Program-made: the position numbers and the translations under genes
Source of the DNA: Desulforudis sp.
GTDB taxonomy: Bacteria; Bacillota; Desulfotomaculia; Desulfotomaculales; Desulforudaceae
DNA: 64,000 nt
Direction of reading: 5' to 3'
Assembly (NCBI GenBank): GCA_003604975.1
Contig: QZIR01000062.1
Coordinates: forward strand, 1-64,000
Shown: positions 1 to 64,000 of the stretch, in pieces
How the letters are laid out: each line of letters starts with the position of its first letter
Position numbering within the stretch: position 1 is the stretch's first letter
Notes under the pieces: generated by a model
Database searches by the model: none
What the model was told of the DNA's origin: nothing
What the model saw: only the letters and a program-made list of their open reading frames with translations

Positions 1-73
1 AAGCAAAACCCTACCGCTGACCCTCCTAAATCACCCGTTAACCGGTAAAGGCGGGCTATTCGCGGTCAAAGGC

Positions 74-102
74 TTTATGGGCCAAACTCTCCCGTATATA
101 AT
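74..102 (+). promoter_or_regulatory. Possible sigma-A promoter of acsA
   Basis: A perfect -10 hexamer TATAAT lies at 97-102, about 55 bp before the acsA start. The -35 region at the expected distance (TTTATG, 74-79) is poor, so the promoter is either weak, activator-dependent or misplaced. Nothing else coding is visible in bases 1-153. Confidence 0.35.
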
Positions 103-156
103 CCACCTAAAAGATAGTTTTGAATAGTCAACCATTTTGGTTGGGAGGGTATAGTG

Positions 157-2139
157 ATGGCCGTCAGAAAAGCCACTATTGATACGCTCTTACAAGAAGA
201 TCGCATTTTCCATCCGGATACCGAGTTCAACCGGCAGGCAAACGTAAAACACCGTGAGATCTATGCAGAAGCCCGTAGTAACTCGCGCATCTTCTGGGCA
301 ATGCAGGCGGAGCGCCTGGAATGGTTCCAGAAGTGGGATCAGGTCGTTGATTGGCAGCCGCCGTTCGTAAAGTGGTTTGTGAACGGTAAGTTGAATGCCT
401 GCTATAACTGCGTAGATCGCCACCTGAAGACCTGGCGGAAGAACAAGGCCGCGATCATCTTCGAGGGCGAACCGGGTGATACCCGCGTCCTGACCTACTG
501 GGATCTGTGGCGGGAAGTTACGAAGTTTGCGAACGTACTCCGCGATCTAGGTGTCCAGAAGGGTGACCGGGTGGCCATTTACATGCCGATGATCCCTGAA
601 GCGGCGATTGCCATGCTGGCCTGTGCCCGCCTGGGAGCGGCACACAGTGTGGTCTTCGGGGGATTCAGCCCCGATTCGTTGCGCGACCGGATCAATGACG
701 CCGGCGCTAAGCTGGTGATCACTACAGACGGTAGTTGGCGTCGCGGGAAAATCGTACCGCTTAAGAAGAACACCGACCTGGCCGTGGCGGAATGCCCAAC
801 GATTGAAAAGATGCTGGTTGTCCGACGGACCGGCCAAGAGGTTTCGATGCAGGAAGGCCGGGACTTCTGGTACCACGAACTGGAAGTAGGCGCACAGGTG
901 GGCGGGCCCTGTGAGGAAATGGACAGCGAAGACATGCTGTTTATCCTGTATACCAGCGGTACCACCGGTAAGCCCAAGGGTGTGGTCCACACCACGGGCG
1001 GTTACCTGACCGGTGTCGCCACTACCCACCATATGATTTTCGACCTGAAAGACAGTGATGTATTCTGGTGCACCGCCGACGTCGGTTGGATTACCGGACA
1101 CAGCTACGTGGTCTACGGGCCGCTGGCTAACGGTGCTACCACGCTGATGTTCGAAGGGGCGCCGGACTGGCCGGAACAGGACCGTTTCTGGGCTATCGTG
1201 GAACGTTACGGGGTAAACATCTTGTACACCGCCCCCACGGCGATTCGTGCCTTTATGAAGTGGGGTGAGCAGTGGCCCGCCAGGCGTGACCTGTCCAGCC
1301 TGCGTCTGCTCGGTTCGGTAGGCGAGCCGATCAACCCGGAGGCCTGGATGTGGTACCACAAGCACATCGGCGGACAGAGATGCCCGATTGTGGACACTTG
1401 GTGGCAGACCGAGACCGGGATGATTCTGATCAGTGCGCTACCAGGCATTACGCCGCTTAAGCCTGGTTCGGCAACAGTTCCCGTTCCCGGGGTTGAAGCC
1501 GATGTCGTAGACAAGAACGGGAACCCGGTGTTACTTGGCAAGGGCGGTTTCCTGGTCCTCAAAGAACCCTGGCCGGCAATGATGCGTACCATCTACGGCG
1601 ACGACCAACGGTATATTGACACTTACTGGAACAAGATTCCCGGAAAATGGCTTTACTTTGCGGGCGACGGTGCACGGCGGGACTACCACAACTACTACTG
1701 GATCCTGGGACGCGTGGACGATGTCATTAACGTGGCCGGTCACCGTCTAAGCACGATGGAAGTGGAAAGCGCCTTCGTCGATCACCCCTCGGTGGCTGAG
1801 GCCGCCGCAATCGGCAAGGATCATGCGATCAAGGGGCAGGCGATTTCGGTATTCATTACCCTCAAGAGCAGTATTTCCAAGGAGATGGATAGCGGGGCGA
1901 AGACCCGTAAGGAGATGCAGGATGAACTGAAGGCCCACGTGGTGAGAAAGATCGGCGCCATTGCGCGGCCGGACGACGTCTTCTTTACGGCGGAGCTCCC
2001 GAAGACCCGTAGCGGCAAGATAATGCGCCGTCTGCTCCGTGACATTGCCGAGGGAAGGGCCTTGGGTGACACCACAACGCTGGCCGATCCCGCGGTTATC
2101 GCCGAACTGAAGAATCGATACGAAGCCAAGGAATCATAG
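157..2139 (+). CDS. acsA: Acetyl-CoA synthetase (AMP-forming)
   Basis: The 660-residue product should convert acetate, ATP and CoA to acetyl-CoA, AMP and PPi in the cytoplasm. An N-terminal acetyl-CoA synthetase cap is followed by the AMP-binding motif [11 protein letters not shown] near residue 265, the WWQTETG adenylate-binding motif near 415, and the C-terminal [11 protein letters not shown] motif near 615, whose Lys is the acetylation-controlled residue in this family. The length is normal for Acs. I start at ATG 157, 8 bases after GGGAGG (143-148); a GTG lies one codon earlier. A DUF485 protein and an acetate-type symporter follow on the same strand, which supports acetate as the real substrate. 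The main alternative is propionyl-CoA synthetase; the context favours acetate. Confidence 0.95.
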
Positions 2140-2244
2140 CGTAGAGACTGATTAACTTACAATTAGATATAAGCTCCTTCAATAGACGGACAGTATTGCT
2201 CCGGGTAGATAGACAGTAGCGGAGACGGTTTCCGGGGTGCTCTC

Positions 2245-2263
2245 GGTGGCTGGAACAGCCACC
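2245..2263 (+). other. Intergenic hairpin between acsA and symporter genes
   Basis: The 214-bp gap between acsA and the DUF485 gene holds one clear inverted repeat, an 8-bp perfect stem (GGTGGCTG/CAGCCACC) around a GAA loop. No T-run follows, so it is not a classical terminator; it could be a processing or attenuation hairpin. I see no gene in this gap. Confidence 0.35.
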
Positions 2264-2362
2264 GCCCTCAGTCCAGCCATGAAGGTCAGGTGTTCTGTGC
2301 GCAGAGGACGCTAAGGCTTTTGTGGTTTTCTTTTTCCTAATTTAATAAAGGGAGTGGGTAAA

Positions 2363-2710
2363 ATGAATCCCGTGCCAACGGAGGCCGTACGGACAGATCT
2401 TAATCCGGAAAGGAGTATGGACGTCCATAGCGAGCAATACCTTAATGTAGTCATGGTGACCCAGCTCCGTCTGAGCCTCAAGCTCTCGGCGATCTTCGTG
2501 GCCATCCTCCTGGGTCTACCTCTGGCCAACTTCTACTTTCCGGAGATCATGAACACGAGAATCCTCGGATTCACAGCAACCTGGCTGTTTCTAGGAGTGC
2601 TCTTCTACCCCTTGACCTGGCTGATCGCCAAGATCTACATCAGCAAGTCACTGGCCATGGAACACGAGATCGCTTCCTGGGCGATGTGGCCCGGAGAGGA
2701 GGCTAAATAA
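2363..2710 (+). CDS. DUF485-type small membrane partner of acetate symporter
   Basis: This 115-residue protein has a hydrophilic N-terminus of about 35 residues and two transmembrane segments (about 40-60 and 72-95), ending in a short cytosolic tail. Proteins of this size and topology (DUF485, YjcH of E. coli) sit directly before ActP-type sodium:solute symporters, as here, where the symporter starts 2 bases downstream. A role as small subunit or accessory of the carrier is inferred from that synteny; its biochemistry is not established. ATG 2363 is chosen because AAAGGGAG lies 8 bases upstream. Confidence 0.75.
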   Translation: MNPVPTEAVRTDLNPERSMDVHSEQYLNVVMVTQLRLSLKLSAIFVAILLGLPLANFYFPEIMNTRILGFTATWLFLGVLFYPLTWLIAKIYISKSLAMEHEIASWAMWPGEEAK

Positions 2711-2712
2711 TC

Positions 2713-4785
2713 GTGAATGAAATCGCCTGGATCCCCTTAATCTTTGTGACCTTTCTTGTGATTGCGACCATTGGCCTTGGGGTTTGGGTTCAGCGTAGCG
2801 TCCGTTCCACGTCGGACATGTACGTGGCCGGCCGTTCTGTCAGCGTATCCATGAACTCCGCCGCCATTTCGGGCGAATACCTCTCTGCGGCTTCCTTCAT
2901 GGGCGTCGCCGGTATGGTCATGAAGTTCGGCTACGACGTACTCTGGTACCCGACCCTGTATGCGGCTGGCTACCTTTTCCTGCTACTCTTTATCGCCAGT
3001 CCGCTGCGCCGTTTCGGTGCCTATACCATTCCGGACTTTGCGGAGGGGAGATTCTCCAGTCCGGTGTTCCGGAAGATCGCCGTGATCTTTGTACTGGCCA
3101 TCGGCCTCTTCTACACCATGCCCCAGATGAAGGGCGCCGGTGTGGCCTTGGTGAACATCCTGCACACCCCTTATTGGGTGGGTGTGGTCCTGGTGGGCGC
3201 CGTCATCACCTTCAACGTGGCGCTCGGCGGCATGAAGGGGATTACGTTCGTGCAGGCCTTTCAGTACTGGGTAAAGATGTTTGCCATCTCGGTACCGGTA
3301 TTCATCCTTTTCGCCTTCGTTGGCGGATACCATACCCACATGGGCACCTTCGGCAATGAGGGTGAGGCCGGCAAAGCACTGCCGCGTTTCCACGATGACT
3401 ACCAGATCACGTACAAGCCAGTCGCGCCGGCTAACAGTATCACCTTCCCGGGTTCTGTCACCGGCACTTTCGCCAATGGGGCGGAAGTGGCGGTTGCACC
3501 GGCCAAAAAGGTTCCGGCCGACGCTGATCCGCTCCCGGTCGAGGCACTGGTGACCTCGGGCCTGCCTGCCCAGACGGTAGTCCGGGAGATCTCGGGTAAG
3601 GAGGTCACCTTGTATATCTTTAAGGCTGGTGCTTCCTTCACCACGACCGACCCGATCGCCGCGTCCCGAGGGGGGCAACCGCTGTTGGTGGCAGACGCGC
3701 ATGGAAATCCGGTCCCCCTGATGGTGCCGGCCAAACTGACCGTTTATCCGCCGGGTGGTCAGGATGCCGTGGTGATTAAGTACGCGCGGGGTGAGATCGT
3801 GCCCAATGCCCCGGCCGACAAGACCTGGCTCGAGCCATTCGGGCCGTTGACTAACAAGTACGGTCACCCGGTTCTCTACACCTACTCGCTGATTATCGCC
3901 ATCGTCTGCGGTACGGCGGGCCTGCCCCACGTGCTGGTGCGCTTCTACACCAACCCGGACGGGCGCACCGCCAAGCGGACCGCCTTTTGGGTTTTGGTGC
4001 TATTGGGATGCTTCTATATTTTCCCGCCGGTCTTCGGCGCCCTGGGCCGGAGCATGGCCCCGCAGCTGTACGCGGTGGTCGGGGGCTCGTACAGCACCGA
4101 CTCTGTCGTTCTGATCCTGCCGAAGATCCTGAACCAGAATGTGGCCTACCTGGGTGACATCCTTTCTGGTATCACCTCAGCGGGCGCCTTCGCCGGGTTC
4201 ATGACCACCTTCTCCGGGTTGCTGGTCTCGCTGACCGGGGCCCTGGCGCACGACATTTACGGGAATATGGTCAACAAGCGCGCCACGCCCATACAGAAGC
4301 TGACCGCCTTCCGGATCGCGGCCGTAATCGCCGGAACGTTGGCGATGCTGCTGGGTACCTTCGTGGAGAACTTTGATATTAACATGATGGTCGGTTGGGC
4401 CTTTGCGATCGCTGCCGCGTCCTATTTCCCGATGCTGATCGTCAGCGTTTGGTGGCGCAAGGCCAGTGCCACGGGGGCAGCGGTTGGAATGCTGGGCGGG
4501 GGGATGGCCGCGCTTACGGCCATCGTGTCCACGATGCTGGCCGATAAACAGGTCCTGCCCGCGCTGGCGTCCTGGTACGCCCAGAATCCGGTGTGGCGGA
4601 CATTGGCGGAACAACCGGCGATCTGGGCCGTTCCGCTGGCGCTGTTCCTGATCTACTTCGTCTCCCTGGCCACGCCGACGGCGGTACCGGCGGATATCCG
4701 GCACAAAATGCTGGTGCTGCACGCCCCTGAGGAGCTGAATCTGAAGGATGAGTATATCAAGGATGAACCTGCGCCTGCGCGTTGA
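2713..4785 (+). CDS. ActP-like sodium:solute symporter with large loop insert
   Basis: The 690-residue protein belongs to the sodium:solute symporter family and probably imports acetate or another short monocarboxylate. The N-terminal helices carry the family pattern (YVAGRSV, then AISGEYLSAASFMG near residue 55), and the C-terminal half has the usual run of helices. It is about 140 residues longer than typical ActP because a hydrophilic, Pro/Val/Thr-rich stretch from roughly residue 210 to 380 separates two helices. This segment looks like a beta-rich extracytoplasmic domain, and it is in frame and free of stops. The start is GTG 2713 after a GAGGAGG site. The gene is translationally close to the DUF485 gene and follows acsA, which indicates uptake coupled to activation. 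Confidence 0.85.
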   Translation: MNEIAWIPLIFVTFLVIATIGLGVWVQRSVRSTSDMYVAGRSVSVSMNSAAISGEYLSAASFMGVAGMVMKFGYDVLWYPTLYAAGYLFLLLFIASPLRRFGAYTIPDFAEGRFSSPVFRKIAVIFVLAIGLFYTMPQMKGAGVALVNILHTPYWVGVVLVGAVITFNVALGGMKGITFVQAFQYWVKMFAISVPVFILFAFVGGYHTHMGTFGNEGEAGKALPRFHDDYQITYKPVAPANSITFPGSVTGTFANGAEVAVAPAKKVPADADPLPVEALVTSGLPAQTVVREISGKEVTLYIFKAGASFTTTDPIAASRGGQPLLVADAHGNPVPLMVPAKLTVYPPGGQDAVVIKYARGEIVPNAPADKTWLEPFGPLTNKYGHPVLYTYSLIIAIVCGTAGLPHVLVRFYTNPDGRTAKRTAFWVLVLLGCFYIFPPVFGALGRSMAPQLYAVVGGSYSTDSVVLILPKILNQNVAYLGDILSGITSAGAFAGFMTTFSGLLVSLTGALAHDIYGNMVNKRATPIQKLTAFRIAAVIAGTLAMLLGTFVENFDINMMVGWAFAIAAASYFPMLIVSVWWRKASATGAAVGMLGGGMAALTAIVSTMLADKQVLPALASWYAQNPVWRTLAEQPAIWAVPLALFLIYFVSLATPTAVPADIRHKMLVLHAPEELNLKDEYIKDEPAPAR

Positions 4786-4870
4786 GAAGTAGGAAGTGAG
4801 AGGTTTGAGGCGAGAAGTATGAAGTGGGAAGCGGAAACACGAGAGTGGGAAGTGTGAAGCTTTTGGATGA
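4786..4870 (+). repeat. Degenerate GAAGTGGGAAGT-type low-complexity stretch
   Basis: The gap after the symporter is filled with short, imperfect purine-rich units such as GAAGTAGGAAGTGAGAGG. Similar units occur at 45.5 kb, 50.3 kb and 53.7 kb. It has no coding potential. Confidence 0.5.
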
Positions 4871-4912
4871 GAGTGTGGGATTTGAGATAATCTGCTTTAC
4901 GGGGAGGCCTAT

Positions 4913-5071
4913 TTGTTGGCGATCGGGCGTAATCTAAAGATATATGGAGGCTACCTCGCACTCTTGGTCGGTATCGGGGTGGCAGTACACTGGGGGTTGA
5001 ATTCGACCGTCGGGATCGTGCTGGCCATTCTGATTGCCGCCGTGTATGCCGTACTCTGGCCGCGCTGGTAG
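4913..5071 (+). CDS. Small two-helix membrane protein
   Basis: A 52-residue frame starts at TTG 4913 (or TTG 4916) behind GGGGAGG at 4901-4907. After a short basic N-terminus the product contains two hydrophobic segments (about residues 12-27 and 31-48) and ends with WPRW. I do not recognise a family. Its position between the symporter and the thioesterase, on the same strand, suggests it belongs to the acetate module, but its function is unknown. Confidence 0.5.
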   Translation: MLAIGRNLKIYGGYLALLVGIGVAVHWGLNSTVGIVLAILIAAVYAVLWPRW

Positions 5072-5093
5072 TCCGAACGGAGATGAAAAACTC

Positions 5094-5516
5094 ATGGAAA
5101 TTGCTGTTGGAGATGCAGGTTTATCAGAGTTTGTGGTGAAGAAAGAAGATACCGCATTATTACAGGGAAGCGGTGAACTTCCGGTATTCTCGACACCGCG
5201 TATGATAGCCCTCATGGAATCGGCTGCGGTGGATGCACTTCGGGGACGCTTGGCACCGGGCGAGACCTCCGTCGGGATCGGGGTTGACGTCCGTCACTTG
5301 GCGGCCAGCCCGGTAGGGGTCAGCGTCCGGGCCGTGGCCAGGGTTGTAGAAGTGAAGGCCAGACGGATTACCTTTGAGGTTGAAGCCCGTGACGGGGTCG
5401 ACATCATCGGGCGCGGACGACACGACCGTTACGTCGTAGAGGCAAAGCCGTTTCTGGAAAAGACCCTGCGCAAAGGGGTCGCCCGGCGGAGCCTCACTAC
5501 GGACGGCTTGACGTAA
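5094..5516 (+). CDS. FlK-like hotdog thioesterase
   Basis: The 140-residue product resembles the fluoroacetyl-CoA thioesterase (FlK) type of hotdog-fold enzyme. The characteristic region near residues 32-65 reads STPRMIALME followed by a VGIGVDVRHLA strand, so the Thr, Glu and His that form the FlK active site are all present. These proteins hydrolyse acyl-CoA thioesters. In an acetate-activation cluster it could relieve dead-end acyl-CoAs or balance acetyl-CoA, but the substrate is inferred. ATG 5094 follows CGGAG at 5078-5082; an upstream in-frame ATG at 5034 overlaps the small membrane gene and lacks a ribosome site. Confidence 0.75.
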   Translation: MEIAVGDAGLSEFVVKKEDTALLQGSGELPVFSTPRMIALMESAAVDALRGRLAPGETSVGIGVDVRHLAASPVGVSVRAVARVVEVKARRITFEVEARDGVDIIGRGRHDRYVVEAKPFLEKTLRKGVARRSLTTDGLT

Positions 5517-5539
5517 AGAGTTGGGGGAGGGATTTCTGG

Positions 5540-5908
5540 ATGCCCTGGATGGTAGGCAACATTGTAAAGAACCTGGTTAAACGACCGGCAACCAGGCCGT
5601 ACCCGGTAGTGAAGCGCGACCCTTTTCACGGAACCCGGGGGCAGATCGCCTTTTTGCCGGGGAACTGCGAGTTCTGCGGGGACTGTGAGCGAGTCTGCCC
5701 GACGCAGGCGATACTACTGGACACGGTATGGGAGAACCGAAACGGGAACAATGAGCTAGTCTGGGTGCGCAGCTACGACCCATATCGCTGCATTTACTGT
5801 GATTTGTGCGTTGAAATTTGCCCCTACTACGCACTGGCGAGCGATCTGAAATACCATCAGCCCGGTTATGAACGACAAACTGAACACGGAAAAGTGGAAC
5901 CCTGGTAG
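5540..5908 (+). CDS. 2x[4Fe-4S] ferredoxin, NuoI/EchF-like
   Basis: The 122-residue protein has two CxxCxxCxxxCP motifs (CEFCGDCERVCP near residue 48 and CIYCDLCVEICP near 90). The roughly 30-residue spacer and the N-terminal VGNIVKNL..RPATRPYP stretch resemble the iron-sulfur subunits of group 4 hydrogenases and complex I (EchF, HycF, NuoI). No other subunits of such a complex are encoded nearby, so this is an orphan electron carrier, probably working with a separately encoded partner. It lies 23 bp after the thioesterase behind GGGGGAGGG and is likely the last gene of the acetate module, because a terminator follows. Confidence 0.85.
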   Translation: MPWMVGNIVKNLVKRPATRPYPVVKRDPFHGTRGQIAFLPGNCEFCGDCERVCPTQAILLDTVWENRNGNNELVWVRSYDPYRCIYCDLCVEICPYYALASDLKYHQPGYERQTEHGKVEPW

Positions 5909-5919
5909 ACAATCAACGG

Positions 5920-5950
5920 GGCGCGGTCGAGAGACCGCGCCTCTGTTTGT
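5920..5950 (+). terminator. Rho-independent terminator of acetate module
   Basis: A perfect 9-bp stem (GGCGCGGTC/GACCGCGCC) with a GAGA loop is followed by TCTGTTTGT. It ends the transcription unit after the ferredoxin gene. Confidence 0.75.
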
Positions 5951-6073
5951 CCCGGCCTTTTTCTTCCCCTGGGGCGGATATTGTGAGAAAAGGGGAGGGA
6001 AAAGCTGGACTTCTGTTGAACATGTTGAATAGCATACAACGCGTGCCCAACGGATCGGAAGGTGTTTTTCCCC

Positions 6074-7723
6074 ATGCAGATTAAGTCACTGGATGATTAC
6101 GCCCGGGATCTACGGATTGGTTCCCCTTCCCTGCGCTATCACGCCGTACGGCAGTTGGTATACTACAGGGGACAGGGAAACGTGCCTGAGGCCATCCTGC
6201 CTGCCGTAGACGATTCAGACCCCGTCTTGCGGAGAGAAGCCTGCCTAGCCCTGAGCGGCCTCGGAAAAGAAGCGCTGCTAATCCTGTTGAAGGCACTTAA
6301 TGATCCCGACGAACGGGTAGTTGCCGCTGCCGCCCGTGGGTTGGGTCAGATCGGTGAGGCAGAAGCCGTTCCCGCGCTTCTGCAGGCGCTCCAATCTCCC
6401 AGCGCTGAGATCAGGGCGGCGGTTGGCCACGCCCTGGGGGCATTTCCGGGGCGTGCCGAGAATGAATTATTGACCAGACTGCAGTCTCCCGGCGACATCA
6501 GAGAAGTCATCGGACTGCTCTCCGGACTGGTCGAAATCCGTAGTTCTGATGTGGTGATGCCGTTGACGGCACTCTACGTTTTTGCTACCCAACAGTGGGT
6601 ACGCGATGAGACCTGGCGTTTCCTGACCGCCTTATTGGGCGTTGAAGCTGATACGGACAAACTTCACGAGGAAGTGGTTCTGGATGTCATTCGGCAGTGC
6701 CTGGAGTGTGTACCCTATAAAGAGTCGGAGGTAGACCTGACGCAAATCAGGGTAGCAGTTCATGGGCGGGATATCACGGGATACTGCCGGCTGTTGTTTG
6801 CGCTGGCCTTGAACTTGGTTACCATGATGCAAATTGACCGCGGGGTGTGGACGGAAAGTCCATTTGCCCAGCTTGATCGAAGTGGTCCGGACCAATTGCG
6901 CCAGATGTTGCCCGTGCACATCTGGACCTCAATTGCGGTGCTGAACGGACTGGGGGGGATGGGTCGGGACGTTGAAGGGCGCCGGGTTGAGGCCTCGTTA
7001 TCGGACTATTGGCTCGGCGCCCTGTGTTTGGTCAGCATCCTGCAGGAACTGGACCGGGAACTCCCGTCTGGGAGCGAGCCACACCCCCTGACCGTCCTGT
7101 TCGATGCACTCGCCCTCAGTGGCCAGGTTGAACCGCGGGCCCTGATCAGGGAACTTGCTGCCTTTGGTAACGAGGCAGTACCCCTGTTGGAGGCATTTAT
7201 CAGGGAGTTTGGATCGGGAGGGCCGGCATGGTGGGCGGCGAAAGCCCTCGGTCAGATTGGAACGCCGGAGGCGATTGAAGCGCTAATTAGCTGTCTGGAT
7301 GCGGATGATACCGCACTTTCGGAGACCGCCGGCTATGCGCTGGGGAACCTCGGCGACGTTGCTCTGGGACGACTGGTAGACTACCTTCGGGTGCCGTCCA
7401 AAGAGAGTGTTCACGGGAGGGAGACGGCTGCCCAGGCGTTATCGATGATCCGGCGTCCGGAGGCCCTTTCCCTGCTGTTTGAACGGTCAGAGAGCCCGAG
7501 TTCTTGGGTGAGGTTTGCGGCCGTGCGCCACCTGGTTAATTTCGGGGATCCGGCCGCGATACCCGTTTTGAGACGGCTTTATGCCGATGAGGACCAGGAC
7601 GTCAGCTTTGCGGCGGCAGAGGGACTGCTGGAGATGGCCGAAATCTACGGCCTGGAACTGCCCGAACTGGGCGAAATCAAAAGAATGTACGATGATGACG
7701 GGGAAGAAAAGACGGGCACTTAG
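6074..7723 (+). CDS. HEAT-repeat scaffold protein
   Basis: The 549-residue protein is built of HEAT/PBS-lyase-type helical repeats. They are clearest at residues 15-140 (ILPAVDDSDPVLRREACLAL, ALNDPDERVVAAAARGLGQI) and again at about 365-535 (AAKALGQIGTPEAIEALISC). A less regular helical middle section of about 200 residues separates the two arrays. Such proteins usually act as protein-binding scaffolds, and no enzymatic motif is visible. ATG 6074 is preferred over GTG 6062 because GGAAGG (6058-6063) is well spaced only for the ATG. The gene stands alone behind a terminator and its partner cannot be read from context. Confidence 0.8.
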   Translation: MQIKSLDDYARDLRIGSPSLRYHAVRQLVYYRGQGNVPEAILPAVDDSDPVLRREACLALSGLGKEALLILLKALNDPDERVVAAAARGLGQIGEAEAVPALLQALQSPSAEIRAAVGHALGAFPGRAENELLTRLQSPGDIREVIGLLSGLVEIRSSDVVMPLTALYVFATQQWVRDETWRFLTALLGVEADTDKLHEEVVLDVIRQCLECVPYKESEVDLTQIRVAVHGRDITGYCRLLFALALNLVTMMQIDRGVWTESPFAQLDRSGPDQLRQMLPVHIWTSIAVLNGLGGMGRDVEGRRVEASLSDYWLGALCLVSILQELDRELPSGSEPHPLTVLFDALALSGQVEPRALIRELAAFGNEAVPLLEAFIREFGSGGPAWWAAKALGQIGTPEAIEALISCLDADDTALSETAGYALGNLGDVALGRLVDYLRVPSKESVHGRETAAQALSMIRRPEALSLLFERSESPSSWVRFAAVRHLVNFGDPAAIPVLRRLYADEDQDVSFAAAEGLLEMAEIYGLELPELGEIKRMYDDDGEEKTGT

Positions 7724-7797
7724 CGCAGAACTCAACGAACCGTCTGAAAGGAAAGGCTAAACTCCACCCCCGGGCGAATAAGCTTCTACCAACCCAT

Positions 7798-7983
7798 ATG
7801 TCTTTAGATCTAAAGAACATCGGCAACTATATCGTGGTTTACGTTCTGACCTTGATGATATTCGTACTGATCAGCCTGATCGCAAGTGTCCCGATCATCG
7901 GCTGGCTGATCTCGATTTTTGCCTACTTTTACAGACTGATCGTTGTTTCCGTACTGTTCGGAGAGGTGTACGCCCAGAATTAG
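7798..7983 (+). CDS. Small membrane protein
   Basis: This 61-residue, highly hydrophobic protein has two membrane segments (about residues 12-31 and 34-54) and a short amphipathic N-terminus. It resembles no family that I can name. It lies between the HEAT-repeat gene and the HAD gene on the same strand and could be cotranscribed with either. Confidence 0.55.
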   Translation: MSLDLKNIGNYIVVYVLTLMIFVLISLIASVPIIGWLISIFAYFYRLIVVSVLFGEVYAQN

Positions 7984-8043
7984 CCTCGCCGGCAGCTGAA
8001 CACGGGGATGTCCTTGCGCCTATCGACAGGAGGTTGACCGTCG

Positions 8044-8997
8044 TTGCCGGACTTGTTCCTGCAGAACGTGATCGCGGTGATCTGGGATTTTGACAAGACG
8101 CTGATCCCAGAGTACATGCAAAAACCGATATTCGAACACTACGGGATTGACGGGGAGGCGTTCTGGGCGGAGGTCGACGGCCTGCCAGAGCGTTACCGCG
8201 CACAGGGGATCACTGTATTCCGGGACATCGCCTATCTGAATCACCTGATCACCTACGCCCAGGTCGGGAAGATGCCCGGACTGAACAACCGGGTGCTGGC
8301 TGAGCTTGGCCGCAAACTGGTTTTCTATTCCGGGATGCCCGGCTTCATGGCGGAATTGAAGGGGAGTATCGAGGAGCACCCCGAATTCAAGAAGTATGAG
8401 ATTACGGTTGAACACTACGTTGTTAGCAACGGCTTGGCGGCGGTGATCCGGGGGAGTGCCATCAAACCTTATACCGATGGGATCTGGGGCTGCGAGTTTA
8501 TCGAGAACCCACTTCCCCCGGGATACCTGGGACAGCCTCGGTCCGGGGACGGACCCGGGGAGGTGATCAGCCAGATCGGTTACGCCATTGACAACACCAC
8601 GAAGACCAGGGCAATCTTTGAGATCAACAAGGGCACCAACAAGTGGCCGCGGATTGACGTAAACGCCAGTATTGCCCCAGAGAAGCGGCGGGTACCGTTC
8701 CAGAACATGATTTACGTCGCCGACGGACCGAGTGATGTGCCGGTGTTCTCCCTGGTAAAGGAGCGCGGTGGAAAGACTTATGCGGTCTATCGGTCCGGCA
8801 GCGCCCGGGAATTGCAGCAGGTTGACAGCCTGCTCCGGAACGGCCGGGTGGATGCCTATGGGGAGGCCAACTACGAGTCCGGCTCTCAGACCTACATGTG
8901 GTTGATGCTGCAAGCTGAGCGGATTGCGAAGCGCATTGTGGATGCCCGGGAGAATGCGGTAAAAACGGTTGTCTCCGATCCTCCCGTCCATTTCTAG
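8044..8997 (+). CDS. HAD-superfamily phosphatase-like protein
   Basis: The 317-residue protein has the haloacid dehalogenase signature: the nucleophile motif DFDKT (residues 15-19), a motif II serine in YVVSNGL near 127, and motif IV YVADGPSDVPVF near 222, which resembles phosphoserine phosphatase-like enzymes. A long helical insert between motifs I and II should form a cap over the active site. The substrate is unknown. The start is TTG 8044 after AGGAGG at 8029-8034. The C-terminal 70 residues are helical and not part of the usual HAD core. Confidence 0.75.
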   Translation: MPDLFLQNVIAVIWDFDKTLIPEYMQKPIFEHYGIDGEAFWAEVDGLPERYRAQGITVFRDIAYLNHLITYAQVGKMPGLNNRVLAELGRKLVFYSGMPGFMAELKGSIEEHPEFKKYEITVEHYVVSNGLAAVIRGSAIKPYTDGIWGCEFIENPLPPGYLGQPRSGDGPGEVISQIGYAIDNTTKTRAIFEINKGTNKWPRIDVNASIAPEKRRVPFQNMIYVADGPSDVPVFSLVKERGGKTYAVYRSGSARELQQVDSLLRNGRVDAYGEANYESGSQTYMWLMLQAERIAKRIVDARENAVKTVVSDPPVHF

Positions 8998-9133
8998 GAG
9001 GGTACAAAAACCACGCTCCCGGCGGAATAAGGCGTGCAAAGCCCGGGGTTACCGGGTGGCCTTTTATCCCCCGTTACTCCCGGGCCATACAAAAAGGTGT
9101 GGTCAGGCATCACTTGCCTAAGGAAAGCGCTGC

Positions 9134-9151
9134 AAAGTACTCCGGTACTTT
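9134..9151 (-). terminator. Hairpin terminator-like element
   Basis: AAAGTAC-TCCG-GTACTTT forms a perfect 7-bp stem just downstream of the stop of the small minus-strand gene at 9155. It lacks a strong T-run, so it is a weak terminator at best. The rest of 8998-9133 holds a GC-rich inverted repeat (GCCCGGG 9041-9047, CCCGGGC 9079-9085) and no gene. Confidence 0.4.
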
Positions 9152-9154
9152 GGA

Positions 9155-9343
9155 CTAGCGTAACCGGTTTTGGCAAATGGTCGGGTCCTCGCCCGGATTG
9201 CAGACATAAAGCACCTCAGAAGCATCGGCCGAGACGTGCTTGTTGGGATGGTGCTGTTTAGCCCGGATAATGGCCTGGTCCAGAGACTCGGCCTTGATCT
9301 CCTCACAGGCGTCGCCGGGACCTCTGATGATAAACTTGCGCAC
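9155..9343 (-). CDS. Small conserved-looking protein of unknown function
   Basis: The 62-residue product begins at GTG 9343, 6 bases after GGAGGTG; an upstream ATG (9361) in the same frame has no comparable site. It starts RKFIIRGPGDACEEIKAESL and contains three Cys residues, including two in CNPGEDPTIC near the C-terminus. This arrangement would suit a metal site or disulfide. No family is recognised. It is divergent from the glutaredoxin gene, so the two may share a regulatory region at 9344-9432. Confidence 0.6.
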   Translation of the reverse strand: MRKFIIRGPGDACEEIKAESLDQAIIRAKQHHPNKHVSADASEVLYVCNPGEDPTICQNRLR

Positions 9344-9432
9344 AGAGTTCACCTCCACCATTAGTTTTCCGGAGGGAACCGGGGGATTATACTTGACCGA
9401 CAAAGCGACCATAATAAGGAAGGGTGGGTTAA

Positions 9433-9651
9433 TTGGCAAAAACCGTCATCTATACCAAAACAAGCTGCCCGTACTGCCGGGCCACAATGGAGGGCTACCG
9501 GCAGCAGGGTATTGCTTTCGAGGAAATCGACCTCAGCCTTGATGCCCAGACGAAGGCGATGGTGCAGTCGAAGTACGGAGCGAAGAAGGTGCCGGTTATC
9601 GTGGAGGACGGTAAACTGGTACAGATCGGGGACAAGAACGGAAATGGCTGA
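9433..9651 (+). CDS. Glutaredoxin-like thiol-disulfide oxidoreductase
   Basis: A 72-residue glutaredoxin-fold protein with the redox motif CPYC at residues 12-15 after VIYTKTS and the cis-proline motif VPVIVEDG near 54. It should reduce disulfides in the cytoplasm. It ends sooner than classical glutaredoxins, with a Gly/Asn tail, which resembles the short NrdH/UXX-star type. The start is TTG 9433 behind GGAAGGGTGGG. No partner reductase is adjacent; trxB of this window is at 31.9 kb. Confidence 0.85.
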   Translation: MAKTVIYTKTSCPYCRATMEGYRQQGIAFEEIDLSLDAQTKAMVQSKYGAKKVPVIVEDGKLVQIGDKNGNG

Positions 9652-9664
9652 GGGATCTGAGAAT

Positions 9665-9683
9665 GGCCGGCCGTTTGCCGGCC
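9665..9683 (+). terminator. Weak hairpin after glutaredoxin gene
   Basis: GGCCGGC-CGTTT-GCCGGCC is a perfect 7-bp stem 13 bases after the stop codon, followed by TTGTTGATT, a poor T-tract. Confidence 0.5.
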
Positions 9684-9776
9684 TTGTTGATTAAGAGGGG
9701 CAATAGAGCAGGCGCACCATATAATGGAAGGTAGCAAGTATACCTTTTTCACGTCCAGTAAGGAGTTGGTGCGTTT

Positions 9777-10739
9777 ATGGCTCCCATTATTGTGATTGAT
9801 CCGGGTCACGGAGGTTACGACCCTGGGGCCCGGGGTTACGGACTGACTGAAAAAGACATTGTACTGGAAGTGGCGCTCCAGACGGAACGCATCCTTCAGG
9901 CATACGCGGTGACCGTGGAGTTGACCCGCCGTGACGATACCTACGTGGTGATACCGGCGCGTACAGCTAGGGCCAACCAGATGAGTGCCGACCTGTTTGT
10001 TTCGATTCATGTCAATGCCGGGGGAGGGACCGGCTTTGAAAGCTTCGTTTATTCCACCGCACCTGCAAAGACCGTTGAGCTGCAAAGGCAGATTCATGGT
10101 GACCTGGCCCGGTTCTATGCCCGTTACGGTTTCCGGGACCGCGGACGTAAAACTGCCAATTTTGCGGTCTTGCGCCAGACGGTAATGTCGGCCATTTTGG
10201 TCGAAAACCTGTTCATCGATCACCCTGTAGATAATGCCCGCTTAAAACATCCCGTTTTCCGCTCCGCCATTGCCCAAATCCTGGCGAACAGCCTGGTTAA
10301 GGCAATGCAGCTGAAGCTCAAAAACCAGGTATGGGCCCCGGAATGGGAGATTGAGCGCCTGCGCCTGGCAAAACTGGTGGTTTGCCTGCACCACCCCGGC
10401 GATACACTGTTGTGGGGGCAATACGCCACCGTCCTGAACCGGGTACGCGAACGTTCCGATTCCGGGACGGTTTGGGATCCGGAGCGTGAGATTGGACTCT
10501 TGGTCGAAGACAGGTTACTTGCTTCTGCGCGACAGCCCGCCCAGGTCGTTCCGTGGGGTGAATTCGCCACCGTTCTGAACCGGCTGCGTCAGCGATCAGT
10601 GGAAAAACCGGGTTGGGATCCCCGGGCCGAGGTTGAACTGCTAATCAGGGACGGTTTACTGGTTTCCGTACGCGAGCCGGGGGCGTTAGTTAACTGGGGA
10701 GAGTTTGCTACAGTGCTGAACCGTTACTTATATAACTAG
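9777..10739 (+). CDS. N-acetylmuramoyl-L-alanine amidase, CwlC-like
   Basis: The 320-residue enzyme should cleave the amide between muramic acid and the stem peptide. The catalytic amidase_3 domain spans about residues 1-180, with the zinc ligands in DPGHGG (His 10), the Glu in the ELTRR region, SIHVNA near 77, and the catalytic Glu in AILVENLFI near 142. There is no signal peptide, which is typical of the mother-cell amidase CwlC and of phage enzymes. The C-terminus carries three copies of a WGxxATVLNR unit (about residues 218, 258 and 305) spaced by 40-45 residues, probably a wall-binding repeat. The start is ATG 9777 after AAGGAG. Confidence 0.85.
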   Translation: MAPIIVIDPGHGGYDPGARGYGLTEKDIVLEVALQTERILQAYAVTVELTRRDDTYVVIPARTARANQMSADLFVSIHVNAGGGTGFESFVYSTAPAKTVELQRQIHGDLARFYARYGFRDRGRKTANFAVLRQTVMSAILVENLFIDHPVDNARLKHPVFRSAIAQILANSLVKAMQLKLKNQVWAPEWEIERLRLAKLVVCLHHPGDTLLWGQYATVLNRVRERSDSGTVWDPEREIGLLVEDRLLASARQPAQVVPWGEFATVLNRLRQRSVEKPGWDPRAEVELLIRDGLLVSVREPGALVNWGEFATVLNRYLYN

Positions 10740-10740
10740 G

Positions 10741-10845
10741 AGATCGCTGATAAGCTACGCGTGGCTTTGTCATTCTCCTACCGTCCGGTGCTCACGTACG
10801 ATTCAAAGAGGAGAGCGCTGATAAGCTGCGCGTGGCTTTGGCTCC
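10741..10845 (+). repeat. Intergenic repeat, tandem half-units of dispersed element
   Basis: A 24-bp sequence, CGCTGATAAGCT followed by (A/G)CGCGTGGCTTTG, occurs twice at a 71-bp period (from 10745 and from 10816). Between them lies GTGCTCACGTACG-TTCA, which recurs at 13.6 kb. The stretch ending AGCGCTGATAAGCT also matches the left end of the 134-bp palindromic element at 13.7 and 45.3 kb. It overlaps a shadow reading frame but has no credible gene. Confidence 0.7.
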
Positions 10846-10929
10846 AAGTAGGCACTTCTACAATGAGAGGGTTCTACAACACTTTCGAGGATTATTCGCC
10901 AATCAGCAGCCTAAAAGCAGGATTGATCT

Positions 10930-10967
10930 GGAATTACCGGCTAAAGCTCGGTAATTCCTTTATATTT
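10930..10967 (+). terminator. Rho-independent terminator upstream of ABC operon
   Basis: A perfect 10-bp stem (GGAATTACCG/CGGTAATTCC) with a 9-base loop is followed by TTTATATTTT. It lies 190 bases after the amidase stop and 62 bases before the lipoprotein start, so it either ends the amidase transcript or attenuates the transporter operon. Confidence 0.75.
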
Positions 10968-11028
10968 TGCGATGGTAAGAGGAAAAATGTCCGTTTTGTC
11001 GAAGTTTTTAGCCTGGAGGTGACAGGCT

Positions 11029-12018
11029 TTGAAGCTTGCGAAGAGGGGATTAGTCTTTATTCTGGTTGCCGGTTTATTGTTGTTTGGTCTCGCGGGGTGT
11101 GGCGGCGGGAACACGTCAGGTGATGTGACTCCTGACCAGAGTCAGCCGATCAAACTGGGAATGCTGCCCATTACCGACAATCTGCCGTTCTGGGTGGCCC
11201 AGGATAAGGGGTATTTCGAGGATGAGGGGCTTACGGTGGAACTGGTTGATTTCCCGAGTGCCCTGGAGCGTGACAGTGCGCTGACCGCCAAGGCGATTGA
11301 CGGTGCACTGGGTGACATCATCGCCGTGGCCCAGCTGAACGACGGGGGCACGCCGCTAACCATCGTCTCCATCGGACAGGGCGTGACGGCCAAAGAGGGG
11401 CGGTTCGCGATCCTGGCCGCGCCCGGGTCGGACATCACCTCGGTGGAACAGCTCAAGGGCGTGGAAATCGCCACCTCGGCGAACTCCGTTATGGAATACC
11501 TGATCGACACCGTATTGACCGATGCCGGGTTTACCGGTGACGAGATTGCCAAAGTACTGATTCCGAAGATTCCGGTACGGGTGGACGCCCTTCTTTCCGG
11601 AACCGTCCAGGCCGCGATCCTTCCCGACCCGCTGGCCGCCCTGGCCGAACTGAAGGGCGCCCGGGTGATTCTGGAGGACACTGCGACTGACAACCTCTCG
11701 CAAACTGTGATATACTTCCGTAATGAGACGCTTGAACAGAAGACGGACGAAGTCAGGGGTCTCATGCGCGCGTACACGCGGGCGGTTGAAGATATAATGG
11801 CCGACCCGACGGCTTTTCACGTCACTCTTGCCGAGAAGGCACGGGTACCTCAGGATGTCCTCCAGAGCGATGCACACGGGATGGAGATCATCTTCTCAGC
11901 CCCGGTGGCGCCGACGGAGGATATGGTCGACCGCGTGTTAACCTGGATGAATGGCAAAGGACTGCTGAACAAGCCGGTTTCCTACTCAGATTTGGTTAAC
12001 GAACAGGTGTTGAACTAG
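11029..12018 (+). CDS. ABC transporter substrate-binding lipoprotein (SsuA/TauA/NMT1-like)
   Basis: The 329-residue protein has a lipoprotein signal: basic MKLAKRG, a hydrophobic core, then the lipobox LAGC with the acylated Cys near residue 24. The mature part is an NMT1/SsuA-type periplasmic-binding domain (IKLGMLPITDNLPFWVAQDKGYF after about residue 40), the family that binds sulfonates, nitrate, taurine or thiamine precursors. The start is TTG 11029, 8 bases after GGAGGTG. The ATPase follows 3 bases later. No thiamine riboswitch precedes it, so the ligand remains open; an organosulfonate or nitrogen compound is a reasonable guess only. Confidence 0.88.
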   Translation: MKLAKRGLVFILVAGLLLFGLAGCGGGNTSGDVTPDQSQPIKLGMLPITDNLPFWVAQDKGYFEDEGLTVELVDFPSALERDSALTAKAIDGALGDIIAVAQLNDGGTPLTIVSIGQGVTAKEGRFAILAAPGSDITSVEQLKGVEIATSANSVMEYLIDTVLTDAGFTGDEIAKVLIPKIPVRVDALLSGTVQAAILPDPLAALAELKGARVILEDTATDNLSQTVIYFRNETLEQKTDEVRGLMRAYTRAVEDIMADPTAFHVTLAEKARVPQDVLQSDAHGMEIIFSAPVAPTEDMVDRVLTWMNGKGLLNKPVSYSDLVNEQVLN

Positions 12019-12021
12019 TTA

Positions 12022-12804
12022 ATGATCAAGGTTAAGAGCCTTAGTGTTATCTACCGTGGTACAAATGCGGTTGTCCCGGCCATCCGGGACATTTCCTTTG
12101 CTATGGAGCGGGGCAGTACATGCGCTGTGATCGGTCCTTCCGGCTGTGGGAAGACGACCATGTTGTACGTGCTGGCCGGGTTGCGCCCGGACTTCGAGGG
12201 ACAGGTCGAGGTCGCGGAAGCCCCGGTGCGCCCCAAACGCCGGGAGACGGCCCTGATCCTTCAGGACTACGGGCTCCTGCCCTGGAAGACCGTCCGTCAA
12301 AACGTAGTCCTCGGCCTGGAATTACGCGGGGTTGGCAAGTCCGAACGCCTGTCCAGGTGCGAGGGTATAATGAATGACCTGGGACTTTTGGCCGTGAAGA
12401 ACCTTTATCCGTCTCAGCTGAGCGGTGGCCAGCGGCAGCGGGTAGCCATCGCCCGGGCTATGGCCGTGCAACCGGATCTGCTGCTTATGGACGAGCCATT
12501 TTCCTCACTCGACGCCCTGACTCGGGAAAACCTGCAGGACAACCTGCTGGAGATCTGGTCCGGGCGGCAGATGACGGTACTGATTGTCACCCACAACATC
12601 GAGGAAGCGGTCTTTCTCGGCCAGAAGATCATTGTCCTTTCGCCCCGGCCGGCCGGCGTGCTCGCCGAAGTGGAGAACAACGGTGTGGGTACGCCGGGCT
12701 GGCGCAGCAGCCAGGAGTTTTTCCGGGTGTGTACCCGGCTCAGGGGCATGTTGGTAAAGGAGGAACGTCAGCTATGCGCGGCACGGGCCGGACAGGGTTC
12801 CTAG
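12022..12804 (+). CDS. ABC transporter ATP-binding protein (SsuB/TauB-like)
   Basis: The 260-residue ATPase energises the adjacent permease. It has Walker A GPSGCGKTT (about residues 38-46), a Q-loop LQDYGLLPW, the signature LSGGQRQRVAIARA near 133, Walker B LLLMDEPFSSLD near 154 and the switch His in VTHNIEEAV. The length and sequence fit the SsuB/TauB subfamily. It starts 3 bases after the lipoprotein stop, and its 3' end overlaps the permease gene by 31 bases. Confidence 0.92.
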   Translation: MIKVKSLSVIYRGTNAVVPAIRDISFAMERGSTCAVIGPSGCGKTTMLYVLAGLRPDFEGQVEVAEAPVRPKRRETALILQDYGLLPWKTVRQNVVLGLELRGVGKSERLSRCEGIMNDLGLLAVKNLYPSQLSGGQRQRVAIARAMAVQPDLLLMDEPFSSLDALTRENLQDNLLEIWSGRQMTVLIVTHNIEEAVFLGQKIIVLSPRPAGVLAEVENNGVGTPGWRSSQEFFRVCTRLRGMLVKEERQLCAARAGQGS

Positions 12805-13541
12805 GCTCACCCGCACTGCCCATAATCGCGGCCATTACCTTTCTCCTTTCGGCCTGGCACTTGCTGGCCGTGTTCCTGCAACTGGCGGCGCTGCCTATCC
12901 CGGGCGTGGCCTTCGGCACCTTCCTAGAGCGGATTACGGGTGACCTTGGTTTCCACCTGCAGGTCAGTACTTACCGGGTGTTGGTCAGCATTGTGGTGTC
13001 CCTTGTTCTGGCTGTGCCCCTGGGGTTATTCCTGGGTCGCGAACCCCGTTTTGACGCGTTCATTGCCCCGTTGATCTACGTAGTCTACCCGGTACCCAAA
13101 ATCGTCTTCCTGCCCGTCATTATCGCCTTGTTCGGGCTGGGCGACTTCCCCAAGATCCTGCTGATCGTCTTGGTCATCTTTTTTCAGATCCTGGTTACCA
13201 CGCGGGACGCGGCCCGCAAGGTCGACCAGGCCACGATTGATTCGATTCTCTCTCTGGGGGCAAGCAGGCTGCAGGTCTACCGGCAGGTCATCTGGCCGGC
13301 GGCCCTGCCCGACGTGTTCACTGCCCTGCGTATTGTGACCGGGACGGCCATCGCGGTGCTTTTCATTTCCGAGACTTTCGTGAGCCGGGAGGGTTTGGGA
13401 TACTTCATCCTGGATGCCTGGTCGAGGTCAAAGTGGGACGAGGTATACGCGGGGATTATCGCAATGGGGATGCTAGGCATTGTGCTGTATGGAATATTGG
13501 ACTTTCTGGATAGGAGGGTTTGCCGCTGGAAACACCTCTAA
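12774..13541 (+). CDS. ABC transporter permease (SsuC/TauC-like)
   Basis: The 255-residue integral membrane protein has about six transmembrane helices and the BPD_transp_1 EAA-like loop (SLGASRLQVYRQVIWPAALPD near residue 165) that docks the ATPase. I start at ATG 12774, 9 bases after AAAGGAGG (12757-12764), inside the end of the ATPase gene; an earlier in-frame ATG at 12729 lacks such a site. It completes a three-gene importer with the lipoprotein and ATPase. Confidence 0.9.
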   Translation: MRGTGRTGFLGSPALPIIAAITFLLSAWHLLAVFLQLAALPIPGVAFGTFLERITGDLGFHLQVSTYRVLVSIVVSLVLAVPLGLFLGREPRFDAFIAPLIYVVYPVPKIVFLPVIIALFGLGDFPKILLIVLVIFFQILVTTRDAARKVDQATIDSILSLGASRLQVYRQVIWPAALPDVFTALRIVTGTAIAVLFISETFVSREGLGYFILDAWSRSKWDEVYAGIIAMGMLGIVLYGILDFLDRRVCRWKHL

Positions 13542-13554
13542 CGAGGCCACGCAA

Positions 13555-13650
13555 AACTTCGCCTGGCTTTGTCAGGCTCGTCGCCCAGTGCTCACGTATG
13601 CTTCACAGTACGCTCCGCCCCTGTGCGACTTCGCCTTCCGCGCCATGCTC
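13555..13650 (+). repeat. Dispersed intergenic repeat, type 2
   Basis: The segment CGCCTGGCTTTGTCAGGCTC...GTGCTCACGTATG-TTCACAGTACGCTCCGCCCC resembles the 10758-10804 region (TGGCTTTGTCA, then GTGCTCACGTACG). It starts right after the permease stop and has no open frame of note. It is separate in sequence from the palindromic element that follows at 13701. Confidence 0.55.
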
Positions 13651-13700
13651 GTTTTTTGAGGCCTCTTACTGGTAGTGTTTTGACGATCATAAAAAGGCTA

Positions 13701-13834
13701 AGCGCTGATAAGCTGCCCAGTACCCAACCCCAGATTTAAAGACACACGGGTTACTAAAGATACATCTGCCGGGACGTAGAGTAGACTTAGCCGAAGGCAC
13801 GTTGAGTGCTGGGCCACGCTTGCTTCTGAGCGCT
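13701..13834 (+). repeat. Palindromic 134-bp repeat element, copy A
   Basis: This copy shares about 90 percent identity (by eye) with 45296-45430. It is bounded by AGCGCT at both ends (13701-13706 and 13829-13834) and has facing inner arms (13716-13728 and 13801-13813) that pair with one G-U and one mismatch; the same arms are perfect in copy B. The last 44 bases are identical in the two copies. It could be a MITE-like element or encode a structured RNA. It lies about 160 bp after the ABC permease gene, in the same orientation relative to upstream genes as copy B. The flanks 13651-13700 and 13835-13957 show nothing coding. Confidence 0.75.
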
Positions 13835-13957
13835 CTCCCGCTGGAAGGCGTTAGAGGAGACTATTGATTAACTTCGCCGGCTAAAGGAAATCTGAGGCTA
13901 GAGGTCAGATATTTGAAGGTTTCGCCGCTCCCTCCCGCGGGGTGGTTTTTTTGTGCT

Positions 13958-15028
13958 TCAGATGGTGTGGAAGCGGCGGAGCGCACGGCACAGATGGTAA
14001 AGGAGCGTGGTATCCCGTCCGGCAGTGTGAATCAGGTCGTGGGCCACCCATTGCAGACCCTGCTTTTTGACCTTGGGATCGGAAAGGTAGAGCGCCAAGA
14101 GACCCTTCACTACGGTACGGTGGAAGAGAGGGCGCGGGAGACCGGACACTCCGTCGAGGGCTCTGCGGACGAAGAACTGCAGCCGGTCCCGACATTCCGT
14201 GGCGTCCCGGTAGTAGCTGACGAAGTTAAGGTCGCCTCCCTGACGGTCCTCCTCCTGATCGATAAAGTAGTCCAGCAGGATGTGCAGGCCGCAAACCCAC
14301 GGGAAATAGACCGCACGAATGTGCTGGACATCGGCCGTGGTTGCTTGGGTGCGGGAAGCGGTGGCAAATAGGGCGAACATGGCCAACGTGGAGCCGGTGG
14401 CCGCGGCGAATTCCCACCAGTGGAGATCCGGATAATCATGGCGCTGTACATCAAACCAGTTGATGAGCAGCGGTTCCCGGTCACTGAGATGGGTATGCTT
14501 GTAGACCTGGAGATCCGAGTACAGGCCGACCAGTTCGATAACGTCTTCCGTGGCCAGGTGGTAAGAGGGCAGAGTCTGCAATACCGAACGGCATTGTCCG
14601 ATCAGGGCATTCAAGTAGCCTCCGTCCGCGTGGTAGGGGTAGTAGCGGTAAAAGTCCGCGATTTCGCTGGTTGGGTTGACGGCCGCAGTCATGGAGTCGT
14701 GGAGCTGCCTGAAGGCCTGCTGATCCAGGCACCCCGCCCGGTCGCACAGGTTGTCCAGGTAGTCACTGATCGTCTGCAGTGCCACGATCAGGCGCACGAG
14801 ATCCCGGTTAAACCCTCCGTAGGCAAGGGCATATACACTGCCACCCTGCGCATGGAACCGCTTGTGGCGGATACTGGCGTGGGCCTGACTGGCTAGTTCC
14901 CGGTTCCGGCAGTCGTCGAGCTTGGTGCGCCAGCGATCAAGCTCTTGCTCAACGGCCGGAAAGACCCTGGTGACCAGCCGGCTAACCAGGGCCAGCTTGG
15001 CTGGGAAGCGTGTTCGCAGTAGAGACAA
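13958..15028 (-). CDS. YtpB-type terpene synthase (DUF2600, tetraprenyl-beta-curcumene synthase-like)
   Basis: The 356-residue, all-helical protein belongs to the DUF2600 family, whose Bacillus member YtpB is the tetraprenyl-beta-curcumene synthase acting on heptaprenyl diphosphate. Two acid-rich metal-binding candidates are visible: DYLDNLCDR near residue 88 and DYFIDQEED near 255. The start is taken as TTG 15028 behind GGGAGGG; TTG 15043 is an alternative without a site. No cyclase or other terpene gene is adjacent, so the final product cannot be deduced. Homologues are found in spore formers, and C35 terpenes have been linked to spores and membranes in bacilli. Confidence 0.8.
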   Translation of the reverse strand: MSLLRTRFPAKLALVSRLVTRVFPAVEQELDRWRTKLDDCRNRELASQAHASIRHKRFHAQGGSVYALAYGGFNRDLVRLIVALQTISDYLDNLCDRAGCLDQQAFRQLHDSMTAAVNPTSEIADFYRYYPYHADGGYLNALIGQCRSVLQTLPSYHLATEDVIELVGLYSDLQVYKHTHLSDREPLLINWFDVQRHDYPDLHWWEFAAATGSTLAMFALFATASRTQATTADVQHIRAVYFPWVCGLHILLDYFIDQEEDRQGGDLNFVSYYRDATECRDRLQFFVRRALDGVSGLPRPLFHRTVVKGLLALYLSDPKVKKQGLQWVAHDLIHTAGRDTTLLYHLCRALRRFHTI

Positions 15029-15206
15029 GTCAATCCCTCCCAAGGGACAAGCAGTTACTTTTTACAGATAATACCTGATATCCTTGATAAGCATAACATG
15101 GTTAACCTGTGGGGGCAAATCAGCAAAGTGGCACGCCTCTATCTGCGGGTAAAACCAGGTGTGCACGGAAAGAATGGGGGATGAGGCTGTGTGCTGGGGG
15201 TAATCG

Positions 15207-15722
15207 ATGGAACTGAACATGCAAATAGTCTTGACAATGATATCTGCTTTGGCCGCAGTCACTCTCGCGACGATTACTATCTTCACGATGCGTGCTTCAA
15301 GGGCAATGGCTTGCCAGATGTATGAGTCACGGATGGCCCAGTTCCGTCCGTTGCTTTATCCGGTCTTGCGTGTCTACGGTCCGGAACAGCGGCGAGCCCC
15401 GGATATTCTCTTGCGGAACATCGGGCCAGGGACGGCGATGAACATTGATCTCCTTTGCCGGGGAACGGAGACCTGTTCGAATCACATCGCCTTCTTTGGA
15501 CCCGGTGACAAAGAGGAAATCCCGGTGCGCAACTGGTATCACGCGGAGGGTGGCAGTCAGGACTTAGAATTGGAAGTCCGTTTCCGGGATATCTTCAACA
15601 ACCCGATTGGCGTCAAGGCCACTTACAGCTTTGAGCTGGCGTGCGTGGGGAAGGAGCAGCTGGTGTATCCGACTGATACGCAGCTGGACGGGTACATTAC
15701 CTGCGATAAGCTGCACCTTTAA
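15207..15722 (+). CDS. Membrane-anchored protein of unknown function
   Basis: The 171-residue product starts with one transmembrane helix (about residues 6-28), then a short basic linker and a beta-rich soluble domain with NIGPGTAMNIDLLCRG near residue 73. That motif resembles the immunoglobulin-like domains in many small bacterial membrane proteins of unknown role. No named family is recognised. It is divergent from the terpene synthase gene; the gap 15029-15206 would hold both promoters. Confidence 0.6.
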   Translation: MELNMQIVLTMISALAAVTLATITIFTMRASRAMACQMYESRMAQFRPLLYPVLRVYGPEQRRAPDILLRNIGPGTAMNIDLLCRGTETCSNHIAFFGPGDKEEIPVRNWYHAEGGSQDLELEVRFRDIFNNPIGVKATYSFELACVGKEQLVYPTDTQLDGYITCDKLHL

Positions 15723-15747
15723 GCACCCTAAGGGGATGTTACCATGG

Positions 15748-15822
15748 ATGGCTGATTACTATGTGATGCCCTCGGGGGAAACCAATGTGTTTCTTGATAA
15801 TCTCTTTAGTGAAAAATACTAG
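15748..15822 (+). CDS. Possible 24-residue small ORF
   Basis: An ATG at 15748 opens a 24-codon frame (MADYYVMPSGETNVFLDNLF and four more residues) 12 bases after AAGGGGA. A C4/G4 hairpin (15824-15840) follows directly. The frame is too short to judge and may be fortuitous. The remainder of 15823-15930 shows only that hairpin and the ribosome site of the next gene. Confidence 0.2.
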   Translation: MADYYVMPSGETNVFLDNLFSEKY

Positions 15823-15930
15823 ACCCCTGTCTCTTCGGGGGCGGCCGTTTGGAAAAGCTTACTTTCGGTTTCCCATTGGAGGATTCCGGGGGTTTCCGTA
15901 GAATATGGTCTGCGGAGGAGGTTTTCGGCA

Positions 15931-16419
15931 GTGGTTGAAGAAAAGGTCAGTCTTAAGAAGAGTCGCGCAAAGACGGTCGCTTACCTGAAGCGGAAGGCCC
16001 CATTTACCGAAATTGTGAAGACCATTGAAGAGTTGCGCCTGTGGATGAAGGAAAACGGTTACGACTCCGCGGGGTTACCGTATACGATGTATTTGACGAG
16101 CCCGCTGGTACCCCCGGAAATGCTGGAATGGGAAGTCAACATCCCGATCAAGGTAGACCAATCAATTTCCTTCGCGGATACCGAAAACACACCCGGGGTG
16201 AAGGAACTGCCGGAGCGGGAAATGATGTGTACCCAGCATGTAGGTTCCTACGATACCATCGGCAACACCCTTCAGGGTCTGCTCAGGTTCATGGCGGGTT
16301 ACGGGTACCGCCTGAACGGCCCGGCGGAGGAAGTCTATGTGAACGACCCGGGAACGACGCCCATATCGGAACTGGTATCGGAGGTCAGGCTTCCAGTAGA
16401 GAAATACAAACCAGCCTAA
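15931..16419 (+). CDS. GyrI-like effector-binding domain protein
   Basis: The 162-residue protein has the GyrI-like/AraC effector-binding fold: an initial strand with TVAYLKRKAPF, a helix, a WEVNIPI strand near residue 72, and the second half beginning MMCTQHVGSYDTIG, with EEVYVNDPGTTP near 138. There is no DNA-binding domain, so it is a stand-alone ligand-binding module. These proteins bind small hydrophobic compounds or protect gyrase; some hydrolyse cyclopropanes. The start is GTG 15931 after GGAGG at 15915-15919. It is a single gene ended by a terminator. Confidence 0.75.
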   Translation: MVEEKVSLKKSRAKTVAYLKRKAPFTEIVKTIEELRLWMKENGYDSAGLPYTMYLTSPLVPPEMLEWEVNIPIKVDQSISFADTENTPGVKELPEREMMCTQHVGSYDTIGNTLQGLLRFMAGYGYRLNGPAEEVYVNDPGTTPISELVSEVRLPVEKYKPA

Positions 16420-16444
16420 AGAGTCGCACTGGACGAACGCCATT

Positions 16445-16469
16445 AAGGCAGGGAGCCCCCCTGCCTTTT
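16445..16469 (+). terminator. Terminator after GyrI-like gene
   Basis: AAGGCAGGG pairs with CCCTGCCTT around AGCCC, followed by TTTTCTT. It separates the plus-strand gene from the convergent ktrB remnant. Confidence 0.75.
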
Positions 16470-16492
16470 CTTCATGCCTTGCGCGATTAAGG

Positions 16493-17131
16493 CTAGCCAA
16501 TAATGATCTGTTCCTCGGGATGCTTCAGCTTGGGTTGCTGACGCCGTCTAGGAAGGGCATAGGCGATGGTGAGTGGGCCCACGCGGCCGATGATCATGCA
16601 GATAATTACCACGATACGTCCGACTGGGGAAAGCTCCGGGGTCAGTCCCATACTAAGGCCCGCAATGCCGATCGCGGAAGTGGCCTCAAAAAAGGTGGTC
16701 AGGAAGTCGGCCTTTTCGGTGACCGAAAGAACCAGGGTGACGGTAAAGACCAGGAGCAGGAGGATGATCGCCAGAGCGGCGGCCTTATACACCAGGAAGC
16801 GGGGAACACGCTGCCGGAAGGTCTCGATTTCCTCGCTGCCCCGGTAGAGCGCGACTAGCATCAAAATGAGGATTACGAATGTGCTGACCTTGATCCCCGC
16901 CCGTAACCGAGTTTGGCCCGCCCTGATAAACATCAGGGCGACTGTCAGAAAACGTGGCGGACTGGTAGGAGTCCACGGCCACCGTGGTGAAACCGGCCGA
17001 ACGAGGTGTCACGGCCTGAAAAAAAGCGGCCAGAATTTTACCCGGCAGGGACAATCCGGCGAGGGCGTTGTGAAACTCGAGCAACAGGATGGCAAGGGTG
17101 CCGAAAAGGCCAGCAATGTTATAATGCTGGG
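16493..17131 (-). pseudogene. Decayed KtrB/TrkH-type K+ channel subunit (C-terminal half)
   Basis: Read on the minus strand, two frames together match the C-terminal half of the intact KtrB next door. One carries AGLFGTLAILLLEFHNALAG and AAFFQAVTPRSAGFTTVAVD (17120-16985); the other carries ALMFI, AGIKVSTF and the C-terminus from SAIGIAGLSMGLTPELSPVG to EEQIIIG (16933-16493). Between them the pore-loop segment is split over further frames (GGPNSVTGG is in the first frame again), so at least two frameshifts are needed. The N-terminal half is missing. It is a degenerate paralogue lying head-to-head with the intact gene. Confidence 0.8.
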
Positions 17132-17310
17132 TATACCGTCCATGCGAAGGGCAGATTAAGAGAGTGTGGCGTGTTTTCCGATGGGCGACACGTAACTCAA
17201 CACCTGAAACGGATGAGACATACATAGTGGCAAATGAATACAAGGGACCAACCCGACAACTGTTTTTTCGTGAGGGTGACCGTGCTCCATCAAAGAAGGG
17301 TTTGCGGCTG

Positions 17311-18633
17311 GTGTTGCATCAGGTGCGATCCAATCCCCCGCGGTTGTTGGTAGCAGGGTTCCTGCTGGCTATCGTCACCGGTACCATACTGCTGAGCACT
17401 CCCTGGGCGACCCGGGATGGAAGCACCGATTTAATGATCGCGCTCTTTACGGCCACTTCAGCAACTTGCGTTACAGGGCTGGTCGTAGTGGATACGTGGG
17501 ATCACTGGTCTATTTTCGGTCAGCTTGTGATTATGCTCCTGATCCAGGTCGGTGGTCTCGGGGTAATGGCTTTTGTAACCCTCTTCGCCCTCTTGCTTGG
17601 TAAACGGATTCAGTTGCGGGACCGGTTAACTCTCCAAAGGGTCTTGGGTAAGACTTCGATGGAGGGCATCGTACGGATTTTTCGATACATTCTGTTGTTT
17701 TCATTTACTATGGAGGCACTGGGTGCAATTATCCTCTCCCTTAAGTGGATACCAGTCATGGGTGCTGCGCAAGGAGTCTGGTTCGGCGTCTTTCACGCTA
17801 TCTCGGCCTTTAACAATGCCGGATTCGACCTTTTTGGAGGGTTCCAGGGACTCACCGGGTTTACCGGGGATCCCGTCATCAATATGGTCATATCGGGGAT
17901 GTTTATCGTGGGTGGCCTCGGATTCGTGGTCGTCTATGAAATCTACCATTATCGGGAGACGCGGAGGCTGTCTCTCCATTCCAAAATTGTTCTACTCGTA
18001 ACGGCCATCCTGATCCTAACCGGTACACTGGTAATCCTGGTGTCCGAGTATAACCATGCCCTGCGCGACCTTTCTCTGTCCGGGAAGCTTATGGCTTCCT
18101 ACTTCCAGGCAGTTACTCCACGGACGGCCGGGTTCAGTACCCTGGACATGGACTCCCTATTACTGCCTACGCAGTTAATGATTATGTTCCTGATGTTCGT
18201 GGGCGGCTCACCGGGCTCTACAGCAGGAGGTATCAAGACCTCGACCCTGGCTTTGTTAGGGATCGCCATCGTAAGCATTATTCAGAACCGGAGGGAAACG
18301 CATGTGCTTAACCGAAGGATTGAGGCGGCTGAGGTGTCACGGGCGCTGGCCATTGCACTACTCGGAATGCTCTTGATCTTCGTGGTTACGTTCCTGATTT
18401 CTTTTGCCCATCCGGGAGATTTCTTGCGTGCCCTCTTTGAAGTGGTGTCCGCTATAGGTACCGTGGGGCTTTCCTTGGGACTTACCCCTGAACTGGATGA
18501 CTGGGGCCGGATTCTGATCACGGCGACGATGTTCCTGGGGCGCCTCGGGCCGCTAACCATTGGATATGCGTTAGCCTACCAACGCAGACAGCCCAACCTG
18601 CGCTATCCGGAAGGTAAGATCATGATTGGTTAA
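17311..18633 (+). CDS. ktrB: KtrB/TrkH-family potassium uptake channel subunit
   Basis: The roughly 440-residue membrane protein has the four repeated pore units of the TrkH/KtrB superfamily, with selectivity-filter segments such as TSATCVTGLVVVDTW near the first pore, SAFNNAGFDLFGG in the second, TPRTAGFSTLDMD in the third, and SAIGTVGLSLGLTPEL in the fourth. It imports K+ together with a KtrA-type RCK subunit, which is not encoded in this window. Start choice is difficult: GTG 17311, 10 bases after AGAAGGG, gives the usual KtrB length, whereas the open frame extends upstream to 17164 with no better ribosome site. The C-terminal IMIG matches the IIIG end of the neighbouring pseudogene. Confidence 0.88.
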   Translation: MLHQVRSNPPRLLVAGFLLAIVTGTILLSTPWATRDGSTDLMIALFTATSATCVTGLVVVDTWDHWSIFGQLVIMLLIQVGGLGVMAFVTLFALLLGKRIQLRDRLTLQRVLGKTSMEGIVRIFRYILLFSFTMEALGAIILSLKWIPVMGAAQGVWFGVFHAISAFNNAGFDLFGGFQGLTGFTGDPVINMVISGMFIVGGLGFVVVYEIYHYRETRRLSLHSKIVLLVTAILILTGTLVILVSEYNHALRDLSLSGKLMASYFQAVTPRTAGFSTLDMDSLLLPTQLMIMFLMFVGGSPGSTAGGIKTSTLALLGIAIVSIIQNRRETHVLNRRIEAAEVSRALAIALLGMLLIFVVTFLISFAHPGDFLRALFEVVSAIGTVGLSLGLTPELDDWGRILITATMFLGRLGPLTIGYALAYQRRQPNLRYPEGKIMIG

Positions 18634-18634
18634 G

Positions 18635-18655
18635 GGGGGTTCGGGGAAACCCCCT
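18635..18655 (+). terminator. GC-rich hairpin after ktrB
   Basis: GGGGGTT pairs with AACCCCC around CGGGGA immediately after the ktrB stop. There is no T-run, so termination is uncertain. Confidence 0.4.
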
Positions 18656-19653
18656 AGAACTTAGTGCCGGGCGGAATGGCGTTCGCGGTGATGACATCGA
18701 CCAGTGCCGGTCTGTGCGCGTCGAGGGCCTCCCGCAGTACTCCGGCCAGCCCGCGGGATGCTCCACTTGGATCCTGGTCACAGGCGGTTTCGATACTCAT
18801 TCGCTCCTGTCAGTCCCCGCGAAGCATTTCGATGGTCGTGCGCCAATTAGCTCGGGGGTTGTCCGGAAGCTGGTCCGTAAGGCGGGGCAGAATCTGGCCA
18901 ACATCTCCAACAATCCCGTAGTGCACCGGTGTCTGGACCCCGATGTTGGCTGGTTCGAAGTCGATTTGATACCGGCAGGGAGCGGGGGGCATAGTCTCCG
19001 GGCCACCAGGTGGCGCCGGCCACCTGGCAGAGGTCGGCCCGGGCGATGGCGTTGGCCGCCGGATCTTTACCCGCCAGGCCGAGACGGCCAAGAACCAGAG
19101 GATGGGAATAGGAACGACGCCGGTGGCCGGCATTGTGTGGATGATTCCCGCGCCCCACTTTTCAGCGAGTACAGTAAGCTCGGCGATACCCCGGTGTTCC
19201 GCGTCCGGCCAGGATTACCGGCCGTTGGGACCGGTTCAGGATGGGCAGGACACCGTCGATGACCTTAGGCGGTGAAGCCGGATGGGTGTGTAAATAGGGC
19301 TCCGCGGGGCGGATGGCGGCCGGGGAAACGGTGGTGAACAGATCCATGGGGATGCTGATGTGGCTGACCATGCGCCTGGTCAAGGCGGCCTTAATGGCCT
19401 TGGTCAGAACCTCCACCGTACTCTGCGGATTGGCCAGCATGGCGGTGTAGGTGGCAAAAGGCCGGTAGAGGCTCAGGTGATCGAAGTACTGCTTATGGTT
19501 TGTACCGACGTACCAGCTCTCGACCCGGCCAGCAATCACCAACAGCGGCACCCGGTCTTGGGCCGCGTCCCCCACCACACCAAAGACGGCGTCGATGCCC
19601 CACTCGGCGAGCTGATCGACCACCGTCTTGGCTACCGTTTGCTGTTTGGGCAC
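18654..19653 (-). pseudogene. Decayed thiamine-diphosphate enzyme (pyruvate oxidase/acetolactate synthase-like)
   Basis: The minus-strand start at 19653 encodes VVDQLAEWGIDAVFGVVGDA, a typical N-terminus of this family, then jumps in frame to RVPLLVIAGRVES, so a segment of roughly 60 residues that normally holds the catalytic Glu region has been deleted. The middle domain continues to VILAGRGTPG at about 19180. After that the match moves through other frames, and the last recognisable piece is EALDAHRPALVDVITANAIP with its stop at 18654-18656. Deletions and frameshifts make this a non-functional remnant of a POX/ALS-type enzyme. Confidence 0.8.
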
Positions 19654-19678
19654 GTCTTATCGCTCCTTTAAAATAGAA

Positions 19679-19707
19679 GACTTCGCAGCCTTGTAGACTG
19701 CGAAGTC
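19679..19707 (-). terminator. Terminator of coat-protein pair
   Basis: GACTTCGCAG and CTGCGAAGTC form a perfect 10-bp stem with a 9-base loop. Read on the minus strand it is followed by TTCTATTTT, and it lies 14 bases after the stop of the coat gene at 19722. Confidence 0.8.
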
Positions 19708-19721
19708 CGTTTGTTTCAGGC

Positions 19722-20117
19722 TTAACTCTGCTGTTGAGTTCCCATGATCAGGTTCGGATTCATGTTCGGGTTCATGTTCGGATTGATAGCCTGGTTGGCC
19801 TGGTACATACTCTGATGCATTGTTTGGGGGTTGGCAAAGCCGACTCCGTAGGGCTGATACCCCGGTTCCTGCCTAGTCTGCGTCTGCTGGTGTGTGGCCG
19901 TACGGGTGGCCGGCTCCACAGGGTAAAAGCCGCGCTGGTGCATCATCTCAAAGATGTTCTTCTGGAGCATTAGTTCGTCGTTGTGCAGTTGGAGAAGAGT
20001 ATTCCGTATCGGCTCGTTAGCCGCCTCTAGGATCGCCATGTGATAACTCGAAGACCCCCATTTGGCGTCTTCCAGGCAATCTGTCAGGATGTCTCGGTCA
20101 TCCAGTTTGTTCATCAT
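19722..20117 (-). CDS. Coat F-type spore coat protein
   Basis: The 131-residue protein contains a Coat F (CotF-like) helical domain over residues 1-70 (DRDILTDCLEDAKWGSSSYH, then LQLHNDELMLQKNIFEMMHQ), a ferritin-like helical-hairpin pattern. A Gln/Asn/Met/Pro-rich tail follows with three NPNM-type repeats near the C-terminus. Such proteins are deposited in the spore coat. ATG 20117 follows AAAGGAGG. It is the second gene of a two-gene unit with the shorter coat protein at 20155, and both would be expressed in the mother cell. Confidence 0.85.
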   Translation of the reverse strand: MMNKLDDRDILTDCLEDAKWGSSSYHMAILEAANEPIRNTLLQLHNDELMLQKNIFEMMHQRGFYPVEPATRTATHQQTQTRQEPGYQPYGVGFANPQTMHQSMYQANQAINPNMNPNMNPNLIMGTQQQS

Positions 20118-20154
20118 CGTGGTAGCCTCCTTTCGTTTAAACCGTCTGCTTCGC

Positions 20155-20385
20155 TTACACCATCTGGGTTCCGCCTCCGGTGAGGCCAGCCTGCTGGAGC
20201 ATGTTGTTGAGGGCGCTGCTGTGCTGCTGCTTGATGTTCTGCATTTGGGTAAGCGCAGACTTGATCTGAGGATCCTGAACCTGGTTCTGGTAAATAGAAC
20301 ACTTCTTGGCGCAAAGGTTTTCGTGTCGTAACAGCTCGGTTATCGCCAGCTTTTCCGCCTGGCTAATTCCGCTGTAGTGATGCAT
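20155..20385 (-). CDS. Small Coat F-related spore protein
   Basis: This 76-residue, mostly helical protein begins MHHYSGISQAEKLAITELLR and contains CAKKC, then a Gln-rich helix (QMQNIKQQHSSALNNMLQQ). It resembles the short spore coat partners that precede CotF-like genes in Clostridia. ATG 20385 is chosen because AAAGGAGGTG ends 9 bases upstream; the frame extends to a GTG at 20397 that lies inside this ribosome site. It is cotranscribed with the gene at 19722, 37 bases downstream. Confidence 0.75.
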   Translation of the reverse strand: MHHYSGISQAEKLAITELLRHENLCAKKCSIYQNQVQDPQIKSALTQMQNIKQQHSSALNNMLQQAGLTGGGTQMV

Positions 20386-20433
20386 CCTGTATTTCACCTC
20401 CTTTGATAATATCTGGGTAATGTCAGTTTGGGT

Positions 20434-20461
20434 TTATTATGTGACATGGACAAAAATATAT
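20434..20461 (-). promoter_or_regulatory. Possible sigma-E promoter of coat genes
   Basis: On the minus strand ATATATT (20461-20455), a 13-base spacer and CATAATAA (20441-20434) resemble the mother-cell sigma-E consensus (KMATATT, CATACAHT). It sits about 50 bases before the coat gene start. This fits the expected mother-cell expression but rests on motif similarity alone. The rest of 20462-20614 shows a short palindrome (AATATATGC/GCATATATT) and nothing coding. Confidence 0.4.
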
Positions 20462-20614
20462 GCCGCATATATTGATTAGGAGAAAAATCGTTTACCTGTA
20501 ATGGCTATTTCTACCTGTTATATGTATGGCAAAAGACAAGACGGGCACACCCTGGGGTGGCGCCCCTCTTGCTCTTTTCTTGGGGATTCGGTGGAGGTGT
20601 GCAAGGATGTTTGC

Positions 20615-21415
20615 TTACTGACTTCTGGCAAAATCGATACTGCCGTAGGTACGATTGAGGAAATCCAGCACTACACGGTTAAACACTTCAACGTTGGTCA
20701 GCGAGGAAGGGTCGCAGGCATCGGGGATAACACTCAACTCGCTCTGGGGAATGGCCTTGTGCATTATTTCGGCGTATCGGATCATTGTTGCCCATCGGTC
20801 TCCGACCACGACCAAAGTCGGACAGAGGATTTGCCAGAGTTCCTGGGTGAGGTGGACCTTGTTCAGGAGGGCCCGTAGGCGGGCAACCTCCTGCCGGCGC
20901 ACGGTGAGTCCGGCCTTGAGGATTTCGGTACGGGCAAGTTCCCAGCGCTTCCGGGGATAAGCCGTAGCCGTGAGTCTGGCCAGAAGCGGGCGGGGAAGCA
21001 CACGCAGCATGGGCACCTGCAGCCAAGCGCCAAGAGAATCGAGGGCATGCACCTCAGAAAAGGAATCTGCGATCACGAGGGCCCCACAGCGTTCGGGGAA
21101 AGCCAACGCAAAATGCTGTGCCACAACGCCTCCGAAGGAGACACCGCAGATTGCGGCCCTGGGGATCTGCAGGTGGTCCAGCAGTGCGACCAGGTCTTCT
21201 CCCAGGTCCGCCAGGCTGTTTCCGGGTCGGACGAAAGATGAAGCCCCATGACCTCGGCAGTCATAGGTGATCACGCGGTAGCGACCGGAAAAGGCTTCGA
21301 TCTGTGGCCACCACATATCGTGGGTTGCGCCGAGCCCATGGATCAGGATCAGGGGCGAACCCTCGCCGTTTTCCTGGAAAAAGAGGCGTTGACCCTTAGC
21401 TGATACGTATGTCAT
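20615..21415 (-). CDS. Alpha/beta hydrolase with altered catalytic histidine
   Basis: The 266-residue protein has the alpha/beta hydrolase layout: LILIHGLGATHDMW (oxyanion region), YDCRGHGAS, the nucleophile elbow GVSFGGVVAQ near residue 95, and the acid region LVVVGDRWATMI near 210. At the place where the family has the catalytic histidine (usually DAGHxSNLxxPEVFN) this protein reads DACDPSSLTNVEVFN, so His is replaced by Asp. Unless another His substitutes, it may be inactive or have changed chemistry. ATG 21415 follows GGGGAGG; the frame extends further upstream without homology. It lies 22 bases after the small membrane gene. Confidence 0.85.
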   Translation of the reverse strand: MTYVSAKGQRLFFQENGEGSPLILIHGLGATHDMWWPQIEAFSGRYRVITYDCRGHGASSFVRPGNSLADLGEDLVALLDHLQIPRAAICGVSFGGVVAQHFALAFPERCGALVIADSFSEVHALDSLGAWLQVPMLRVLPRPLLARLTATAYPRKRWELARTEILKAGLTVRRQEVARLRALLNKVHLTQELWQILCPTLVVVGDRWATMIRYAEIMHKAIPQSELSVIPDACDPSSLTNVEVFNRVVLDFLNRTYGSIDFARSQ

Positions 21416-21437
21416 CACAAACCTCCCCGGGTACCTG

Positions 21438-21671
21438 CTACAACCTCTGGATTTCCTTCCCCGCGATCCATCCGAGGATACAACCGACGATGCCTCCGGC
21501 AATGGTACAGAAGACGATAATGACGACGACTGCAGGCTCAAACCCCAGTGTGTTCAAGCGGAAGTAAAGGTCATTACCATCACCGAACAAGATGAAGGGC
21601 ATGATCCACCCGATGATGTGGCCGATGAACAGGCCGACCAATAAACCGGCCAGAGTAATCATATTCCACAT
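21438..21671 (-). CDS. Small membrane protein with two helices
   Basis: This 77-residue protein has two long glycine-rich transmembrane helices (about residues 4-28 and 46-70), the second with a GGIVGCILGWIAGKE pattern typical of glycine-zipper membrane proteins. No function is known. It lies directly upstream of the hydrolase gene and is probably cotranscribed with it. The ATG at 21671 has only a weak ribosome site. Confidence 0.6.
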   Translation of the reverse strand: MWNMITLAGLLVGLFIGHIIGWIMPFILFGDGNDLYFRLNTLGFEPAVVVIIVFCTIAGGIVGCILGWIAGKEIQRL

Positions 21672-21738
21672 AAAAGAAACATTCGTTACCGCTTGTGGAA
21701 AGTCCTGCCGAGCGATGCGCCTATATTATCCAATAATG

Positions 21739-21769
21739 GAAGGCCCTTCACTCGTAGTGAAGGGCCTTC
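21739..21769 (-). terminator. Strong 14-bp hairpin
   Basis: GAAGGCCCTTCACT and AGTGAAGGGCCTTC form a perfect 14-bp stem with a CGT loop. It lies 30 bases after the stop of the small minus-strand gene at 21799 and probably terminates it; the T-tract is poor on either strand. Confidence 0.65.
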
Positions 21770-21798
21770 TTGCTAGGTTCAACGGATGGGATATTTCT

Positions 21799-21960
21799 CT
21801 ATATGGGGCTTTTCTTGGTAATCGTATTGATCTCTTCCTGTTCGAGATCGACCATCTTATTGAGCCGTCCGACCTCGTCCTCACCGACCGGAACCCGGGT
21901 TCCGGTAACGTCATCGGTTACCATCTTTTTCTTCTTCTTGTCATCCCTGATGCATCCCAA
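21799..21960 (-). CDS. Small charged protein
   Basis: A 53-residue frame starts at TTG 21960, 6-7 bases after AAGGAGGGA. The product has a poly-lysine run (DDKKKKKMVTDDVTG) and an acidic C-terminal helix (EDEVGRLNKMVDLEQEEINT). No family is recognised. The good ribosome site, codon use and the hairpin behind it make it a plausible gene. Confidence 0.45.
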   Translation of the reverse strand: MGCIRDDKKKKKMVTDDVTGTRVPVGEDEVGRLNKMVDLEQEEINTITKKSPI

Positions 21961-22149
21961 TGCGCTTCCCTCCTTCCTGACATTTAGGGTTTCCCGCCAG
22001 GAGCAGCCTTACACTGGCACCGTGTACCAGCATTGTGTATTTGCGTACCAGGGCGAGGCCGGTTTTCACGGGGATCACACTAAGAGCTAAGGTCATGGCT
22101 GATTCAAGTTGGGAATAGTTTTGGACTGCCGAAAATCGGGCAGAAGAGT

Positions 22150-22178
22150 TTGTCTTCCCTTGGCAACGGGGGTAGAAT
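22150..22178 (+). promoter_or_regulatory. Sigma-A promoter of miaB
   Basis: TTGTCT (22150-22155) and TAGAAT (22173-22178) are separated by 17 bp, and the miaB start follows 22 bases later. The stretch 21961-22149 contains no convincing gene. Confidence 0.5.
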
Positions 22179-22200
22179 ATGTGACAGTGAGGTGTCTACT

Positions 22201-23526
22201 ATGACAGAGCAAAAACTCGCACATCTGGTCACGTTCGGTTGCCAGATGAATGAAGCGGACAGCGAGTTGATGGCCGGTTTGCTGGAGGGGATGGGGTATG
22301 ACTGCACCGACGACCCTGCCCAGGCGGACATCATCCTGTTGAATACCTGCTGTGTGCGGGAGACCGCCGAGAACAAGGTCTGGGGCCTGCTTGGGAAGCT
22401 GAAGCGGTTGAAACGCCAAAAGCCCGAACTCATTATTGGGGTTTCGGGGTGCATGCCCCAGCAAAAGGGCGTTGTTGCGGAGATAAAGCGGCGGTTTCCG
22501 CACGTGGATCTCGTGCTGGGCACTTATAACCGGCACGAACTCCCGGACATGATTGGGCGCATCCGATCGGACAGGGCCAAGGTGCACGAGGTCTGGGAGG
22601 AAGCAGGAGCCCTGCCGGAAGGCTTTCCCGTAAAACGCCAGGGTGGAATCCGGGCCTGGGTTCCGGTTATCCACGGCTGCAACAATTTCTGTACGTACTG
22701 TATTGTACCGCACGTCCGGGGACGTGAACGCAGTCGAAGGCCTGAGGCCGTGGTCGAGGATGTGCGTAAATTGGTTGAGCAGGGCTACCAGGAGGTTACT
22801 CTGCTGGGGCAGAACGTTAATTCCTATGGGAAGGACCTTGGCAGCGAAATGGACTTTGCGGGTCTTCTCTACCGCTTGAACGAGATTGAAAACCTCTGGC
22901 GGATTCGCTATATGACCTCCCACCCGCGTGATTTCAGTGAACGCCTCGTTGAGGCGGTGGCGGCCTGCGACAAGGTTTGCGAAAACTTCCATCTGCCGGC
23001 GCAGGCCGGGTCCAACCGGGTGCTGAAGCGAATGAACCGCGGTTATACCAGGGAGTACTACCTAGATCTGGTGGCAAAAATCCGGGCGATGATCCCGGAT
23101 GCCGGTATCTCCACGGACCTGATGGTGGGCTTTCCGGGCGAGACGGAAGAGGATTTTGCGCAGACGGTGGATCTGGTACGGCAGGTTCGTTACGACCAGG
23201 CCTTTACTTTTGTCTATAATCCGCGCCGGGGAACACCCGCTGCCGGGATGCCGGACCAGGTGCCGGATGAGGTCAAGTCACGCCGGATCCAGGAGCTTAT
23301 TACGCTCCAGAAAGAGATCGCCCTGGGTCAGAATCGGGCGCTGGAGGGTTCGATCCTGGAGGTGCTGGTTGAGGGCACCGCTCAAAATGACCCCGGATTG
23401 GTGACCGGGCGTTGCCGGACGAACAAGCAGGTGACTTTTCTCGGTACACCGGAGTTGGCCGGCCGACTGATACAGGTAAAGATTGACGAGGGCCATTTGG
23501 CTTATCTTGCCGGACACCAGGTTTGA
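22201..23526 (+). CDS. miaB: tRNA-2-methylthio-N6-dimethylallyladenosine synthase
   Basis: The 441-residue radical SAM methylthiotransferase adds the 2-methylthio group to i6A37 of tRNAs. An N-terminal UPF0004 domain holds three cluster cysteines ([21 protein letters not shown]), the radical SAM domain has CNNFCTYC near residue 158, and the TRAM RNA-binding domain occupies the last 65 residues. ATG 22201 follows GAGGTG. MiaA, which makes its i6A substrate, is encoded 7 kb downstream in the same block. The order miaB-ylbF-mutS-mutL matches the Bacillus ymcB-ymcA-mutSL region. Confidence 0.95.
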
Positions 23527-23538
23527 ATTCCCAATTGT

Positions 23539-23568
23539 TTGCTTGTCCGTGAATGCTCAGTATATAAT
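23539..23568 (+). promoter_or_regulatory. Sigma-A promoter of ylbF-like gene
   Basis: TTGCTT (23539-23544) and TATAAT (23563-23568) are 18 bp apart in the gap after miaB. Confidence 0.5.
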
Positions 23569-23629
23569 AGTAGTTGAATTTGCCAAAGGACATATCGCTG
23601 GGTCCAGGTCAACAGGGAGGTGATAAAGA

Positions 23630-23983
23630 ATGCCGATTATTGCCAAGGCGATGGAACTCGGAACCGAGATTGCCAACTCCGGTGAACTTAAGGCTTTTCG
23701 TGAGGCCGAGGCTGCTGTTCTTGCGAACGCGGAGGCCTACGACCTCATTCGTCAGTATCAGAACGGGCAGCGGGAAATCCAGGAGGCCCGGGCCGGCGGC
23801 CGGGTGCTCTCCGACGAGCAGCAGCAAGATTTCCAGGCCATGCAGGAAAAGTTGATGGCCAACACGGTGGTCAAAAATTATTTTGAGTCTCAGCAGCGCT
23901 TTGACCAGGTTATCCAGACGATTAACCAAATTCTCCAGCAGGCGATCAGCGGAAATTCGTGCTCTGGAAGCAGCGGCGGTTGA
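23630..23983 (+). CDS. YlbF/YmcA-family regulator
   Basis: The 117-residue, mostly helical protein belongs to the Com_YlbF family (EAEAAVLANAEAYDLIRQYQ, then FQAMQEKLMANTVVKNYFES). In Bacillus two such proteins, with YaaT, form the Y-complex, which binds RNase Y and Fe-S clusters and influences sporulation and competence. The C-terminus ends in a Ser/Gly tail with one Cys (GNSCSGSSGG). The position between miaB and mutS equals that of ymcA in Bacillus. Whether it corresponds to YmcA or YlbF cannot be decided here. Confidence 0.85.
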   Translation: MPIIAKAMELGTEIANSGELKAFREAEAAVLANAEAYDLIRQYQNGQREIQEARAGGRVLSDEQQQDFQAMQEKLMANTVVKNYFESQQRFDQVIQTINQILQQAISGNSCSGSSGG

Positions 23984-24030
23984 GCTTCCTGTGGACCGTC
24001 CGGATGTAGTCCGGACTAAAAGGGACAAGG

Positions 24031-24067
24031 CCCTGGGATGTACAAACGTCCCAGGGTTTTCCTTTTT
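24031..24067 (+). terminator. Terminator after ylbF-like gene
   Basis: CCCTGGGA(TGT) pairs with (ACG)TCCCAGGG and is followed by TTTTCCTTTTT, a textbook intrinsic terminator. Confidence 0.9.
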
Positions 24068-24091
24068 AGCCCGAAATCCTTGTGGTATAAT
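24063..24091 (+). promoter_or_regulatory. Promoter of mutS operon
   Basis: A TATAAT at 24086-24091 with the extended TGG lies 26 bases before the mutS start. The -35 (TTTTTA) coincides with the T-run of the preceding terminator and is weak. Confidence 0.45.
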
Positions 24092-24117
24092 TGCCCTAGC
24101 TTGTACGGGGAGGGTTC

Positions 24118-26733
24118 TTGGAATTGAGCCTGACACCGATGATGCGCCAGTACTTTGAGATTAAAAAAGACTATCCCGACGCCATCCTCTTTTTCCGGAT
24201 GGGCGACTTTTACGAGATGTTTCACGAGGATGCCCAGGAGGCGGCGCCCATTCTGGAAATCACCCTGACCTCCCGGGATGCCGGGAGGGCCGGACGGATT
24301 CCGATGTGCGGCTTACCCTACCACGCCATGGATGGTTACCTGGCCAAGCTTGTGGAGCAAGGTTACAAGGTGGCTGTGTGTGACCAGGTGGAGGATCCGA
24401 AGGCAGCCAAGGGCATTGTGAGGCGTGCGGTGACCCGCGTGGTAACCCCGGGGACGATTTTGGACGGACAGCGGATCGACGCTTGCCGGAATAACTACCT
24501 GGTGGCTCTTTGCCGGGACGTGGGTGGCTACGGGATGTGCGCGGCCGATATCGGCACCGGAGATATAATGGCCACCGCTTTTACTGGAGAATGGGCACTG
24601 GCGGCCCTGGCTGACGAGATTGCCCGTCTTGAACCCAGCGAGATCCTGCTGCCGTCTTCAATGGCCGGGGAGACTGCACTGTCACCTTCTCCGCGGACCT
24701 GGGAGACTACCGTTACGGTGATTGAAGACGCAGAAGCCGACCCCGGGCAGGTGTCCGAGGTTTTAGCCGGACATTTCGGCGAGGGTTCGATACGGAATGA
24801 GGCCTGGGCCAGGCATCATCTGACGGCGGGGGCCGTTGGAGCCATGATCGGCTACCTGAAGAAGACGCAGAAGCGGGAACTGGCCCACCTGAAAGAGGTA
24901 CGGAGTTATGCTCCGGGGCGCTATATGTTCCTGGACCCGGCAACCAGACGCAACCTGGAACTCGTACGCTCCATCCGTGATGGGAGTAGGAAGGGCACCC
25001 TTCTGGCCACGCTCGACCGCACTGTAACGGCGATGGGCGGGCGCCTGCTGCGCCACTGGCTGGAGCAACCGCTGCTCAATGCGGTTGAGATCTGCGCCCG
25101 GCTGGACGGGGTGCAGGAGCTTTACACGAATACGTTTTTGCGTGAGGATTTACGGGTGAGGCTGAAACGGGTATACGATATCGAACGCCTCTCCAGCCGC
25201 GTGGCCTACGGCAGTGCCAATGCCCGGGACTTGCTGGCGCTAAAGAACTCCCTGGATGAACTTCCGGCGATCAAGGCCCTCTTGGGAGGGTGTAACGCTG
25301 CACTGGTGGCCGAATTAAAGCAGAGCATCGATCCAATGGAGGATGTATCCGAACTTTTGGCCGGGGCGATTGCGGATGAACCGCCGATAAGCGTCCGGGA
25401 CGGAGGGATCATCCGGACCGGCTTCAATCCCGAGGTTGATCGATTACGCGCGGTGGGCAGCCAGGCGAAGAACTGGCTATGCGAGTTGGAAGTTGCGGAA
25501 AAGGAACGGACGGGTATCCGCTCGTTGAAAATAGGATTTAACCGGGTGTTCGGTTACTATATTGAAGTCACCAGGGCCAACCAGCACCTGGTGCCCGAAG
25601 ATTACGAGAGGCGTCAGACGTTGGCCAATGCCGAGCGCTATATTACGCCGCGCTTAAAAGAATACGAGAGCCAGATTATGGGGGCCGAAGAGCACCTGAT
25701 CGAACTGGAATACCGCCTTTTCCAGGAGGTCCGGGAAGCGGTTCTGGCCCAGTTGGGCCGAATACAGATGTCGGCCCGGGCCGTGGCGGCGCTGGATGCC
25801 CTCGGCGCGCTGGCGACCGTGGCCGTACGGGAGAACTACTGCCGGCCGACGGTTACCAACAGTGACCGGATCCTAATCACCAACGGGCGCCATCCGGTGG
25901 TTGAAGCGGTACTGGGACCGGGTGAGTTTGTCCCCAATGACACCGAACTAAACGGGAGCGACCAGCGCCTGGTCATCCTGACCGGCCCGAACATGGCCGG
26001 GAAGAGCACCTATATGCGCCAGGTCGCCCTGATCACGTTAATGGCCCAGGTGGGCAGCTTTGTATCGGCGGATACCGCCGAAATCGGGGTCGTCGATCGC
26101 ATCTTCACGCGGGTGGGCGCCTCGGACGACCTGGCCGGAGGGGAAAGCACCTTCATGGTCGAGATGAACGAGTGCCGTGTAATCATTGAGCACGCCACGC
26201 CGGCCAGTCTGATCGTGATGGACGAGGTAGGCCGGGGCACCAGCACCTACGACGGGATGAGCCTGGCCCGGGCCCTCATCGAGTATATCCACTCCAGGAT
26301 CGGCGCCAAGACCCTCTTTTCCACGCACTACCATGAACTGACCGACCTGGACCAGCGGTTTGGCATTGTAAACTACACCATCACCGTGGCGGAACGCGGT
26401 GACGACATCGTCTTCCTGCGCCGCGTGGCGCCCGGAAAAGCGGATCGCAGTTACGGTATTCAGGTCGCCCGCCTGGCCGGCCTACCCGAACCCCTGATCA
26501 AGCGGGCGCTCGAAATCCTCCGCGAACTGGAGGCCAGCGCCGGAACGGGCCCGACTAACGGACGTACCGGCGGCCTGCGTCAGATGGAGTTGTTCGAAAC
26601 GGCCGCAGAGCGCAAGCTGCTCCGGGAGCTGGCCCGGCTGGAGCTGATGGAGATGACCCCCCTGGAGGCCTTGAACAAGTTATACACCATGCAGCAGGAG
26701 GCCCAGGGCCACACCAGACGCAAGAAAGCTTAG
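24118..26733 (+). CDS. mutS: DNA mismatch repair protein MutS
   Basis: The 871-residue ATPase recognises mismatches. The N-terminal domain carries the mismatch-reading FFRMGDFYEMF (Phe-X-Glu near residue 32). The connector, lever and clamp domains follow, then the ATPase with Walker A GPNMAGKSTYMRQ near 622, Walker B VIMDEVGRGTSTYDG near 700 and a conserved STHYHEL. A C-terminal helix-turn-helix dimer region is present. TTG 24118 follows GGGGAGG; TTG 24124 is a possible alternative. mutL follows after 26 bases. Confidence 0.97.
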   Translation: MELSLTPMMRQYFEIKKDYPDAILFFRMGDFYEMFHEDAQEAAPILEITLTSRDAGRAGRIPMCGLPYHAMDGYLAKLVEQGYKVAVCDQVEDPKAAKGIVRRAVTRVVTPGTILDGQRIDACRNNYLVALCRDVGGYGMCAADIGTGDIMATAFTGEWALAALADEIARLEPSEILLPSSMAGETALSPSPRTWETTVTVIEDAEADPGQVSEVLAGHFGEGSIRNEAWARHHLTAGAVGAMIGYLKKTQKRELAHLKEVRSYAPGRYMFLDPATRRNLELVRSIRDGSRKGTLLATLDRTVTAMGGRLLRHWLEQPLLNAVEICARLDGVQELYTNTFLREDLRVRLKRVYDIERLSSRVAYGSANARDLLALKNSLDELPAIKALLGGCNAALVAELKQSIDPMEDVSELLAGAIADEPPISVRDGGIIRTGFNPEVDRLRAVGSQAKNWLCELEVAEKERTGIRSLKIGFNRVFGYYIEVTRANQHLVPEDYERRQTLANAERYITPRLKEYESQIMGAEEHLIELEYRLFQEVREAVLAQLGRIQMSARAVAALDALGALATVAVRENYCRPTVTNSDRILITNGRHPVVEAVLGPGEFVPNDTELNGSDQRLVILTGPNMAGKSTYMRQVALITLMAQVGSFVSADTAEIGVVDRIFTRVGASDDLAGGESTFMVEMNECRVIIEHATPASLIVMDEVGRGTSTYDGMSLARALIEYIHSRIGAKTLFSTHYHELTDLDQRFGIVNYTITVAERGDDIVFLRRVAPGKADRSYGIQVARLAGLPEPLIKRALEILRELEASAGTGPTNGRTGGLRQMELFETAAERKLLRELARLELMEMTPLEALNKLYTMQQEAQGHTRRKKA

Positions 26734-26759
26734 AGAGTGCTACAAAGGAGTCTTTCGAA

Positions 26760-28499
26760 ATGCCCAGGATAGCCCTTCTGGACAAGGGTACGGCTGCCCG
26801 CATCGCGGCCGGAGAGGTTGTGGAGCGGCCGGCCTCGGTCGTCAAGGAACTGGTTGAAAATTCCCTTGATGCCGGAGCCGACCGGATCAGCGTTGAGATC
26901 ACCAGCGGGGGATTGGACCGGATTACCGTCGTTGATAATGGGTGCGGAATGGACCGGGAGGACGTGGTCCTCTGCCTTGAAAGACACGCTACCAGCAAGG
27001 TTCGGTCGCTGGAAGACCTGCAGTCGGTGGCCACCCTGGGATTCCGGGGGGAGGCGCTGCCGAGTATCGCTGCCGTCTCCAGACTGACGATCAGGACCAG
27101 AGAAGAGAGCACAGCCGAAGGTACGGTGGTTGAAGTCGATGGCGGTCGTGTACTGAATATCGGGAGCGCGGGGTGTCCAGCGGGTACCGTAACTGAAGTA
27201 CGCAACCTGTTTCACAATACGCCTGCCCGGAAAAAATTCATGAAAACAGCCTCGGCCGAGGCCGCAGCCATTACGGAGCTGATGGGCCGTCTGGCCCTTT
27301 CGAGGCCGGAAGTCCGGTTCCGGCTTGCACACAACGGCCGGGTGGTCCTGGAAACCCCCGGCAACGGACGACTGGATGAAGCAGTCGCTGCCGTATTTGG
27401 ACTCGGCCAGGTGCGGGAGATGGTCCCCTTTGGCGCTGAGAATGACGGGATCCGGGTCAGCGGACTGGCCGGGCGTCCGGGACTTACGCGGACGACGCGC
27501 CGCTACCAGGTGTTCTTTGTGAACGGACGATACGTGCGCAGTTACCTGCTCTCTGCGGCGCTGGACACCGCCTATGCCGGCTCCATCCCCGAGGGTCGGT
27601 TCCCCGTGGGAGTGCTTCTTCTGAAGCTGGATCAGGCCCTGATTGACGTCAATGTGCATCCGGCCAAAATGGAAGTCCGGTTTGAAAAGGGCCGCGACGT
27701 AGCTGCCCAAGTAGTTTTAGCCGTCCGGCAGGCTCTAACCGCCCAGCCCACGGTACCCGGGTTGAACCGGGGACCGTCCGTCCAGCGCACAGGGTTTTGT
27801 GGGACCCGCCCCAATCCATCGGCGTCCGATGGCCCCGTGACGGTTCCGGCTCACTCGCTGGCCTTATTTGAGGACGCCGGAGATAATCCGGCGGTTAGGG
27901 AGAGTACCCCAGCCTATGAAGTCCCGTCTGCTTTGCTCGCCCTGGCCCAGCTGCAGCCTACCTACATCCTGGCTGAAGGGCCTGACGGGCTGTACATTGT
28001 CGACCAGCATGCTGCCCACGAGCGCATCCTGTACGAGGAATTCAGCCTGGCCCTGGTTCTGGGCGAAGTGGGTAGTCAGATGCTGATTACGCCGCAGGTG
28101 CTCGAGCTTGATGCCACGGCCATCGCTACCCTGAAGCGCTTCACGGACTACCTGGCAGTCGTCGGGTTCGTTCTCGAAGAGTTTGGTGCACACAGCTTCG
28201 TTCTGCGCGGCGTGCCGGTGACGATCGCGGCCGGTGCGGAGCGCGAGGCTTTGGTGGATATCGTCGACCGGCTGGGTGAGGAGCAACCCGCTGACCGTGA
28301 GCAGTTCCTGAGGATCACCGCCGCGTCGCTGGCTTGTCACCGGGCCGTCCGTGCGGGAGACCGGCTTACCGGAGCAGAGATGCAGCGCCTGCTGGACCGG
28401 CTGCGGGCGACCAGCCATCCGCTCAGTTGCCCACACGGCCGTCCGACCATGCTCCGGCTAACGAAGAGTGAATTGGCCCGTCGCTTCTTCCGGGAGTGA
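26760..28499 (+). CDS. mutL: DNA mismatch repair protein MutL
   Basis: The 579-residue protein has the GHKL ATPase domain (VENSLDAGAD, DNGCGM, and GFRGEALPS near residue 95), a variable Pro-rich linker around 330-390 and the C-terminal dimerisation domain. That domain includes DQHAAHERILYEE near 415, the DQHA(X)2E(X)4E metal-binding endonuclease motif. It therefore nicks DNA itself, as expected in bacteria without MutH. ATG 26760 follows AAAGGAG. The methyltransferase gene begins at the very next base after its stop. Confidence 0.97.
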   Translation: MPRIALLDKGTAARIAAGEVVERPASVVKELVENSLDAGADRISVEITSGGLDRITVVDNGCGMDREDVVLCLERHATSKVRSLEDLQSVATLGFRGEALPSIAAVSRLTIRTREESTAEGTVVEVDGGRVLNIGSAGCPAGTVTEVRNLFHNTPARKKFMKTASAEAAAITELMGRLALSRPEVRFRLAHNGRVVLETPGNGRLDEAVAAVFGLGQVREMVPFGAENDGIRVSGLAGRPGLTRTTRRYQVFFVNGRYVRSYLLSAALDTAYAGSIPEGRFPVGVLLLKLDQALIDVNVHPAKMEVRFEKGRDVAAQVVLAVRQALTAQPTVPGLNRGPSVQRTGFCGTRPNPSASDGPVTVPAHSLALFEDAGDNPAVRESTPAYEVPSALLALAQLQPTYILAEGPDGLYIVDQHAAHERILYEEFSLALVLGEVGSQMLITPQVLELDATAIATLKRFTDYLAVVGFVLEEFGAHSFVLRGVPVTIAAGAEREALVDIVDRLGEEQPADREQFLRITAASLACHRAVRAGDRLTGAEMQRLLDRLRATSHPLSCPHGRPTMLRLTKSELARRFFRE

Positions 28500-29306
28500 G
28501 TGCAGAGTTTGATCTCTTATGTTGTGACCACCGCACATTCAGCTGGCTACACCGAGAGTGAGAAGGCCCACCGGCTGGCCGGGGCGCTCAGGGTTCCGTT
28601 TGTGCCGCGCGACGACCGGAGTATGGCTGAGATTACCCATGAACATGCCGTAGACGGGGTCCTGGTAGTCAGCCGGCATCGCACCTCACTTTTTGTCTCA
28701 GACCAAGAGTTCTTTTTTCATCCGGGGATGGCTGCGCTACGCATAAAAGCCCTCTTGGCTGGGAAAACTGACCAAATGGTGAAGGCCATGGATTTGCAGG
28801 AAGGAGACCGGGTGCTGGACTGTACCCTGGGATTGGCTTCCGATGCGACCGTGGCTGCACATGTGGCCGGAAATCGAGGGGCAGTTATCGGCCTGGAAGT
28901 GGTGCCGGCGATTGCAGCCCTGGTCCGGGCCGGGATGGCCGAGGCCAGACCGAAAGACGCTCTGCTGGCTGCGGCGATTCGCCGGGTAAAGGTGGTTGAG
29001 GTCGATTACCGGGATTATCTCTGCTCCCTGTCGGCGAAGAGTTTTGACGTGGTTTACTTTGACCCGATGTTTCGTAGCGGTGTGGTACGCTCCAGCAACA
29101 TGGGGCCGATGCGGGTTTTAGCCGATCCATCCCCGGTCAGTCGGGAAACCCTGGCCGTGGCCGGCCGGGTGGCGGCCAAAGCGGTGGTGGTCAAGGAAAG
29201 GCGGGGAAGCCCTGAGTTTGCAAGGCTGGGCCTTTCTGAACAAGGGGGGGGCCGTTATGCGTCGGTAGCTTACGGGATTCTACGGACGGAAGGTGGTTAC
29301 CCGTGA
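28500..29306 (+). CDS. RsmJ-like class I SAM-dependent methyltransferase
   Basis: The 268-residue protein has a Rossmann methyltransferase core: VLDCTLGLASDATVAAHVAG near residue 104 (SAM-binding motif I), the acidic end of strand 2 at IGLEVVP, and the catalytic VVYFDPMF near 182, which resembles the DPMF of RsmJ 16S rRNA guanine methyltransferases. An N-terminal 90-residue extension with a YTESEKAHRLAG start is typical of homologues in this block. The target is probably RNA, but this is inference. GTG 28500 directly abuts the mutL stop, and the end overlaps miaA by 4 bases, which shows translational coupling. Confidence 0.75.
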   Translation: MQSLISYVVTTAHSAGYTESEKAHRLAGALRVPFVPRDDRSMAEITHEHAVDGVLVVSRHRTSLFVSDQEFFFHPGMAALRIKALLAGKTDQMVKAMDLQEGDRVLDCTLGLASDATVAAHVAGNRGAVIGLEVVPAIAALVRAGMAEARPKDALLAAAIRRVKVVEVDYRDYLCSLSAKSFDVVYFDPMFRSGVVRSSNMGPMRVLADPSPVSRETLAVAGRVAAKAVVVKERRGSPEFARLGLSEQGGGRYASVAYGILRTEGGYP

Positions 29307-30235
29307 ACGAGCCCTTGCGCTTGGTAGTGATCACCGGTCCTACGGCCACCGGCAAGACTGGTGTCGGCATTGAACTCGCCCGCCTGATCGGCGGTGAAGT
29401 GGTCTCGGCCGACTCGATGATGATCTATCGCAGAATGGACATCGGCACGGCTAAACCGTCGGTCGCGGAGATGCAGGGTGTGCCACACCACCTGATTGAT
29501 GTTGTCGATCCGGGTGAGGAATTCAGCGTCGCGGCTTACCAGGCCCACGCCGAACAGGTGATTGCGGATATTGATCAGCGCGGCGCCGTGCCACTGCTGG
29601 TTGGGGGAACAGGGCTATACGTGCGTTCAGTGATTGACCACTATGACTTCGCGGCGCCAAGCGATATCGCCTTCCGGGCCGGGCTGCTGGAAGAGGCGCG
29701 CCGGAATGGTGTAGAAAAGCTTCACGCCAGACTGGGTGAGGTTGATCCGGCTACGTCGGCCAGGTTACACGTTAACGACAAGCGGCGCATCATCAGGGCC
29801 CTCGAGGTACACTATCTAACCGGCAGGCCGATTAGCGCCTTCCAGGACCGGGACGAGCACAGTGAAGCGAAGTACCGCCTCAGGATGTTCGGGCTCAACA
29901 CCGATCGTGAGGTGCTGTACAGGCGTATCGAGGACCGGGTCGATCAGATGCTGGACCAGGGACTGGTAGGCGAGGTGGCGGGATTATTGGCCCGGGGCTA
30001 TACCCGTAATCTGGTCTCAATGAAAGGCCTGGGCTACAAAGAGATCGCCGCTTACCTTGAGGGCGAGATCAGCCTGGATGAAGCGGCAGCCCTGCTCAAG
30101 CGCAATACCAGGCGGTTCGCCAAACGCCAGTTGACCTGGTTCCGACGGGATCAGCGCATCTGCTGGATAGACCCCCGGCAATATGAAGGAAGCATGGCAG
30201 TGGCAGAAGAAATTACCAAATTACTGAAGGATTAG
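29303..30235 (+). CDS. miaA: tRNA dimethylallyltransferase
   Basis: The 310-residue enzyme transfers dimethylallyl to A37 of tRNAs reading UNN codons, producing the substrate of MiaB. The P-loop GPTATGKTG is at residues 11-19, followed by VSADSMMIYRRMDIGTAKP and the ALEVHYLTGRPIS and MKGLGYKEIAAYLEG signatures of MiaA. GTG 29303 overlaps the methyltransferase stop. hfq follows, an arrangement common to many bacteria. Confidence 0.97.
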   Translation: MNEPLRLVVITGPTATGKTGVGIELARLIGGEVVSADSMMIYRRMDIGTAKPSVAEMQGVPHHLIDVVDPGEEFSVAAYQAHAEQVIADIDQRGAVPLLVGGTGLYVRSVIDHYDFAAPSDIAFRAGLLEEARRNGVEKLHARLGEVDPATSARLHVNDKRRIIRALEVHYLTGRPISAFQDRDEHSEAKYRLRMFGLNTDREVLYRRIEDRVDQMLDQGLVGEVAGLLARGYTRNLVSMKGLGYKEIAAYLEGEISLDEAAALLKRNTRRFAKRQLTWFRRDQRICWIDPRQYEGSMAVAEEITKLLKD

Positions 30236-30285
30236 TCCTCGCTTCGGCGAAATAAACATAAAAACTATCCGACGGGGGGAACCCA

Positions 30286-30540
30286 ATGAGCAAGATACAG
30301 ATAAACCTGCAGGATGCCTTTTTAAACCAGCTCCGTAAGGAAAACATCCCGGTAACCATTTTTCTTATAAACGGATTTCAACTAAAGGGCCTGGTCAGAG
30401 GGTTTGACAATTTCACGGTAATTCTGGACAGCGACGGTAAACAACTGATGGTTTACAAGCACGCGATCTCCACGGTCAGTCCGGCACGACCGGTGAACAC
30501 CAGTACGGTTCCCGCGACACCAGAAGCACGAGAACGGTAA
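30286..30540 (+). CDS. hfq: RNA chaperone Hfq
   Basis: The 84-residue Sm-like protein has Sm1 ([30 protein letters not shown]) and the Sm2 motif [10 protein letters not shown] with the YKHA signature near residue 58. It forms hexamers that bind A/U-rich RNA and sRNAs. The short C-terminal tail is Thr/Pro-rich. It lies 50 bases after miaA and is followed by a terminator. Confidence 0.97.
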
Positions 30541-30546
30541 GCAGCC

Positions 30547-30568
30547 AGCCCTTCTTAAAGGAAGGGCT
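30547..30568 (+). terminator. Hairpin between hfq and ynbB-like gene
   Basis: AGCCCTTC pairs with GAAGGGCT (6-base loop) and is followed by TCATTTAT. The next start codon is only 7 bases away, so it may act as a partial terminator or hide the ribosome site. Confidence 0.65.
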
Positions 30569-30574
30569 TCATTT

Positions 30575-31900
30575 ATGTCTAATCTATTTTTAGAACGATT
30601 ACAAAACCGGGAGACGCTCCACGAATTCGGACCTCTCCAACGGTCTGAGACAACGGGTGAGAACTTGCAGAAATTAGCAGCAGAGATTGAACTTGAACTC
30701 GCGCTGATTTACGCAGCGCTTGATGTGATCGCCTTCGACAATCAGCGCCGGGTCCTTGAGGCCTTTCGCCGGAACCGGGTCAGCGAGTATCACTTCCGGC
30801 CAAGCACCGGTTATGGGTACGGGGACGACGGTCGGGACACACTTGACAGGGTCTTTGCGGAGGTCTTCGGTGCTGAAGATGCCCTGGTGCGGACACAGAT
30901 TGTCTCCGGAACGCACGCGTTGGGGATCTGCCTGCTGGCACTGTTACGTCCGGGGGACGGGTTGGTGGCACTGGGGCGGCCCTACGATACCATTCAGACG
31001 GTTATTGGTCTGACCGGGGACAGCGCGGGTTCGTTGATCAGCTCCGGTGTCTCCTACCGTGAAGTCGACTTTGCCCCTGACGGGGGAGTTGATCAGGAGG
31101 CGCTCCTGCGGGTGATTGACGATCAGACCAGATTGATCCTCCTGCAACGCTCCCGTGGTTATCACTGGCGCCGCTCCCTGAACATTGAGACAATGCGTCG
31201 GACCATCGAGTCGGTGCGCCGATCGCACCCGCACGTTATCATACTGGTTGACAACTGTTACGGTGAATTCGTGGAACGGGAGGAGCCCACCCATGCGGGG
31301 GCCGATCTGGCGTGCGGCTCCCTGATCAAGAACCCCGGAGGGGGACTCGCCCCCACCGGCGGATACGTGGTTGGCCGGGCCGATCTCGTAGAACGGGCCG
31401 CTGAGCGGTTGACGGCACCCGGTCTGGGGCGTGAAGTGGGATCGGTACCGGGGGGGTTGAGGCTTTACTACCAGGGACTTTTCCTGGCGCCGCATTTTGT
31501 AGTGCAGGCATTGAAAGGTGCCGTTTTTGCAGCCCGGATGCTGGAGGGGCTGGGTTTTGTGACTAGTCCAAGGTATAATGAACATCGAACAGATATTGTC
31601 CAGGCCGTACAACTGGGAGATCCGGAAGCGGTGCTCGCCTTTTGCAGGGCGATCCAGGCGGCCTCGCCGGTGGACGCACACGTAACTCCGGAAGCGGCGC
31701 CGCTTCCCGGTTACGATGACGGTGTGGTGATGGCGGCGGGGACCTTTGTTCAGGGCGCCTCCCTGGAACTCACCGCCGACGCCCCGATGCGGAACCCGTA
31801 CACTGTGTATCTTCAGGGCGGTCTTACAAAGGAACATGCGAAGCTGGGCATTATCAAGGCCTGTGAGGCCCTAATGAATCGAAAGAAACAATCTGGATGA
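30575..31900 (+). CDS. ynbB: YnbB-type PLP-dependent (methionine gamma-lyase-like, 'aluminum resistance') protein
   Basis: The 441-residue protein is a fold-type I pyridoxal-phosphate enzyme of the YnbB family. The likely PLP lysine sits in GSLIKNPGGGLAPTGGYVVG near residue 252, with a preceding ILVDNCYGEF aspartate strand. The family is related to cystathionine/methionine gamma lyases, but its reaction is not established. The order hfq-ynbB is conserved in Firmicutes. Its ribosome site lies within the AGGAAGGG arm of the preceding hairpin, which suggests that structure may influence translation. trxB follows after 11 bases. Confidence 0.88.
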   Translation: MSNLFLERLQNRETLHEFGPLQRSETTGENLQKLAAEIELELALIYAALDVIAFDNQRRVLEAFRRNRVSEYHFRPSTGYGYGDDGRDTLDRVFAEVFGAEDALVRTQIVSGTHALGICLLALLRPGDGLVALGRPYDTIQTVIGLTGDSAGSLISSGVSYREVDFAPDGGVDQEALLRVIDDQTRLILLQRSRGYHWRRSLNIETMRRTIESVRRSHPHVIILVDNCYGEFVEREEPTHAGADLACGSLIKNPGGGLAPTGGYVVGRADLVERAAERLTAPGLGREVGSVPGGLRLYYQGLFLAPHFVVQALKGAVFAARMLEGLGFVTSPRYNEHRTDIVQAVQLGDPEAVLAFCRAIQAASPVDAHVTPEAAPLPGYDDGVVMAAGTFVQGASLELTADAPMRNPYTVYLQGGLTKEHAKLGIIKACEALMNRKKQSG

Positions 31901-31911
31901 GGTGAAATTGG

Positions 31912-32823
31912 ATGAAGGATGTCGTTATTATCGGGGCTGGCCCGGGCGGGTTTACGTCTGCTATCTACGCGGTTCGGTCGGGGCTGGATTGCGTGGTCCT
32001 GGAGCGCCGGGCTCCCGGCGGGCAGGTGCTGGATACCGACTGGATTGAAAACTACCCGGGCTTTCCGGGTGGGATTAACGGAGCGGAGTTGATGGGCCGT
32101 TTCGAAAAGCATGCCCGTGATCTCGGGGTTACGATTGAGAACGACGAGGTTTACGAGATCAAGCGCCAGGAAGGTTCCTTCGTGTTGCGTACCCGGAAAG
32201 GCGAGATTGAGACCAAGACGGTTATTCTGGCTACCGGGACCGGTCCCCGCCCGCTCGGTGTCGATGGTGAGGAGCGCCTGCGGGGTAAGGGGGTCTCGTA
32301 CTGCGCGGTGTGCGACGGGTTCTTTTTCAGGGGCCAGGAAGTGGCTGTGGTTGGCGGGGGCGATGCCGCCGTCGAGGAGGCACACTTTCTGACGCGGTTC
32401 TGTTCTAAGATCTATCTGATCCACCGGCGCGATCAGCTCCGCGCCGTGGGCAGTCTGCAGAGAAGAGCCTTTGACAATCCAAAGATTGAGGTTCTCTGGG
32501 ATACGGTGGTGACCGAGATCCACGGTGAGAATTCCGTCGAGAAGCTCACGCTCAAGAACACGCGAACTGGTACACCGGGAAAGCTCAAAGTTTCCGGGGT
32601 CTTTATCTACGTCGGTCTGGTGCCGAATTCATACCTCTATAAGGGCCTGGTGGATCTGGATGAACGCGGTTTTGTGAAAACGAATGTGGAAATGGCGACG
32701 TCTGTTCCTGGTCTGTTTGCCGTCGGCGATGTCCGGGTTACCCCCTTGCGCCAGGTGGTGACCGCCGTCGCGGACGGAGCTGTTGCCGCCATTACCGCGG
32801 AGAAGTATATTACGGGAGGCTGA
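31912..32823 (+). CDS. trxB: Thioredoxin-disulfide reductase
   Basis: The 303-residue flavoprotein transfers electrons from NADPH to thioredoxin. It has the FAD-binding GAGPGGFTSAIYA at residues 7-19, the redox motif CAVCD near 131, the second nucleotide fold VVGGGDAAVEEAHFL near 148 and the FAD-binding GLFAVGDVRVTPLRQV near 268. The NADPH-binding HRRDQLRAV has the usual basic residues. It is the last gene of the miaB-trxB block; a terminator follows. Confidence 0.93.
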   Translation: MKDVVIIGAGPGGFTSAIYAVRSGLDCVVLERRAPGGQVLDTDWIENYPGFPGGINGAELMGRFEKHARDLGVTIENDEVYEIKRQEGSFVLRTRKGEIETKTVILATGTGPRPLGVDGEERLRGKGVSYCAVCDGFFFRGQEVAVVGGGDAAVEEAHFLTRFCSKIYLIHRRDQLRAVGSLQRRAFDNPKIEVLWDTVVTEIHGENSVEKLTLKNTRTGTPGKLKVSGVFIYVGLVPNSYLYKGLVDLDERGFVKTNVEMATSVPGLFAVGDVRVTPLRQVVTAVADGAVAAITAEKYITGG

Positions 32824-32859
32824 TCAAAGAGGCTGTCGAACGATCGCACCCTCCCCGGC

Positions 32860-32892
32860 GGTACAGCCCCGAAAAAAAAGGCTGTACCTCTT
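32860..32892 (+). terminator. Terminator after trxB
   Basis: GGTACAGCC pairs with GGCTGTACC across an A-rich loop. Only a short T-rich stretch (TCTT) follows, so efficiency is uncertain. No gene is visible in 32893-33044. Confidence 0.55.
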
Positions 32893-33044
32893 AAGTACAG
32901 CAGAAAGGGAGAGGAGTTAGGTTGTTACTGGGTCCAATAGGATTTTAACCAACCCATCCAATTATTATACATTTCAGCCTAATAATTCTGTGATGTTTTT
33001 CACAGAAGCCATAATTAGGGTGGTCAAGGCCTGTACGTAGGCTC

Positions 33045-33610
33045 ATGGCCCGGTACCCGTTCGGTCCACTGATGTTTTTGAGCGGAAACACGGGGGAGTT
33101 TATCCGGCCGATTCCCGTGATCGTCACCCTGACCATGCTCACTTCAATGGTTATGGCCCTGACGATCATTCCCGTGTTCCGAAACTGGTATAAGTCGCGG
33201 TACGGCGGTAACGGCGCGGAAAGGCGGAAGCAGGCCGGCCTTCTGGGCGTACCTCTGCACCGTCTGACCGAATGGTACGCACACTGGCTGATGCCCCGCC
33301 TGCTCAAACACCCGTTACGGACTGGGGCGATCGGGGTTCTGATCGGAACCCTGGCTTACGCCTCATCCCCTTTACCCCGGTCCAGCTTTTCCCGGCGGGG
33401 GACCGGAAAGAAATACCCATCTTCATCAGTATGCCCAAGGGGAGCGACATCGAAGAGACCCACGCCCTCGTCCGGGAGATGCAGGTATGGCTCATGGCGC
33501 AACCGGGAGTAGATGACGTAGTCGCCTGTGCCGGTGCCCACGCGCCCCTCTGGTACCATCACCGTCCATCTTTACGACGAGATTTCGGGGATTGCGGAGC
33601 AGGCAGCCGG
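33045..33610 (+). pseudogene. Fragment of RND-type efflux pump (AcrB/MMPL-like)
   Basis: One frame encodes APLMFLSGNTGEFIRPIP-like residues (GPLMFLSGNTGEFIRPIPVI), a hallmark of AcrB-type pumps near transmembrane helices 5-6, and continues to about 33370. Then the match moves to another frame with TPVQLFPAGDRKEIPIFISM and LVREMQVWLMAQPGVDDVVA, the start of the second periplasmic half. The remaining 800 or so residues on both sides are absent. It is a truncated and frameshifted remnant. Confidence 0.75.
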
Positions 33611-33704
33611 AGAAGTAGAAGCAGATGGATAGCCATGCTTGTTTCTCGCGTTCTCCCAAGTTCAGGTTAGGCCGGAGAGAACCGTCCCCGTCCCCTGACT
33701 CAGC

Positions 33705-34514
33705 TTAGAAGAGGTCCGTCCGGCGGTGTTTTAGAACCGGCAGTTCGGTTCGGACTTTGGACAGGAACTCCAGATCGATGTCGGCGATCAGAAGGCCGGG
33801 TTTTTCGTCAGTACGGGCGATAATTCGGCCCCAGGGGTCGGCGGCAAGAGAATGCCCATACGCCACGTAAGAGGCTCCGGGGTCGCGAGCCGGAGCGGCA
33901 CCTACGGTATACACCTGGTTGTCGACTGCTCTGGCACGCAGCAGCAGTTCCCAGTGCGCCGGTCCGGTAATCATATTGAAGGCGGCGGGAACCACAACTA
34001 CCAGGGCTCCCTTGAGGGTCAGGGTCCGTACCAGTTCGGGGAAGCGAATATCGTAACAGATGGCGATCCCAAAAGTGGTTTCCGGGGTCTGGATGGGCTC
34101 GATATCTTCACCGGGGGTCAGGGTGTCGGACTCACGGAAGGCGAGGGCTTCGAGTTCGACGTCAAAGAGGTGCACCTTCCGATGGCGGCCGAGCAGGCGG
34201 CCGTCGGGTCCGAATATGAATGAAGCATTGTAAACGTGTTCACCGTCTCGTTCGGGGATCGAACCGCCGATAATCGTGATCCCGGCCTCTTTTGCGGTGT
34301 CCGCAAGCATTCCGATTGTTTCCCCGTCCGGGGCCATTTCGGCGAACTGATGAAAGTACTTGTGGCTGTAGGGGCAGTTAAACATTTCCGGAAGCACGGC
34401 CACAACACATCCGGCCCGGGCCGCTCCGAGTAACATCTCCCGCGCCGTTGCCAGATTGGTACCTTTATTATCTGTTACCGGCATCTGGCAAATGCCCAGC
34501 TTAAAGCCAGCCAA
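33705..34514 (-). CDS. Nitrilase-superfamily carbon-nitrogen hydrolase (omega-amidase-like)
   Basis: The 269-residue enzyme has the Glu-Lys-Cys triad of the nitrilase superfamily: VLPEMFNCPY (Glu near residue 44), HRKVHLFD (Lys near 113) and AICYDIRFPEL (Cys near 151). The closest recognisable group is omega-amidase/NIT2, which hydrolyses alpha-ketoglutaramate and similar amides. TTG 34514 is favoured by GGAGGTTT 6 bases upstream; ATG 34529, five codons earlier, is an alternative. It is a single gene, so its physiological substrate is inferred. Confidence 0.88.
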   Translation of the reverse strand: MAGFKLGICQMPVTDNKGTNLATAREMLLGAARAGCVVAVLPEMFNCPYSHKYFHQFAEMAPDGETIGMLADTAKEAGITIIGGSIPERDGEHVYNASFIFGPDGRLLGRHRKVHLFDVELEALAFRESDTLTPGEDIEPIQTPETTFGIAICYDIRFPELVRTLTLKGALVVVVPAAFNMITGPAHWELLLRARAVDNQVYTVGAAPARDPGASYVAYGHSLAADPWGRIIARTDEKPGLLIADIDLEFLSKVRTELPVLKHRRTDLF

Positions 34515-34569
34515 TGGGCAAACCTCCATTCACTTCCTGTGACCATTATAGCAGATACTGTTTCTCTCT

Positions 34570-34962
34570 CTAATAGGTTTCCAGGAGACGCCTTTCCCAC
34601 TGGTCGCATTGATCGGGGGGCAGCAGGTTGCGGCTTCTGAGGCTGGCGATCAGCTTACGGGTCAGGGAAAAACTGCGATCCCGTGCGGCTTCAAAGCAGT
34701 ACGCGCTTTCCAAAAACAGATCAACGTTGTTGCAGGGATCCTCGGTTATGTGGGTGAAGACCTTCATCACTGATTTGCGGACCATTCGTTCCTGTTCCGT
34801 GATCTTGGTCGTGGTATTCTGCATCAGCCGTTGGGCTTCCTTGAGGTCTCCAAAAACGATGTAGGCCACCATGGACCAGACCCAGTACACGTTGTAGATT
34901 GACGTCTCCAGAGCCGCCGTGCCTTTGTCGCAGGGAGACCTGCCGCCCTTTCCTTTTTTCAT
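34570..34962 (-). CDS. Unknown helical protein
   Basis: The 130-residue product starts with a very basic segment (MKKGKGGR), then has a helical region with ETSIYNVYWVWSMVAYIVFG (about residues 19-38, moderately hydrophobic) and further amphipathic helices with three Cys residues. I do not recognise a family. It has its own ribosome site (GGAGAG) and ends 55 bases before the start of the nitrilase gene in the same direction, so the two could be cotranscribed. Confidence 0.6.
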   Translation of the reverse strand: MKKGKGGRSPCDKGTAALETSIYNVYWVWSMVAYIVFGDLKEAQRLMQNTTTKITEQERMVRKSVMKVFTHITEDPCNNVDLFLESAYCFEAARDRSFSLTRKLIASLRSRNLLPPDQCDQWERRLLETY

Positions 34963-35090
34963 CTCTCCAATTCACTCTCCCTATCATAATGAAGCGAAGC
35001 TTAAAATTTAAGCTGACCCCCGGCTATCTTTTTTATACTGCCGGAAGGAATTACACAATCTTGCAAGAAAAATGAAACAAGGTGATGAAA

Positions 35091-35462
35091 ATGCAGGTAT
35101 ATTTGATAATGGCGCTGGTTTTTGCGCTGGTGGTCGCGGTTTTTGCGGTACAAAACGCGATTGCGGTCGATATTCAATTCTTATTCTGGGGTTTACCCAG
35201 AGTTCCCCTTTCTCTTGTAATTCTGGCTTCAGTTGTGTCGGGCGCAGTAATCGTCTTTGTGGTCGGTATTATGCACCAGATCCAGATGACCATGCGGATC
35301 CGGGAACTCTCCGCCAAGAACGGCCAGTTGGAGAAAACACTGGATGAGCTCAAGGCGAAACTGGCGAAGGATACCGCAAAGCCCGACACCGTGATCGGTC
35401 AGGCTTCGGGCAACCAACCGTCTGACCAAAGCAAGAGTGTTTCTAAAAAGGAATGCGACTGA
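35091..35462 (+). CDS. LapA-domain (DUF1049) membrane protein
   Basis: The 123-residue protein has two transmembrane helices (about residues 3-24 and 40-62) separated by the QNAIAVDIQFLFWGLPRVPL segment that characterises LapA/YciS-like proteins, followed by a coiled-coil tail (MRIRELSAKNGQLEKTLDEL). In E. coli LapA helps regulate lipopolysaccharide levels; in Firmicutes its role is unknown. ATG 35091 is best spaced from AAGGTGA. The stop overlaps the dinG start (TGATG), so the genes are coupled. Confidence 0.8.
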   Translation: MQVYLIMALVFALVVAVFAVQNAIAVDIQFLFWGLPRVPLSLVILASVVSGAVIVFVVGIMHQIQMTMRIRELSAKNGQLEKTLDELKAKLAKDTAKPDTVIGQASGNQPSDQSKSVSKKECD

Positions 35463-38236
35463 TGGTGTTTCCACGTTCCTTCATCGCCTGTGACCTCGAA
35501 ACCAGCGGGCTGGACGCGTCTTCCGACGAGATTATTGAAGTTGGACTGGTCCGGGTCGAGGACGGACAGGTGACAGAGACTCTCCAGACGCTGGTTACGC
35601 CGACCCGTCCGCTTACCCTGCGCATCAAGCTGCTCACTGGTCTCGAAGATACTGATTTTGCGGGGCAACCGGGCTGGGCCGGGGTGCGTGAGTCCGTGCT
35701 CCGCTTCATTGGCAACGATCCTCTTATCGGCCACAATATCAGCTTTGATGCCGAGTTTCTGACCGTCCACGGTGGTTACCGGGACGGGGTCTGTTACGAC
35801 ACTTGCGATCTGGCGCGGATTATCCTGCCGGAACTGCCGAACTACCGCCTGGAGTCGGTCTGTTTGGCCCTTGATGTCGACTATCCGGTACAGCACCGGG
35901 CCCTGGAAGACGCCCTGGCGGCCGCCGGGGCCTATCTGGCCCTTTACGAACGGGCCCGGGTGCTTGATCCCACCCTCCTGGCCAATCTAGCCACCCTTCT
36001 CGGGCGACATTCTGCTTTGTGGTTTCCGGTCTTTAACAGTGCACTCAAAGAAGCCGCAGGGGTGTTTGGCGCCTCACGCATCGGTACCGGACGGTCCGAG
36101 GATGACTGGGCGGTGCCTCCGGGGCGGGAGGCCCGGCCGGACGAAGTCTGGGAATTGGGCATCGAAGATATCCTGGGCCGTTCCGGGGCGCTGGCCAGAC
36201 TCCTGGAAGCCTACGAGTTCCGCCCCCAGCAGCTGCAGATGGCACAGTCCGTCTTAAAGGCCTTTGATGAACAGGGAATCCTAATGGCCGAGGCCGGGAC
36301 CGGGACCGGAAAGTCCTTTGCCTACCTGGTGCCTGGCCTGCTTTGGGCCATGAAGCAGGGGGAGCGGGTGGTCGTATCCACGCATACGGTCAACCTGCAG
36401 GAACAATTGATCGCGAAGGACATTCCGGTATTGCGGGAAGTGTTGCCGGCCTTTCGGGCCAGTCTGCTGAAGGGGAGGAGCAACTACCTCTGCCTGCGCC
36501 GCTGGCACGCGGCGGTCAGTGAGGGAGCCTTCGAGGGCTCCGAGGCGCTTTTCCTGGCCCGGACCATGGTCTGGTTGCATTCCACCCAGACGGGAGACCG
36601 TTCTGAACTGGGCGTGAAACCCGACGAATGGCGGGTCTGGGACAGCGTATCGGCCATTAGTGATGGGTGTGCCGGAAACGGCTGCCGCTATGTCAAAAAC
36701 TGTTTTGTAAACCGCTCCCGTCGCAAGGCCGAGCAATCCAACGTGGTGATTACCAACCACTCACTCCTTTTATCCGATTTAAAAACAGAGAACCGGCTGT
36801 TACCGGTATACGGCGCCCTGGTCATCGACGAGGCTCACCACCTCGAAGATGTGGCCACGGAACAGTTGGGCCGGACGGTTTCCGGTTATGACTTTACCCG
36901 CTGGACGGAGATGATCCGCAAGCTGGCCAACAAGATCGACCGTTTGGCGCCGGAGTTGCGCCAACCCCTGCTGGAGGTTGAGAAGCAGGTGACCCCCGGG
37001 GCGGCGGACCTCTTTAAGGCCCTAGCCGAGGCGGGGCGTGTCCTGAGCGGGTCGGGCGAAGGATTGCACCTGCGTTTGGAACCGGGGGCGGCCAATTTGG
37101 CCTTGGAAGCCGATATCAGCGGTTTGGCCCAAAGGCTGCACGATGCGGGCGGAGAAGCCTGTGAGCGTCTGGACCGGGTTGGAATGCTCCTGTCCGACCG
37201 GATCCTGCCAGGAACGGACGATGAACTGCTCTTGACCTTCGAGTTCCTTGGCAAGACGGGTCGAAAACTACTGGGGGATTTAAGCTTCATCCTGGCGGCA
37301 GATCACCCGAATTACGTCTGCTGGCTGGAACCGAAGATCCGCGACCAGGATGACTGTCTGCTGCGAGCGGCCCCCATCGAGGTCGGGGAACTCTTGTACA
37401 GCGGGCTGTTTGAGGGTTCAAGGCCGGTTGTCCTGACCTCGGCCACCCTGACGGCGGATCGCTCCTTTGCTTATTTTGGCAGCCGTACCGGCATCGTTCA
37501 TGTTCCGCCGGACGCGGTGCAGACCGTGCAGGTCGGGTCACCCTTTGTCTACCGTGAACAGGCCCGGCTGTTCACGGTTAATGACCTGCCCTCTCCGGCG
37601 GGCGGCTCAGAGGAAGCTTATCTCGCCGGGGTTTCCCGGGGGATTGAGGAACTGGCGGCGGCCGCCGGCGGTCGAACCCTGGTCCTCTTTACGGCGCACC
37701 GTGTTTTAAAACTCGTTTATTACCGGTTGAAGCCGGTTTTTGAGGATTTGGGCATCGACCTCCTGGGCCACGGGATCGACGGAGGACGGGCCCGTTTACT
37801 GGAGACTTTCCGCGTCAGCGAAAAGGCCGTGCTGTTCGGCGCTTCTTCGTTCTGGGAGGGAGTGGATATTCCAGGTGAGGCTTTAAGCTGCCTGATTATC
37901 GTGAAGCTGCCGTTCCAACCCCCCAACCAACCGGTGACTCTGGCCCGCCGGGAACTGCTCAGGGAGCAGGGGAAGAGTGACTTTAACCTGCTGTCCCTAC
38001 CCCAGGCGGTACTCCGGTTCAAGCAGGGTTTCGGCCGCTTGATCAGGACGGCCTCCGACTACGGTGTGGCTGTGGTCCTGGACGACCGCGTGACCACGAA
38101 AAGATACGGGATCCAGTTTCTGCGCTCCCTTCCGGTGCCCTGGGAAACGGCGTCCCTGTCGGCGGTAGTTGTCAGGTTGTCTAAATTCCTTCGGGAAAAT
38201 GACGAAAAAGGCACATCTGCCGACAAAGCCCAATAG
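35462..38236 (+). CDS. dinG: DnaQ exonuclease-DinG helicase fusion
   Basis: The 924-residue protein joins an N-terminal DEDDh 3'-5' exonuclease (CDLETSG near residue 10, HNISFDAEFL near 92, HRALEDA near 145) to an XPD/DinG-type superfamily 2 helicase. The helicase has Walker A AEAGTGTGKSFAYL near 277 and the DEAH box VIDEAHHLED near 455. A cysteine cluster around 400-415 (DGCAGNGCRYVKNC), with the upstream YLC, could hold the [4Fe-4S] cluster of this family. The C-terminal motif VI reads KQGFGRLIRT. This fusion is the usual Firmicute DinG and acts in DNA repair or R-loop removal. Confidence 0.93.
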   Translation: MVFPRSFIACDLETSGLDASSDEIIEVGLVRVEDGQVTETLQTLVTPTRPLTLRIKLLTGLEDTDFAGQPGWAGVRESVLRFIGNDPLIGHNISFDAEFLTVHGGYRDGVCYDTCDLARIILPELPNYRLESVCLALDVDYPVQHRALEDALAAAGAYLALYERARVLDPTLLANLATLLGRHSALWFPVFNSALKEAAGVFGASRIGTGRSEDDWAVPPGREARPDEVWELGIEDILGRSGALARLLEAYEFRPQQLQMAQSVLKAFDEQGILMAEAGTGTGKSFAYLVPGLLWAMKQGERVVVSTHTVNLQEQLIAKDIPVLREVLPAFRASLLKGRSNYLCLRRWHAAVSEGAFEGSEALFLARTMVWLHSTQTGDRSELGVKPDEWRVWDSVSAISDGCAGNGCRYVKNCFVNRSRRKAEQSNVVITNHSLLLSDLKTENRLLPVYGALVIDEAHHLEDVATEQLGRTVSGYDFTRWTEMIRKLANKIDRLAPELRQPLLEVEKQVTPGAADLFKALAEAGRVLSGSGEGLHLRLEPGAANLALEADISGLAQRLHDAGGEACERLDRVGMLLSDRILPGTDDELLLTFEFLGKTGRKLLGDLSFILAADHPNYVCWLEPKIRDQDDCLLRAAPIEVGELLYSGLFEGSRPVVLTSATLTADRSFAYFGSRTGIVHVPPDAVQTVQVGSPFVYREQARLFTVNDLPSPAGGSEEAYLAGVSRGIEELAAAAGGRTLVLFTAHRVLKLVYYRLKPVFEDLGIDLLGHGIDGGRARLLETFRVSEKAVLFGASSFWEGVDIPGEALSCLIIVKLPFQPPNQPVTLARRELLREQGKSDFNLLSLPQAVLRFKQGFGRLIRTASDYGVAVVLDDRVTTKRYGIQFLRSLPVPWETASLSAVVVRLSKFLRENDEKGTSADKAQ

Positions 38237-38274
38237 AATAGATAGAAAATGAAACATAGGCGGGAGGGATCGTC

Positions 38275-38340
38275 TTGCGCGTTTACTATTTTCGTCTGCC
38301 GGGATTCGTACGGTCAGTTTTGAAGAGGTTTATTAAATAG
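38275..38340 (+). CDS. spoVM: Stage V sporulation protein M (SpoVM), 21 residues
   Basis: A 21-codon frame starts at TTG 38275, 7 bases after GGGAGG, and encodes MRVYYFRLPGFVRSVLKRFI plus Lys. It aligns directly with Bacillus SpoVM (MKFYTIKLPKFLGGIVRAML...): Tyr4, basic residue 7, Leu8, the essential Pro9 and Phe11 are the same, and both form an amphipathic cationic helix. SpoVM recognises positive membrane curvature on the forespore and anchors SpoIVA for coat assembly. It is 5 residues shorter than the Bacillus protein. A terminator follows within 70 bases. Genes of this size are often missed. Confidence 0.8.
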   Translation: MRVYYFRLPGFVRSVLKRFIK

Positions 38341-38404
38341 GACCGAACACCTCTATTCAATTTTGCACACAATTCTGTTAAAATAAAAAAAGGGATTGTC
38401 CGTA

Positions 38405-38444
38405 GGGCCGCGAATAGATAGTAACCATAATTCGGCCCTTTTTT
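38405..38444 (+). terminator. Terminator after spoVM
   Basis: GGGCCGCGAAT pairs with ATTCGGCCC (one bulge) across 14 bases, followed by TTTTTT. It separates spoVM from the hdr operon; the promoter of hdrC must lie in or after it, and none is obvious. Confidence 0.8.
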
Positions 38445-38496
38445 CTCGGTTTTTCGGCAACCGGAAGGCTTTGATGTTTGAAGAGGGGACAGGTCT

Positions 38497-39063
38497 ATGC
38501 ATCATGTGAATCTTACGGCGGCGGCCGACGCCAAGTTCCAGGAGCGTCTAGCCAAAGCCTCCGGCCAGGACGTCAAACAGTGTTACCAGTGCGGGAAGTG
38601 CACCGCTGGTTGCCCCATCGCCTACGCGATGGACGAGCCCCCCAATCGGATCATGCGTATGCTTCAGCTAGGTCTGAAGGACGAGGTCTTGGATTCAAAG
38701 GCGATATGGCTCTGTTCGACTTGCGCGACCTGCACAACTCGCTGTCCGAAGAACATCGATGTGGCTGGCGTAATGGACTCTCTGCGGGTCATGGCCAAGC
38801 AGGAGGGCCGGACCAGGGCTCTCCGGAGCATTGATCTGTTCAATGATATCTTCCTGGGTTCCGTGCGCAAGTACGGCCGGGTTCACGAATTCGGAGTGGG
38901 AATGGGCCACAACCTGCGTATGGGTAAGCTCCTGAAAGACGTAGATATCGGGACTGGCTTGATGACCAAGGGCCGGATGAAGCTCTTCCCGTCAAAGATC
39001 AAGGGGCAGGGAGAAATCGCCCGGATCTTCAACGAGGTTTACAAACTGGAGGAGGCTGAATGA
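38497..39063 (+). CDS. hdrC: Heterodisulfide reductase-like subunit C
   Basis: The 188-residue iron-sulfur protein has two [4Fe-4S] motifs, CYQCGKCTAGCP near residue 29 and CSTCATCTTRCP near 73, and a helical C-terminus, the normal HdrC plan. It passes electrons between HdrA and the catalytic HdrB. ATG 38497 follows GAGGGG. The stop overlaps the hdrB start (ATGA). As a bacterial HdrC it works without methanogen coenzymes; the disulfide substrate is unknown. Confidence 0.95.
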   Translation: MHHVNLTAAADAKFQERLAKASGQDVKQCYQCGKCTAGCPIAYAMDEPPNRIMRMLQLGLKDEVLDSKAIWLCSTCATCTTRCPKNIDVAGVMDSLRVMAKQEGRTRALRSIDLFNDIFLGSVRKYGRVHEFGVGMGHNLRMGKLLKDVDIGTGLMTKGRMKLFPSKIKGQGEIARIFNEVYKLEEAE

Positions 39064-39920
39064 GGTACGCCTACTATCCCGGGTGCTCACTCCATGCTAC
39101 CGCCCGTGAATATGACCAGTCAACGCGTGAGGTCTGCGGTGCTCTCGGTATCGAACTGGTCGAAATCCCCGACTGGGGCTGTTGTGGCGCAACTTCGGCC
39201 CACAGCACGAGCCACCTGCTGAGCGTGGCCTTACCGGCACGCAACCTGGCCCTGGCGGGCTCAATGGGGTTGGATATCACCGTTCCCTGTGCAGCATGTT
39301 ATCAGCGTCTGCGTTACGCCCAGATCGAGCTTGAACAAAACGAGGCCGTCCGGGAGAAGGTGGCCAGGGTCACCGGTACGGCGTATGACAGTAAGGTCGA
39401 TGTGAAGTCTCTGCTCGAAGTCGTAGTCGGCCTCGCCCCGGAGACTCTGAAATCGAAAATAGTCCGTCCACTGGATGCTTTGAAGGCGGTCTGTTACTAC
39501 GGCTGCCTTTTAGTACGTCCACCCCGGGTTACCGGCTTTGACGACCCGGAGGATCCCCAGATCATGGACAACCTGCTCCGGACTTGCGGCGCGGGAGTGC
39601 TGGACTGGGGCTACAAGACCGAGTGCTGCGGGGCCTCAATGGGGATCTCGAACGAAGAAGTAACCCTGAAACTGGTACGGGATATCCTGCGGGTGGCGGA
39701 GAAGGCCGGCGCCGACTGCCTGGTCACAGCCTGCCCGCTCTGCCAGAATAACCTGGATTCCCGTCAGACCCACGTAAACCGTGCTTTTGGCGCCAGTTTT
39801 GAGATTCCAGTGCTCTACTTTACCCAGTTGATCGGGTTGGCCCTGGGCATCGAACCGGGTCGCCTCGGTTTTAACAGTCACTTTGTCCCGACTGATAAAA
39901 TCCTGAAATTGATTACTTAA
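39060..39920 (+). CDS. hdrB: Heterodisulfide reductase-like subunit B
   Basis: The 286-residue protein contains two CCG domains of the form CX(n)CCGX(n)CXXC: YPGCSLHAT...WGCCGATS...CAACY in the first and CYYGCLL...TECCGASMG...CPLCQ in the second. In the methanogen enzyme each domain binds a noncubane [4Fe-4S] cluster that reduces the heterodisulfide. Both sets of Cys are complete, so the subunit should be catalytically competent. ATG 39060 overlaps the hdrC stop. An 88-base gap precedes hdrA. Confidence 0.95.
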   Translation: MRYAYYPGCSLHATAREYDQSTREVCGALGIELVEIPDWGCCGATSAHSTSHLLSVALPARNLALAGSMGLDITVPCAACYQRLRYAQIELEQNEAVREKVARVTGTAYDSKVDVKSLLEVVVGLAPETLKSKIVRPLDALKAVCYYGCLLVRPPRVTGFDDPEDPQIMDNLLRTCGAGVLDWGYKTECCGASMGISNEEVTLKLVRDILRVAEKAGADCLVTACPLCQNNLDSRQTHVNRAFGASFEIPVLYFTQLIGLALGIEPGRLGFNSHFVPTDKILKLIT

Positions 39921-40008
39921 TCCGTTAAACTGAATAATGTAGGTGCGCGCCGCAGTGTAACGCACCATCCAGTTTTTCCGAGCAGTTAACGCCAAAGGAG
40001 TCGTTGTG

Positions 40009-41994
40009 ATGCCCAGAATCGGTGTGTTTGTCTGCTGGTGTGGATCAAATATCGGGGGAGTGATCGACTGCCCCAAGCTTGCCACGGATGCGGTGAATCT
40101 GCCCGGGGTGGTCTACAGCACCGAGTACAAGTACATGTGCTCGGAACCCGGTCAGAATTCGATTATCCAGGCGATCCGTGACCACCGCCTGGACCGCGTG
40201 GTCGTGGCGTCCTGTTCACCACGACTGCATGAGGAAACCTTCCGCAAGACACTGGCCCGGGCCGGTTTAAACCCCTACCTGCTGGAAATGGCCAATATCC
40301 GTGAGCACTGCACCTGGGTCCACAACAAGGAGCCGGAGAAGGCCCAGGCAAAGTCGCTTGCGCTCGTGAGCCGGGCGGTGGCCAAGGCAAACCTGCTCGA
40401 GCCGCTTTTCCCGTCTTCAATTCCCATGACCAAGCGCTGCCTGGTGATCGGCGGCGGTATTGCCGGTATTCAAACGGCACTGGACGTGGCGGATGCCGGT
40501 CACGAGGTCATCCTGGTGGAACGGGAACCGACTATCGGCGGCAATATGGTTAAGCTGGACAAGACCTTTCCGACCCTGGATTGTTCGGCCTGTATCAGCA
40601 CGCCCAAGATGGTGGCCGTGTCCACGCATCCTAACATCACGTTATACACTTACTCCGAGGTGGCGGGGGTTGACGGTTATATCGGTAACTTCGAGGTGAC
40701 CATCCGCTGCAAAGTCAGTTACGTGGACCACACCAAGTGTACCGGCTGCGGCGACTGCCAGGCCAAGTGCCCCACCAAGGTGTCCAACGAGTTTAACCTG
40801 GGATTAGACACCCGCAAAGCGATCTACATCCCGTTTCCTCAGGCGGTACCGAACAAACCGGTGATCGACGCGGCCAACTGCCGCTATTTTACGACCGGTA
40901 AGTGTAAGATCTGCCAGAAGATCTGCGCCGCCGGGGCGATCGACTACGAGCAGCAGGAGACAATTATCACCGAGAAGGTGGGCGCAATCGTGGTGGCCAC
41001 CGGGTACCAGTTGTTTGACTGGGCCGCGGCGTACGGTGAGTACGGTTACGGCAGGTTCCCCGATGTGGTTACCGGAATGCATTTTGAACGGCTGGTGAAT
41101 GCGGCCGGACCGACTGGGGGTAAGATCCTGCGTCCTTCGGACCAAACCGAGCCCAAGACGGTGGTTTTTGTTAAGTGTGTGGGCTCTCGTGACCCGGCCA
41201 AGGGTAAGGAGTACTGTTCGCGCGCCTGCTGTATGTACACTGCCAAGCATGCGCACCAGGTGCTCGAAAAGGTTCCCGGTGCCAAGGTCTACATCTTCTA
41301 CATTGACGTGCGGACCCCGGGCAAGGCATACGAGGAGTTTTACCAGCGGACCATATCCGACGGCGCCGTCTACGTGCGCGGGCGGGTTTCGAAGATTTAT
41401 CAACTAGGTGATAAACTGGTGGTACGCGGCAGTGACACCCTTTTGGGAAGGCCCGTCGAGGTGGAAGCGGACATGGTTGTGCTCGCTTCAGCCATGGTTT
41501 CCTCCGGTGGAATCGAGGACGTGGCGCGTATGGTATCCGTGCAGGTGGACAAGGACGGTTGGCTCCAGGAAGCCCATCCCAAGCTGCGTCCCGTGGAGAC
41601 ACACACAGGCGGGGTATTCTTGGCTGGTACCTGCCAGGGGCCGAAGGACATCCCGGACACTGTGGCTCAGGCCAGTGCGGCGGCCTCCAAAGTCTCCGGC
41701 CTGCTCTTCCGGGAGGAACTGGCCACCGATCCGATGATCTCCACCGTCAACCAGGCGATCTGTACGGGTTGCGGACTCTGCGTTCCGGTATGCCCATACC
41801 AAGCGGTTGAATTGAAGACCATTACCGAGCGTATTCCCGGCCACGCCCCGCGTGAACGCACCGTAGCGTCCGTGAATTCCGGCCTGTGTCAGGGGTGCGG
41901 TGCCTGTAACGTGGCCTGTCGGCCGGGGGCGATCCAGGTTAAAGGATTTTCCAACGACGAACTAGTGGCGGAGGTGGACGCGATATGTCTGTAG
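40009..41994 (+). CDS. hdrA: Heterodisulfide reductase-like subunit A (flavin-bifurcating)
   Basis: The 661-residue flavoprotein has an N-terminal [20 protein letters not shown] domain, the FAD-binding fold [19 protein letters not shown] near residue 146, the [13 protein letters not shown] cysteine region near 192 and a ferredoxin insert ([12 protein letters not shown] near 245, [16 protein letters not shown] near 290). It ends with two C-terminal [4Fe-4S] motifs ([24 protein letters not shown]). It is the bifurcation centre of Hdr complexes. All relevant positions are Cys rather than selenocysteine. ATG 40009 and GTG 40006 are both usable behind AAAGGAG. The end overlaps the selenoprotein gene by 10 bases. 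Confidence 0.95.
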
Positions 41995-42419
41995 CACCGG
42001 AAACGGTATGGGAACCGAAAATCATCGGCTTCTTCTGCAATTGGTGCAGCTACGCCGGTGCCGACCTTGCCGGGGTGAGCCGCATCAACTATCCGCCGAC
42101 CGTAAGGATTATCCGTGTGCCCTGTTCGAGCCGTATTAACCCGTACCTGGTGCTGCGCGCCTTCCAGCACGGGGCCGACGGGGTACTGATCTCCGGGTGA
42201 CACCCGGGCGACTGCCACTATGTTAGTGGCAACTACCACACGCGCCGGCGTTTCATGCTGTTCAAGCAGATGATGGAGTACGTGGGGCTGGAACCGGATC
42301 GGCTGCAGATTCGCTGGATTTCCGGTTCCGAGGGAGCCAAGGTCGGCGAGGTGGCGCGTGAGATGACCGAAAGGATCCGTGCGCTGGGCCCGAACATGAA
42401 GATGAGGGATGTCAAGTGA
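41985..42419 (+). CDS. flxD: MvhD/FlxD subunit, selenoprotein (in-frame UGA = Sec72)
   Basis: The 144-residue protein is interrupted at codon 72 by TGA (42198-42200), but the reading frame continues without a break to a TGA at 42417-42419. The continuation gives exactly the family motif, [20 protein letters not shown], where homologues have Cys in place of U. The N-terminus has [18 protein letters not shown], and the cysteines expected for the [2Fe-2S] cluster are present. A hairpin right after the UGA fits a bacterial SECIS. MvhD carries electrons from the dehydrogenase module to HdrA. A conceptual stop at 42200 would leave a truncated 71-residue product, so the locus is easily misannotated. 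Confidence 0.9.
42198..42233 (+). promoter_or_regulatory. UGA codon and SECIS-like hairpin
   Basis: After the TGA codon, TGCCACTA (42213-42220) and TAGTGGCA (42224-42231) form a perfect 8-bp stem with a TGT loop. The loop apex is about 22 bases after the UGA, the distance seen in bacterial SECIS elements bound by SelB. A small outer stem may extend it. The coding constraint of [10 protein letters not shown] is satisfied at the same time. Confidence 0.75.
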
Positions 42420-43402
42420 AAGCAGTAATTGATAACCTGCGCCGGGAGGCGGTAAGGCTCCTGGCCAACGACGAAGTAAAAATGGTCATCGGTTACGGCG
42501 AGGGAACCGACGCTTCGCGTACCACACCTTATTTCGCAAGTACGCCGGAGCAGTCGGCCGCGTTTACCTGGGGGCCGTTATGCGCAAATAACCTGGCCAA
42601 GCATCTCTTGGACTACCGCTATGAGGATACCCGCCTGGCGGTGGTCGTCAAGGGTTGCGACAGCCGCGGAATTAACCGGTTGCTCCAGGATCTGCAGTTC
42701 CCACGGGAACGGTTGGTGGTGCTGGGGGTGCCCTGCGGCGGGCAGCTGGACCGGAACCTGATTGCGCCGGAAATCCCGCCGGGCGCCAGATTGCAGGGAA
42801 TCGAGGACACCGGTAAGGTCTATGTCCTCGTTACCGATAAGGGACGCCTTTCCTTTCCCAAGGACCGGTTCCTGATGCCCAAGTGTTACCTCTGTGAGAC
42901 GAACATGCCGGTGGTGGCGGATTTCATGGCCGGTGACCCGGTTCCGTCCCCGGCCCGTGAGGGGTCCGACCGTACGGCCGAGGTGAATGAGATTGAGGCT
43001 CTGGACGTGGCGGCCCGGAGTTCCTTTTGGGACAACGAGTTTTCCCGCTGCCTGCGCTGTAACGCCTGCCGTAATGTCTGCCCGGCTTGCAGCTGCAAGG
43101 AGTGCGTTTTTGAACAGGCCGTACCCGGTTGGCAGCAGTCCGGTATCATTGGGAGCAAAGCCAACAGCCTGCCGGAGAACATGGTGTTTCACCTGGTCCG
43201 GATGTTCCACGTGATCGGGCGGTGTGTGGACTGCGGTGAGTGCGAGCGGGTGTGTCCGGTAGATATCCCCCTGCGACTGCTTTACCGAAAGACTTTGAAG
43301 GATGCGCACATCCTGTATGGCGCAGGCACTCCGGGGATGAGTACGGAGGTTCAGTCTCCGTTGAGCGAGTTCAGTCCGGAAGACCCCGAAGAATTCATGT
43401 AA
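42416..43402 (+). CDS. flxC: FlxC-like iron-sulfur subunit (FrhB/HdrF-type domain plus 2x[4Fe-4S])
   Basis: The 328-residue protein has an N-terminal domain resembling coenzyme F420 hydrogenase beta subunits (VVVKGCDSRGINRLLQDLQF near residue 77, GVPCGGQLD near 103, then a CYLCETN motif near 160). It ends with a dicluster ferredoxin part (CLRCNACRNVCP near 217, CVDCGECERVCP near 276). The position between FlxD and FlxB agrees with the FlxC subunit of Flox complexes. GTG 42416 overlaps the flxD stop (GTGA). It relays electrons within the complex; direct F420 binding is not expected in Firmicutes. Confidence 0.8.
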   Translation: MKAVIDNLRREAVRLLANDEVKMVIGYGEGTDASRTTPYFASTPEQSAAFTWGPLCANNLAKHLLDYRYEDTRLAVVVKGCDSRGINRLLQDLQFPRERLVVLGVPCGGQLDRNLIAPEIPPGARLQGIEDTGKVYVLVTDKGRLSFPKDRFLMPKCYLCETNMPVVADFMAGDPVPSPAREGSDRTAEVNEIEALDVAARSSFWDNEFSRCLRCNACRNVCPACSCKECVFEQAVPGWQQSGIIGSKANSLPENMVFHLVRMFHVIGRCVDCGECERVCPVDIPLRLLYRKTLKDAHILYGAGTPGMSTEVQSPLSEFSPEDPEEFM

Positions 43403-43414
43403 CGAGGTGCAGGA

Positions 43415-44443
43415 GTGTCAAGCAAGATGATAACCAGGGACCAGTTGGCCACGCTGCTGGACAGGCTGGTTGAAAAGAACAAGGTAATCGCTCCCGTCTC
43501 CGACAATCGCGGGGTGGTCAGGTATACGGCGATTCGGACGGCAGGCGACGTCGCCTGGGAGTTCGACCGCGCCAAGGTGCCGCCCAAGAGCCACTTTCTG
43601 CCCCAGACTGAGGAGCTGTACTGCTACGACACCACGGGCGGTGAGTTAAGGATTGAACCAGTTCCGGCGGCCGGTCGGGCTGTGGTCTTTGGGGTACACC
43701 CCTGTGACCTGCGGGCGATTGCCGCGCTCGATCCCGTGTTCGACGGCGTGTTTAAGGATGTCTACTACCTCGACAAAAGGGAACGGACGGTAGTCGTCGG
43801 CCTAGCCTGCAAACAGGTCCTGCCCGGTTGTTTCTGCCGTTCCTACGGGATTGAGCCGACGGATGGTGAGGGTGCGGACCTGATGCTGACCGAGGTTGGG
43901 GACCGTTACTATGCGGAGATCCTGACGCCAAAGGGGGAAGCCCTGGTTCGGGAATTTCCCGAGCTGTTTTCGGACGGCGGGGTCGAGGAAGGACGCCGCG
44001 GCAAGGAAGCCCTGTCCAGGGAACTGGCTGGACAGTTCCAGCGTGAGGTTGACCTGACGGGTGTCAAGGAAAAAGTGGACACCATGTTTGAACACCCCTA
44101 CTGGCAGGAAGTGGCGCGCAAGTGCATTGGCTGCGGTATCTGTACCTACCTTTGCCCGACGTGTCACTGTTTCGATATCATCGAAAACCATTCCGGCCAC
44201 CGGGGCAGTCGCCTGCGGTGCTGGGACTCGTGTATGTTCACCGATTTTACGCTGCACACCTCAAGCCACAACCCCCGGTCCACCAAGAAGGAGCGGGTAC
44301 GCAACCGTTTCCTGCACAAGCTCAGCTACCACAACGAGCGCTATGGTCTGGCTGGGTGCGTCGGGTGCGGCCGCTGTGTTGCGGAATGCCCCGTGAACAT
44401 CGACATTACCAAGATTATTGCCGACATTAAGGAGGTGGACTAG
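43415..44443 (+). CDS. flxB: FlxB-like iron-sulfur subunit
   Basis: The 342-residue protein resembles the beta subunits of sulfhydrogenase/anaerobic sulfite reductase A and FlxB. A central VVFGVHPCDLRAIAALDPVF motif near residue 90 is followed by two [4Fe-4S] motifs, CIGCGICTYLCPTCHCFD near 230 and CVGCGRCVAECP near 313. There are further cysteines at GCFC near 136 and CWDSC near 267. It passes electrons between FlxA and FlxC. The start is GTG 43415 after AACGAGG, and flxA begins directly after the stop. Confidence 0.85.
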   Translation: MSSKMITRDQLATLLDRLVEKNKVIAPVSDNRGVVRYTAIRTAGDVAWEFDRAKVPPKSHFLPQTEELYCYDTTGGELRIEPVPAAGRAVVFGVHPCDLRAIAALDPVFDGVFKDVYYLDKRERTVVVGLACKQVLPGCFCRSYGIEPTDGEGADLMLTEVGDRYYAEILTPKGEALVREFPELFSDGGVEEGRRGKEALSRELAGQFQREVDLTGVKEKVDTMFEHPYWQEVARKCIGCGICTYLCPTCHCFDIIENHSGHRGSRLRCWDSCMFTDFTLHTSSHNPRSTKKERVRNRFLHKLSYHNERYGLAGCVGCGRCVAECPVNIDITKIIADIKEVD

Positions 44444-45289
44444 GTGGGAAACGTGGAGAACTGCCTTTTGCCCCTGCCGGCCACCATTCAGAAGATCATT
44501 CCCGAGACCAGTGACGTCAACACCTACCGGGTCACCTTCGACGATCCGGAGGTAATGGCGAACTGGCGGAACAAACCCGGCCAGCTGGCCATGATTTCTT
44601 TGTTCGGCGCTGGCGAGGCCATGTTTTCGATCAGCTCAAGCCCGACCCAGCGGGACTACCTGGAATTTACCATCCGCAAAGCGGGTGTGGTCACGAAGGC
44701 TCTGCACTCCCTGGAAGAGGGTGGTAAGATCGGTATCCGCGGCCCTTACGGAAACGGGTTCCCCTTTGACCTGATGAAGGGTAGGGACGTCCTGTTTGTG
44801 GGCGGGGGTATCGGATTGGCGCCACTACGTTCCCTGATCGAGTTCATGCTGGACGACCAGAACCGTGCCGATTTTGGGAAGATCGAGGTCCTGTACGGGG
44901 CCCGTTCCTCCGATGACCTCTGTTTTAAGCAGGCCGTGCTGGAGGACTGGCCGAAGCGGCCCAATTGCGAGGTCTGGACCACCATTGACCGGGCGGAAGA
45001 TGCCTGGAAAGGCCACGTCGGTTTTGTGCCGGCTTACCTGGAGGAAGTCGGCCCCAAGGGTGAGGGTAAGGTGGCCGTGCTCTGCGGTCCGCCGATTATG
45101 ATCAAGTTCGTCCTGGTGGGGCTGGAAAAGCTGGGTTTCAAGGACGAGATGATCTATTCCACCCTGGAGCTGCGCATGAAGTGCGGCGTAGGCAAGTGCG
45201 GCCGGTGTAACATCGGGCATAAGTTCGTGTGCCTGGAGGGGCCGGTGTTTGATCTGGTGCAGATAAAAGAACTCCCACCCGAATTTTAA
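44444..45289 (+). CDS. flxA: FlxA-like NAD(P)H dehydrogenase subunit (FAD/NAD- and [2Fe-2S]-binding)
   Basis: The 281-residue protein is of the ferredoxin-NADP reductase type. A flavin domain (FSISSSPTQRDYLEFTIRKA near residue 63) is followed by an NAD(P)-binding fold with LFVGGGIGLAPLRSLIE near 110. A C-terminal cysteine cluster, CGVGKCGRCNIGHKFVC near 247, binds [2Fe-2S], as in PyrK-like and sulfhydrogenase gamma subunits. It is the site where NAD(P)H enters or leaves the Hdr-Flx complex. GTG 44444 follows AGGAGGTG. It is the last gene of the operon. Confidence 0.9.
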   Translation: MGNVENCLLPLPATIQKIIPETSDVNTYRVTFDDPEVMANWRNKPGQLAMISLFGAGEAMFSISSSPTQRDYLEFTIRKAGVVTKALHSLEEGGKIGIRGPYGNGFPFDLMKGRDVLFVGGGIGLAPLRSLIEFMLDDQNRADFGKIEVLYGARSSDDLCFKQAVLEDWPKRPNCEVWTTIDRAEDAWKGHVGFVPAYLEEVGPKGEGKVAVLCGPPIMIKFVLVGLEKLGFKDEMIYSTLELRMKCGVGKCGRCNIGHKFVCLEGPVFDLVQIKELPPEF

Positions 45290-45295
45290 GAGGAG

Positions 45296-45430
45296 AGCGC
45301 TGATAAGCTACCCAGCACTCAACCCGAGGATTTAAAGCTACACGGGTCACTAAAGGTACATCTGCCGGGACATAGAGTAGATTTATCCGAAGGCACGTTG
45401 AGTGCTGGGCCACGCTTGCTTCTGAGCGCT
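45296..45430 (+). repeat. Palindromic 135-bp repeat element, copy B
   Basis: This is the second copy of the element at 13701. AGCGCT marks both ends (45296-45301 and 45425-45430), and the inner arms CCCAGCACTCAAC (45311-45323) and GTTGAGTGCTGGG (45397-45409) are perfectly complementary. The enclosed 73 bases contain ACACGGGTCACTAAAGGTAC and CTGCCGGGACATAGAGTAGA, both nearly the same in copy A. It begins 7 bases after the flxA stop codon and so could be in the 3' end of the operon transcript. After it, 45473 repeats the short motif CTGATAAGCTGC. Confidence 0.75.
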
Positions 45431-45558
45431 CTTCATACTTGTAGTCATCTGGTGTGGACTAGGTGATAGAAGTACTGATAAGCTGCACCTGGATGACGAG
45501 AACCACAGACCTGAGGTTAGAAGTCGGATTCCTGTACAGAAGTCAGACGTGGGAGGGG

Positions 45559-45589
45559 AAATTCGCTCAGCGAGGCGAATTTTCTTTTT
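45559..45589 (+). terminator. Terminator of hdr-flx operon
   Basis: AAATTCGC pairs with GCGAATTT across an 8-base loop, followed by TTCTTTTT. It lies 270 bases after flxA, behind the repeat element, so the transcript would include the palindromic element. The rest of 45431-45691 is noncoding. Confidence 0.75.
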
Positions 45590-45691
45590 ACCCGTGTCTT
45601 TCGTGGGTGGAGAGTCCTGCGGGCAGGGTTTGATTTCTGGCGGCTGGAAATATAAAGTAATGGTGGATATCCTGTAAGGAGGCTTGCCCAC

Positions 45692-47056
45692 GTGCCGCTT
45701 CGCCTGTGTGCCGCCGTGTGGGCGGGAAAGACAGTCGCCGCTTTGAGTCGGATGCTCGGATACCGCGGTTCCTCTTTGCCGGGGCACGTTGCCCTGCGCA
45801 TCTATTCGGGCACGCTGAAGGCTCTGGCCCGACGAGCCAGAAAAGGCGTGGTGCTGGTTACCGGCACCAACGGCAAGACAACCACCAACAATATGATCGC
45901 CCAGGTGCTCACTGGGGCCGGTCACAGCGTGATCATCAACCGGGAGGGCGCCAACATGCTCCCCGGGATTGCCACCGCGTTTGTACGCGGCACCGGGGTG
46001 AACCCCGCCTATGCCTTTGACTATGCCGTACTCGAGGTGGACGAGGCCAGCTTCCCGCGGATGGTGGAACAGGTTAAACCGGATTTGGTTGTGGTGACCA
46101 ACTTCTTTCGCGACCAGCTGGACCGTTACGGCGAGTTGGACAAGACTATTTCATTTATCCGCGAGGCGCTTCGCAAGTTACCCCGGACACGCCTGGTATT
46201 AAATGCCGACGACCCGCTGGTCGCCCAGTTGGGCCGGATTGGCCTAAAGACCGGGTATTTCGGACTGGCTCCCCACGGGCGGGTTCTGGATACCTCGGGT
46301 GCTTCACGGGAGGCCCGCTTCTGCCCTCTGTGCGGGATGAACCTGCACTACTCCTTTTACCATTACAGCCAGCTAGGCCTTTACGAATGCACAGGGTGCG
46401 GGTTCACGCGGCCGGATCCGGAGCTTCAGGGCTGGGAAGCGGTATCCGGTATTGAAGAGACCACCTGCAGGGTGGCCTTGCACGGCCAGGATTACCGGCT
46501 GGCCTTGCCGACACAGGGTTTCTACAACCTGTACAATGCCCTGGCTGCCTTCTGCGCCGGGTCGACCCTTGGGCTTGATCCCGAGATGGTGGTGCAAAAT
46601 CTACGCCACTACCGACCCGAGACCGGGCGCCTGCAGCACTTCCGACATCACGGCCGCCCGCTCTACCTGAATCTGGTCAAAAACCCAGCGGGTTTTAACG
46701 AAAGCCTGGCTATCCTGCTGGCCGCGCGGGGAAGCAAAGACGTGTACATCGCGATCAACGACAACGCCGCCGATGGGCGGGATATATCCTGGCTTTGGGA
46801 CGTGGACTTCGAATTGCTGGCCGACCCGAACCTCGGAATTGCACGGTTTCTGTGCAGCGGTCAGCGGGCGGAGGAGATGGCGGTGCGCCTGAAATACGCG
46901 GGTGTCCCGCCAGGCCGGATTAAGGCCGAACCAAAGATTGAGAATACGGTTCGGGACATGCTCGAGGGTAGGACGGACGCCGCTTACCTGTTGGCGACCT
47001 ACACCGCCCTCTGGCCGACTGAAAAAGCCCTAAGCGCTTTGACTGATGGAAAGTGA
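45692..47056 (+). CDS. murT: MurT, lipid II isoglutaminyl synthase Mur-ligase subunit
   Basis: The 454-residue protein is a Mur ligase (LVTGTNGKTTTNNMIAQVL P-loop near residue 56) with the DUF1727 C-terminus and a zinc-ribbon-like insert (CPLCGMN...CTGCGF near 212-242), all typical of MurT. Together with GatD it amidates the alpha-carboxyl of D-glutamate in lipid II, using ATP and ammonia from glutamine. GTG 45692 follows AAGGAGG. gatD overlaps or abuts its 3' end. Confidence 0.93.
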   Translation: MPLRLCAAVWAGKTVAALSRMLGYRGSSLPGHVALRIYSGTLKALARRARKGVVLVTGTNGKTTTNNMIAQVLTGAGHSVIINREGANMLPGIATAFVRGTGVNPAYAFDYAVLEVDEASFPRMVEQVKPDLVVVTNFFRDQLDRYGELDKTISFIREALRKLPRTRLVLNADDPLVAQLGRIGLKTGYFGLAPHGRVLDTSGASREARFCPLCGMNLHYSFYHYSQLGLYECTGCGFTRPDPELQGWEAVSGIEETTCRVALHGQDYRLALPTQGFYNLYNALAAFCAGSTLGLDPEMVVQNLRHYRPETGRLQHFRHHGRPLYLNLVKNPAGFNESLAILLAARGSKDVYIAINDNAADGRDISWLWDVDFELLADPNLGIARFLCSGQRAEEMAVRLKYAGVPPGRIKAEPKIENTVRDMLEGRTDAAYLLATYTALWPTEKALSALTDGK

Positions 47057-47064
47057 GGCCTGGA

Positions 47065-47793
47065 ATGATGCTTGCCATCTATCATCTGTACCCCGACCTG
47101 CTTAACCTCTACGGTGACCGCGGGAACATTATCGCCTTCCGACGTCGTTGTGAGTGGCGGGGCATTCCTGTGCAGGTACGCGAGATCAACCTCGGGGAAC
47201 GGATTGATTTTTCCGATGCCGACTTCCTGTTTTTTGGCGGGGGTTCCGACCGGGAACAGGATTTGATGGCCGAGGACCTGGCAGACCGGAAGGATAACCT
47301 GCGGAAGGCTTTCGAGGACGGTTTGGTGACCCTGGCCATCTGCGGAGGATACCAACTGCTGGGGCGCTATTACCGTACCTTAAGCGGCCAGGTCATTCCG
47401 GGCCTGAACCTGCTGGACTTTTACACCCTGGCTGGAACGACACGGCTGATCGGCAATGTCGCCGTGGAAATCCCCTTGCCGGGGCGGATGGTACGAGTCT
47501 CCGGGTTTGAGAACCACTCCGGCCAGACCTTTCTCGGCGAAATCAAGCCCTTTGGCCGGGTACTGTCCGGTCACGGCAACAATGGTTCGGACGCTACCGA
47601 AGGCGTCCGTTACAAGAACGTCTTTTGTTCCTATATGCATGGCCCTCTGCTGCCCAAGAATCCCGCGCTCACCGATTACTTTATTCAGCTGGCTTTGGAA
47701 AGGCGGGGTCGGGACGGCTTCCTCGCGCCGCTGGATAACGGCTTCGAGGAAGCGGCCAACCGGGTGATGCTTTCCCGCCTGAAAGTGCTCTAG
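47065..47793 (+). CDS. gatD: GatD, glutamine amidotransferase subunit
   Basis: The 242-residue class I glutaminase-like protein has the CobQ-type triad context, with the nucleophile Cys in LAICGGYQLLGRYY near residue 93 and a likely catalytic His in YMHGPLLPKNP near 192. It supplies ammonia to MurT. ATG 47065 lies 6 bases after TGAGG; GTG 47053 in the same frame overlaps murT by 4 bases and is a second candidate. Confidence 0.92.
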   Translation: MMLAIYHLYPDLLNLYGDRGNIIAFRRRCEWRGIPVQVREINLGERIDFSDADFLFFGGGSDREQDLMAEDLADRKDNLRKAFEDGLVTLAICGGYQLLGRYYRTLSGQVIPGLNLLDFYTLAGTTRLIGNVAVEIPLPGRMVRVSGFENHSGQTFLGEIKPFGRVLSGHGNNGSDATEGVRYKNVFCSYMHGPLLPKNPALTDYFIQLALERRGRDGFLAPLDNGFEEAANRVMLSRLKVL

Positions 47794-47861
47794 AATATTT
47801 TTCATATTGGTTTTCGTTTTGCTCTTGTAATCGGAAGTGTACCCTGTTAAGATTGGATTAA

Positions 47862-47878
47862 GTATAACGTATACAGGG
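47862..47878 (+). promoter_or_regulatory. Possible operator GTATAAC-GTATACAGGG
   Basis: An imperfect palindrome, GTATAACGTATAC, continues with AGGG. The same TATAC-x-GTATACAGGG pattern occurs upstream of pckA at 55160. An inverted GTACCCTGT lies just upstream (47838-47846). It precedes the 40-residue ORF by 26 bases. This is motif resemblance only. Confidence 0.35.
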
Positions 47879-47904
47879 ATACACCCTGAAGGGAGCGGGA
47901 GAAG

Positions 47905-48027
47905 ATGGAATACCTCGTGACCTGGTCAGACGGTAATGACGTAAACTACCGGATCGTAGGCGCCGATGAGCTTCCGGCTCTTTTGGAAGAAGACCGTCCG
48001 TATATCGTGGTGCCCCTGGTTCACTAA
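47905..48027 (+). CDS. Small 40-residue protein
   Basis: A clean 40-codon frame begins at ATG 47905 behind GGGAGCGGGAG and encodes MEYLVTWSDGNDVNYRIVGA followed by DELPALLEEDRPYIVVPLVH. It is acidic, with no membrane segment. It has its own likely promoter region with a palindrome and is directly followed by a strong terminator, which makes a monocistronic small gene credible. The function is unknown. Confidence 0.6.
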   Translation: MEYLVTWSDGNDVNYRIVGADELPALLEEDRPYIVVPLVH

Positions 48028-48061
48028 TCCGTTAGAGCGAACAATACAGAAGATGATCACT

Positions 48062-48084
48062 GACCGCCGTGACGGCGGTCTTTT
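48062..48084 (+). terminator. Terminator after small ORF
   Basis: GACCGCC and GGCGGTC form a 7-bp stem with GTGAC loop, followed by TTTTGATTT. Confidence 0.8.
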
Positions 48085-48251
48085 GATTTCTAGATCGAAA
48101 GAAAACGAGCGCCAGGTACTTGCTCAGTAGACAATTGACTTTTCGTCACAATATGGCAAAGCCCGCATTTACCGCTGGCTTTTGGAGAGGGAACCTACTT
48201 TAGGCCAACGGCCGTTTATATTTGGGATATTGAGAAATCCGAAAACTGTCC

Positions 48252-48283
48252 GGCCTTACGGATCGTCAATATACTGTAAGGCC
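48252..48283 (+). other. Intergenic hairpin before beta-propeller gene
   Basis: GGCCTTAC and GTAAGGCC are complementary across a 16-base loop in the 240-bp gap between 48085 and the beta-propeller gene. Nothing coding is visible in this gap. Confidence 0.35.
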
Positions 48284-48325
48284 ATAAGCAACTATTTCCA
48301 GCATTAGTGGAAAGGGGTGGACGAG

Positions 48326-50302
48326 ATGTACCGATGGATCGGGGTGGTGACCTTTTTGGCAGTGGCGCTGGTCCTAGGGTGGACTAAAATGCCCGGTGAG
48401 GCAGAGGTTAGGCAGGAGTTGTTCACCTTACCCTCAATTAGGTCCTGTAATGAACTGGCCAAACTCCTGGAAGAAAGCCGGCAGAGATTGGGCAACGTTC
48501 CGATCAGGGTGGGCCAGGCCGAAAGAATGATGGCGGAGAACAGCGGAGCGGCGGCGCCCGCGGCCAAACAGGCGGCTGGGAGCAGAGACGACTACTCCAC
48601 CACTAATGTGCAGGTGGAGGGCGTGGACGAGGCGGATATCGTCAAGACCGACGGCGAGTACATCTACCAGGTGAATAACCGGCGGGTACTGATCATTCGG
48701 GCCCACCCGTCCGACAGCATGACGGTCAAAAAGGTCATCGAGTTTCCAGATGCCGGCTTCAATCCTCGTGACATCTACGTGGACCGGGAGCACCTGGTAG
48801 TGGTGGGTACGTCCTATCCGGGTCATCCCGAGAAGCATCCGCCCTTTGTCCGCCCGTCGAGCGGCACGGTTAAAGCGGTCGTATTTAATATCCGCAATAA
48901 GGATAGCATCTCCGAAGTCCGCACGGTGGAGATCGAGGGCGACTACCGGTCTTCCCGCAAGATCGGGAAGGACGTCTACCTGGTCGCCAACAGGTATCCC
49001 GAGTATCATATCCTACGTGATTCCGCCGCACCCGCGTCATCCCCCGGGACTCCCGTCTACCGGGACACCCAAGCCGGGAAGGATTACATACGTGTCAAGT
49101 GCACGGACATCTGCTACTTTCCTGGGTTTATCGAACCCAATTACCTGATCGTGGGCGGGTTCAGCCTGGATAGCCCGGAAAGAGCGCAAGTAGGCACCTA
49201 CCTCGGCGCCGGTACCAACGTCTATGTGTCTACAGACAACCTGTACGTGGCCACAACAAGGTATGATCATGGTCCGATACGGCCCATGCCGGCGATCATG
49301 CCTGAATCACCACGCCTGCCTGGCATCCTGCCGTTTGAGAACAGGGAGGAAACGACAATCTACCGGTTCGCGCTGGACAACGGCCGGGTGGTCTTCAACG
49401 GGCAGGGGAGTGTTCCGGGAACGATCCTTAACCAGTTTTCGATGGACGAATTTGGCGGGTTCTTCCGCGTGGCCACCACCCAAAGCGGTTGGCAGAGCGG
49501 GATTTCCCGGAACAGCCTTTACGTTTTAGACGAGAATCTAGGGATTACCGGGAGAATCGAGGACATTGCCCCGGGGGAACGGATCTACTCGGCACGGTTT
49601 ATGGGCCAGAGGGGATACATGGTTACCTTTAAGACCACCGACCCCCTGTTTGTTTTTGACCTGTCAAACCCGCAGAAACCCACGATCCTCGGGGCCCTGA
49701 AGATTCCCGGATTCAGCAATTACCTGCATCCCTACGACGAGAATCATCTGATCGGGTTCGGCAAGGACGCGTTGGAAGCCGTGCACAAAAACCCTGACGG
49801 TACGGTGGTTCGACAGGGTTTCGCCTACGAGCAGGGGATGAAGGTGGCCCTGTTTGACGTGACGGACGTGAATAACCCGGTGGAGAAGTACGCTATACGG
49901 ATTGGCGATCGTGGTACGGATTCAGAGGTTCTGCACAACCACAAGGCACTGCTCTTTGACCGGGAGAAGAACCTGTTGGCTTTCCCGATAACGGTGACGG
50001 AGATCAAGGACCAGAGTGCCGCCACACCCCCGTGGGAATATGGCAGCTTTGTCTTCCAGGGGGCCTATGTCTACGACCTGAGTCTGGACCGTGGCTTCGT
50101 CCTAAAGGGCAAGCTGACGCACCGGTCGGGGGAGGATTATCTGAAGGCGGGGCAGGACTGGTATTACAGCGACCGGGACATCAACCGGATACTCTTCATC
50201 AAGGATAATCTCTATACCCTGTCCGACCGGATGGTTCAGGCCAACGACCTACAGAGCCTGACGCTGAGGGGCAGCCTGACCCTATCTAAAAGGGAAGTGT
50301 GA
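48326..50302 (+). CDS. Secreted beta-propeller protein (COG4880 type)
   Basis: The 658-residue protein has an N-terminal hydrophobic segment (about residues 4-20, without a lipobox) acting as signal or anchor, then the signature NVQVEGVDEADIVKTDGEYI near residue 95 of the beta_propel family. Repeated blade motifs follow (MVTFKTTDPLFVFDLSNPQK near 440, EKNLLAFPIT near 553). The family is distantly related to WD-40/YVTN propellers and is thought to act outside the membrane; its ligand is unknown. ATG 48326 fits GGAAAGGGG better than GTG 48317. It is a single gene. Confidence 0.85.
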   Translation: MYRWIGVVTFLAVALVLGWTKMPGEAEVRQELFTLPSIRSCNELAKLLEESRQRLGNVPIRVGQAERMMAENSGAAAPAAKQAAGSRDDYSTTNVQVEGVDEADIVKTDGEYIYQVNNRRVLIIRAHPSDSMTVKKVIEFPDAGFNPRDIYVDREHLVVVGTSYPGHPEKHPPFVRPSSGTVKAVVFNIRNKDSISEVRTVEIEGDYRSSRKIGKDVYLVANRYPEYHILRDSAAPASSPGTPVYRDTQAGKDYIRVKCTDICYFPGFIEPNYLIVGGFSLDSPERAQVGTYLGAGTNVYVSTDNLYVATTRYDHGPIRPMPAIMPESPRLPGILPFENREETTIYRFALDNGRVVFNGQGSVPGTILNQFSMDEFGGFFRVATTQSGWQSGISRNSLYVLDENLGITGRIEDIAPGERIYSARFMGQRGYMVTFKTTDPLFVFDLSNPQKPTILGALKIPGFSNYLHPYDENHLIGFGKDALEAVHKNPDGTVVRQGFAYEQGMKVALFDVTDVNNPVEKYAIRIGDRGTDSEVLHNHKALLFDREKNLLAFPITVTEIKDQSAATPPWEYGSFVFQGAYVYDLSLDRGFVLKGKLTHRSGEDYLKAGQDWYYSDRDINRILFIKDNLYTLSDRMVQANDLQSLTLRGSLTLSKREV

Positions 50303-50422
50303 GGTCAGAGGTAAGATACTTCCCACATCTCACTCCTCATTTCGCAATCTCTGGGATTTTGCGAAAACCTACCTGGACAACATCAAACTGTTTCTTAACC
50401 AGTTTTGCAGCGGTCCCGATGT

Positions 50423-51472
50423 CTACTTCAACCCGGCGGCGCGCTGCACATTAAGCTGATGTGCTGGGTTTTCGGCGTTGGTGTTGTGGTTGCGGCTCTT
50501 CCAGAAGTGGACGCAAAACATTCCGTTGAAGTCGTTGTCGGGAACCGTATCGAATCCGTGCGGCATGCCGTTCATTGACGCGGCCAGGCGGCGTCCGTTG
50601 ATCTCAACGATCACCGGCCGGGTGTTCCAGCTCCATTGACCGGCGTAGATAGACTTCATGATGGCGGTGTCCCTGGCGGTAAGGGGTTCACAGTCCGCGT
50701 GGTTTGAACCACCGATACGGTAAATGTTGAACCGTTTACCCGACCAGAGATCCAGGATGACCGCCGTACTATGGTGGTTAAACATCCAGTTAGCGTACGT
50801 CCATTCAATCAATTCGCCATAGCCGGCCTTGGCCTGTCTGCTGGGCACGGCAACGTTTGCCACGGCCTGTCTGCTGTTGGCCGGGATAAACAGCAGCTGT
50901 CCCGGAGTGATCCAGTCACTCTTCAACTGGTTAGTTCCCTTGATCGCAGAAACACTGGTATTGAACCTGCTCGCGATCGCGCTCAGGGTGTCCCCGCTGC
51001 TTACGCGGTACTCGGTAACCGTTCCGGATCCCGGTGCCGGGAGTTTGGCGTCGTTCAGGCTGATACTGACCGTGCGGTTACGGACATCGTAATAAACATC
51101 GGCTCCCAAGGCGGTGGCCACAAACCGGAGCGGGATGTAGGTGGTATTACCGACCAGGAAGGGGGGGGTGTCCAGTTGGATCTTCTTCGCGTTCATATAA
51201 GCGAAGGCATGGTTCAGAAAGAGACGGATCTGTGAGTGGCGGTTGGCGATATCGATAGTGCGGGATTGGGCGTCCCAGTTAACCCTGGCGTCGAGACTCT
51301 CGGAGACGAGTCGCAGGGGAACAAAGGTACGGTCATTGCGGATTAACGGGGCCTCCCCTGACATAAATTGTCCGTTGATCACAAGATTAGCGGTGGGGTT
51401 AGCCTCGACCACCGATGGTATACAGAACAGGAAAAGCGTTACAGCCAGTGCAATTGAGGAAAAATTGAGCAT
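50423..51472 (-). CDS. Exported protein with copper amine oxidase-N domain and LysM repeat
   Basis: The 349-residue protein has a signal peptide (about residues 1-24, cleavage near VEANP), then a copper amine oxidase N-terminal-like domain with the paired motifs RTFVPLRLVSESLDARVNWD and TTYIPLRFVATALGADVYYD (residues 48-130). One LysM peptidoglycan-binding unit (YRVSSGDTLSAIASRFNTS, about 154-200) comes next. The last 120 residues contain HHSTAVILDLWSGKRFNIYR and NDFNGMFCVHFWKSRNHNTN, a domain common in exported Clostridial proteins and possibly enzymatic, as it is rich in His/Cys/Asp. It is likely wall-bound. It is divergent from prkA. Confidence 0.83.
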   Translation of the reverse strand: MLNFSSIALAVTLFLFCIPSVVEANPTANLVINGQFMSGEAPLIRNDRTFVPLRLVSESLDARVNWDAQSRTIDIANRHSQIRLFLNHAFAYMNAKKIQLDTPPFLVGNTTYIPLRFVATALGADVYYDVRNRTVSISLNDAKLPAPGSGTVTEYRVSSGDTLSAIASRFNTSVSAIKGTNQLKSDWITPGQLLFIPANSRQAVANVAVPSRQAKAGYGELIEWTYANWMFNHHSTAVILDLWSGKRFNIYRIGGSNHADCEPLTARDTAIMKSIYAGQWSWNTRPVIVEINGRRLAASMNGMPHGFDTVPDNDFNGMFCVHFWKSRNHNTNAENPAHQLNVQRAAGLK

Positions 51473-51533
51473 TATGTCACGTCCTTAGTAGTGATGGAAT
51501 TTGTACGTATGTCTCCCACTTAGTTCAACTGTT

Positions 51534-51562
51534 ATTATATCGTTGTAAGTTGTGTCACTCAA
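51534..51562 (-). promoter_or_regulatory. Sigma-A promoter of LysM protein gene
   Basis: On the minus strand TTGAGT (51562-51557) and TATAAT (51539-51534) are separated by exactly 17 bp, about 60 bases before the start codon. A palindrome GGTATTTATACC at 51602-51613 lies between this promoter and prkA. Confidence 0.6.
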
Positions 51563-51799
51563 TGCCTTTGATGTAACCAATTTGTGTCAATGAGCAAATC
51601 AGGTATTTATACCATAGATCTCATTCTCGCCGGTTAGCTGTCGAACGTCCCCGAAAGGTGGCCGTTCTTCTTTTTTGTGGGTTTCGGGCATACATTTCTA
51701 GAAGTACAGGACAACGGGAAAAGCGCGAGGGTTTTCAGGGGAATCTCTAAGCTTCGGATCTCTCGCTCCTTTCAGATCTTACGGGGAGGTGCGCATGTT

Positions 51800-53692
51800 T
51801 TGGATTTTCTCAGGCGTCTGGAGAAGTATTGCCTGCAGGAGAAAGAATTGGCCTGGGACGGCTCTTTTCAGGAATACCTGGAACTGGTGCGTGAAAAGCC
51901 GCGGGTTGCCCAACTGGCACATACCCGGATTTACAATATGATTAAGGCCTCAGGTATCGAAACCGCCGGTGATGTACGGCGATACAGGTTCTTCAGCCGT
52001 GAACTCTTTGGCCTGGACCGCACTTTAGAAAGGCTGGTTGATGACTATTTCCATCCGGCCGCCCGGCGCTTAGACGTGCGCAAGCGGATCATGCTGCTGA
52101 TGGGTCCGGTCAGTGGTGGGAAGTCTACCCTGGTCACCCTGCTCAAGCGTGGACTGGAGGCCTACAGCCGTACTCCGGACGGCGCGGTGTACGCCATCAA
52201 GGGGTGCCCGATGCATGAGGAACCCCTTCATCTAATCCCAAGGGCCCTGCGCCTGCAGTTCGAAAAGGAATACGGGGTGCATGTGGAAGGGGAACTGTGT
52301 CCGGCCTGTCGGCTTCGGCTGCAGGCGGAATTCGGGGGGCGGATCGAGGATTTTCCGGTCGAACGGATCCTGTTCTCGGAGGAAAACCGAACGGGCATCG
52401 GGACCTTTACACCCTCAGATCCCAAATCCCAGGACATCGCTGAACTCACGGGCAGCATTGACTTCTCCACCATTGCCGATTATGGCGCGGAATCCGACCC
52501 CCGCGCCTACCGCTTTGACGGGGAACTGAATATTGCCAACCGGGGCCTGATGGAGTTTCAGGAACTTTTGAAATGTGATGAGAGGTTTCTCTGGAACCTT
52601 TTGAGCCTATCCCAGGAAGGCAACTTCAAGGCCGGCCGGTTTGCGCTGATCTATGCTGATGAGATGATAGTCGCCCATACCAACGAATCCGAGTACCGGG
52701 CCTTTATCAGTAACCGTAAGAACGAGGCCTTGGTTTCCCGGATGATCGTGGTCAAGATTCCCTATAACCTGCGCGTGAGTGATGAGATCAAAATCTATGA
52801 AAAGCTGATCCGGCAGAGCGATATCCAGAACATCCACCTAGCACCCCACGCCCTGCGGGTGGCCGCGATGCTCTCGGTGCTGTCGCGCCTGAAGGAGTCG
52901 CGCAAACAGGGTGTGGACCTCATCACCAAGATGAAGCTCTATGACGGTGAGGATGTTGACGGCTTCAAGGGGGATTTACGGGAACTCCAGGGCGAACATC
53001 CCGAAGAGGGGATGAGCGGGGTGGACCCTCGATTCGTGGTAAATCGCTTGTCTTCCGCGATCATCCGTAACCATTCCGGATGCTTGAACGCCTTGGATGT
53101 CCTCCGCACGATCAAGGATGGAATGGACCAGCATCCCTTGATCAGTCGCGAGGACCGCGAGCGGTATCTGAACCACATTTCCCTGGTACGGCGTGAGTAT
53201 GACGAGATGGCCAAGCGAGAGGTCCAAAAGGCTTTTGTGCACTCTTACGAGGAGGCGGCCCGGATTCTATTTGACAACTACCTGGACAACGTAGAGGCCT
53301 TCTGCAGCGGGGTACGCAACCACGACCCGATTACGGACGAGGAAATCGAACCCGACGAGCAACTGATGCGGGCCATTGAGGAGCAGATCGGGGTGTCGGA
53401 GAACGCGAAGCGGAGCTTCCGCGAGGAAGTCCTGATCCGTCTCTCCAGCTATGCGCGAAAGGGAACACGTTTTGATTACAAGAACCACAACCGGCTCCGG
53501 GACGCCATTGAGCGTAAACTTTTCGCGGATTTGAAGGACGTCATCAAGATCACGACCTCGGCCCGGACCCCCGACCCGGAGCAACTGCGGCGTATCAACG
53601 AAGTCAGTACCCAGTTAATTGCGGAGCACGACTACTGCCCGGTCTGTGCCACCGAACTGTTGAGATATGCGGGCAGTATGCTGAACCGGTAG
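51800..53692 (+). CDS. prkA: PrkA serine protein kinase
   Basis: The 630-residue protein matches Bacillus PrkA in size and begins MDFLRRLEKYCLQEKELAWD. The AAA+ part has Walker A LMGPVSGGKSTLVTLLK near residue 96, and the C-terminal PrkA domain ends with the CPVCATELL Cys pair. PrkA (YeaG in E. coli) is a Hanks-like kinase or AAA+ protease-like regulator; in bacilli it is a sigma-E-dependent sporulation factor. I start at TTG 51800, 10 bases after GGGGAGG; the frame is open to 51677 but that extension has no family counterpart. YhbH follows, forming the known PrkA-YhbH pair. Confidence 0.93.
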   Translation: MDFLRRLEKYCLQEKELAWDGSFQEYLELVREKPRVAQLAHTRIYNMIKASGIETAGDVRRYRFFSRELFGLDRTLERLVDDYFHPAARRLDVRKRIMLLMGPVSGGKSTLVTLLKRGLEAYSRTPDGAVYAIKGCPMHEEPLHLIPRALRLQFEKEYGVHVEGELCPACRLRLQAEFGGRIEDFPVERILFSEENRTGIGTFTPSDPKSQDIAELTGSIDFSTIADYGAESDPRAYRFDGELNIANRGLMEFQELLKCDERFLWNLLSLSQEGNFKAGRFALIYADEMIVAHTNESEYRAFISNRKNEALVSRMIVVKIPYNLRVSDEIKIYEKLIRQSDIQNIHLAPHALRVAAMLSVLSRLKESRKQGVDLITKMKLYDGEDVDGFKGDLRELQGEHPEEGMSGVDPRFVVNRLSSAIIRNHSGCLNALDVLRTIKDGMDQHPLISREDRERYLNHISLVRREYDEMAKREVQKAFVHSYEEAARILFDNYLDNVEAFCSGVRNHDPITDEEIEPDEQLMRAIEEQIGVSENAKRSFREEVLIRLSSYARKGTRFDYKNHNRLRDAIERKLFADLKDVIKITTSARTPDPEQLRRINEVSTQLIAEHDYCPVCATELLRYAGSMLNR

Positions 53693-53696
53693 AAAC

Positions 53697-53772
53697 GGAA
53701 GTCAGAGGTCGGAGGTCGGAAGTCGGAGGGAATCAGGGACCCCGGAAGACCGGGAAGTCGGAAGTCGATCAG
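53697..53772 (+). repeat. Tandem degenerate heptamers (GGAAGTC/GGAGGTC)
   Basis: The gap between prkA and yhbH contains GAAGTCAGAGGTCGGAGGTC followed by further GGAAGTC units, then the hairpin-like CCCCGGAAGACCGGG. Related degenerate units occur at 4.8, 45.5 and 50.3 kb. The unit length of seven and the lack of unique spacers exclude a CRISPR array. Confidence 0.65.
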
Positions 53773-53848
53773 GCGGGATTTAGGCGTGGTTCTGTTGAGG
53801 TGGCTTTGGGTGTTGCTTGTAGTACTCTTCTGGGGGAGTTGACCGGGC

Positions 53849-54985
53849 ATGACCCGTTTTACGATCTGCCGTGAGGACTGGTCCTTGCACCGGAAGGGAT
53901 ACCTGGACCAGGAGCGGCATCGGGAAAAGGTGCGCGAGGCGATAAAGAACAACCTGTCCGAGATCATCAGCGAGGAAAGCATCGTGCTTTCGGACGGGCA
54001 AAAGGTGATCAAGGTTCCCGTCCGGGCAATTGAGGAGTACCGTTTCCGGTTCGATCCTGATAAACAAAACCTCGTCGGGCAGGGTTACGGGAACAGCCAA
54101 CCTGGTGACCTGGTGGCCAGCGGAAGGCCCGGCGGCAGTGCCAAGGGCCGAACACCCGGAACGGAGGCGGGAAACGACTATTTCGAGGCCGAGGTAACCA
54201 TTGAGGAAGTCGCGGAGATCATGTTTGAGGAACTTTGCCTGCCTAACCTGGAGCTAAAGGAGCGGCCCCACCTGACGGCCGAGGGAACCGATTTCCGGGA
54301 TGTGCGCAAGAAGGGACTGGCCGCCAACCTCGACCGTCACCGGACCGTTTTGAGCGTCTTGCGCAAGAACTTATTGCAGGGACAGCCGGGTTTCCATTCG
54401 GTAACGCCGGAGGATCTTCGTTTCCGGACCTGGGATGTCCATGAAAAACCAGAATCCGGGGCGGTGGTGCTGGCGATGATGGACACTTCTGGTTCAATGG
54501 GGCCGTTTGAGAAGTACATTGCCCGAACCTACTTCTTCTGGATGACCCGGTTTCTCCGGACCAGGTACCGCAATGTCGATGTGGTATTCCTCTCCCATCA
54601 CACCGAAGCCAGAGAAAGCACGGAGGAGGAGTTTTTCACCAAGGGGGAAAGCGGCGGCACCCGCTGTTCTTCGGTCTATAAACTAGCGCTAAAGGTCGTT
54701 GAAGAGCGTTACCCCCCCCAGGACTACAACATCTATGCCTTTCACTTCTCAGACGGAGACAACCTTATTTCCGATAACGACCAATGTATCGAACTCGTCG
54801 GGAGACTGGTTCAGGTGGTCAGCCTTGTGGGTTACGGTGAGATTGAAGGCCCCTACTATTACTCTAGCACCCTGCGCTCGACTTATAAGCGCATCCGCCA
54901 TCCAAACTTTAAGACGGTGGTCATCAGGGATAAGGGTGACATTTTCGGTGCCCTCAAAACCTTCTTTGGAAGCGGTTCCACTTAG
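53849..54985 (+). CDS. yhbH: YhbH-family protein (DUF444, YeaH-like)
   Basis: The 378-residue protein has the DUF444 layout: an N-terminal basic region with a Gly-rich linker (about residues 75-110) and a C-terminal von Willebrand A-like fold with the MIDAS-type MMDTSGSMGPFEKYIARTYF near residue 210. SGGTRCSS near 269 and NIYAFHFSDGDNL near 293 supply other metal-site residues. Bacillus YhbH is a sporulation protein acting with PrkA, and E. coli YeaH with YeaG. ATG 53849 follows GGGGGAG with slightly long spacing. SpoVR, the usual third partner, lies 3.7 kb downstream. Confidence 0.93.
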   Translation: MTRFTICREDWSLHRKGYLDQERHREKVREAIKNNLSEIISEESIVLSDGQKVIKVPVRAIEEYRFRFDPDKQNLVGQGYGNSQPGDLVASGRPGGSAKGRTPGTEAGNDYFEAEVTIEEVAEIMFEELCLPNLELKERPHLTAEGTDFRDVRKKGLAANLDRHRTVLSVLRKNLLQGQPGFHSVTPEDLRFRTWDVHEKPESGAVVLAMMDTSGSMGPFEKYIARTYFFWMTRFLRTRYRNVDVVFLSHHTEARESTEEEFFTKGESGGTRCSSVYKLALKVVEERYPPQDYNIYAFHFSDGDNLISDNDQCIELVGRLVQVVSLVGYGEIEGPYYYSSTLRSTYKRIRHPNFKTVVIRDKGDIFGALKTFFGSGST

Positions 54986-55016
54986 CTCCAATGGTAACGA
55001 ACAGGCCTGTGAATTT

Positions 55017-55045
55017 GCCCCGCTTTGTAGCGGGGCATTTTAATT
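55017..55045 (+). terminator. Terminator after yhbH
   Basis: GCCCCGCT and AGCGGGGC form a perfect 8-bp stem with a TTGT loop, followed by ATTTTAATT. Confidence 0.8.
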
Positions 55046-55120
55046 ATATGAACATTTGAGCTAATCTACCGATGGTGATGGAGAAATCGTGACCAAAATG
55101 CAAATAATTAATTGTTTGGG

Positions 55121-55149
55121 TTGTAATCGATGTACTCTTTTGGTATTAT
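55121..55149 (+). promoter_or_regulatory. Sigma-A promoter of pckA
   Basis: TTGTAA (55121-55126) and TATTAT (55144-55149) are separated by 17 bp, and an extended TGG precedes the -10. It lies 99 bases before the pckA start. Confidence 0.6.
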
Positions 55150-55159
55150 GTGCTTAAAA

Positions 55160-55175
55160 TATACTGTATACAGGG
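55160..55175 (+). promoter_or_regulatory. Possible operator TATACTGTATACAGGG
   Basis: Directly after the expected transcription start of pckA lies TATACTGTATA followed by CAGGG, nearly the same as at 47862-47878 upstream of the 40-residue ORF. Its position at about +5 to +20 suits a repressor site. The regulator is unknown. Confidence 0.4.
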
Positions 55176-55247
55176 TACAAGGTTTGGGCTGAGTTGTGAC
55201 GGATTTCACGAAAAACATCAAACCAGCCGAGGGAAAGGAGTCGCCCC

Positions 55248-56816
55248 ATGCATTCCTTTCGTCGTCCCGTAGAAGCGAAGGCAATTCTGGACAATCCTTC
55301 TTTATCGGAACTGCGGGAACTGGCCCGTAAAGACGAGCGGACAACTGAATACGGGAGCGCAAGCTACATAACGAATGTACGCAGCCGGAGCGCCAAGTTT
55401 ACCTACATCGTAGAAGACGGTGTGAAGCTGGGTATTGATCAACAGGGTATACCTCTTGAGAAAGCGATGGCCATTGCCGATGAGGTCCATCGCTATCTGC
55501 GCGACCAGGAGTTGATCCGGGTTGATCGCCGGATGGGGTTAAGCCAGGGGTTTAGCCTGCACTGCCGGCTTTACATCAGCAAGGGTTATGCTCGGATACC
55601 GTACCAGTGGCAGAATATGCTCTTTGAACCGGTTAATAAGGACGAAGAGCCCGACCTTATCTCCATTTATGTCCCGGAATGGCCGGAACGGATCATCTTC
55701 TGCCATCCGGAGGCCGGTGTCACTTACATCCTGGGTACGGACTACTTCGGTGAATGCAAGAAGTCGTTCCTGCGTAAGGCGATGTACTACCAGAAGAACC
55801 GGGGCGGTATTGGTTTGCATGCCGGCAGCAAGGTGATCCAGGTCAAAGATAAAGATGGAAAACGCCGCGAGGTCGGGTTTATCCTCTTTGGTCTCAGCGG
55901 TACCGGAAAAACGACGCTGACCATGCACGACCATGACCTAGAAGGTGACGAGGGTGTGGCCATCCGCCAGGATGACGTCATCATGCTGAACCCGGACGGC
56001 TCCTGCTTTGGTACGGAAAACGGATTCTATATCAAGACCGACGGTCTCGATGAATCCCAGGCTGTGCTCTACAATGCGGCTATTTCACCCCAGGCAATTT
56101 TCGAAAACATAATGGTCCTCAAGGACGGCACCGTATTCTTTGACAATAAGGAACTTACCTCCAACGGGCGCGGGGTGGTGCTACGCTCAGAAGTGATCGG
56201 TACCGACGACAAAATCGACCTGGTCCGGGCGGATCGGATCATCTTCATTACCCGGCGCGATGATGTGGTTCCCGCGGTGGCGAAGTTGAGTGCAGAGCAG
56301 GCTGCCGCTTTCTTTATGCTGGGCGAGTCCATCGAGACCTCGGCGGGTGATCCGACCAAGGCCGGGCAGGCCAAGCGGCAGGTGGGCACCAACCCGTTTA
56401 TTGTGGGATCGGAAGCGGAAGAGGGCAATCGCTTCCTGGAGATCATCCGTAAAAACCCAGGCATTGAATGCTACCTTTTGAATACTGGGAGTGTCGGCAA
56501 GAATGGGGACTTCCCCGGCGTCAAGATCAAGATCAAGGACTCGACCACCATTATGAAGCAGATCGCTCGCGGAGTCGTCCGCTGGCAGGAGGATCCGGAT
56601 TGGGGCTACCTGGTGCCCGTGGAGGTACCGGGGATTGACATCAAGCCTCTGGATCCCCACCGTTATTATTCACTTGACGAATACGACCGACGCAACGCCA
56701 AGCTGCGTGAGGAACGCCGGGTCTGGCTCGCCAAGTATACCGGTCTCAAAGCGGAGATCGTACTGGCGATCGAGCCCGAGGTGCCGGTCAAGGCCGCCGC
56801 AGGCGGAAAACGTTAG
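55248..56816 (+). CDS. pckA: Phosphoenolpyruvate carboxykinase (ATP)
   Basis: The 522-residue enzyme converts oxaloacetate and ATP to phosphoenolpyruvate, CO2 and ADP. The kinase-1a P-loop FGLSGTGKTTLTMHDHD lies near residue 214 and the metal-binding VAIRQDDVIMLNPDGSCFG near 237. YCTR-like substrate residues are in EGNRFLEIIRKNPGIECY near 391. The length and motifs are those of the ATP-dependent class. The N-terminal 80 residues differ from the E. coli enzyme but fit the Clostridial subgroup. ATG 55248 follows AAAGGAG. With acetyl-CoA synthetase in the same window it suits growth on acetate or fermentation acids. Confidence 0.93.
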   Translation: MHSFRRPVEAKAILDNPSLSELRELARKDERTTEYGSASYITNVRSRSAKFTYIVEDGVKLGIDQQGIPLEKAMAIADEVHRYLRDQELIRVDRRMGLSQGFSLHCRLYISKGYARIPYQWQNMLFEPVNKDEEPDLISIYVPEWPERIIFCHPEAGVTYILGTDYFGECKKSFLRKAMYYQKNRGGIGLHAGSKVIQVKDKDGKRREVGFILFGLSGTGKTTLTMHDHDLEGDEGVAIRQDDVIMLNPDGSCFGTENGFYIKTDGLDESQAVLYNAAISPQAIFENIMVLKDGTVFFDNKELTSNGRGVVLRSEVIGTDDKIDLVRADRIIFITRRDDVVPAVAKLSAEQAAAFFMLGESIETSAGDPTKAGQAKRQVGTNPFIVGSEAEEGNRFLEIIRKNPGIECYLLNTGSVGKNGDFPGVKIKIKDSTTIMKQIARGVVRWQEDPDWGYLVPVEVPGIDIKPLDPHRYYSLDEYDRRNAKLREERRVWLAKYTGLKAEIVLAIEPEVPVKAAAGGKR

Positions 56817-56855
56817 GGAAAAGGCCGTTAAGAACTAGTAAGTGGACTGTACGTT

Positions 56856-56887
56856 AGAGGGGATGCCTGGAGACAGGCATCTCCTCT
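56856..56887 (+). terminator. Bidirectional terminator between pckA and MFS gene
   Basis: AGAGGGGATGCCTG pairs with CAGGCATCTCCTCT (one G-T pair) around GAGA. It serves pckA on the plus strand and overlaps the stop codon of the convergent MFS gene by 2 bases. Confidence 0.8.
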
Positions 56888-58133
56888 AGCCTTTGCCGTG
56901 ACAGAGGAAGGCTTTCTCGGGCAGACGGGCGAGGAGCAACAACAGGAGAGGCCCGAGAATGGCGACCAATCCCAGGGAGGAAAAGGCCAGACCCCAGGCG
57001 ACGTTTGGTTGGGAGTGTTCCAGGATCAGGCCAAAGGTTACCGGGGAGATGCTGGCGGCGGTGTATCCGAGGAAAGTCTGCCAGGCCATAATCCGGCCCA
57101 GGCGTTCTGGATCCGAAAGCTCGGTAATACCTGTGGAAACGATGGGCGTATCCGCCACGACCATGATGCTGTAGACGGCTCCGATGATGATAATTATCCA
57201 GAGCGGTGAACCGAACAGCCAGCCGAAAGTAAAGGAACAGACCGTACTGGTGAGCATGATCAGGGAGGCCGTCAGCAGACGCCCGTAACGGTCAGAGAGT
57301 GAGCCGGCCAGGGCCGTTGCGGACGCGCTGAGCATGATCAGGAATGAGGTTATGGTGGCGGCCAGGGATGTCGCGGCGCCGGAGCCTTCACCGAGGACGT
57401 GGGCCAGGAATGGGGAAATCCACGAGCGCATGCCGTAGAATTCCCACATGTGGACGACGTAGACGCTGATCATTATGATCACCGGCAGGTTTTGGCGGAA
57501 CAAGACACGCCAGCCTAGCCGGGAGCCAGGCTTAGAAGGGCTTTTGTGGCGCCGGGGCGGTTCACCCGTATCGGAGACCCTCGTGACCAGGTAGACTGCG
57601 GCTGGGACGGAAAGACCAGAGAGCAGGGCAATGATCAGATAGGACTGCTGCCATGTCGAAAACGATACCAGGATACCGGTGACGAGAAAGGAAAAAGCGG
57701 TCCCTAAAAGGTAGGACGACACGTAAAAACCCACGGCCCGGCCGCGAAGAGTGTCGATTCTCGACACGATACGCAGTCCGGGCATATATATGCAGCCGAT
57801 GCCGGCTCCGGCCAGTCCGCGCAGAACAGAGGCGATGAAGGGGTCTTTGGCGACCAGGGGAAACAGGACGTGGCTGGCCACGGTTAGGACGGCACCACAG
57901 AGCACAATTCGGCGGGCGTCTACACGGTCGGTGCGCGGAAGGGCGATAATTGCGGTCAGGATGTACCCGATTTGAAAGAAGGCCATGACTGTACCTGATT
58001 GGGAGGGACGCATTCCCCAGTCCTGTTCGATTAACGGTAGTACGGCCGGGAGGCTGAAGCTCGGCAACAGCGCTAGAAAGAGCACTACGGCCATGAGGAC
58101 GGCGGGTTGATAGGTTGTTCCTTTCTTAGACAA
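56886..58133 (-). CDS. Major facilitator superfamily transporter
   Basis: The 415-residue protein has twelve predicted membrane helices with the MFS motif A-like loop between helices 2 and 3 (LPRTDRVDARRIVLCGAVLT) and a second at GSLSDRYGRLLTASLIM near residue 280. The large central loop contains basic residues (RRHKSPSKPGSRLGWRVLF). It looks like an anion or sugar-acid:proton exchanger of the cyanate/NarK-like kind, but the substrate cannot be named. The start ATG 58133 is preceded by GGGAGG. It is convergent with pckA and divergent from the CheW-like gene. Confidence 0.85.
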   Translation of the reverse strand: MSKKGTTYQPAVLMAVVLFLALLPSFSLPAVLPLIEQDWGMRPSQSGTVMAFFQIGYILTAIIALPRTDRVDARRIVLCGAVLTVASHVLFPLVAKDPFIASVLRGLAGAGIGCIYMPGLRIVSRIDTLRGRAVGFYVSSYLLGTAFSFLVTGILVSFSTWQQSYLIIALLSGLSVPAAVYLVTRVSDTGEPPRRHKSPSKPGSRLGWRVLFRQNLPVIIMISVYVVHMWEFYGMRSWISPFLAHVLGEGSGAATSLAATITSFLIMLSASATALAGSLSDRYGRLLTASLIMLTSTVCSFTFGWLFGSPLWIIIIIGAVYSIMVVADTPIVSTGITELSDPERLGRIMAWQTFLGYTAASISPVTFGLILEHSQPNVAWGLAFSSLGLVAILGPLLLLLLARLPEKAFLCHGKG

Positions 58134-58345
58134 ATATAGGCCTCCCGTTTTGAACTAAGGTTGGAAATTCGACAGTAACGGAGTATGTCCTGCTGCCTCG
58201 AAATGGGGAATGGCCGGTGTACGGAGATCAACATTTTTGTATATGGTTCGTGATTATTATCCCCTTGTGAGGGACAAAGGTTGAGGACTATGATGAACAA
58301 AGCAGAACGCAAACCGTGACAAGACAGAAAAGGAGTGGGCACAGT

Positions 58346-58669
58346 TTGATAAGGCCATCTTTGGTAGTTTTTGAAGTCGGTGAAGAAATGTATCAGCTTC
58401 CCCGGGCTTGCGTTGCAAGGATCCTGCGTTTTTGGGAGTACTGCGAGGAGCCCCTTGTCGGGTCGGACGGGACCATTTTATACAAGGGGCAACGGGTAAG
58501 GGTTATCGACGTACGCAAACATGCCGGCGTGGAGCAGGCCGGGCCAAGTTTTAATACCCGGATTATCCTGCTTAACCGAATTAATGGTCTGGTTGGGTTA
58601 CTGGTTGACCGGGTGATTACTGATGAGGAAATGAGGGTAGGTACCGGAATCAGCCGGGTTGTCGGATAG
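58346..58669 (+). CDS. CheW-like domain protein
   Basis: The 107-residue protein begins MIRPSLVVFEVGEEMYQLPR, the first strands of the CheW/CheA adaptor fold, and continues with GTILYKGQRVRVIDVRKHAG near residue 49 and RIILLNRINGLVGLLVDRVI near 78. It is shorter than usual CheW (about 150 residues), ending soon after the second barrel. No chemoreceptor or CheA is nearby. TTG 58346 follows AAAGGAG with 10-base spacing. It precedes spoVR by 57 bases and may be cotranscribed. The function is uncertain; it may be an orphan coupling protein. Confidence 0.7.
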   Translation: MIRPSLVVFEVGEEMYQLPRACVARILRFWEYCEEPLVGSDGTILYKGQRVRVIDVRKHAGVEQAGPSFNTRIILLNRINGLVGLLVDRVITDEEMRVGTGISRVVG

Positions 58670-58726
58670 TGTTTCTTCCTTCATCCATCCGGGAAGGGTT
58701 CTCGTCAGAGTAGGGGGTGAAGGTCT

Positions 58727-59983
58727 TTGAAGGACAGCATTAAACAGCTTGAACGGGCCATCGGCGAGGTGATGGAGAGAGCGTGCACCGAGGGCCTTGA
58801 TTTTTTTGAGATGCGTTTTGAAATATGCCCCGCCGAAGTAATATATGGGTTTGGCGCCTACGGCATGCCTACCCGCTTTGCACATTGGAGCTTTGGCAAG
58901 GGATTTCAGCGTATTAAGACCGAGTATGACCTCAATCTCAGCCGGATTTACGAGATGGTGATCAATACGGACCCCTGTTACGCCTTCCTCCTCGACCGGA
59001 ACTCACTAATTCAGAACAAACTTATCGCCGGACACGCTCTAGCGCACAGTGACTTCTTTAAGAACAACGCCTATTTTCAACCGACCTCCAAACGGATGCT
59101 TAACACGATGGAGGCCTCGGCCCAGCGCATCCGAGACTACGAGCTTGCCCACGGGCAGGGGGAAGTCGAAGGCTTTATTGATGCTGTCTTATCCATTCAA
59201 GAACACGTGAATCCTCACGCTTACACGGAGGGGCGGGAACGAGACACGAGGCTGACGCCCCAGGAAGGGGCAAAGGATCTACTTGGGTATCTCATTGAAC
59301 ACAGCCCCAAACTGGACGACTGGCAGCGCGACATCGTGAGTATCATCCGGGAAGAAACCCTCTATTTTTGGCCACAGCTGGAAACGAAGATCCTGAATGA
59401 GGGATGGGCCACGTACTGGCACCTTCGTCTGCTGCGGGGAATGGACCTCGATGAGGCGGAGACCCTGGAACTTGCGGTTATGCAGGCCGAACTCACCGCC
59501 CCGGGGCGGTTCCGCATTAACCCCTATCTTTTCGGGCTGAGGATCCTCGAGAGTATCGAGACTCGGTACGGTGAGGCTGAACTCTGGTCCGTGCGCACGT
59601 GGGAGAATGACATCTCGCTGGTCCGCAATTACCTGACGCCGGACCTGGTTCAGGCGCTTGATCTCTACCTCTACCGGCGGGTAGGTTATGAGTGGCGGGT
59701 CGTGGACAAGAACTGGCGCCGGATTCGTGACACCCTGGTCCAGAGCCTGATCAACGGCGGGCATCCCTACATTGTAGTTACGGATAGCGATTTTAAAGGC
59801 TCTGGAGAACTGTACCTGAGACATGCCTACGAGGGCATGGAACTGGATGTACAGTACCTGGAGCGAACCTTACCCTACGTGTTCAGACTGTGGGGCCGGA
59901 CAGTGCACCTGGAGACCGTGCTCGACGAGAAGATGGTGCTGTTTTCGTACGACGGAGAACGCGCCACCCGCAACTTCCTCTGA
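58727..59983 (+). CDS. spoVR: SpoVR-family protein
   Basis: The 418-residue protein matches SpoVR (YcgB in E. coli): EICPAEVIYGFGAYGMPTRF near residue 35, HALAHSDFFKNN near 104, and ILNEGWATYWHLRLLRGMDL near 222. It is required for spore cortex formation in Bacillus and often occurs with PrkA and YhbH as a stress module in Gram-negatives. Here the three genes lie in one 8-kb region but are separated by pckA and the MFS gene. TTG 58727 follows GGGGGTGAAGG. It is soluble with no catalytic motif. Confidence 0.93.
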   Translation: MKDSIKQLERAIGEVMERACTEGLDFFEMRFEICPAEVIYGFGAYGMPTRFAHWSFGKGFQRIKTEYDLNLSRIYEMVINTDPCYAFLLDRNSLIQNKLIAGHALAHSDFFKNNAYFQPTSKRMLNTMEASAQRIRDYELAHGQGEVEGFIDAVLSIQEHVNPHAYTEGRERDTRLTPQEGAKDLLGYLIEHSPKLDDWQRDIVSIIREETLYFWPQLETKILNEGWATYWHLRLLRGMDLDEAETLELAVMQAELTAPGRFRINPYLFGLRILESIETRYGEAELWSVRTWENDISLVRNYLTPDLVQALDLYLYRRVGYEWRVVDKNWRRIRDTLVQSLINGGHPYIVVTDSDFKGSGELYLRHAYEGMELDVQYLERTLPYVFRLWGRTVHLETVLDEKMVLFSYDGERATRNFL

Positions 59984-60147
59984 GTCTCGGCTTTCCAAGC
60001 CGGTTCCTCGGCTCTACCCTTCCCCTCGGGCCTCGTCGGGCTTAAAAATCCTAAAGACGGTACACACTAACCTAAAGCCGCCGAGGTGGAAATCGGTCTT
60101 GGAAGAGGATCGGTTTACGGGGTGAATATTAGGGAGGGGTGCCGTCG

Positions 60148-60978
60148 ATGAGACCGCTCTGGAAAGGGGCAATGACGTTTGGCCTGGTCTACATTCCGGT
60201 CAAACTGTACACTGCCACGGAACGCCAAGACATCCGGTTTAACATGCTGCACGTCCGGTGTCACACACCGATTCAGTACCGAAAATACTGTCCCCACTGT
60301 GAAGAAGAGGTTCAGCTGGATGACATCGTACGCGGTTACGAATACGAAAAGGGGCGCTACGTAATCCTTTCGGATGAGGAGTTGGCCGGTTCTCCTGCGG
60401 AAGGCGCCAGAAACATTGCCCTTCTGGATTTTGTGCATCTGGGTGAGATCGATCCGGTGTACTTCGACAAGTCCTATTACCTGGCCCCGTCCGAGGGCGG
60501 ACAAAAGGTGTACGAACTGCTGCGCCAAGCTATGGAGCAGAGCGGGAAGGTGGGTATTGCCCGTGTGACCATCAGGAGCAAGGAAACACTGGCCTGCGTA
60601 CGGGTCAGTAACCGGACGCTGGTGATGAACACGATGCTGTACCCGGACGAGGTGCGCCGACCGGAGCTGTTGCCGGAACTCGATTACCAGGTCAAGATCC
60701 ACGACAACGAGCGGAAAATGGCGCTCAGCCTGGTCGAGAACCTGGCGGCGCCCTTTGAGCCGGGCAAGTACACCGACGAACGGCGCGAAGCGCTGGGCGA
60801 GATCATCCGCGCCAAGGTGGCCGGTGATGTGGCCGTAAGGCCGCCGGAGGCCCAACCGGCTAAGGTCGTCGATCTGATGGAAGCGTTGAAAACCAGTATC
60901 GAGCAGGCCAAAAAGGAACGAACCCCGGATAAACCCCAACGCAAAACGGCCAAGAAAAAGGAAGCGGGCGCCGGTTAG
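60148..60978 (+). CDS. ku: Ku protein, double-strand break repair
   Basis: The 276-residue protein has the bacterial Ku core (MRPLWKGAMTFGLVYIPVKL at the N-terminus, HTPIQYRKYCPHCEEEVQLD near 36, and GYEYEKGRYVILSDEEL near 62). It forms a homodimeric ring that binds DNA ends for non-homologous end joining with LigD. The C-terminus ends in a Lys-rich tail (KKERTPDKPQRKTAKKKEAG) expected to contact DNA. ATG 60148 follows AGGGAGG. No ligD is present in this window. The gap 59984-60147 has no gene. Confidence 0.92.
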   Translation: MRPLWKGAMTFGLVYIPVKLYTATERQDIRFNMLHVRCHTPIQYRKYCPHCEEEVQLDDIVRGYEYEKGRYVILSDEELAGSPAEGARNIALLDFVHLGEIDPVYFDKSYYLAPSEGGQKVYELLRQAMEQSGKVGIARVTIRSKETLACVRVSNRTLVMNTMLYPDEVRRPELLPELDYQVKIHDNERKMALSLVENLAAPFEPGKYTDERREALGEIIRAKVAGDVAVRPPEAQPAKVVDLMEALKTSIEQAKKERTPDKPQRKTAKKKEAGAG

Positions 60979-60985
60979 CGCCCGC
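60964..60985 (+). terminator. Terminator overlapping ku stop
   Basis: GCGGGCGC and GCGCCCGC form an 8-bp stem around CGGTTA, which includes the ku stop codon. A modest T-content (AGGTTATT) follows. It may also serve the convergent foldase gene. Confidence 0.6.
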
Positions 60986-61013
60986 AGGTTATTCTGAATT
61001 GAAAGATTGGTAC

Positions 61014-62048
61014 CTAGGCCCCCTCTTTGTTCTTGTACTCGATCTTGGCCTTTTTCCAGAGACTGTCCATCCATTCCGGGTAAAGGGTGGACATCCTTTC
61101 TTCGAGTATTGCCTGCTGCACATCGCTCTTGACCTCTTCAAAAGAGGGCTCCACTGCCGGACTAAGCTCGGTCACCTGCAGCACGTGAAAACCGCTCTCG
61201 CTTTCGAGGACATTGCTCAACTCGCCGACTTTGAGTTCAAAGGCGGCTAGAACCCACTGAGGCAGGCTTTCGGAGTAGGGTACCTTGCCCAACTCGCCGC
61301 CCTTGGAGGCGGTCAGGTCGTCGGTGGAACGCTCCTTCGCAATCTGGGCAAAATCGGCGCCACCGGCGACTGCGGTCCGGGCTGCCTTGGCATCGGCCCG
61401 GGTGTCGGACTGGATATGGCGCACCTCGACGGTGACCGGTTCGCTGAAGTACTGGCGGTGTTCATTGAAGTAGCGCTCCAACTCCTCATCGCCGAGATTG
61501 AGCTGTGCGGAGAGAATTGTTTCTACAATCAGCTGCGTCCTCAACTGCTCTTCGATATCGGCCTTGGTCAGATTGTACATCTTCAGGAGTTGTTCAAAGT
61601 TCTCCTCGGATTGGAAGTCCTGGGCAATCATCCTGTCCAGGCGTTCCTTCACGTCTTCATCGCTAACCGATACTTTATTAGCCCGGGCCTCCTGCTGAAT
61701 AAGCCTCTGCGTGATGATTCCATGTAGTGATTCCTCGCCGGATTTCATGTACATCTCCTGGTACAGCTCACTTTGGGAGACCTTCTCGCCGTTGACCACG
61801 GCCACCGGCTTACTCTCGGCCCGCCAGATGTTTGCCGAGATCAGGGCCGTAACCAGGATCAGGACCAGACTCAGGGCGACCACGACAACTGGCTTTATGC
61901 CACCGGGAGTGTCCGGCCCGGATTTCGTCAGCGGCTCGGTGTTCACCGAACTGCTGTCCACCGCGGGGGCGTCTCCCGGGATGAACCCAGTGTCTTCGGA
62001 AACAGATCCGGGGTTCTCCGGCTGATTGCTTTTTTCCTTTTCGTCCAC
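61014..62048 (-). CDS. Membrane-anchored parvulin-type peptidyl-prolyl isomerase (PrsA/SurA-like)
   Basis: The 344-residue protein has a Pro/Ser-rich cytoplasmic N-terminus of about 50 residues, one transmembrane helix (about 52-72), a helical chaperone region (VNGEKVSQSELYQEMYMKSG onward) and a PpiC parvulin domain from about 215 to 310 (EVRHIQSDTRADAK, then KGGELGKVPYSESLPQWVLA and ESGFHVLQV). It should assist folding of exported proteins on the outside. The long cytoplasmic N-terminus in place of a lipoprotein signal is unusual for PrsA. GTG 62048 follows GAGGTGAGG. Confidence 0.88.
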   Translation of the reverse strand: MDEKEKSNQPENPGSVSEDTGFIPGDAPAVDSSSVNTEPLTKSGPDTPGGIKPVVVVALSLVLILVTALISANIWRAESKPVAVVNGEKVSQSELYQEMYMKSGEESLHGIITQRLIQQEARANKVSVSDEDVKERLDRMIAQDFQSEENFEQLLKMYNLTKADIEEQLRTQLIVETILSAQLNLGDEELERYFNEHRQYFSEPVTVEVRHIQSDTRADAKAARTAVAGGADFAQIAKERSTDDLTASKGGELGKVPYSESLPQWVLAAFELKVGELSNVLESESGFHVLQVTELSPAVEPSFEEVKSDVQQAILEERMSTLYPEWMDSLWKKAKIEYKNKEGA

Positions 62049-62293
62049 TGTCTATCCTCACCTCATTGTTTTAGGTTGGAACCACTTGTCCATTATATCA
62101 CTTTACCGCGACGTGGTCATCCAAACCAAACCAGGTTGGTCCATGTCAAGAGTTAGTAGGATTACACACAGGCTGCTAGCAAGCTCTGTTAACAATTCGG
62201 GGTGCAGTACAGCTTCTTCGGAAGTAACCCGCCAGAGGTCTCTTTCTATGTCGTCCCCCTGGTTACCTACTAAAACTTAAGAAGTACGAGGGA

Positions 62294-62398
62294 TTGACGG
62301 ATGAAAACGAAGTCAAAAAGTTCTTTAAGCAGCGTACGATGATGATAAAGAAAGTGGCCGATGATCTGAGGAAAAACCTCGACAGGATAGGAAGGTGA
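62294..62398 (+). CDS. Possible short ORF or gene remnant
   Basis: A 34-codon frame from TTG 62294 encodes a basic helical peptide (MTDENEVKKFFKQRTMMIKK and 14 more residues). The frame is open further upstream, without a start, to about 62220, so this could be the tail of a decayed gene. No family is recognised. The stretch 62049-62293 otherwise shows nothing clear. Confidence 0.25.
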   Translation: MTDENEVKKFFKQRTMMIKKVADDLRKNLDRIGR

Positions 62399-62426
62399 TT
62401 CCAGCTTATGATGACCGATCACTGAC

Positions 62427-63026
62427 TTATTTATAACCGGTGAAAATGGACTTAAGTTTCTTGAGGCTGTCGGTGAGGGCAAAATAGATATGCCCGGCGG
62501 CCAGGGCGGAAATGGACACGCTTGCCAGGTAGTGCAGTTTGCGCAGGGGATTCAGGCCGCCCGCCAGGGTGGCCGGCTTCTGAAATCTCTTTGTAACGTA
62601 CAGACCCAGCCCGGTTACGATCTGCACCGGGATGAGCAGGGCAAAGCTGGTATAGACGATTTTCTGACCGGGGTTGTATTTAGGAAATTTAGGCTTCTTA
62701 CTGGTAAGAAAGAGTTGGTATTTTAAGAACTCGGGCATGCGCACTATATCTTTAAGGTCGGGAATGATCTCCCTGTAATTTTTTGCTGAATAAGCGTAGT
62801 AGACCCGGGCGAGGTAGGAGGAGATAAGCACGTACTGGGCAATGAAATGGGTTTTCCGGGCAGAATCCATGTTCGTGAAGCCGTGGACACGGGATGGTCT
62901 GGTGATATAAAACCCGCTCAGGATACCGGCCAGCACGGCGGGGGCGTAAGACCAGTGCAAAAGCCTCGTGGGCCAGGGATGCCGTAGTTTTTTCCCTTTT
63001 ATCAATAATGACAGTAAACTTTTCAC
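62427..63026 (-). CDS. Cytochrome b subunit of membrane [NiFe] hydrogenase
   Basis: The 199-residue protein has four transmembrane helices and the His pattern of hydrogenase b-type cytochromes (RHPWPTRLLHWSYAPAVLAG at the first helix, HFIAQYVLISSYLARVYY near 60, LHYLASVSISALAAGHIYFA near 163). It would take electrons from the hydrogenase small subunit to the quinone pool. GTG 63026 follows GGAGGTTGT. It lies 37 bases after the large-subunit gene in the same direction, an arrangement like hyaABC. Confidence 0.88.
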   Translation of the reverse strand: MKSLLSLLIKGKKLRHPWPTRLLHWSYAPAVLAGILSGFYITRPSRVHGFTNMDSARKTHFIAQYVLISSYLARVYYAYSAKNYREIIPDLKDIVRMPEFLKYQLFLTSKKPKFPKYNPGQKIVYTSFALLIPVQIVTGLGLYVTKRFQKPATLAGGLNPLRKLHYLASVSISALAAGHIYFALTDSLKKLKSIFTGYK

Positions 63027-63063
63027 GACACAACCTCCAGTATACCGCTAGGTTCAGCCACCC

Positions 63064-64000
63064 TTAAGGTACGATAATCGTTTCCTTGACCGGCGTGCCC
63101 GGAACAATCAGGTGGACGGAGCATGAAGAGCATACGTCAAAGGCACGGACCACCCTGCCTATTTCCACCGGTTCATTCTCGTCTTCGATGGGTGTCCCGA
63201 TCAGGGCTTCCTCCACCGGTCCCAACTGGCCCGTATCGTCACGGGGCGAAAAGTTCCACGTGGTAGGGGTGATAATCTCATAGTGGGCGATCCTTCCTTT
63301 TTCGATCCGTAGCCAGTGCCCCAGCGGCCCCCGCATGGCCCCTGTCAAACCGGCTCCCTCCGCCTCCCGGGGTACATTAAAGGCGTTAAAGACGGGTGCG
63401 CCCGGCTGCAGTTCTTCCACCCAGCCCTCCATCGATTTCCCGATCATTTCTGCTTCCATGGCACGGGCAACGATTCGGTCCATGGTAGAAATACCCTTCC
63501 GGTAGTCTCCCCTGATCCAGAGCCGGGCCAGGGGCCCCCCTTCCATCGGCTTTCCCCCATAACGGGGTGCTTTGGCCCAGGAATAGGCACCCTCTTTTTC
63601 CCGGTCGGGTTCGGTCCGTCCCCGGGACGGATGCCGGGGTTCACTGTTTCCGGTAAACCAGGAGTACTTTAGATGTTCTCTAATAGCCGAGCTGTCTAGC
63701 TTTTGCGGGTGGCCATCGATTATGACACCTCCCGGGAAAGATCTTTCATTATCATCCTCACTACGCGGGAAGAGGCCGAATTCGAGCAGGTTGGGCGCCC
63801 GGCAGCCGATTTCGTAGTAGTCCGGGTAGGCCTCCGCCAGGGTTAATGTGTCGGGAACCATTATGTTTTTGATGAAATCGATAATCTTCCTTAACTTTGA
63901 GCCAAAATCCATTAGGATATCGGCTGCTGGGGATACGGTGCTTCCCCCGGCCAGTAGGCCGTGATTATGCGGGGCCTTACCTCCCAGCAGGGTCAACAGC
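63064..64000 (-). CDS. [NiFe] hydrogenase large subunit (C-terminal part, gene runs off window)
   Basis: The visible 312 or so residues are the C-terminal half of a group 1 uptake hydrogenase large subunit. The sequence LTGAMRGPLGHWLRIEKGRI and the L2 motif FDVCSSCSVH with two of the Ni-binding Cys are present; the protein ends 14 residues after the His, as in precursors that are cleaved by a maturation protease. The first Cys of the motif is cysteine, not selenocysteine, so this is not a NiFeSe enzyme. The usual Pro in DPC is replaced by Val. The N-terminal L1 motif and small subunit must lie to the right of the window. Confidence 0.9.
   Translation of the reverse strand, partial: LLTLLGGKAPHNHGLLAGGSTVSPAADILMDFGSKLRKIIDFIKNIMVPDTLTLAEAYPDYYEIGCRAPNLLEFGLFPRSEDDNERSFPGGVIIDGHPQKLDSSAIREHLKYSWFTGNSEPRHPSRGRTEPDREKEGAYSWAKAPRYGGKPMEGGPLARLWIRGDYRKGISTMDRIVARAMEAEMIGKSMEGWVEELQPGAPVFNAFNVPREAEGAGLTGAMRGPLGHWLRIEKGRIAHYEIITPTTWNFSPRDDTGQLGPVEEALIGTPIEDENEPVEIGRVVRAFDVCSSCSVHLIVPGTPVKETIIVP

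Follow-up and report, generated by a model that had tools for sequence, protein, structure and literature searches.

In the literature consulted, most descriptions of class IB large terpenes concern bacilli, in which the compounds are associated with spores and membranes. The occurrence of a DUF2600 (YtpB-type) gene in a Desulfotomaculales bacterium near Desulforudis raises the question of what such an enzyme makes in an anaerobe, and whether its product leads on to the polycyclic sesquarterpenes of Bacillus, as a preliminary description of the locus had implied. The window, i.e. the whole stretch of 64,000 nucleotides analysed, is part of contig 2 of a 3.14-Mb draft genome (75 contigs, 99.4% complete). 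This genome contains a gene for the spore-former marker SpoIVA (E 1.2e-119), and the host is probably a spore-forming anaerobe; for a co-occurrence test SpoIVA is uninformative, since it is present in 93 of 100 relatives. The gene and its upstream region comprise the following features:

13958..15028, minus strand: DUF2600 / class IB large-terpene synthase, 356 aa, TTG start at 15028, stop ending at 13958 (PF10776, PDB match, model)
15036..15041, minus strand: ribosome-binding site GGGAGG, 7 nt before the TTG start (sequence)
15061..15100, minus strand: upstream stretch partly conserved with the same-genus genome G001, CATGYTATGCTT and ATTATCTGTAA (pairwise alignment)

The frame agrees exactly with the preliminary description, which did not state that it lies on the minus strand. 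At the place aligned with the ribosome-binding site, G001 carries GGAGG (pairwise alignment), and the conserved stretch further upstream is a possible promoter of the DUF2600 gene. A consensus promoter scan detected no minus-strand sigma-70-type site; its single sigma-70-like site lies on the plus strand (0.9 expected), and it also returned two terminator-like sites, where 1.6 were expected. Rfam, tRNA and PADLOC scans of the window gave no matches.

The encoded protein matches PF10776 (DUF2600) with 458 bits (cut-off 25, E 1.6e-137) over all 328 profile positions, which bears out its description as a full-length YtpB-type synthase; the B. subtilis control for this profile was positive. No NCBIfam profile matched up to E 1, and the only PDB sequence matched is that of BalTS (5yo8/6loo/6lop, E 1.6e-84). 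Both acid-rich motifs noted earlier are intact:

14741..14764, minus strand: first aspartate-rich motif DYLDNLCD, residues 89-96 (sequence)
14246..14272, minus strand: second motif DYFIDQEED, residues 253-261 (sequence)

They fit the class IB pattern DYLDNLxD and DY(F,L,W)IDxxED given in PMC7839719. The first motif is present in 101 of 102 DUF2600 proteins scanned, the sole protein without it presumably being a 116-aa fragment (L214). In an alignment of 101 rows, made up of 100 DUF2600 loci and BalTS, residues D253, Y254, I256, D257, E260 and D261 of the second motif belong to the columns with a conservation of 97% or more; there are 64 such columns, and the window protein keeps all of them. 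At the 90% level it deviates in a single column, I143, where BalTS also has isoleucine. Mutated metal-binding aspartates in homologues, named beforehand as an argument against an active enzyme, were not encountered, the motif aspartates being conserved. An alignment of 33 sequences served for an AlphaFold model (pLDDT 94.1), which shows the class I terpene-synthase α-domain fold of BalTS and can be superimposed on 6loo with an r.m.s.d. of 1.7 Å over 342 residues (Z 47.4; Z 47.1 with 5yo8). The structure entries next after BalTS, class I diterpene synthases from actinomycetes, follow at Z 19.2. Judged by its sequence and predicted fold, the protein is probably a class IB terpene synthase with activity. 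The gene is retained at 81% identity in the same-genus genome, and the eight sampled genomes of family f1 (G000-G007) as well as G008 all carry DUF2600 over profile positions 1-328 without stops. The observation of the gene is real, chance being excluded; the gene is an intact but unremarkable representative of a common class IB family and no rarity.

Three PF00348-related genes were found in the host genome. One encodes a farnesyl diphosphate (FPP) synthase (NF045485, 358 bits, above cut-off). The second is of HepT type, with TIGR02748 as the best of 16 models (341.7 bits, below the equivalog cut-off of 456.55), and the third encodes a HepS-like protein of 248 aa (PF07307, 21.8 bits, below the cut-off of 30). 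The HepS-like gene is situated in an apparent operon with genes for a MenG-type methyltransferase, a UbiA/MqnP-type prenyltransferase, MqnE, an MqnA-type protein (PF02621) and MqnC, and the genome has a futalosine menaquinone gene cluster. The heptaprenyl diphosphate synthase for which a search had been recommended was thus found, as a HepT-type gene and a weak HepS-like subunit below their cut-offs, and a long-chain prenyl diphosphate synthase is not missing from the genome. Because the HepT-type synthase, the weak HepS-like subunit and the menaquinone cluster are present, a C35 prenyl diphosphate is likely to be available in the host. The substrate of the window synthase is likely this pool, shared with menaquinone as in B. 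subtilis, where a C35 diphosphate pool common to the terpene and menaquinone routes is described in passages of PMC8144471. On contig C49 of the host genome, upstream of the HepT-type gene and with two frames between, lies a gene for a geranylgeranyl-reductase-family protein (L215:1552-2685, plus strand; TIGR02032, 222.7 bits, cut-off 158.8), which might saturate prenyl chains.

We consider it probable that the window gene encodes a working class IB synthase of the YtpB/BalTS type, which converts a polyprenyl diphosphate, most likely C35, to tetraprenyl-β-curcumene or a linear β-prene as the last product of the branch. C35 heptaprenyl diphosphate would be made for menaquinone by the HepT-type synthase together with the HepS-like protein, and the window synthase would take an all-trans polyprenyl diphosphate, most likely this one. 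Mg2+ held by the two aspartate-rich motifs would lead to ionisation of the substrate, and the cation would be quenched as tetraprenyl-β-curcumene, with one ring, or as a linear β-prene. The hydrocarbon, placed in the membrane or the spore envelope, would probably be a branch end, because no squalene-hopene-type cyclase was found: the 99.4%-complete draft genome gave no PF13243 match at E ≤ 0.001, the B. subtilis control being positive. The earlier statement that no cyclase is adjacent was right, and the recommended search for a squalene-hopene cyclase-like gene was negative for the genome as a whole. Since no such cyclase was detected, the genome lends no support to the Bacillus end product; the window product is probably an unfused hydrocarbon, either tetraprenyl-β-curcumene or a linear β-prene, and not one of the known Bacillus spore lipids.

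A product without cyclase could still be useful. Linear β-prenes of C25 and C30 are made by BclTS, and of C25, C30 and C35 by BalTS (passages of PMC11070974). YtpB converts heptaprenyl diphosphate to tetraprenyl curcumene, and in B. subtilis without the spore glycan layer this compound alone makes the spore surface hydrophobic (passages of PMC11708026); sporulene has also been tied to spore resistance (excerpt of PMC13123705). A role of the synthase product without a cyclase is plausible by analogy, because BclTS and BalTS make linear β-prenes and tetraprenyl curcumene alone alters the spore surface; a spore role of the window synthase itself would be borrowed from Bacillus.

The chain length of C35 assumed in the preliminary description is likely but not demonstrated, given that the solved homologue BalTS accepts all three substrates. 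It is rather unlikely, though to be taken seriously, that C35 is not the main chain and that a shorter substrate (C25 or C30) is turned into a linear β-prene such as β-hexaprene. The linear products of BclTS and BalTS agree with such a reaction, and the HepT-type protein of the host is recognised by NF045628 as well, the model for the large subunit of hexaprenyl synthase (266.6 bits); since the HepS-like and the HepT-type protein both lie below their cut-offs, there is room for C30. However, the heptaprenyl model outscores the hexaprenyl model by 341.7 to 266.6 bits. Two members of the order, Desulfotomaculum acetoxidans and D. ruminis, contain MK-6 as a minor quinone, but in both MK-7 (C35) is the main menaquinone (passages of PMC3035247 and PMC3569383).

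A further clue to the substrate comes from gene order in relatives. The set used, which is not random, was formed by the best 80 of 589 relatives of the window protein and 26 contexts of the order, in all 106 DUF2600 loci, reduced to 101 after five duplicates were dropped. A polyprenyl diphosphate synthase gene adjoins DUF2600 in at least 50 of these 101 loci, a lower bound for the set as some loci end at a contig edge. The linked gene is convergent at the 3' side in 39 cases, upstream on the same strand in 10 and otherwise placed in one; the distance is at most 150 nt in 38 of the 50 and at most 3.5 kb in 49. Chance alone would give linkage within 3.5 kb at about 0.8 of 101 loci, if 3.5 such genes are assumed per 3 Mb and the loci are treated as independent, which they are not. 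Loci with the linked synthase include Moorella, Thermanaeromonas, Syntrophomonas, Thermotalea, Geosporobacter, Fervidicola, Pseudobacteroides and Dethiobacter.

Both DDxxD motifs are kept in 49 of the 50 linked synthases, and the residue five positions before the first of them is alanine, as in the HepT type, which as a rule goes with medium or long chains. A first tree set the 50 linked rows against 36 HepT-type and 7 FPP-type rows of order genomes; for a second, the motif-less L196 was left out, 9 of these 43 rows were kept, and ten of the DUF2600 genomes contributed a further 19 unlinked paralogues. The 49 motif-bearing linked synthases fall on one side of a branch (96/85) and the 28 unlinked HepT- and FPP-type paralogues on the other, a single-clade result that depends on sampling, with long branches in both trees. 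The ten genomes all have further copies besides the linked gene. A HepT-type clade member is present in all of them but Pseudobacteroides, and an FPP-type clade member in nine; in the tenth, Syntrophomonas palmitatica, the other match is in two pieces and stood outside the tree. Pairwise distances of linked synthase and DUF2600 correlate with r 0.82 over 49 loci, a value reached in none of 2000 permutations, for which shared descent alone could suffice. The linked synthase is thus an apparent dedicated supply enzyme for DUF2600, separate from the HepT of menaquinone synthesis. Since 49 of the 50 linked synthases belong to a clade other than HepT, the ancestral DUF2600 substrate may have been other than C35. 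No dedicated supply enzyme is named among the literature matches listed, which mostly do not cover subscription journals, and a terpene-mining paper on aerobic spore-formers mentions neither DUF2600 nor curcumene. This module of the relatives, rather than the window gene, is the interesting part that deserves work.

The DUF2600 tree unites the window family with GB_MAG19_121 and G012 in a single clade (100/98) that has G012 at its base, and the synthases of the Desulfofundulus family and of family f14, which belong to the same order, group with Moorella, apart from the window clade. The linked synthase was found at 4 of 26 order loci examined (the 27th carrier, G066, stood outside the set), and three of the four keep both motifs. 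The fourth, in G012 (L196:11001-11903, plus strand), is a complete frame of 300 aa, convergent with DUF2600, which has neither DDxxD motif and matches the linked-synthase profile with E 5e-71, its own row being part of that profile; this homologue is possibly a pseudoenzyme or a non-catalytic subunit. No linked synthase is present in the window or in the family f1 loci fetched, one of which, L190, extends for 911 bases beyond the gene. A search of L189-L220 with a profile of the linked proteins detected no remnant beyond the four linked order loci, and otherwise returned only HepT-, FPP- and HepS-type genes of G000 and G002. The HepT- and FPP-type proteins of the host lie outside the linked clade. 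Loss of the partner synthase in the window lineage is the simplest reading, with an intermediate shown by one genome, G012, the only representative of its family in the sample.

Taken further, these arrangements allow a tentative proposal, somewhat less likely than not. Many anaerobic Bacillota may possess a cyclase-free two-gene pathway of their own, consisting of DUF2600 and a paralogous polyprenyl diphosphate synthase; the window lineage would have lost the partner via a G012-like state and would now draw on the menaquinone pool, and the products would be widespread C25-C35 hydrocarbons of anaerobes. A description of such a hydrocarbon class of anaerobes was not found in the literature search.

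The surroundings of the window gene offer no operon or partner genes, as the flanks hold no functionally telling neighbour. On one side lies a NitT/TauT-type importer, on the other an orphan 171-aa protein and a GyrI-like protein, and the window has these flanking genes in common mainly with G001 and GB_MAG19_121. The orphan (15207-15722, plus strand) has an N-terminal hydrophobic stretch by eye and no Pfam match; a relative with 43% identity in GB_MAG19_121 is also divergent beside DUF2600. Further along the window, an intact TrkH gene (17164-18633, plus strand, E 5.4e-61) stands beside a minus-strand region, 16493-17243, that contains a TrkH-type C-terminal part (16493-16933, PF02386, E 5.9e-13) and a second frame, by eye the upstream part of TrkH, with no Pfam match; this region is probably a broken second TrkH copy. 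A short frame at 19162-19653 (minus strand), which looks like a remnant, covers just the last part of the N-domain of TPP enzymes (PF02776, profile 83-118 of 119).

Neighbours at other loci give hints of the cell envelope. In the Desulfofundulus family DUF2600 mostly stands close behind a D-Ala-D-Ala-ligase-type gene on the same strand, and the DUF2600 gene of Syntrophomonas UBA5432 (L068) lies behind a MurT-type, a GatD-type and a linked synthase gene. Independently of this, in G092 of family f14 a gene for LPG_synthase_TM (flippase-like, PF03706; L213:3602-4624, plus strand) adjoins DUF2600, and similar-looking frames follow in L210 and L211. It is unlikely that diphosphate removal itself is the useful act, by which heptaprenyl diphosphate would be drained and the undecaprenyl carrier of cell-wall synthesis spared, the hydrocarbon being a by-product. 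For the B. subtilis ytpB mutant, passages of PMC8144471 attribute the bacitracin phenotype to accumulation of heptaprenyl diphosphate and not to loss of the terpene. Within 3.5 kb, a D-Ala-D-Ala-ligase-type gene is found at 11 of 101 loci (10 on the same strand), and on the same strand the MurT-type cluster at 6 and the GatD-type cluster at 7 of 101, the domains having been checked on one member of each cluster. However, an adjoining prenyl synthase able to make the substrate, as present at 50 of 101 loci, argues for the product as the purpose, and the window has no cell-wall neighbour.

Whether the Bacillus pathway is nevertheless complete depends on the cyclase. DUF2600 was found in 27 of 100 genomes of the order, the host included, two of them (G031, G066) with fragments only. 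A full cyclase (E < 1e-80) is present in 10 of the 100 and in none of the 27 DUF2600 carriers, which do not need one; strict avoidance is not claimed, with P = 0.036 by genome and 0.092 by genus, uncorrected for kinship. Weak PF13243 matches (E 1e-16 to 1e-3) occur in many order relatives, some of them DUF2600 carriers. One of these, L119 of G066 (529 aa; 67 bits over profile positions 155-314), is not a full cyclase; the others are presumably repeat matches. A phylum sample of 159 genomes at least 90% complete (DUF2600 at E ≤ 1e-20, cyclase at E ≤ 1e-40) contains DUF2600 in 64. The rarity of this terpene class in anaerobes, as suggested previously, may apply to the chemistry published so far, whereas the gene itself is not rare. 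Three genomes of family f26 (G157, G199, G235) show a DUF2600 profile match split near position 95-100 within one frame of 529-708 aa, so that these genes appear to hold an inserted or appended region.

It is very unlikely that an unrecognised cyclase completes the pathway in the host to a polycyclic sesquarterpene of the sporulene or baciterpenol type. In B. subtilis YtpB and SqhC act in sequence (passages of PMC11708026), and all three cyclase-bearing genomes of the phylum sample carry DUF2600 (P = 0.063), a tendency opposite to that in the order. Against this stand the negative PF13243 search of the host, the same result at E ≤ 0.001 in its same-genus relative, and 61 of the 64 DUF2600 genomes of the phylum sample without a match at E ≤ 1e-40. 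Likewise, 47 of 50 DUF2600 genomes reached via loci outside the order have no match at E ≤ 1e-15, the other three being Paenibacillus/Cohnella (Paenibacillaceae 3 of 5, others 0 of 45). The two-step Bacillus route is an exception in the phylum sample, and the synthase without cyclase is usual among the sampled carriers. Finally, a catalytically dead remnant, for which the sole argument is the solitary position of the gene, many relatives having a linked synthase, can practically be dismissed in view of the 64 of 64 highly conserved columns, the two intact motifs and the full-length gene in 8 of 8 sampled family f1 genomes.

If anaerobes, relatives of the deep-subsurface Desulforudis included, make such terpenes without the cyclase, they would possess a route that needs neither hopanoids nor oxygen for adding hydrocarbons to membranes or spores. 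A bacterial origin would then be conceivable for C35 hydrocarbons with one ring or none in anoxic sediments. In Moorella, Geosporobacter and Syntrophomonas, the linked synthase provides a testable handle on substrate chain length.

Large terpenes for membranes are made in other bacteria by the hopanoid pathway. Its squalene-hopene cyclase was not found in the host genome, and the ten order genomes with a full cyclase all do without DUF2600. From the two-gene module of its relatives the window differs by the missing adjoining synthase, with the paralogues of the host outside the linked clade. YtpB of B. subtilis, the tetraprenyl-β-curcumene synthase and first step to sporulene and baciterpenol, belongs to the same Pfam family, the likeness being one of family membership. 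The host likewise has HepT-type, HepS-like and menaquinone genes and SpoIVA; in contrast to the YtpB system, its genome has no SqhC-type cyclase, and no YtpA-type gene stands directly beside the window synthase. The class IB β-C25/C30/C35-prene synthase BalTS of Bacillus alcalophilus comes from a host outside the Desulfotomaculales and is 38-39% identical to the window protein, with homology over nearly the full length, the same two motifs and, at 1.7 Å over 342 residues, the same fold as the predicted model.
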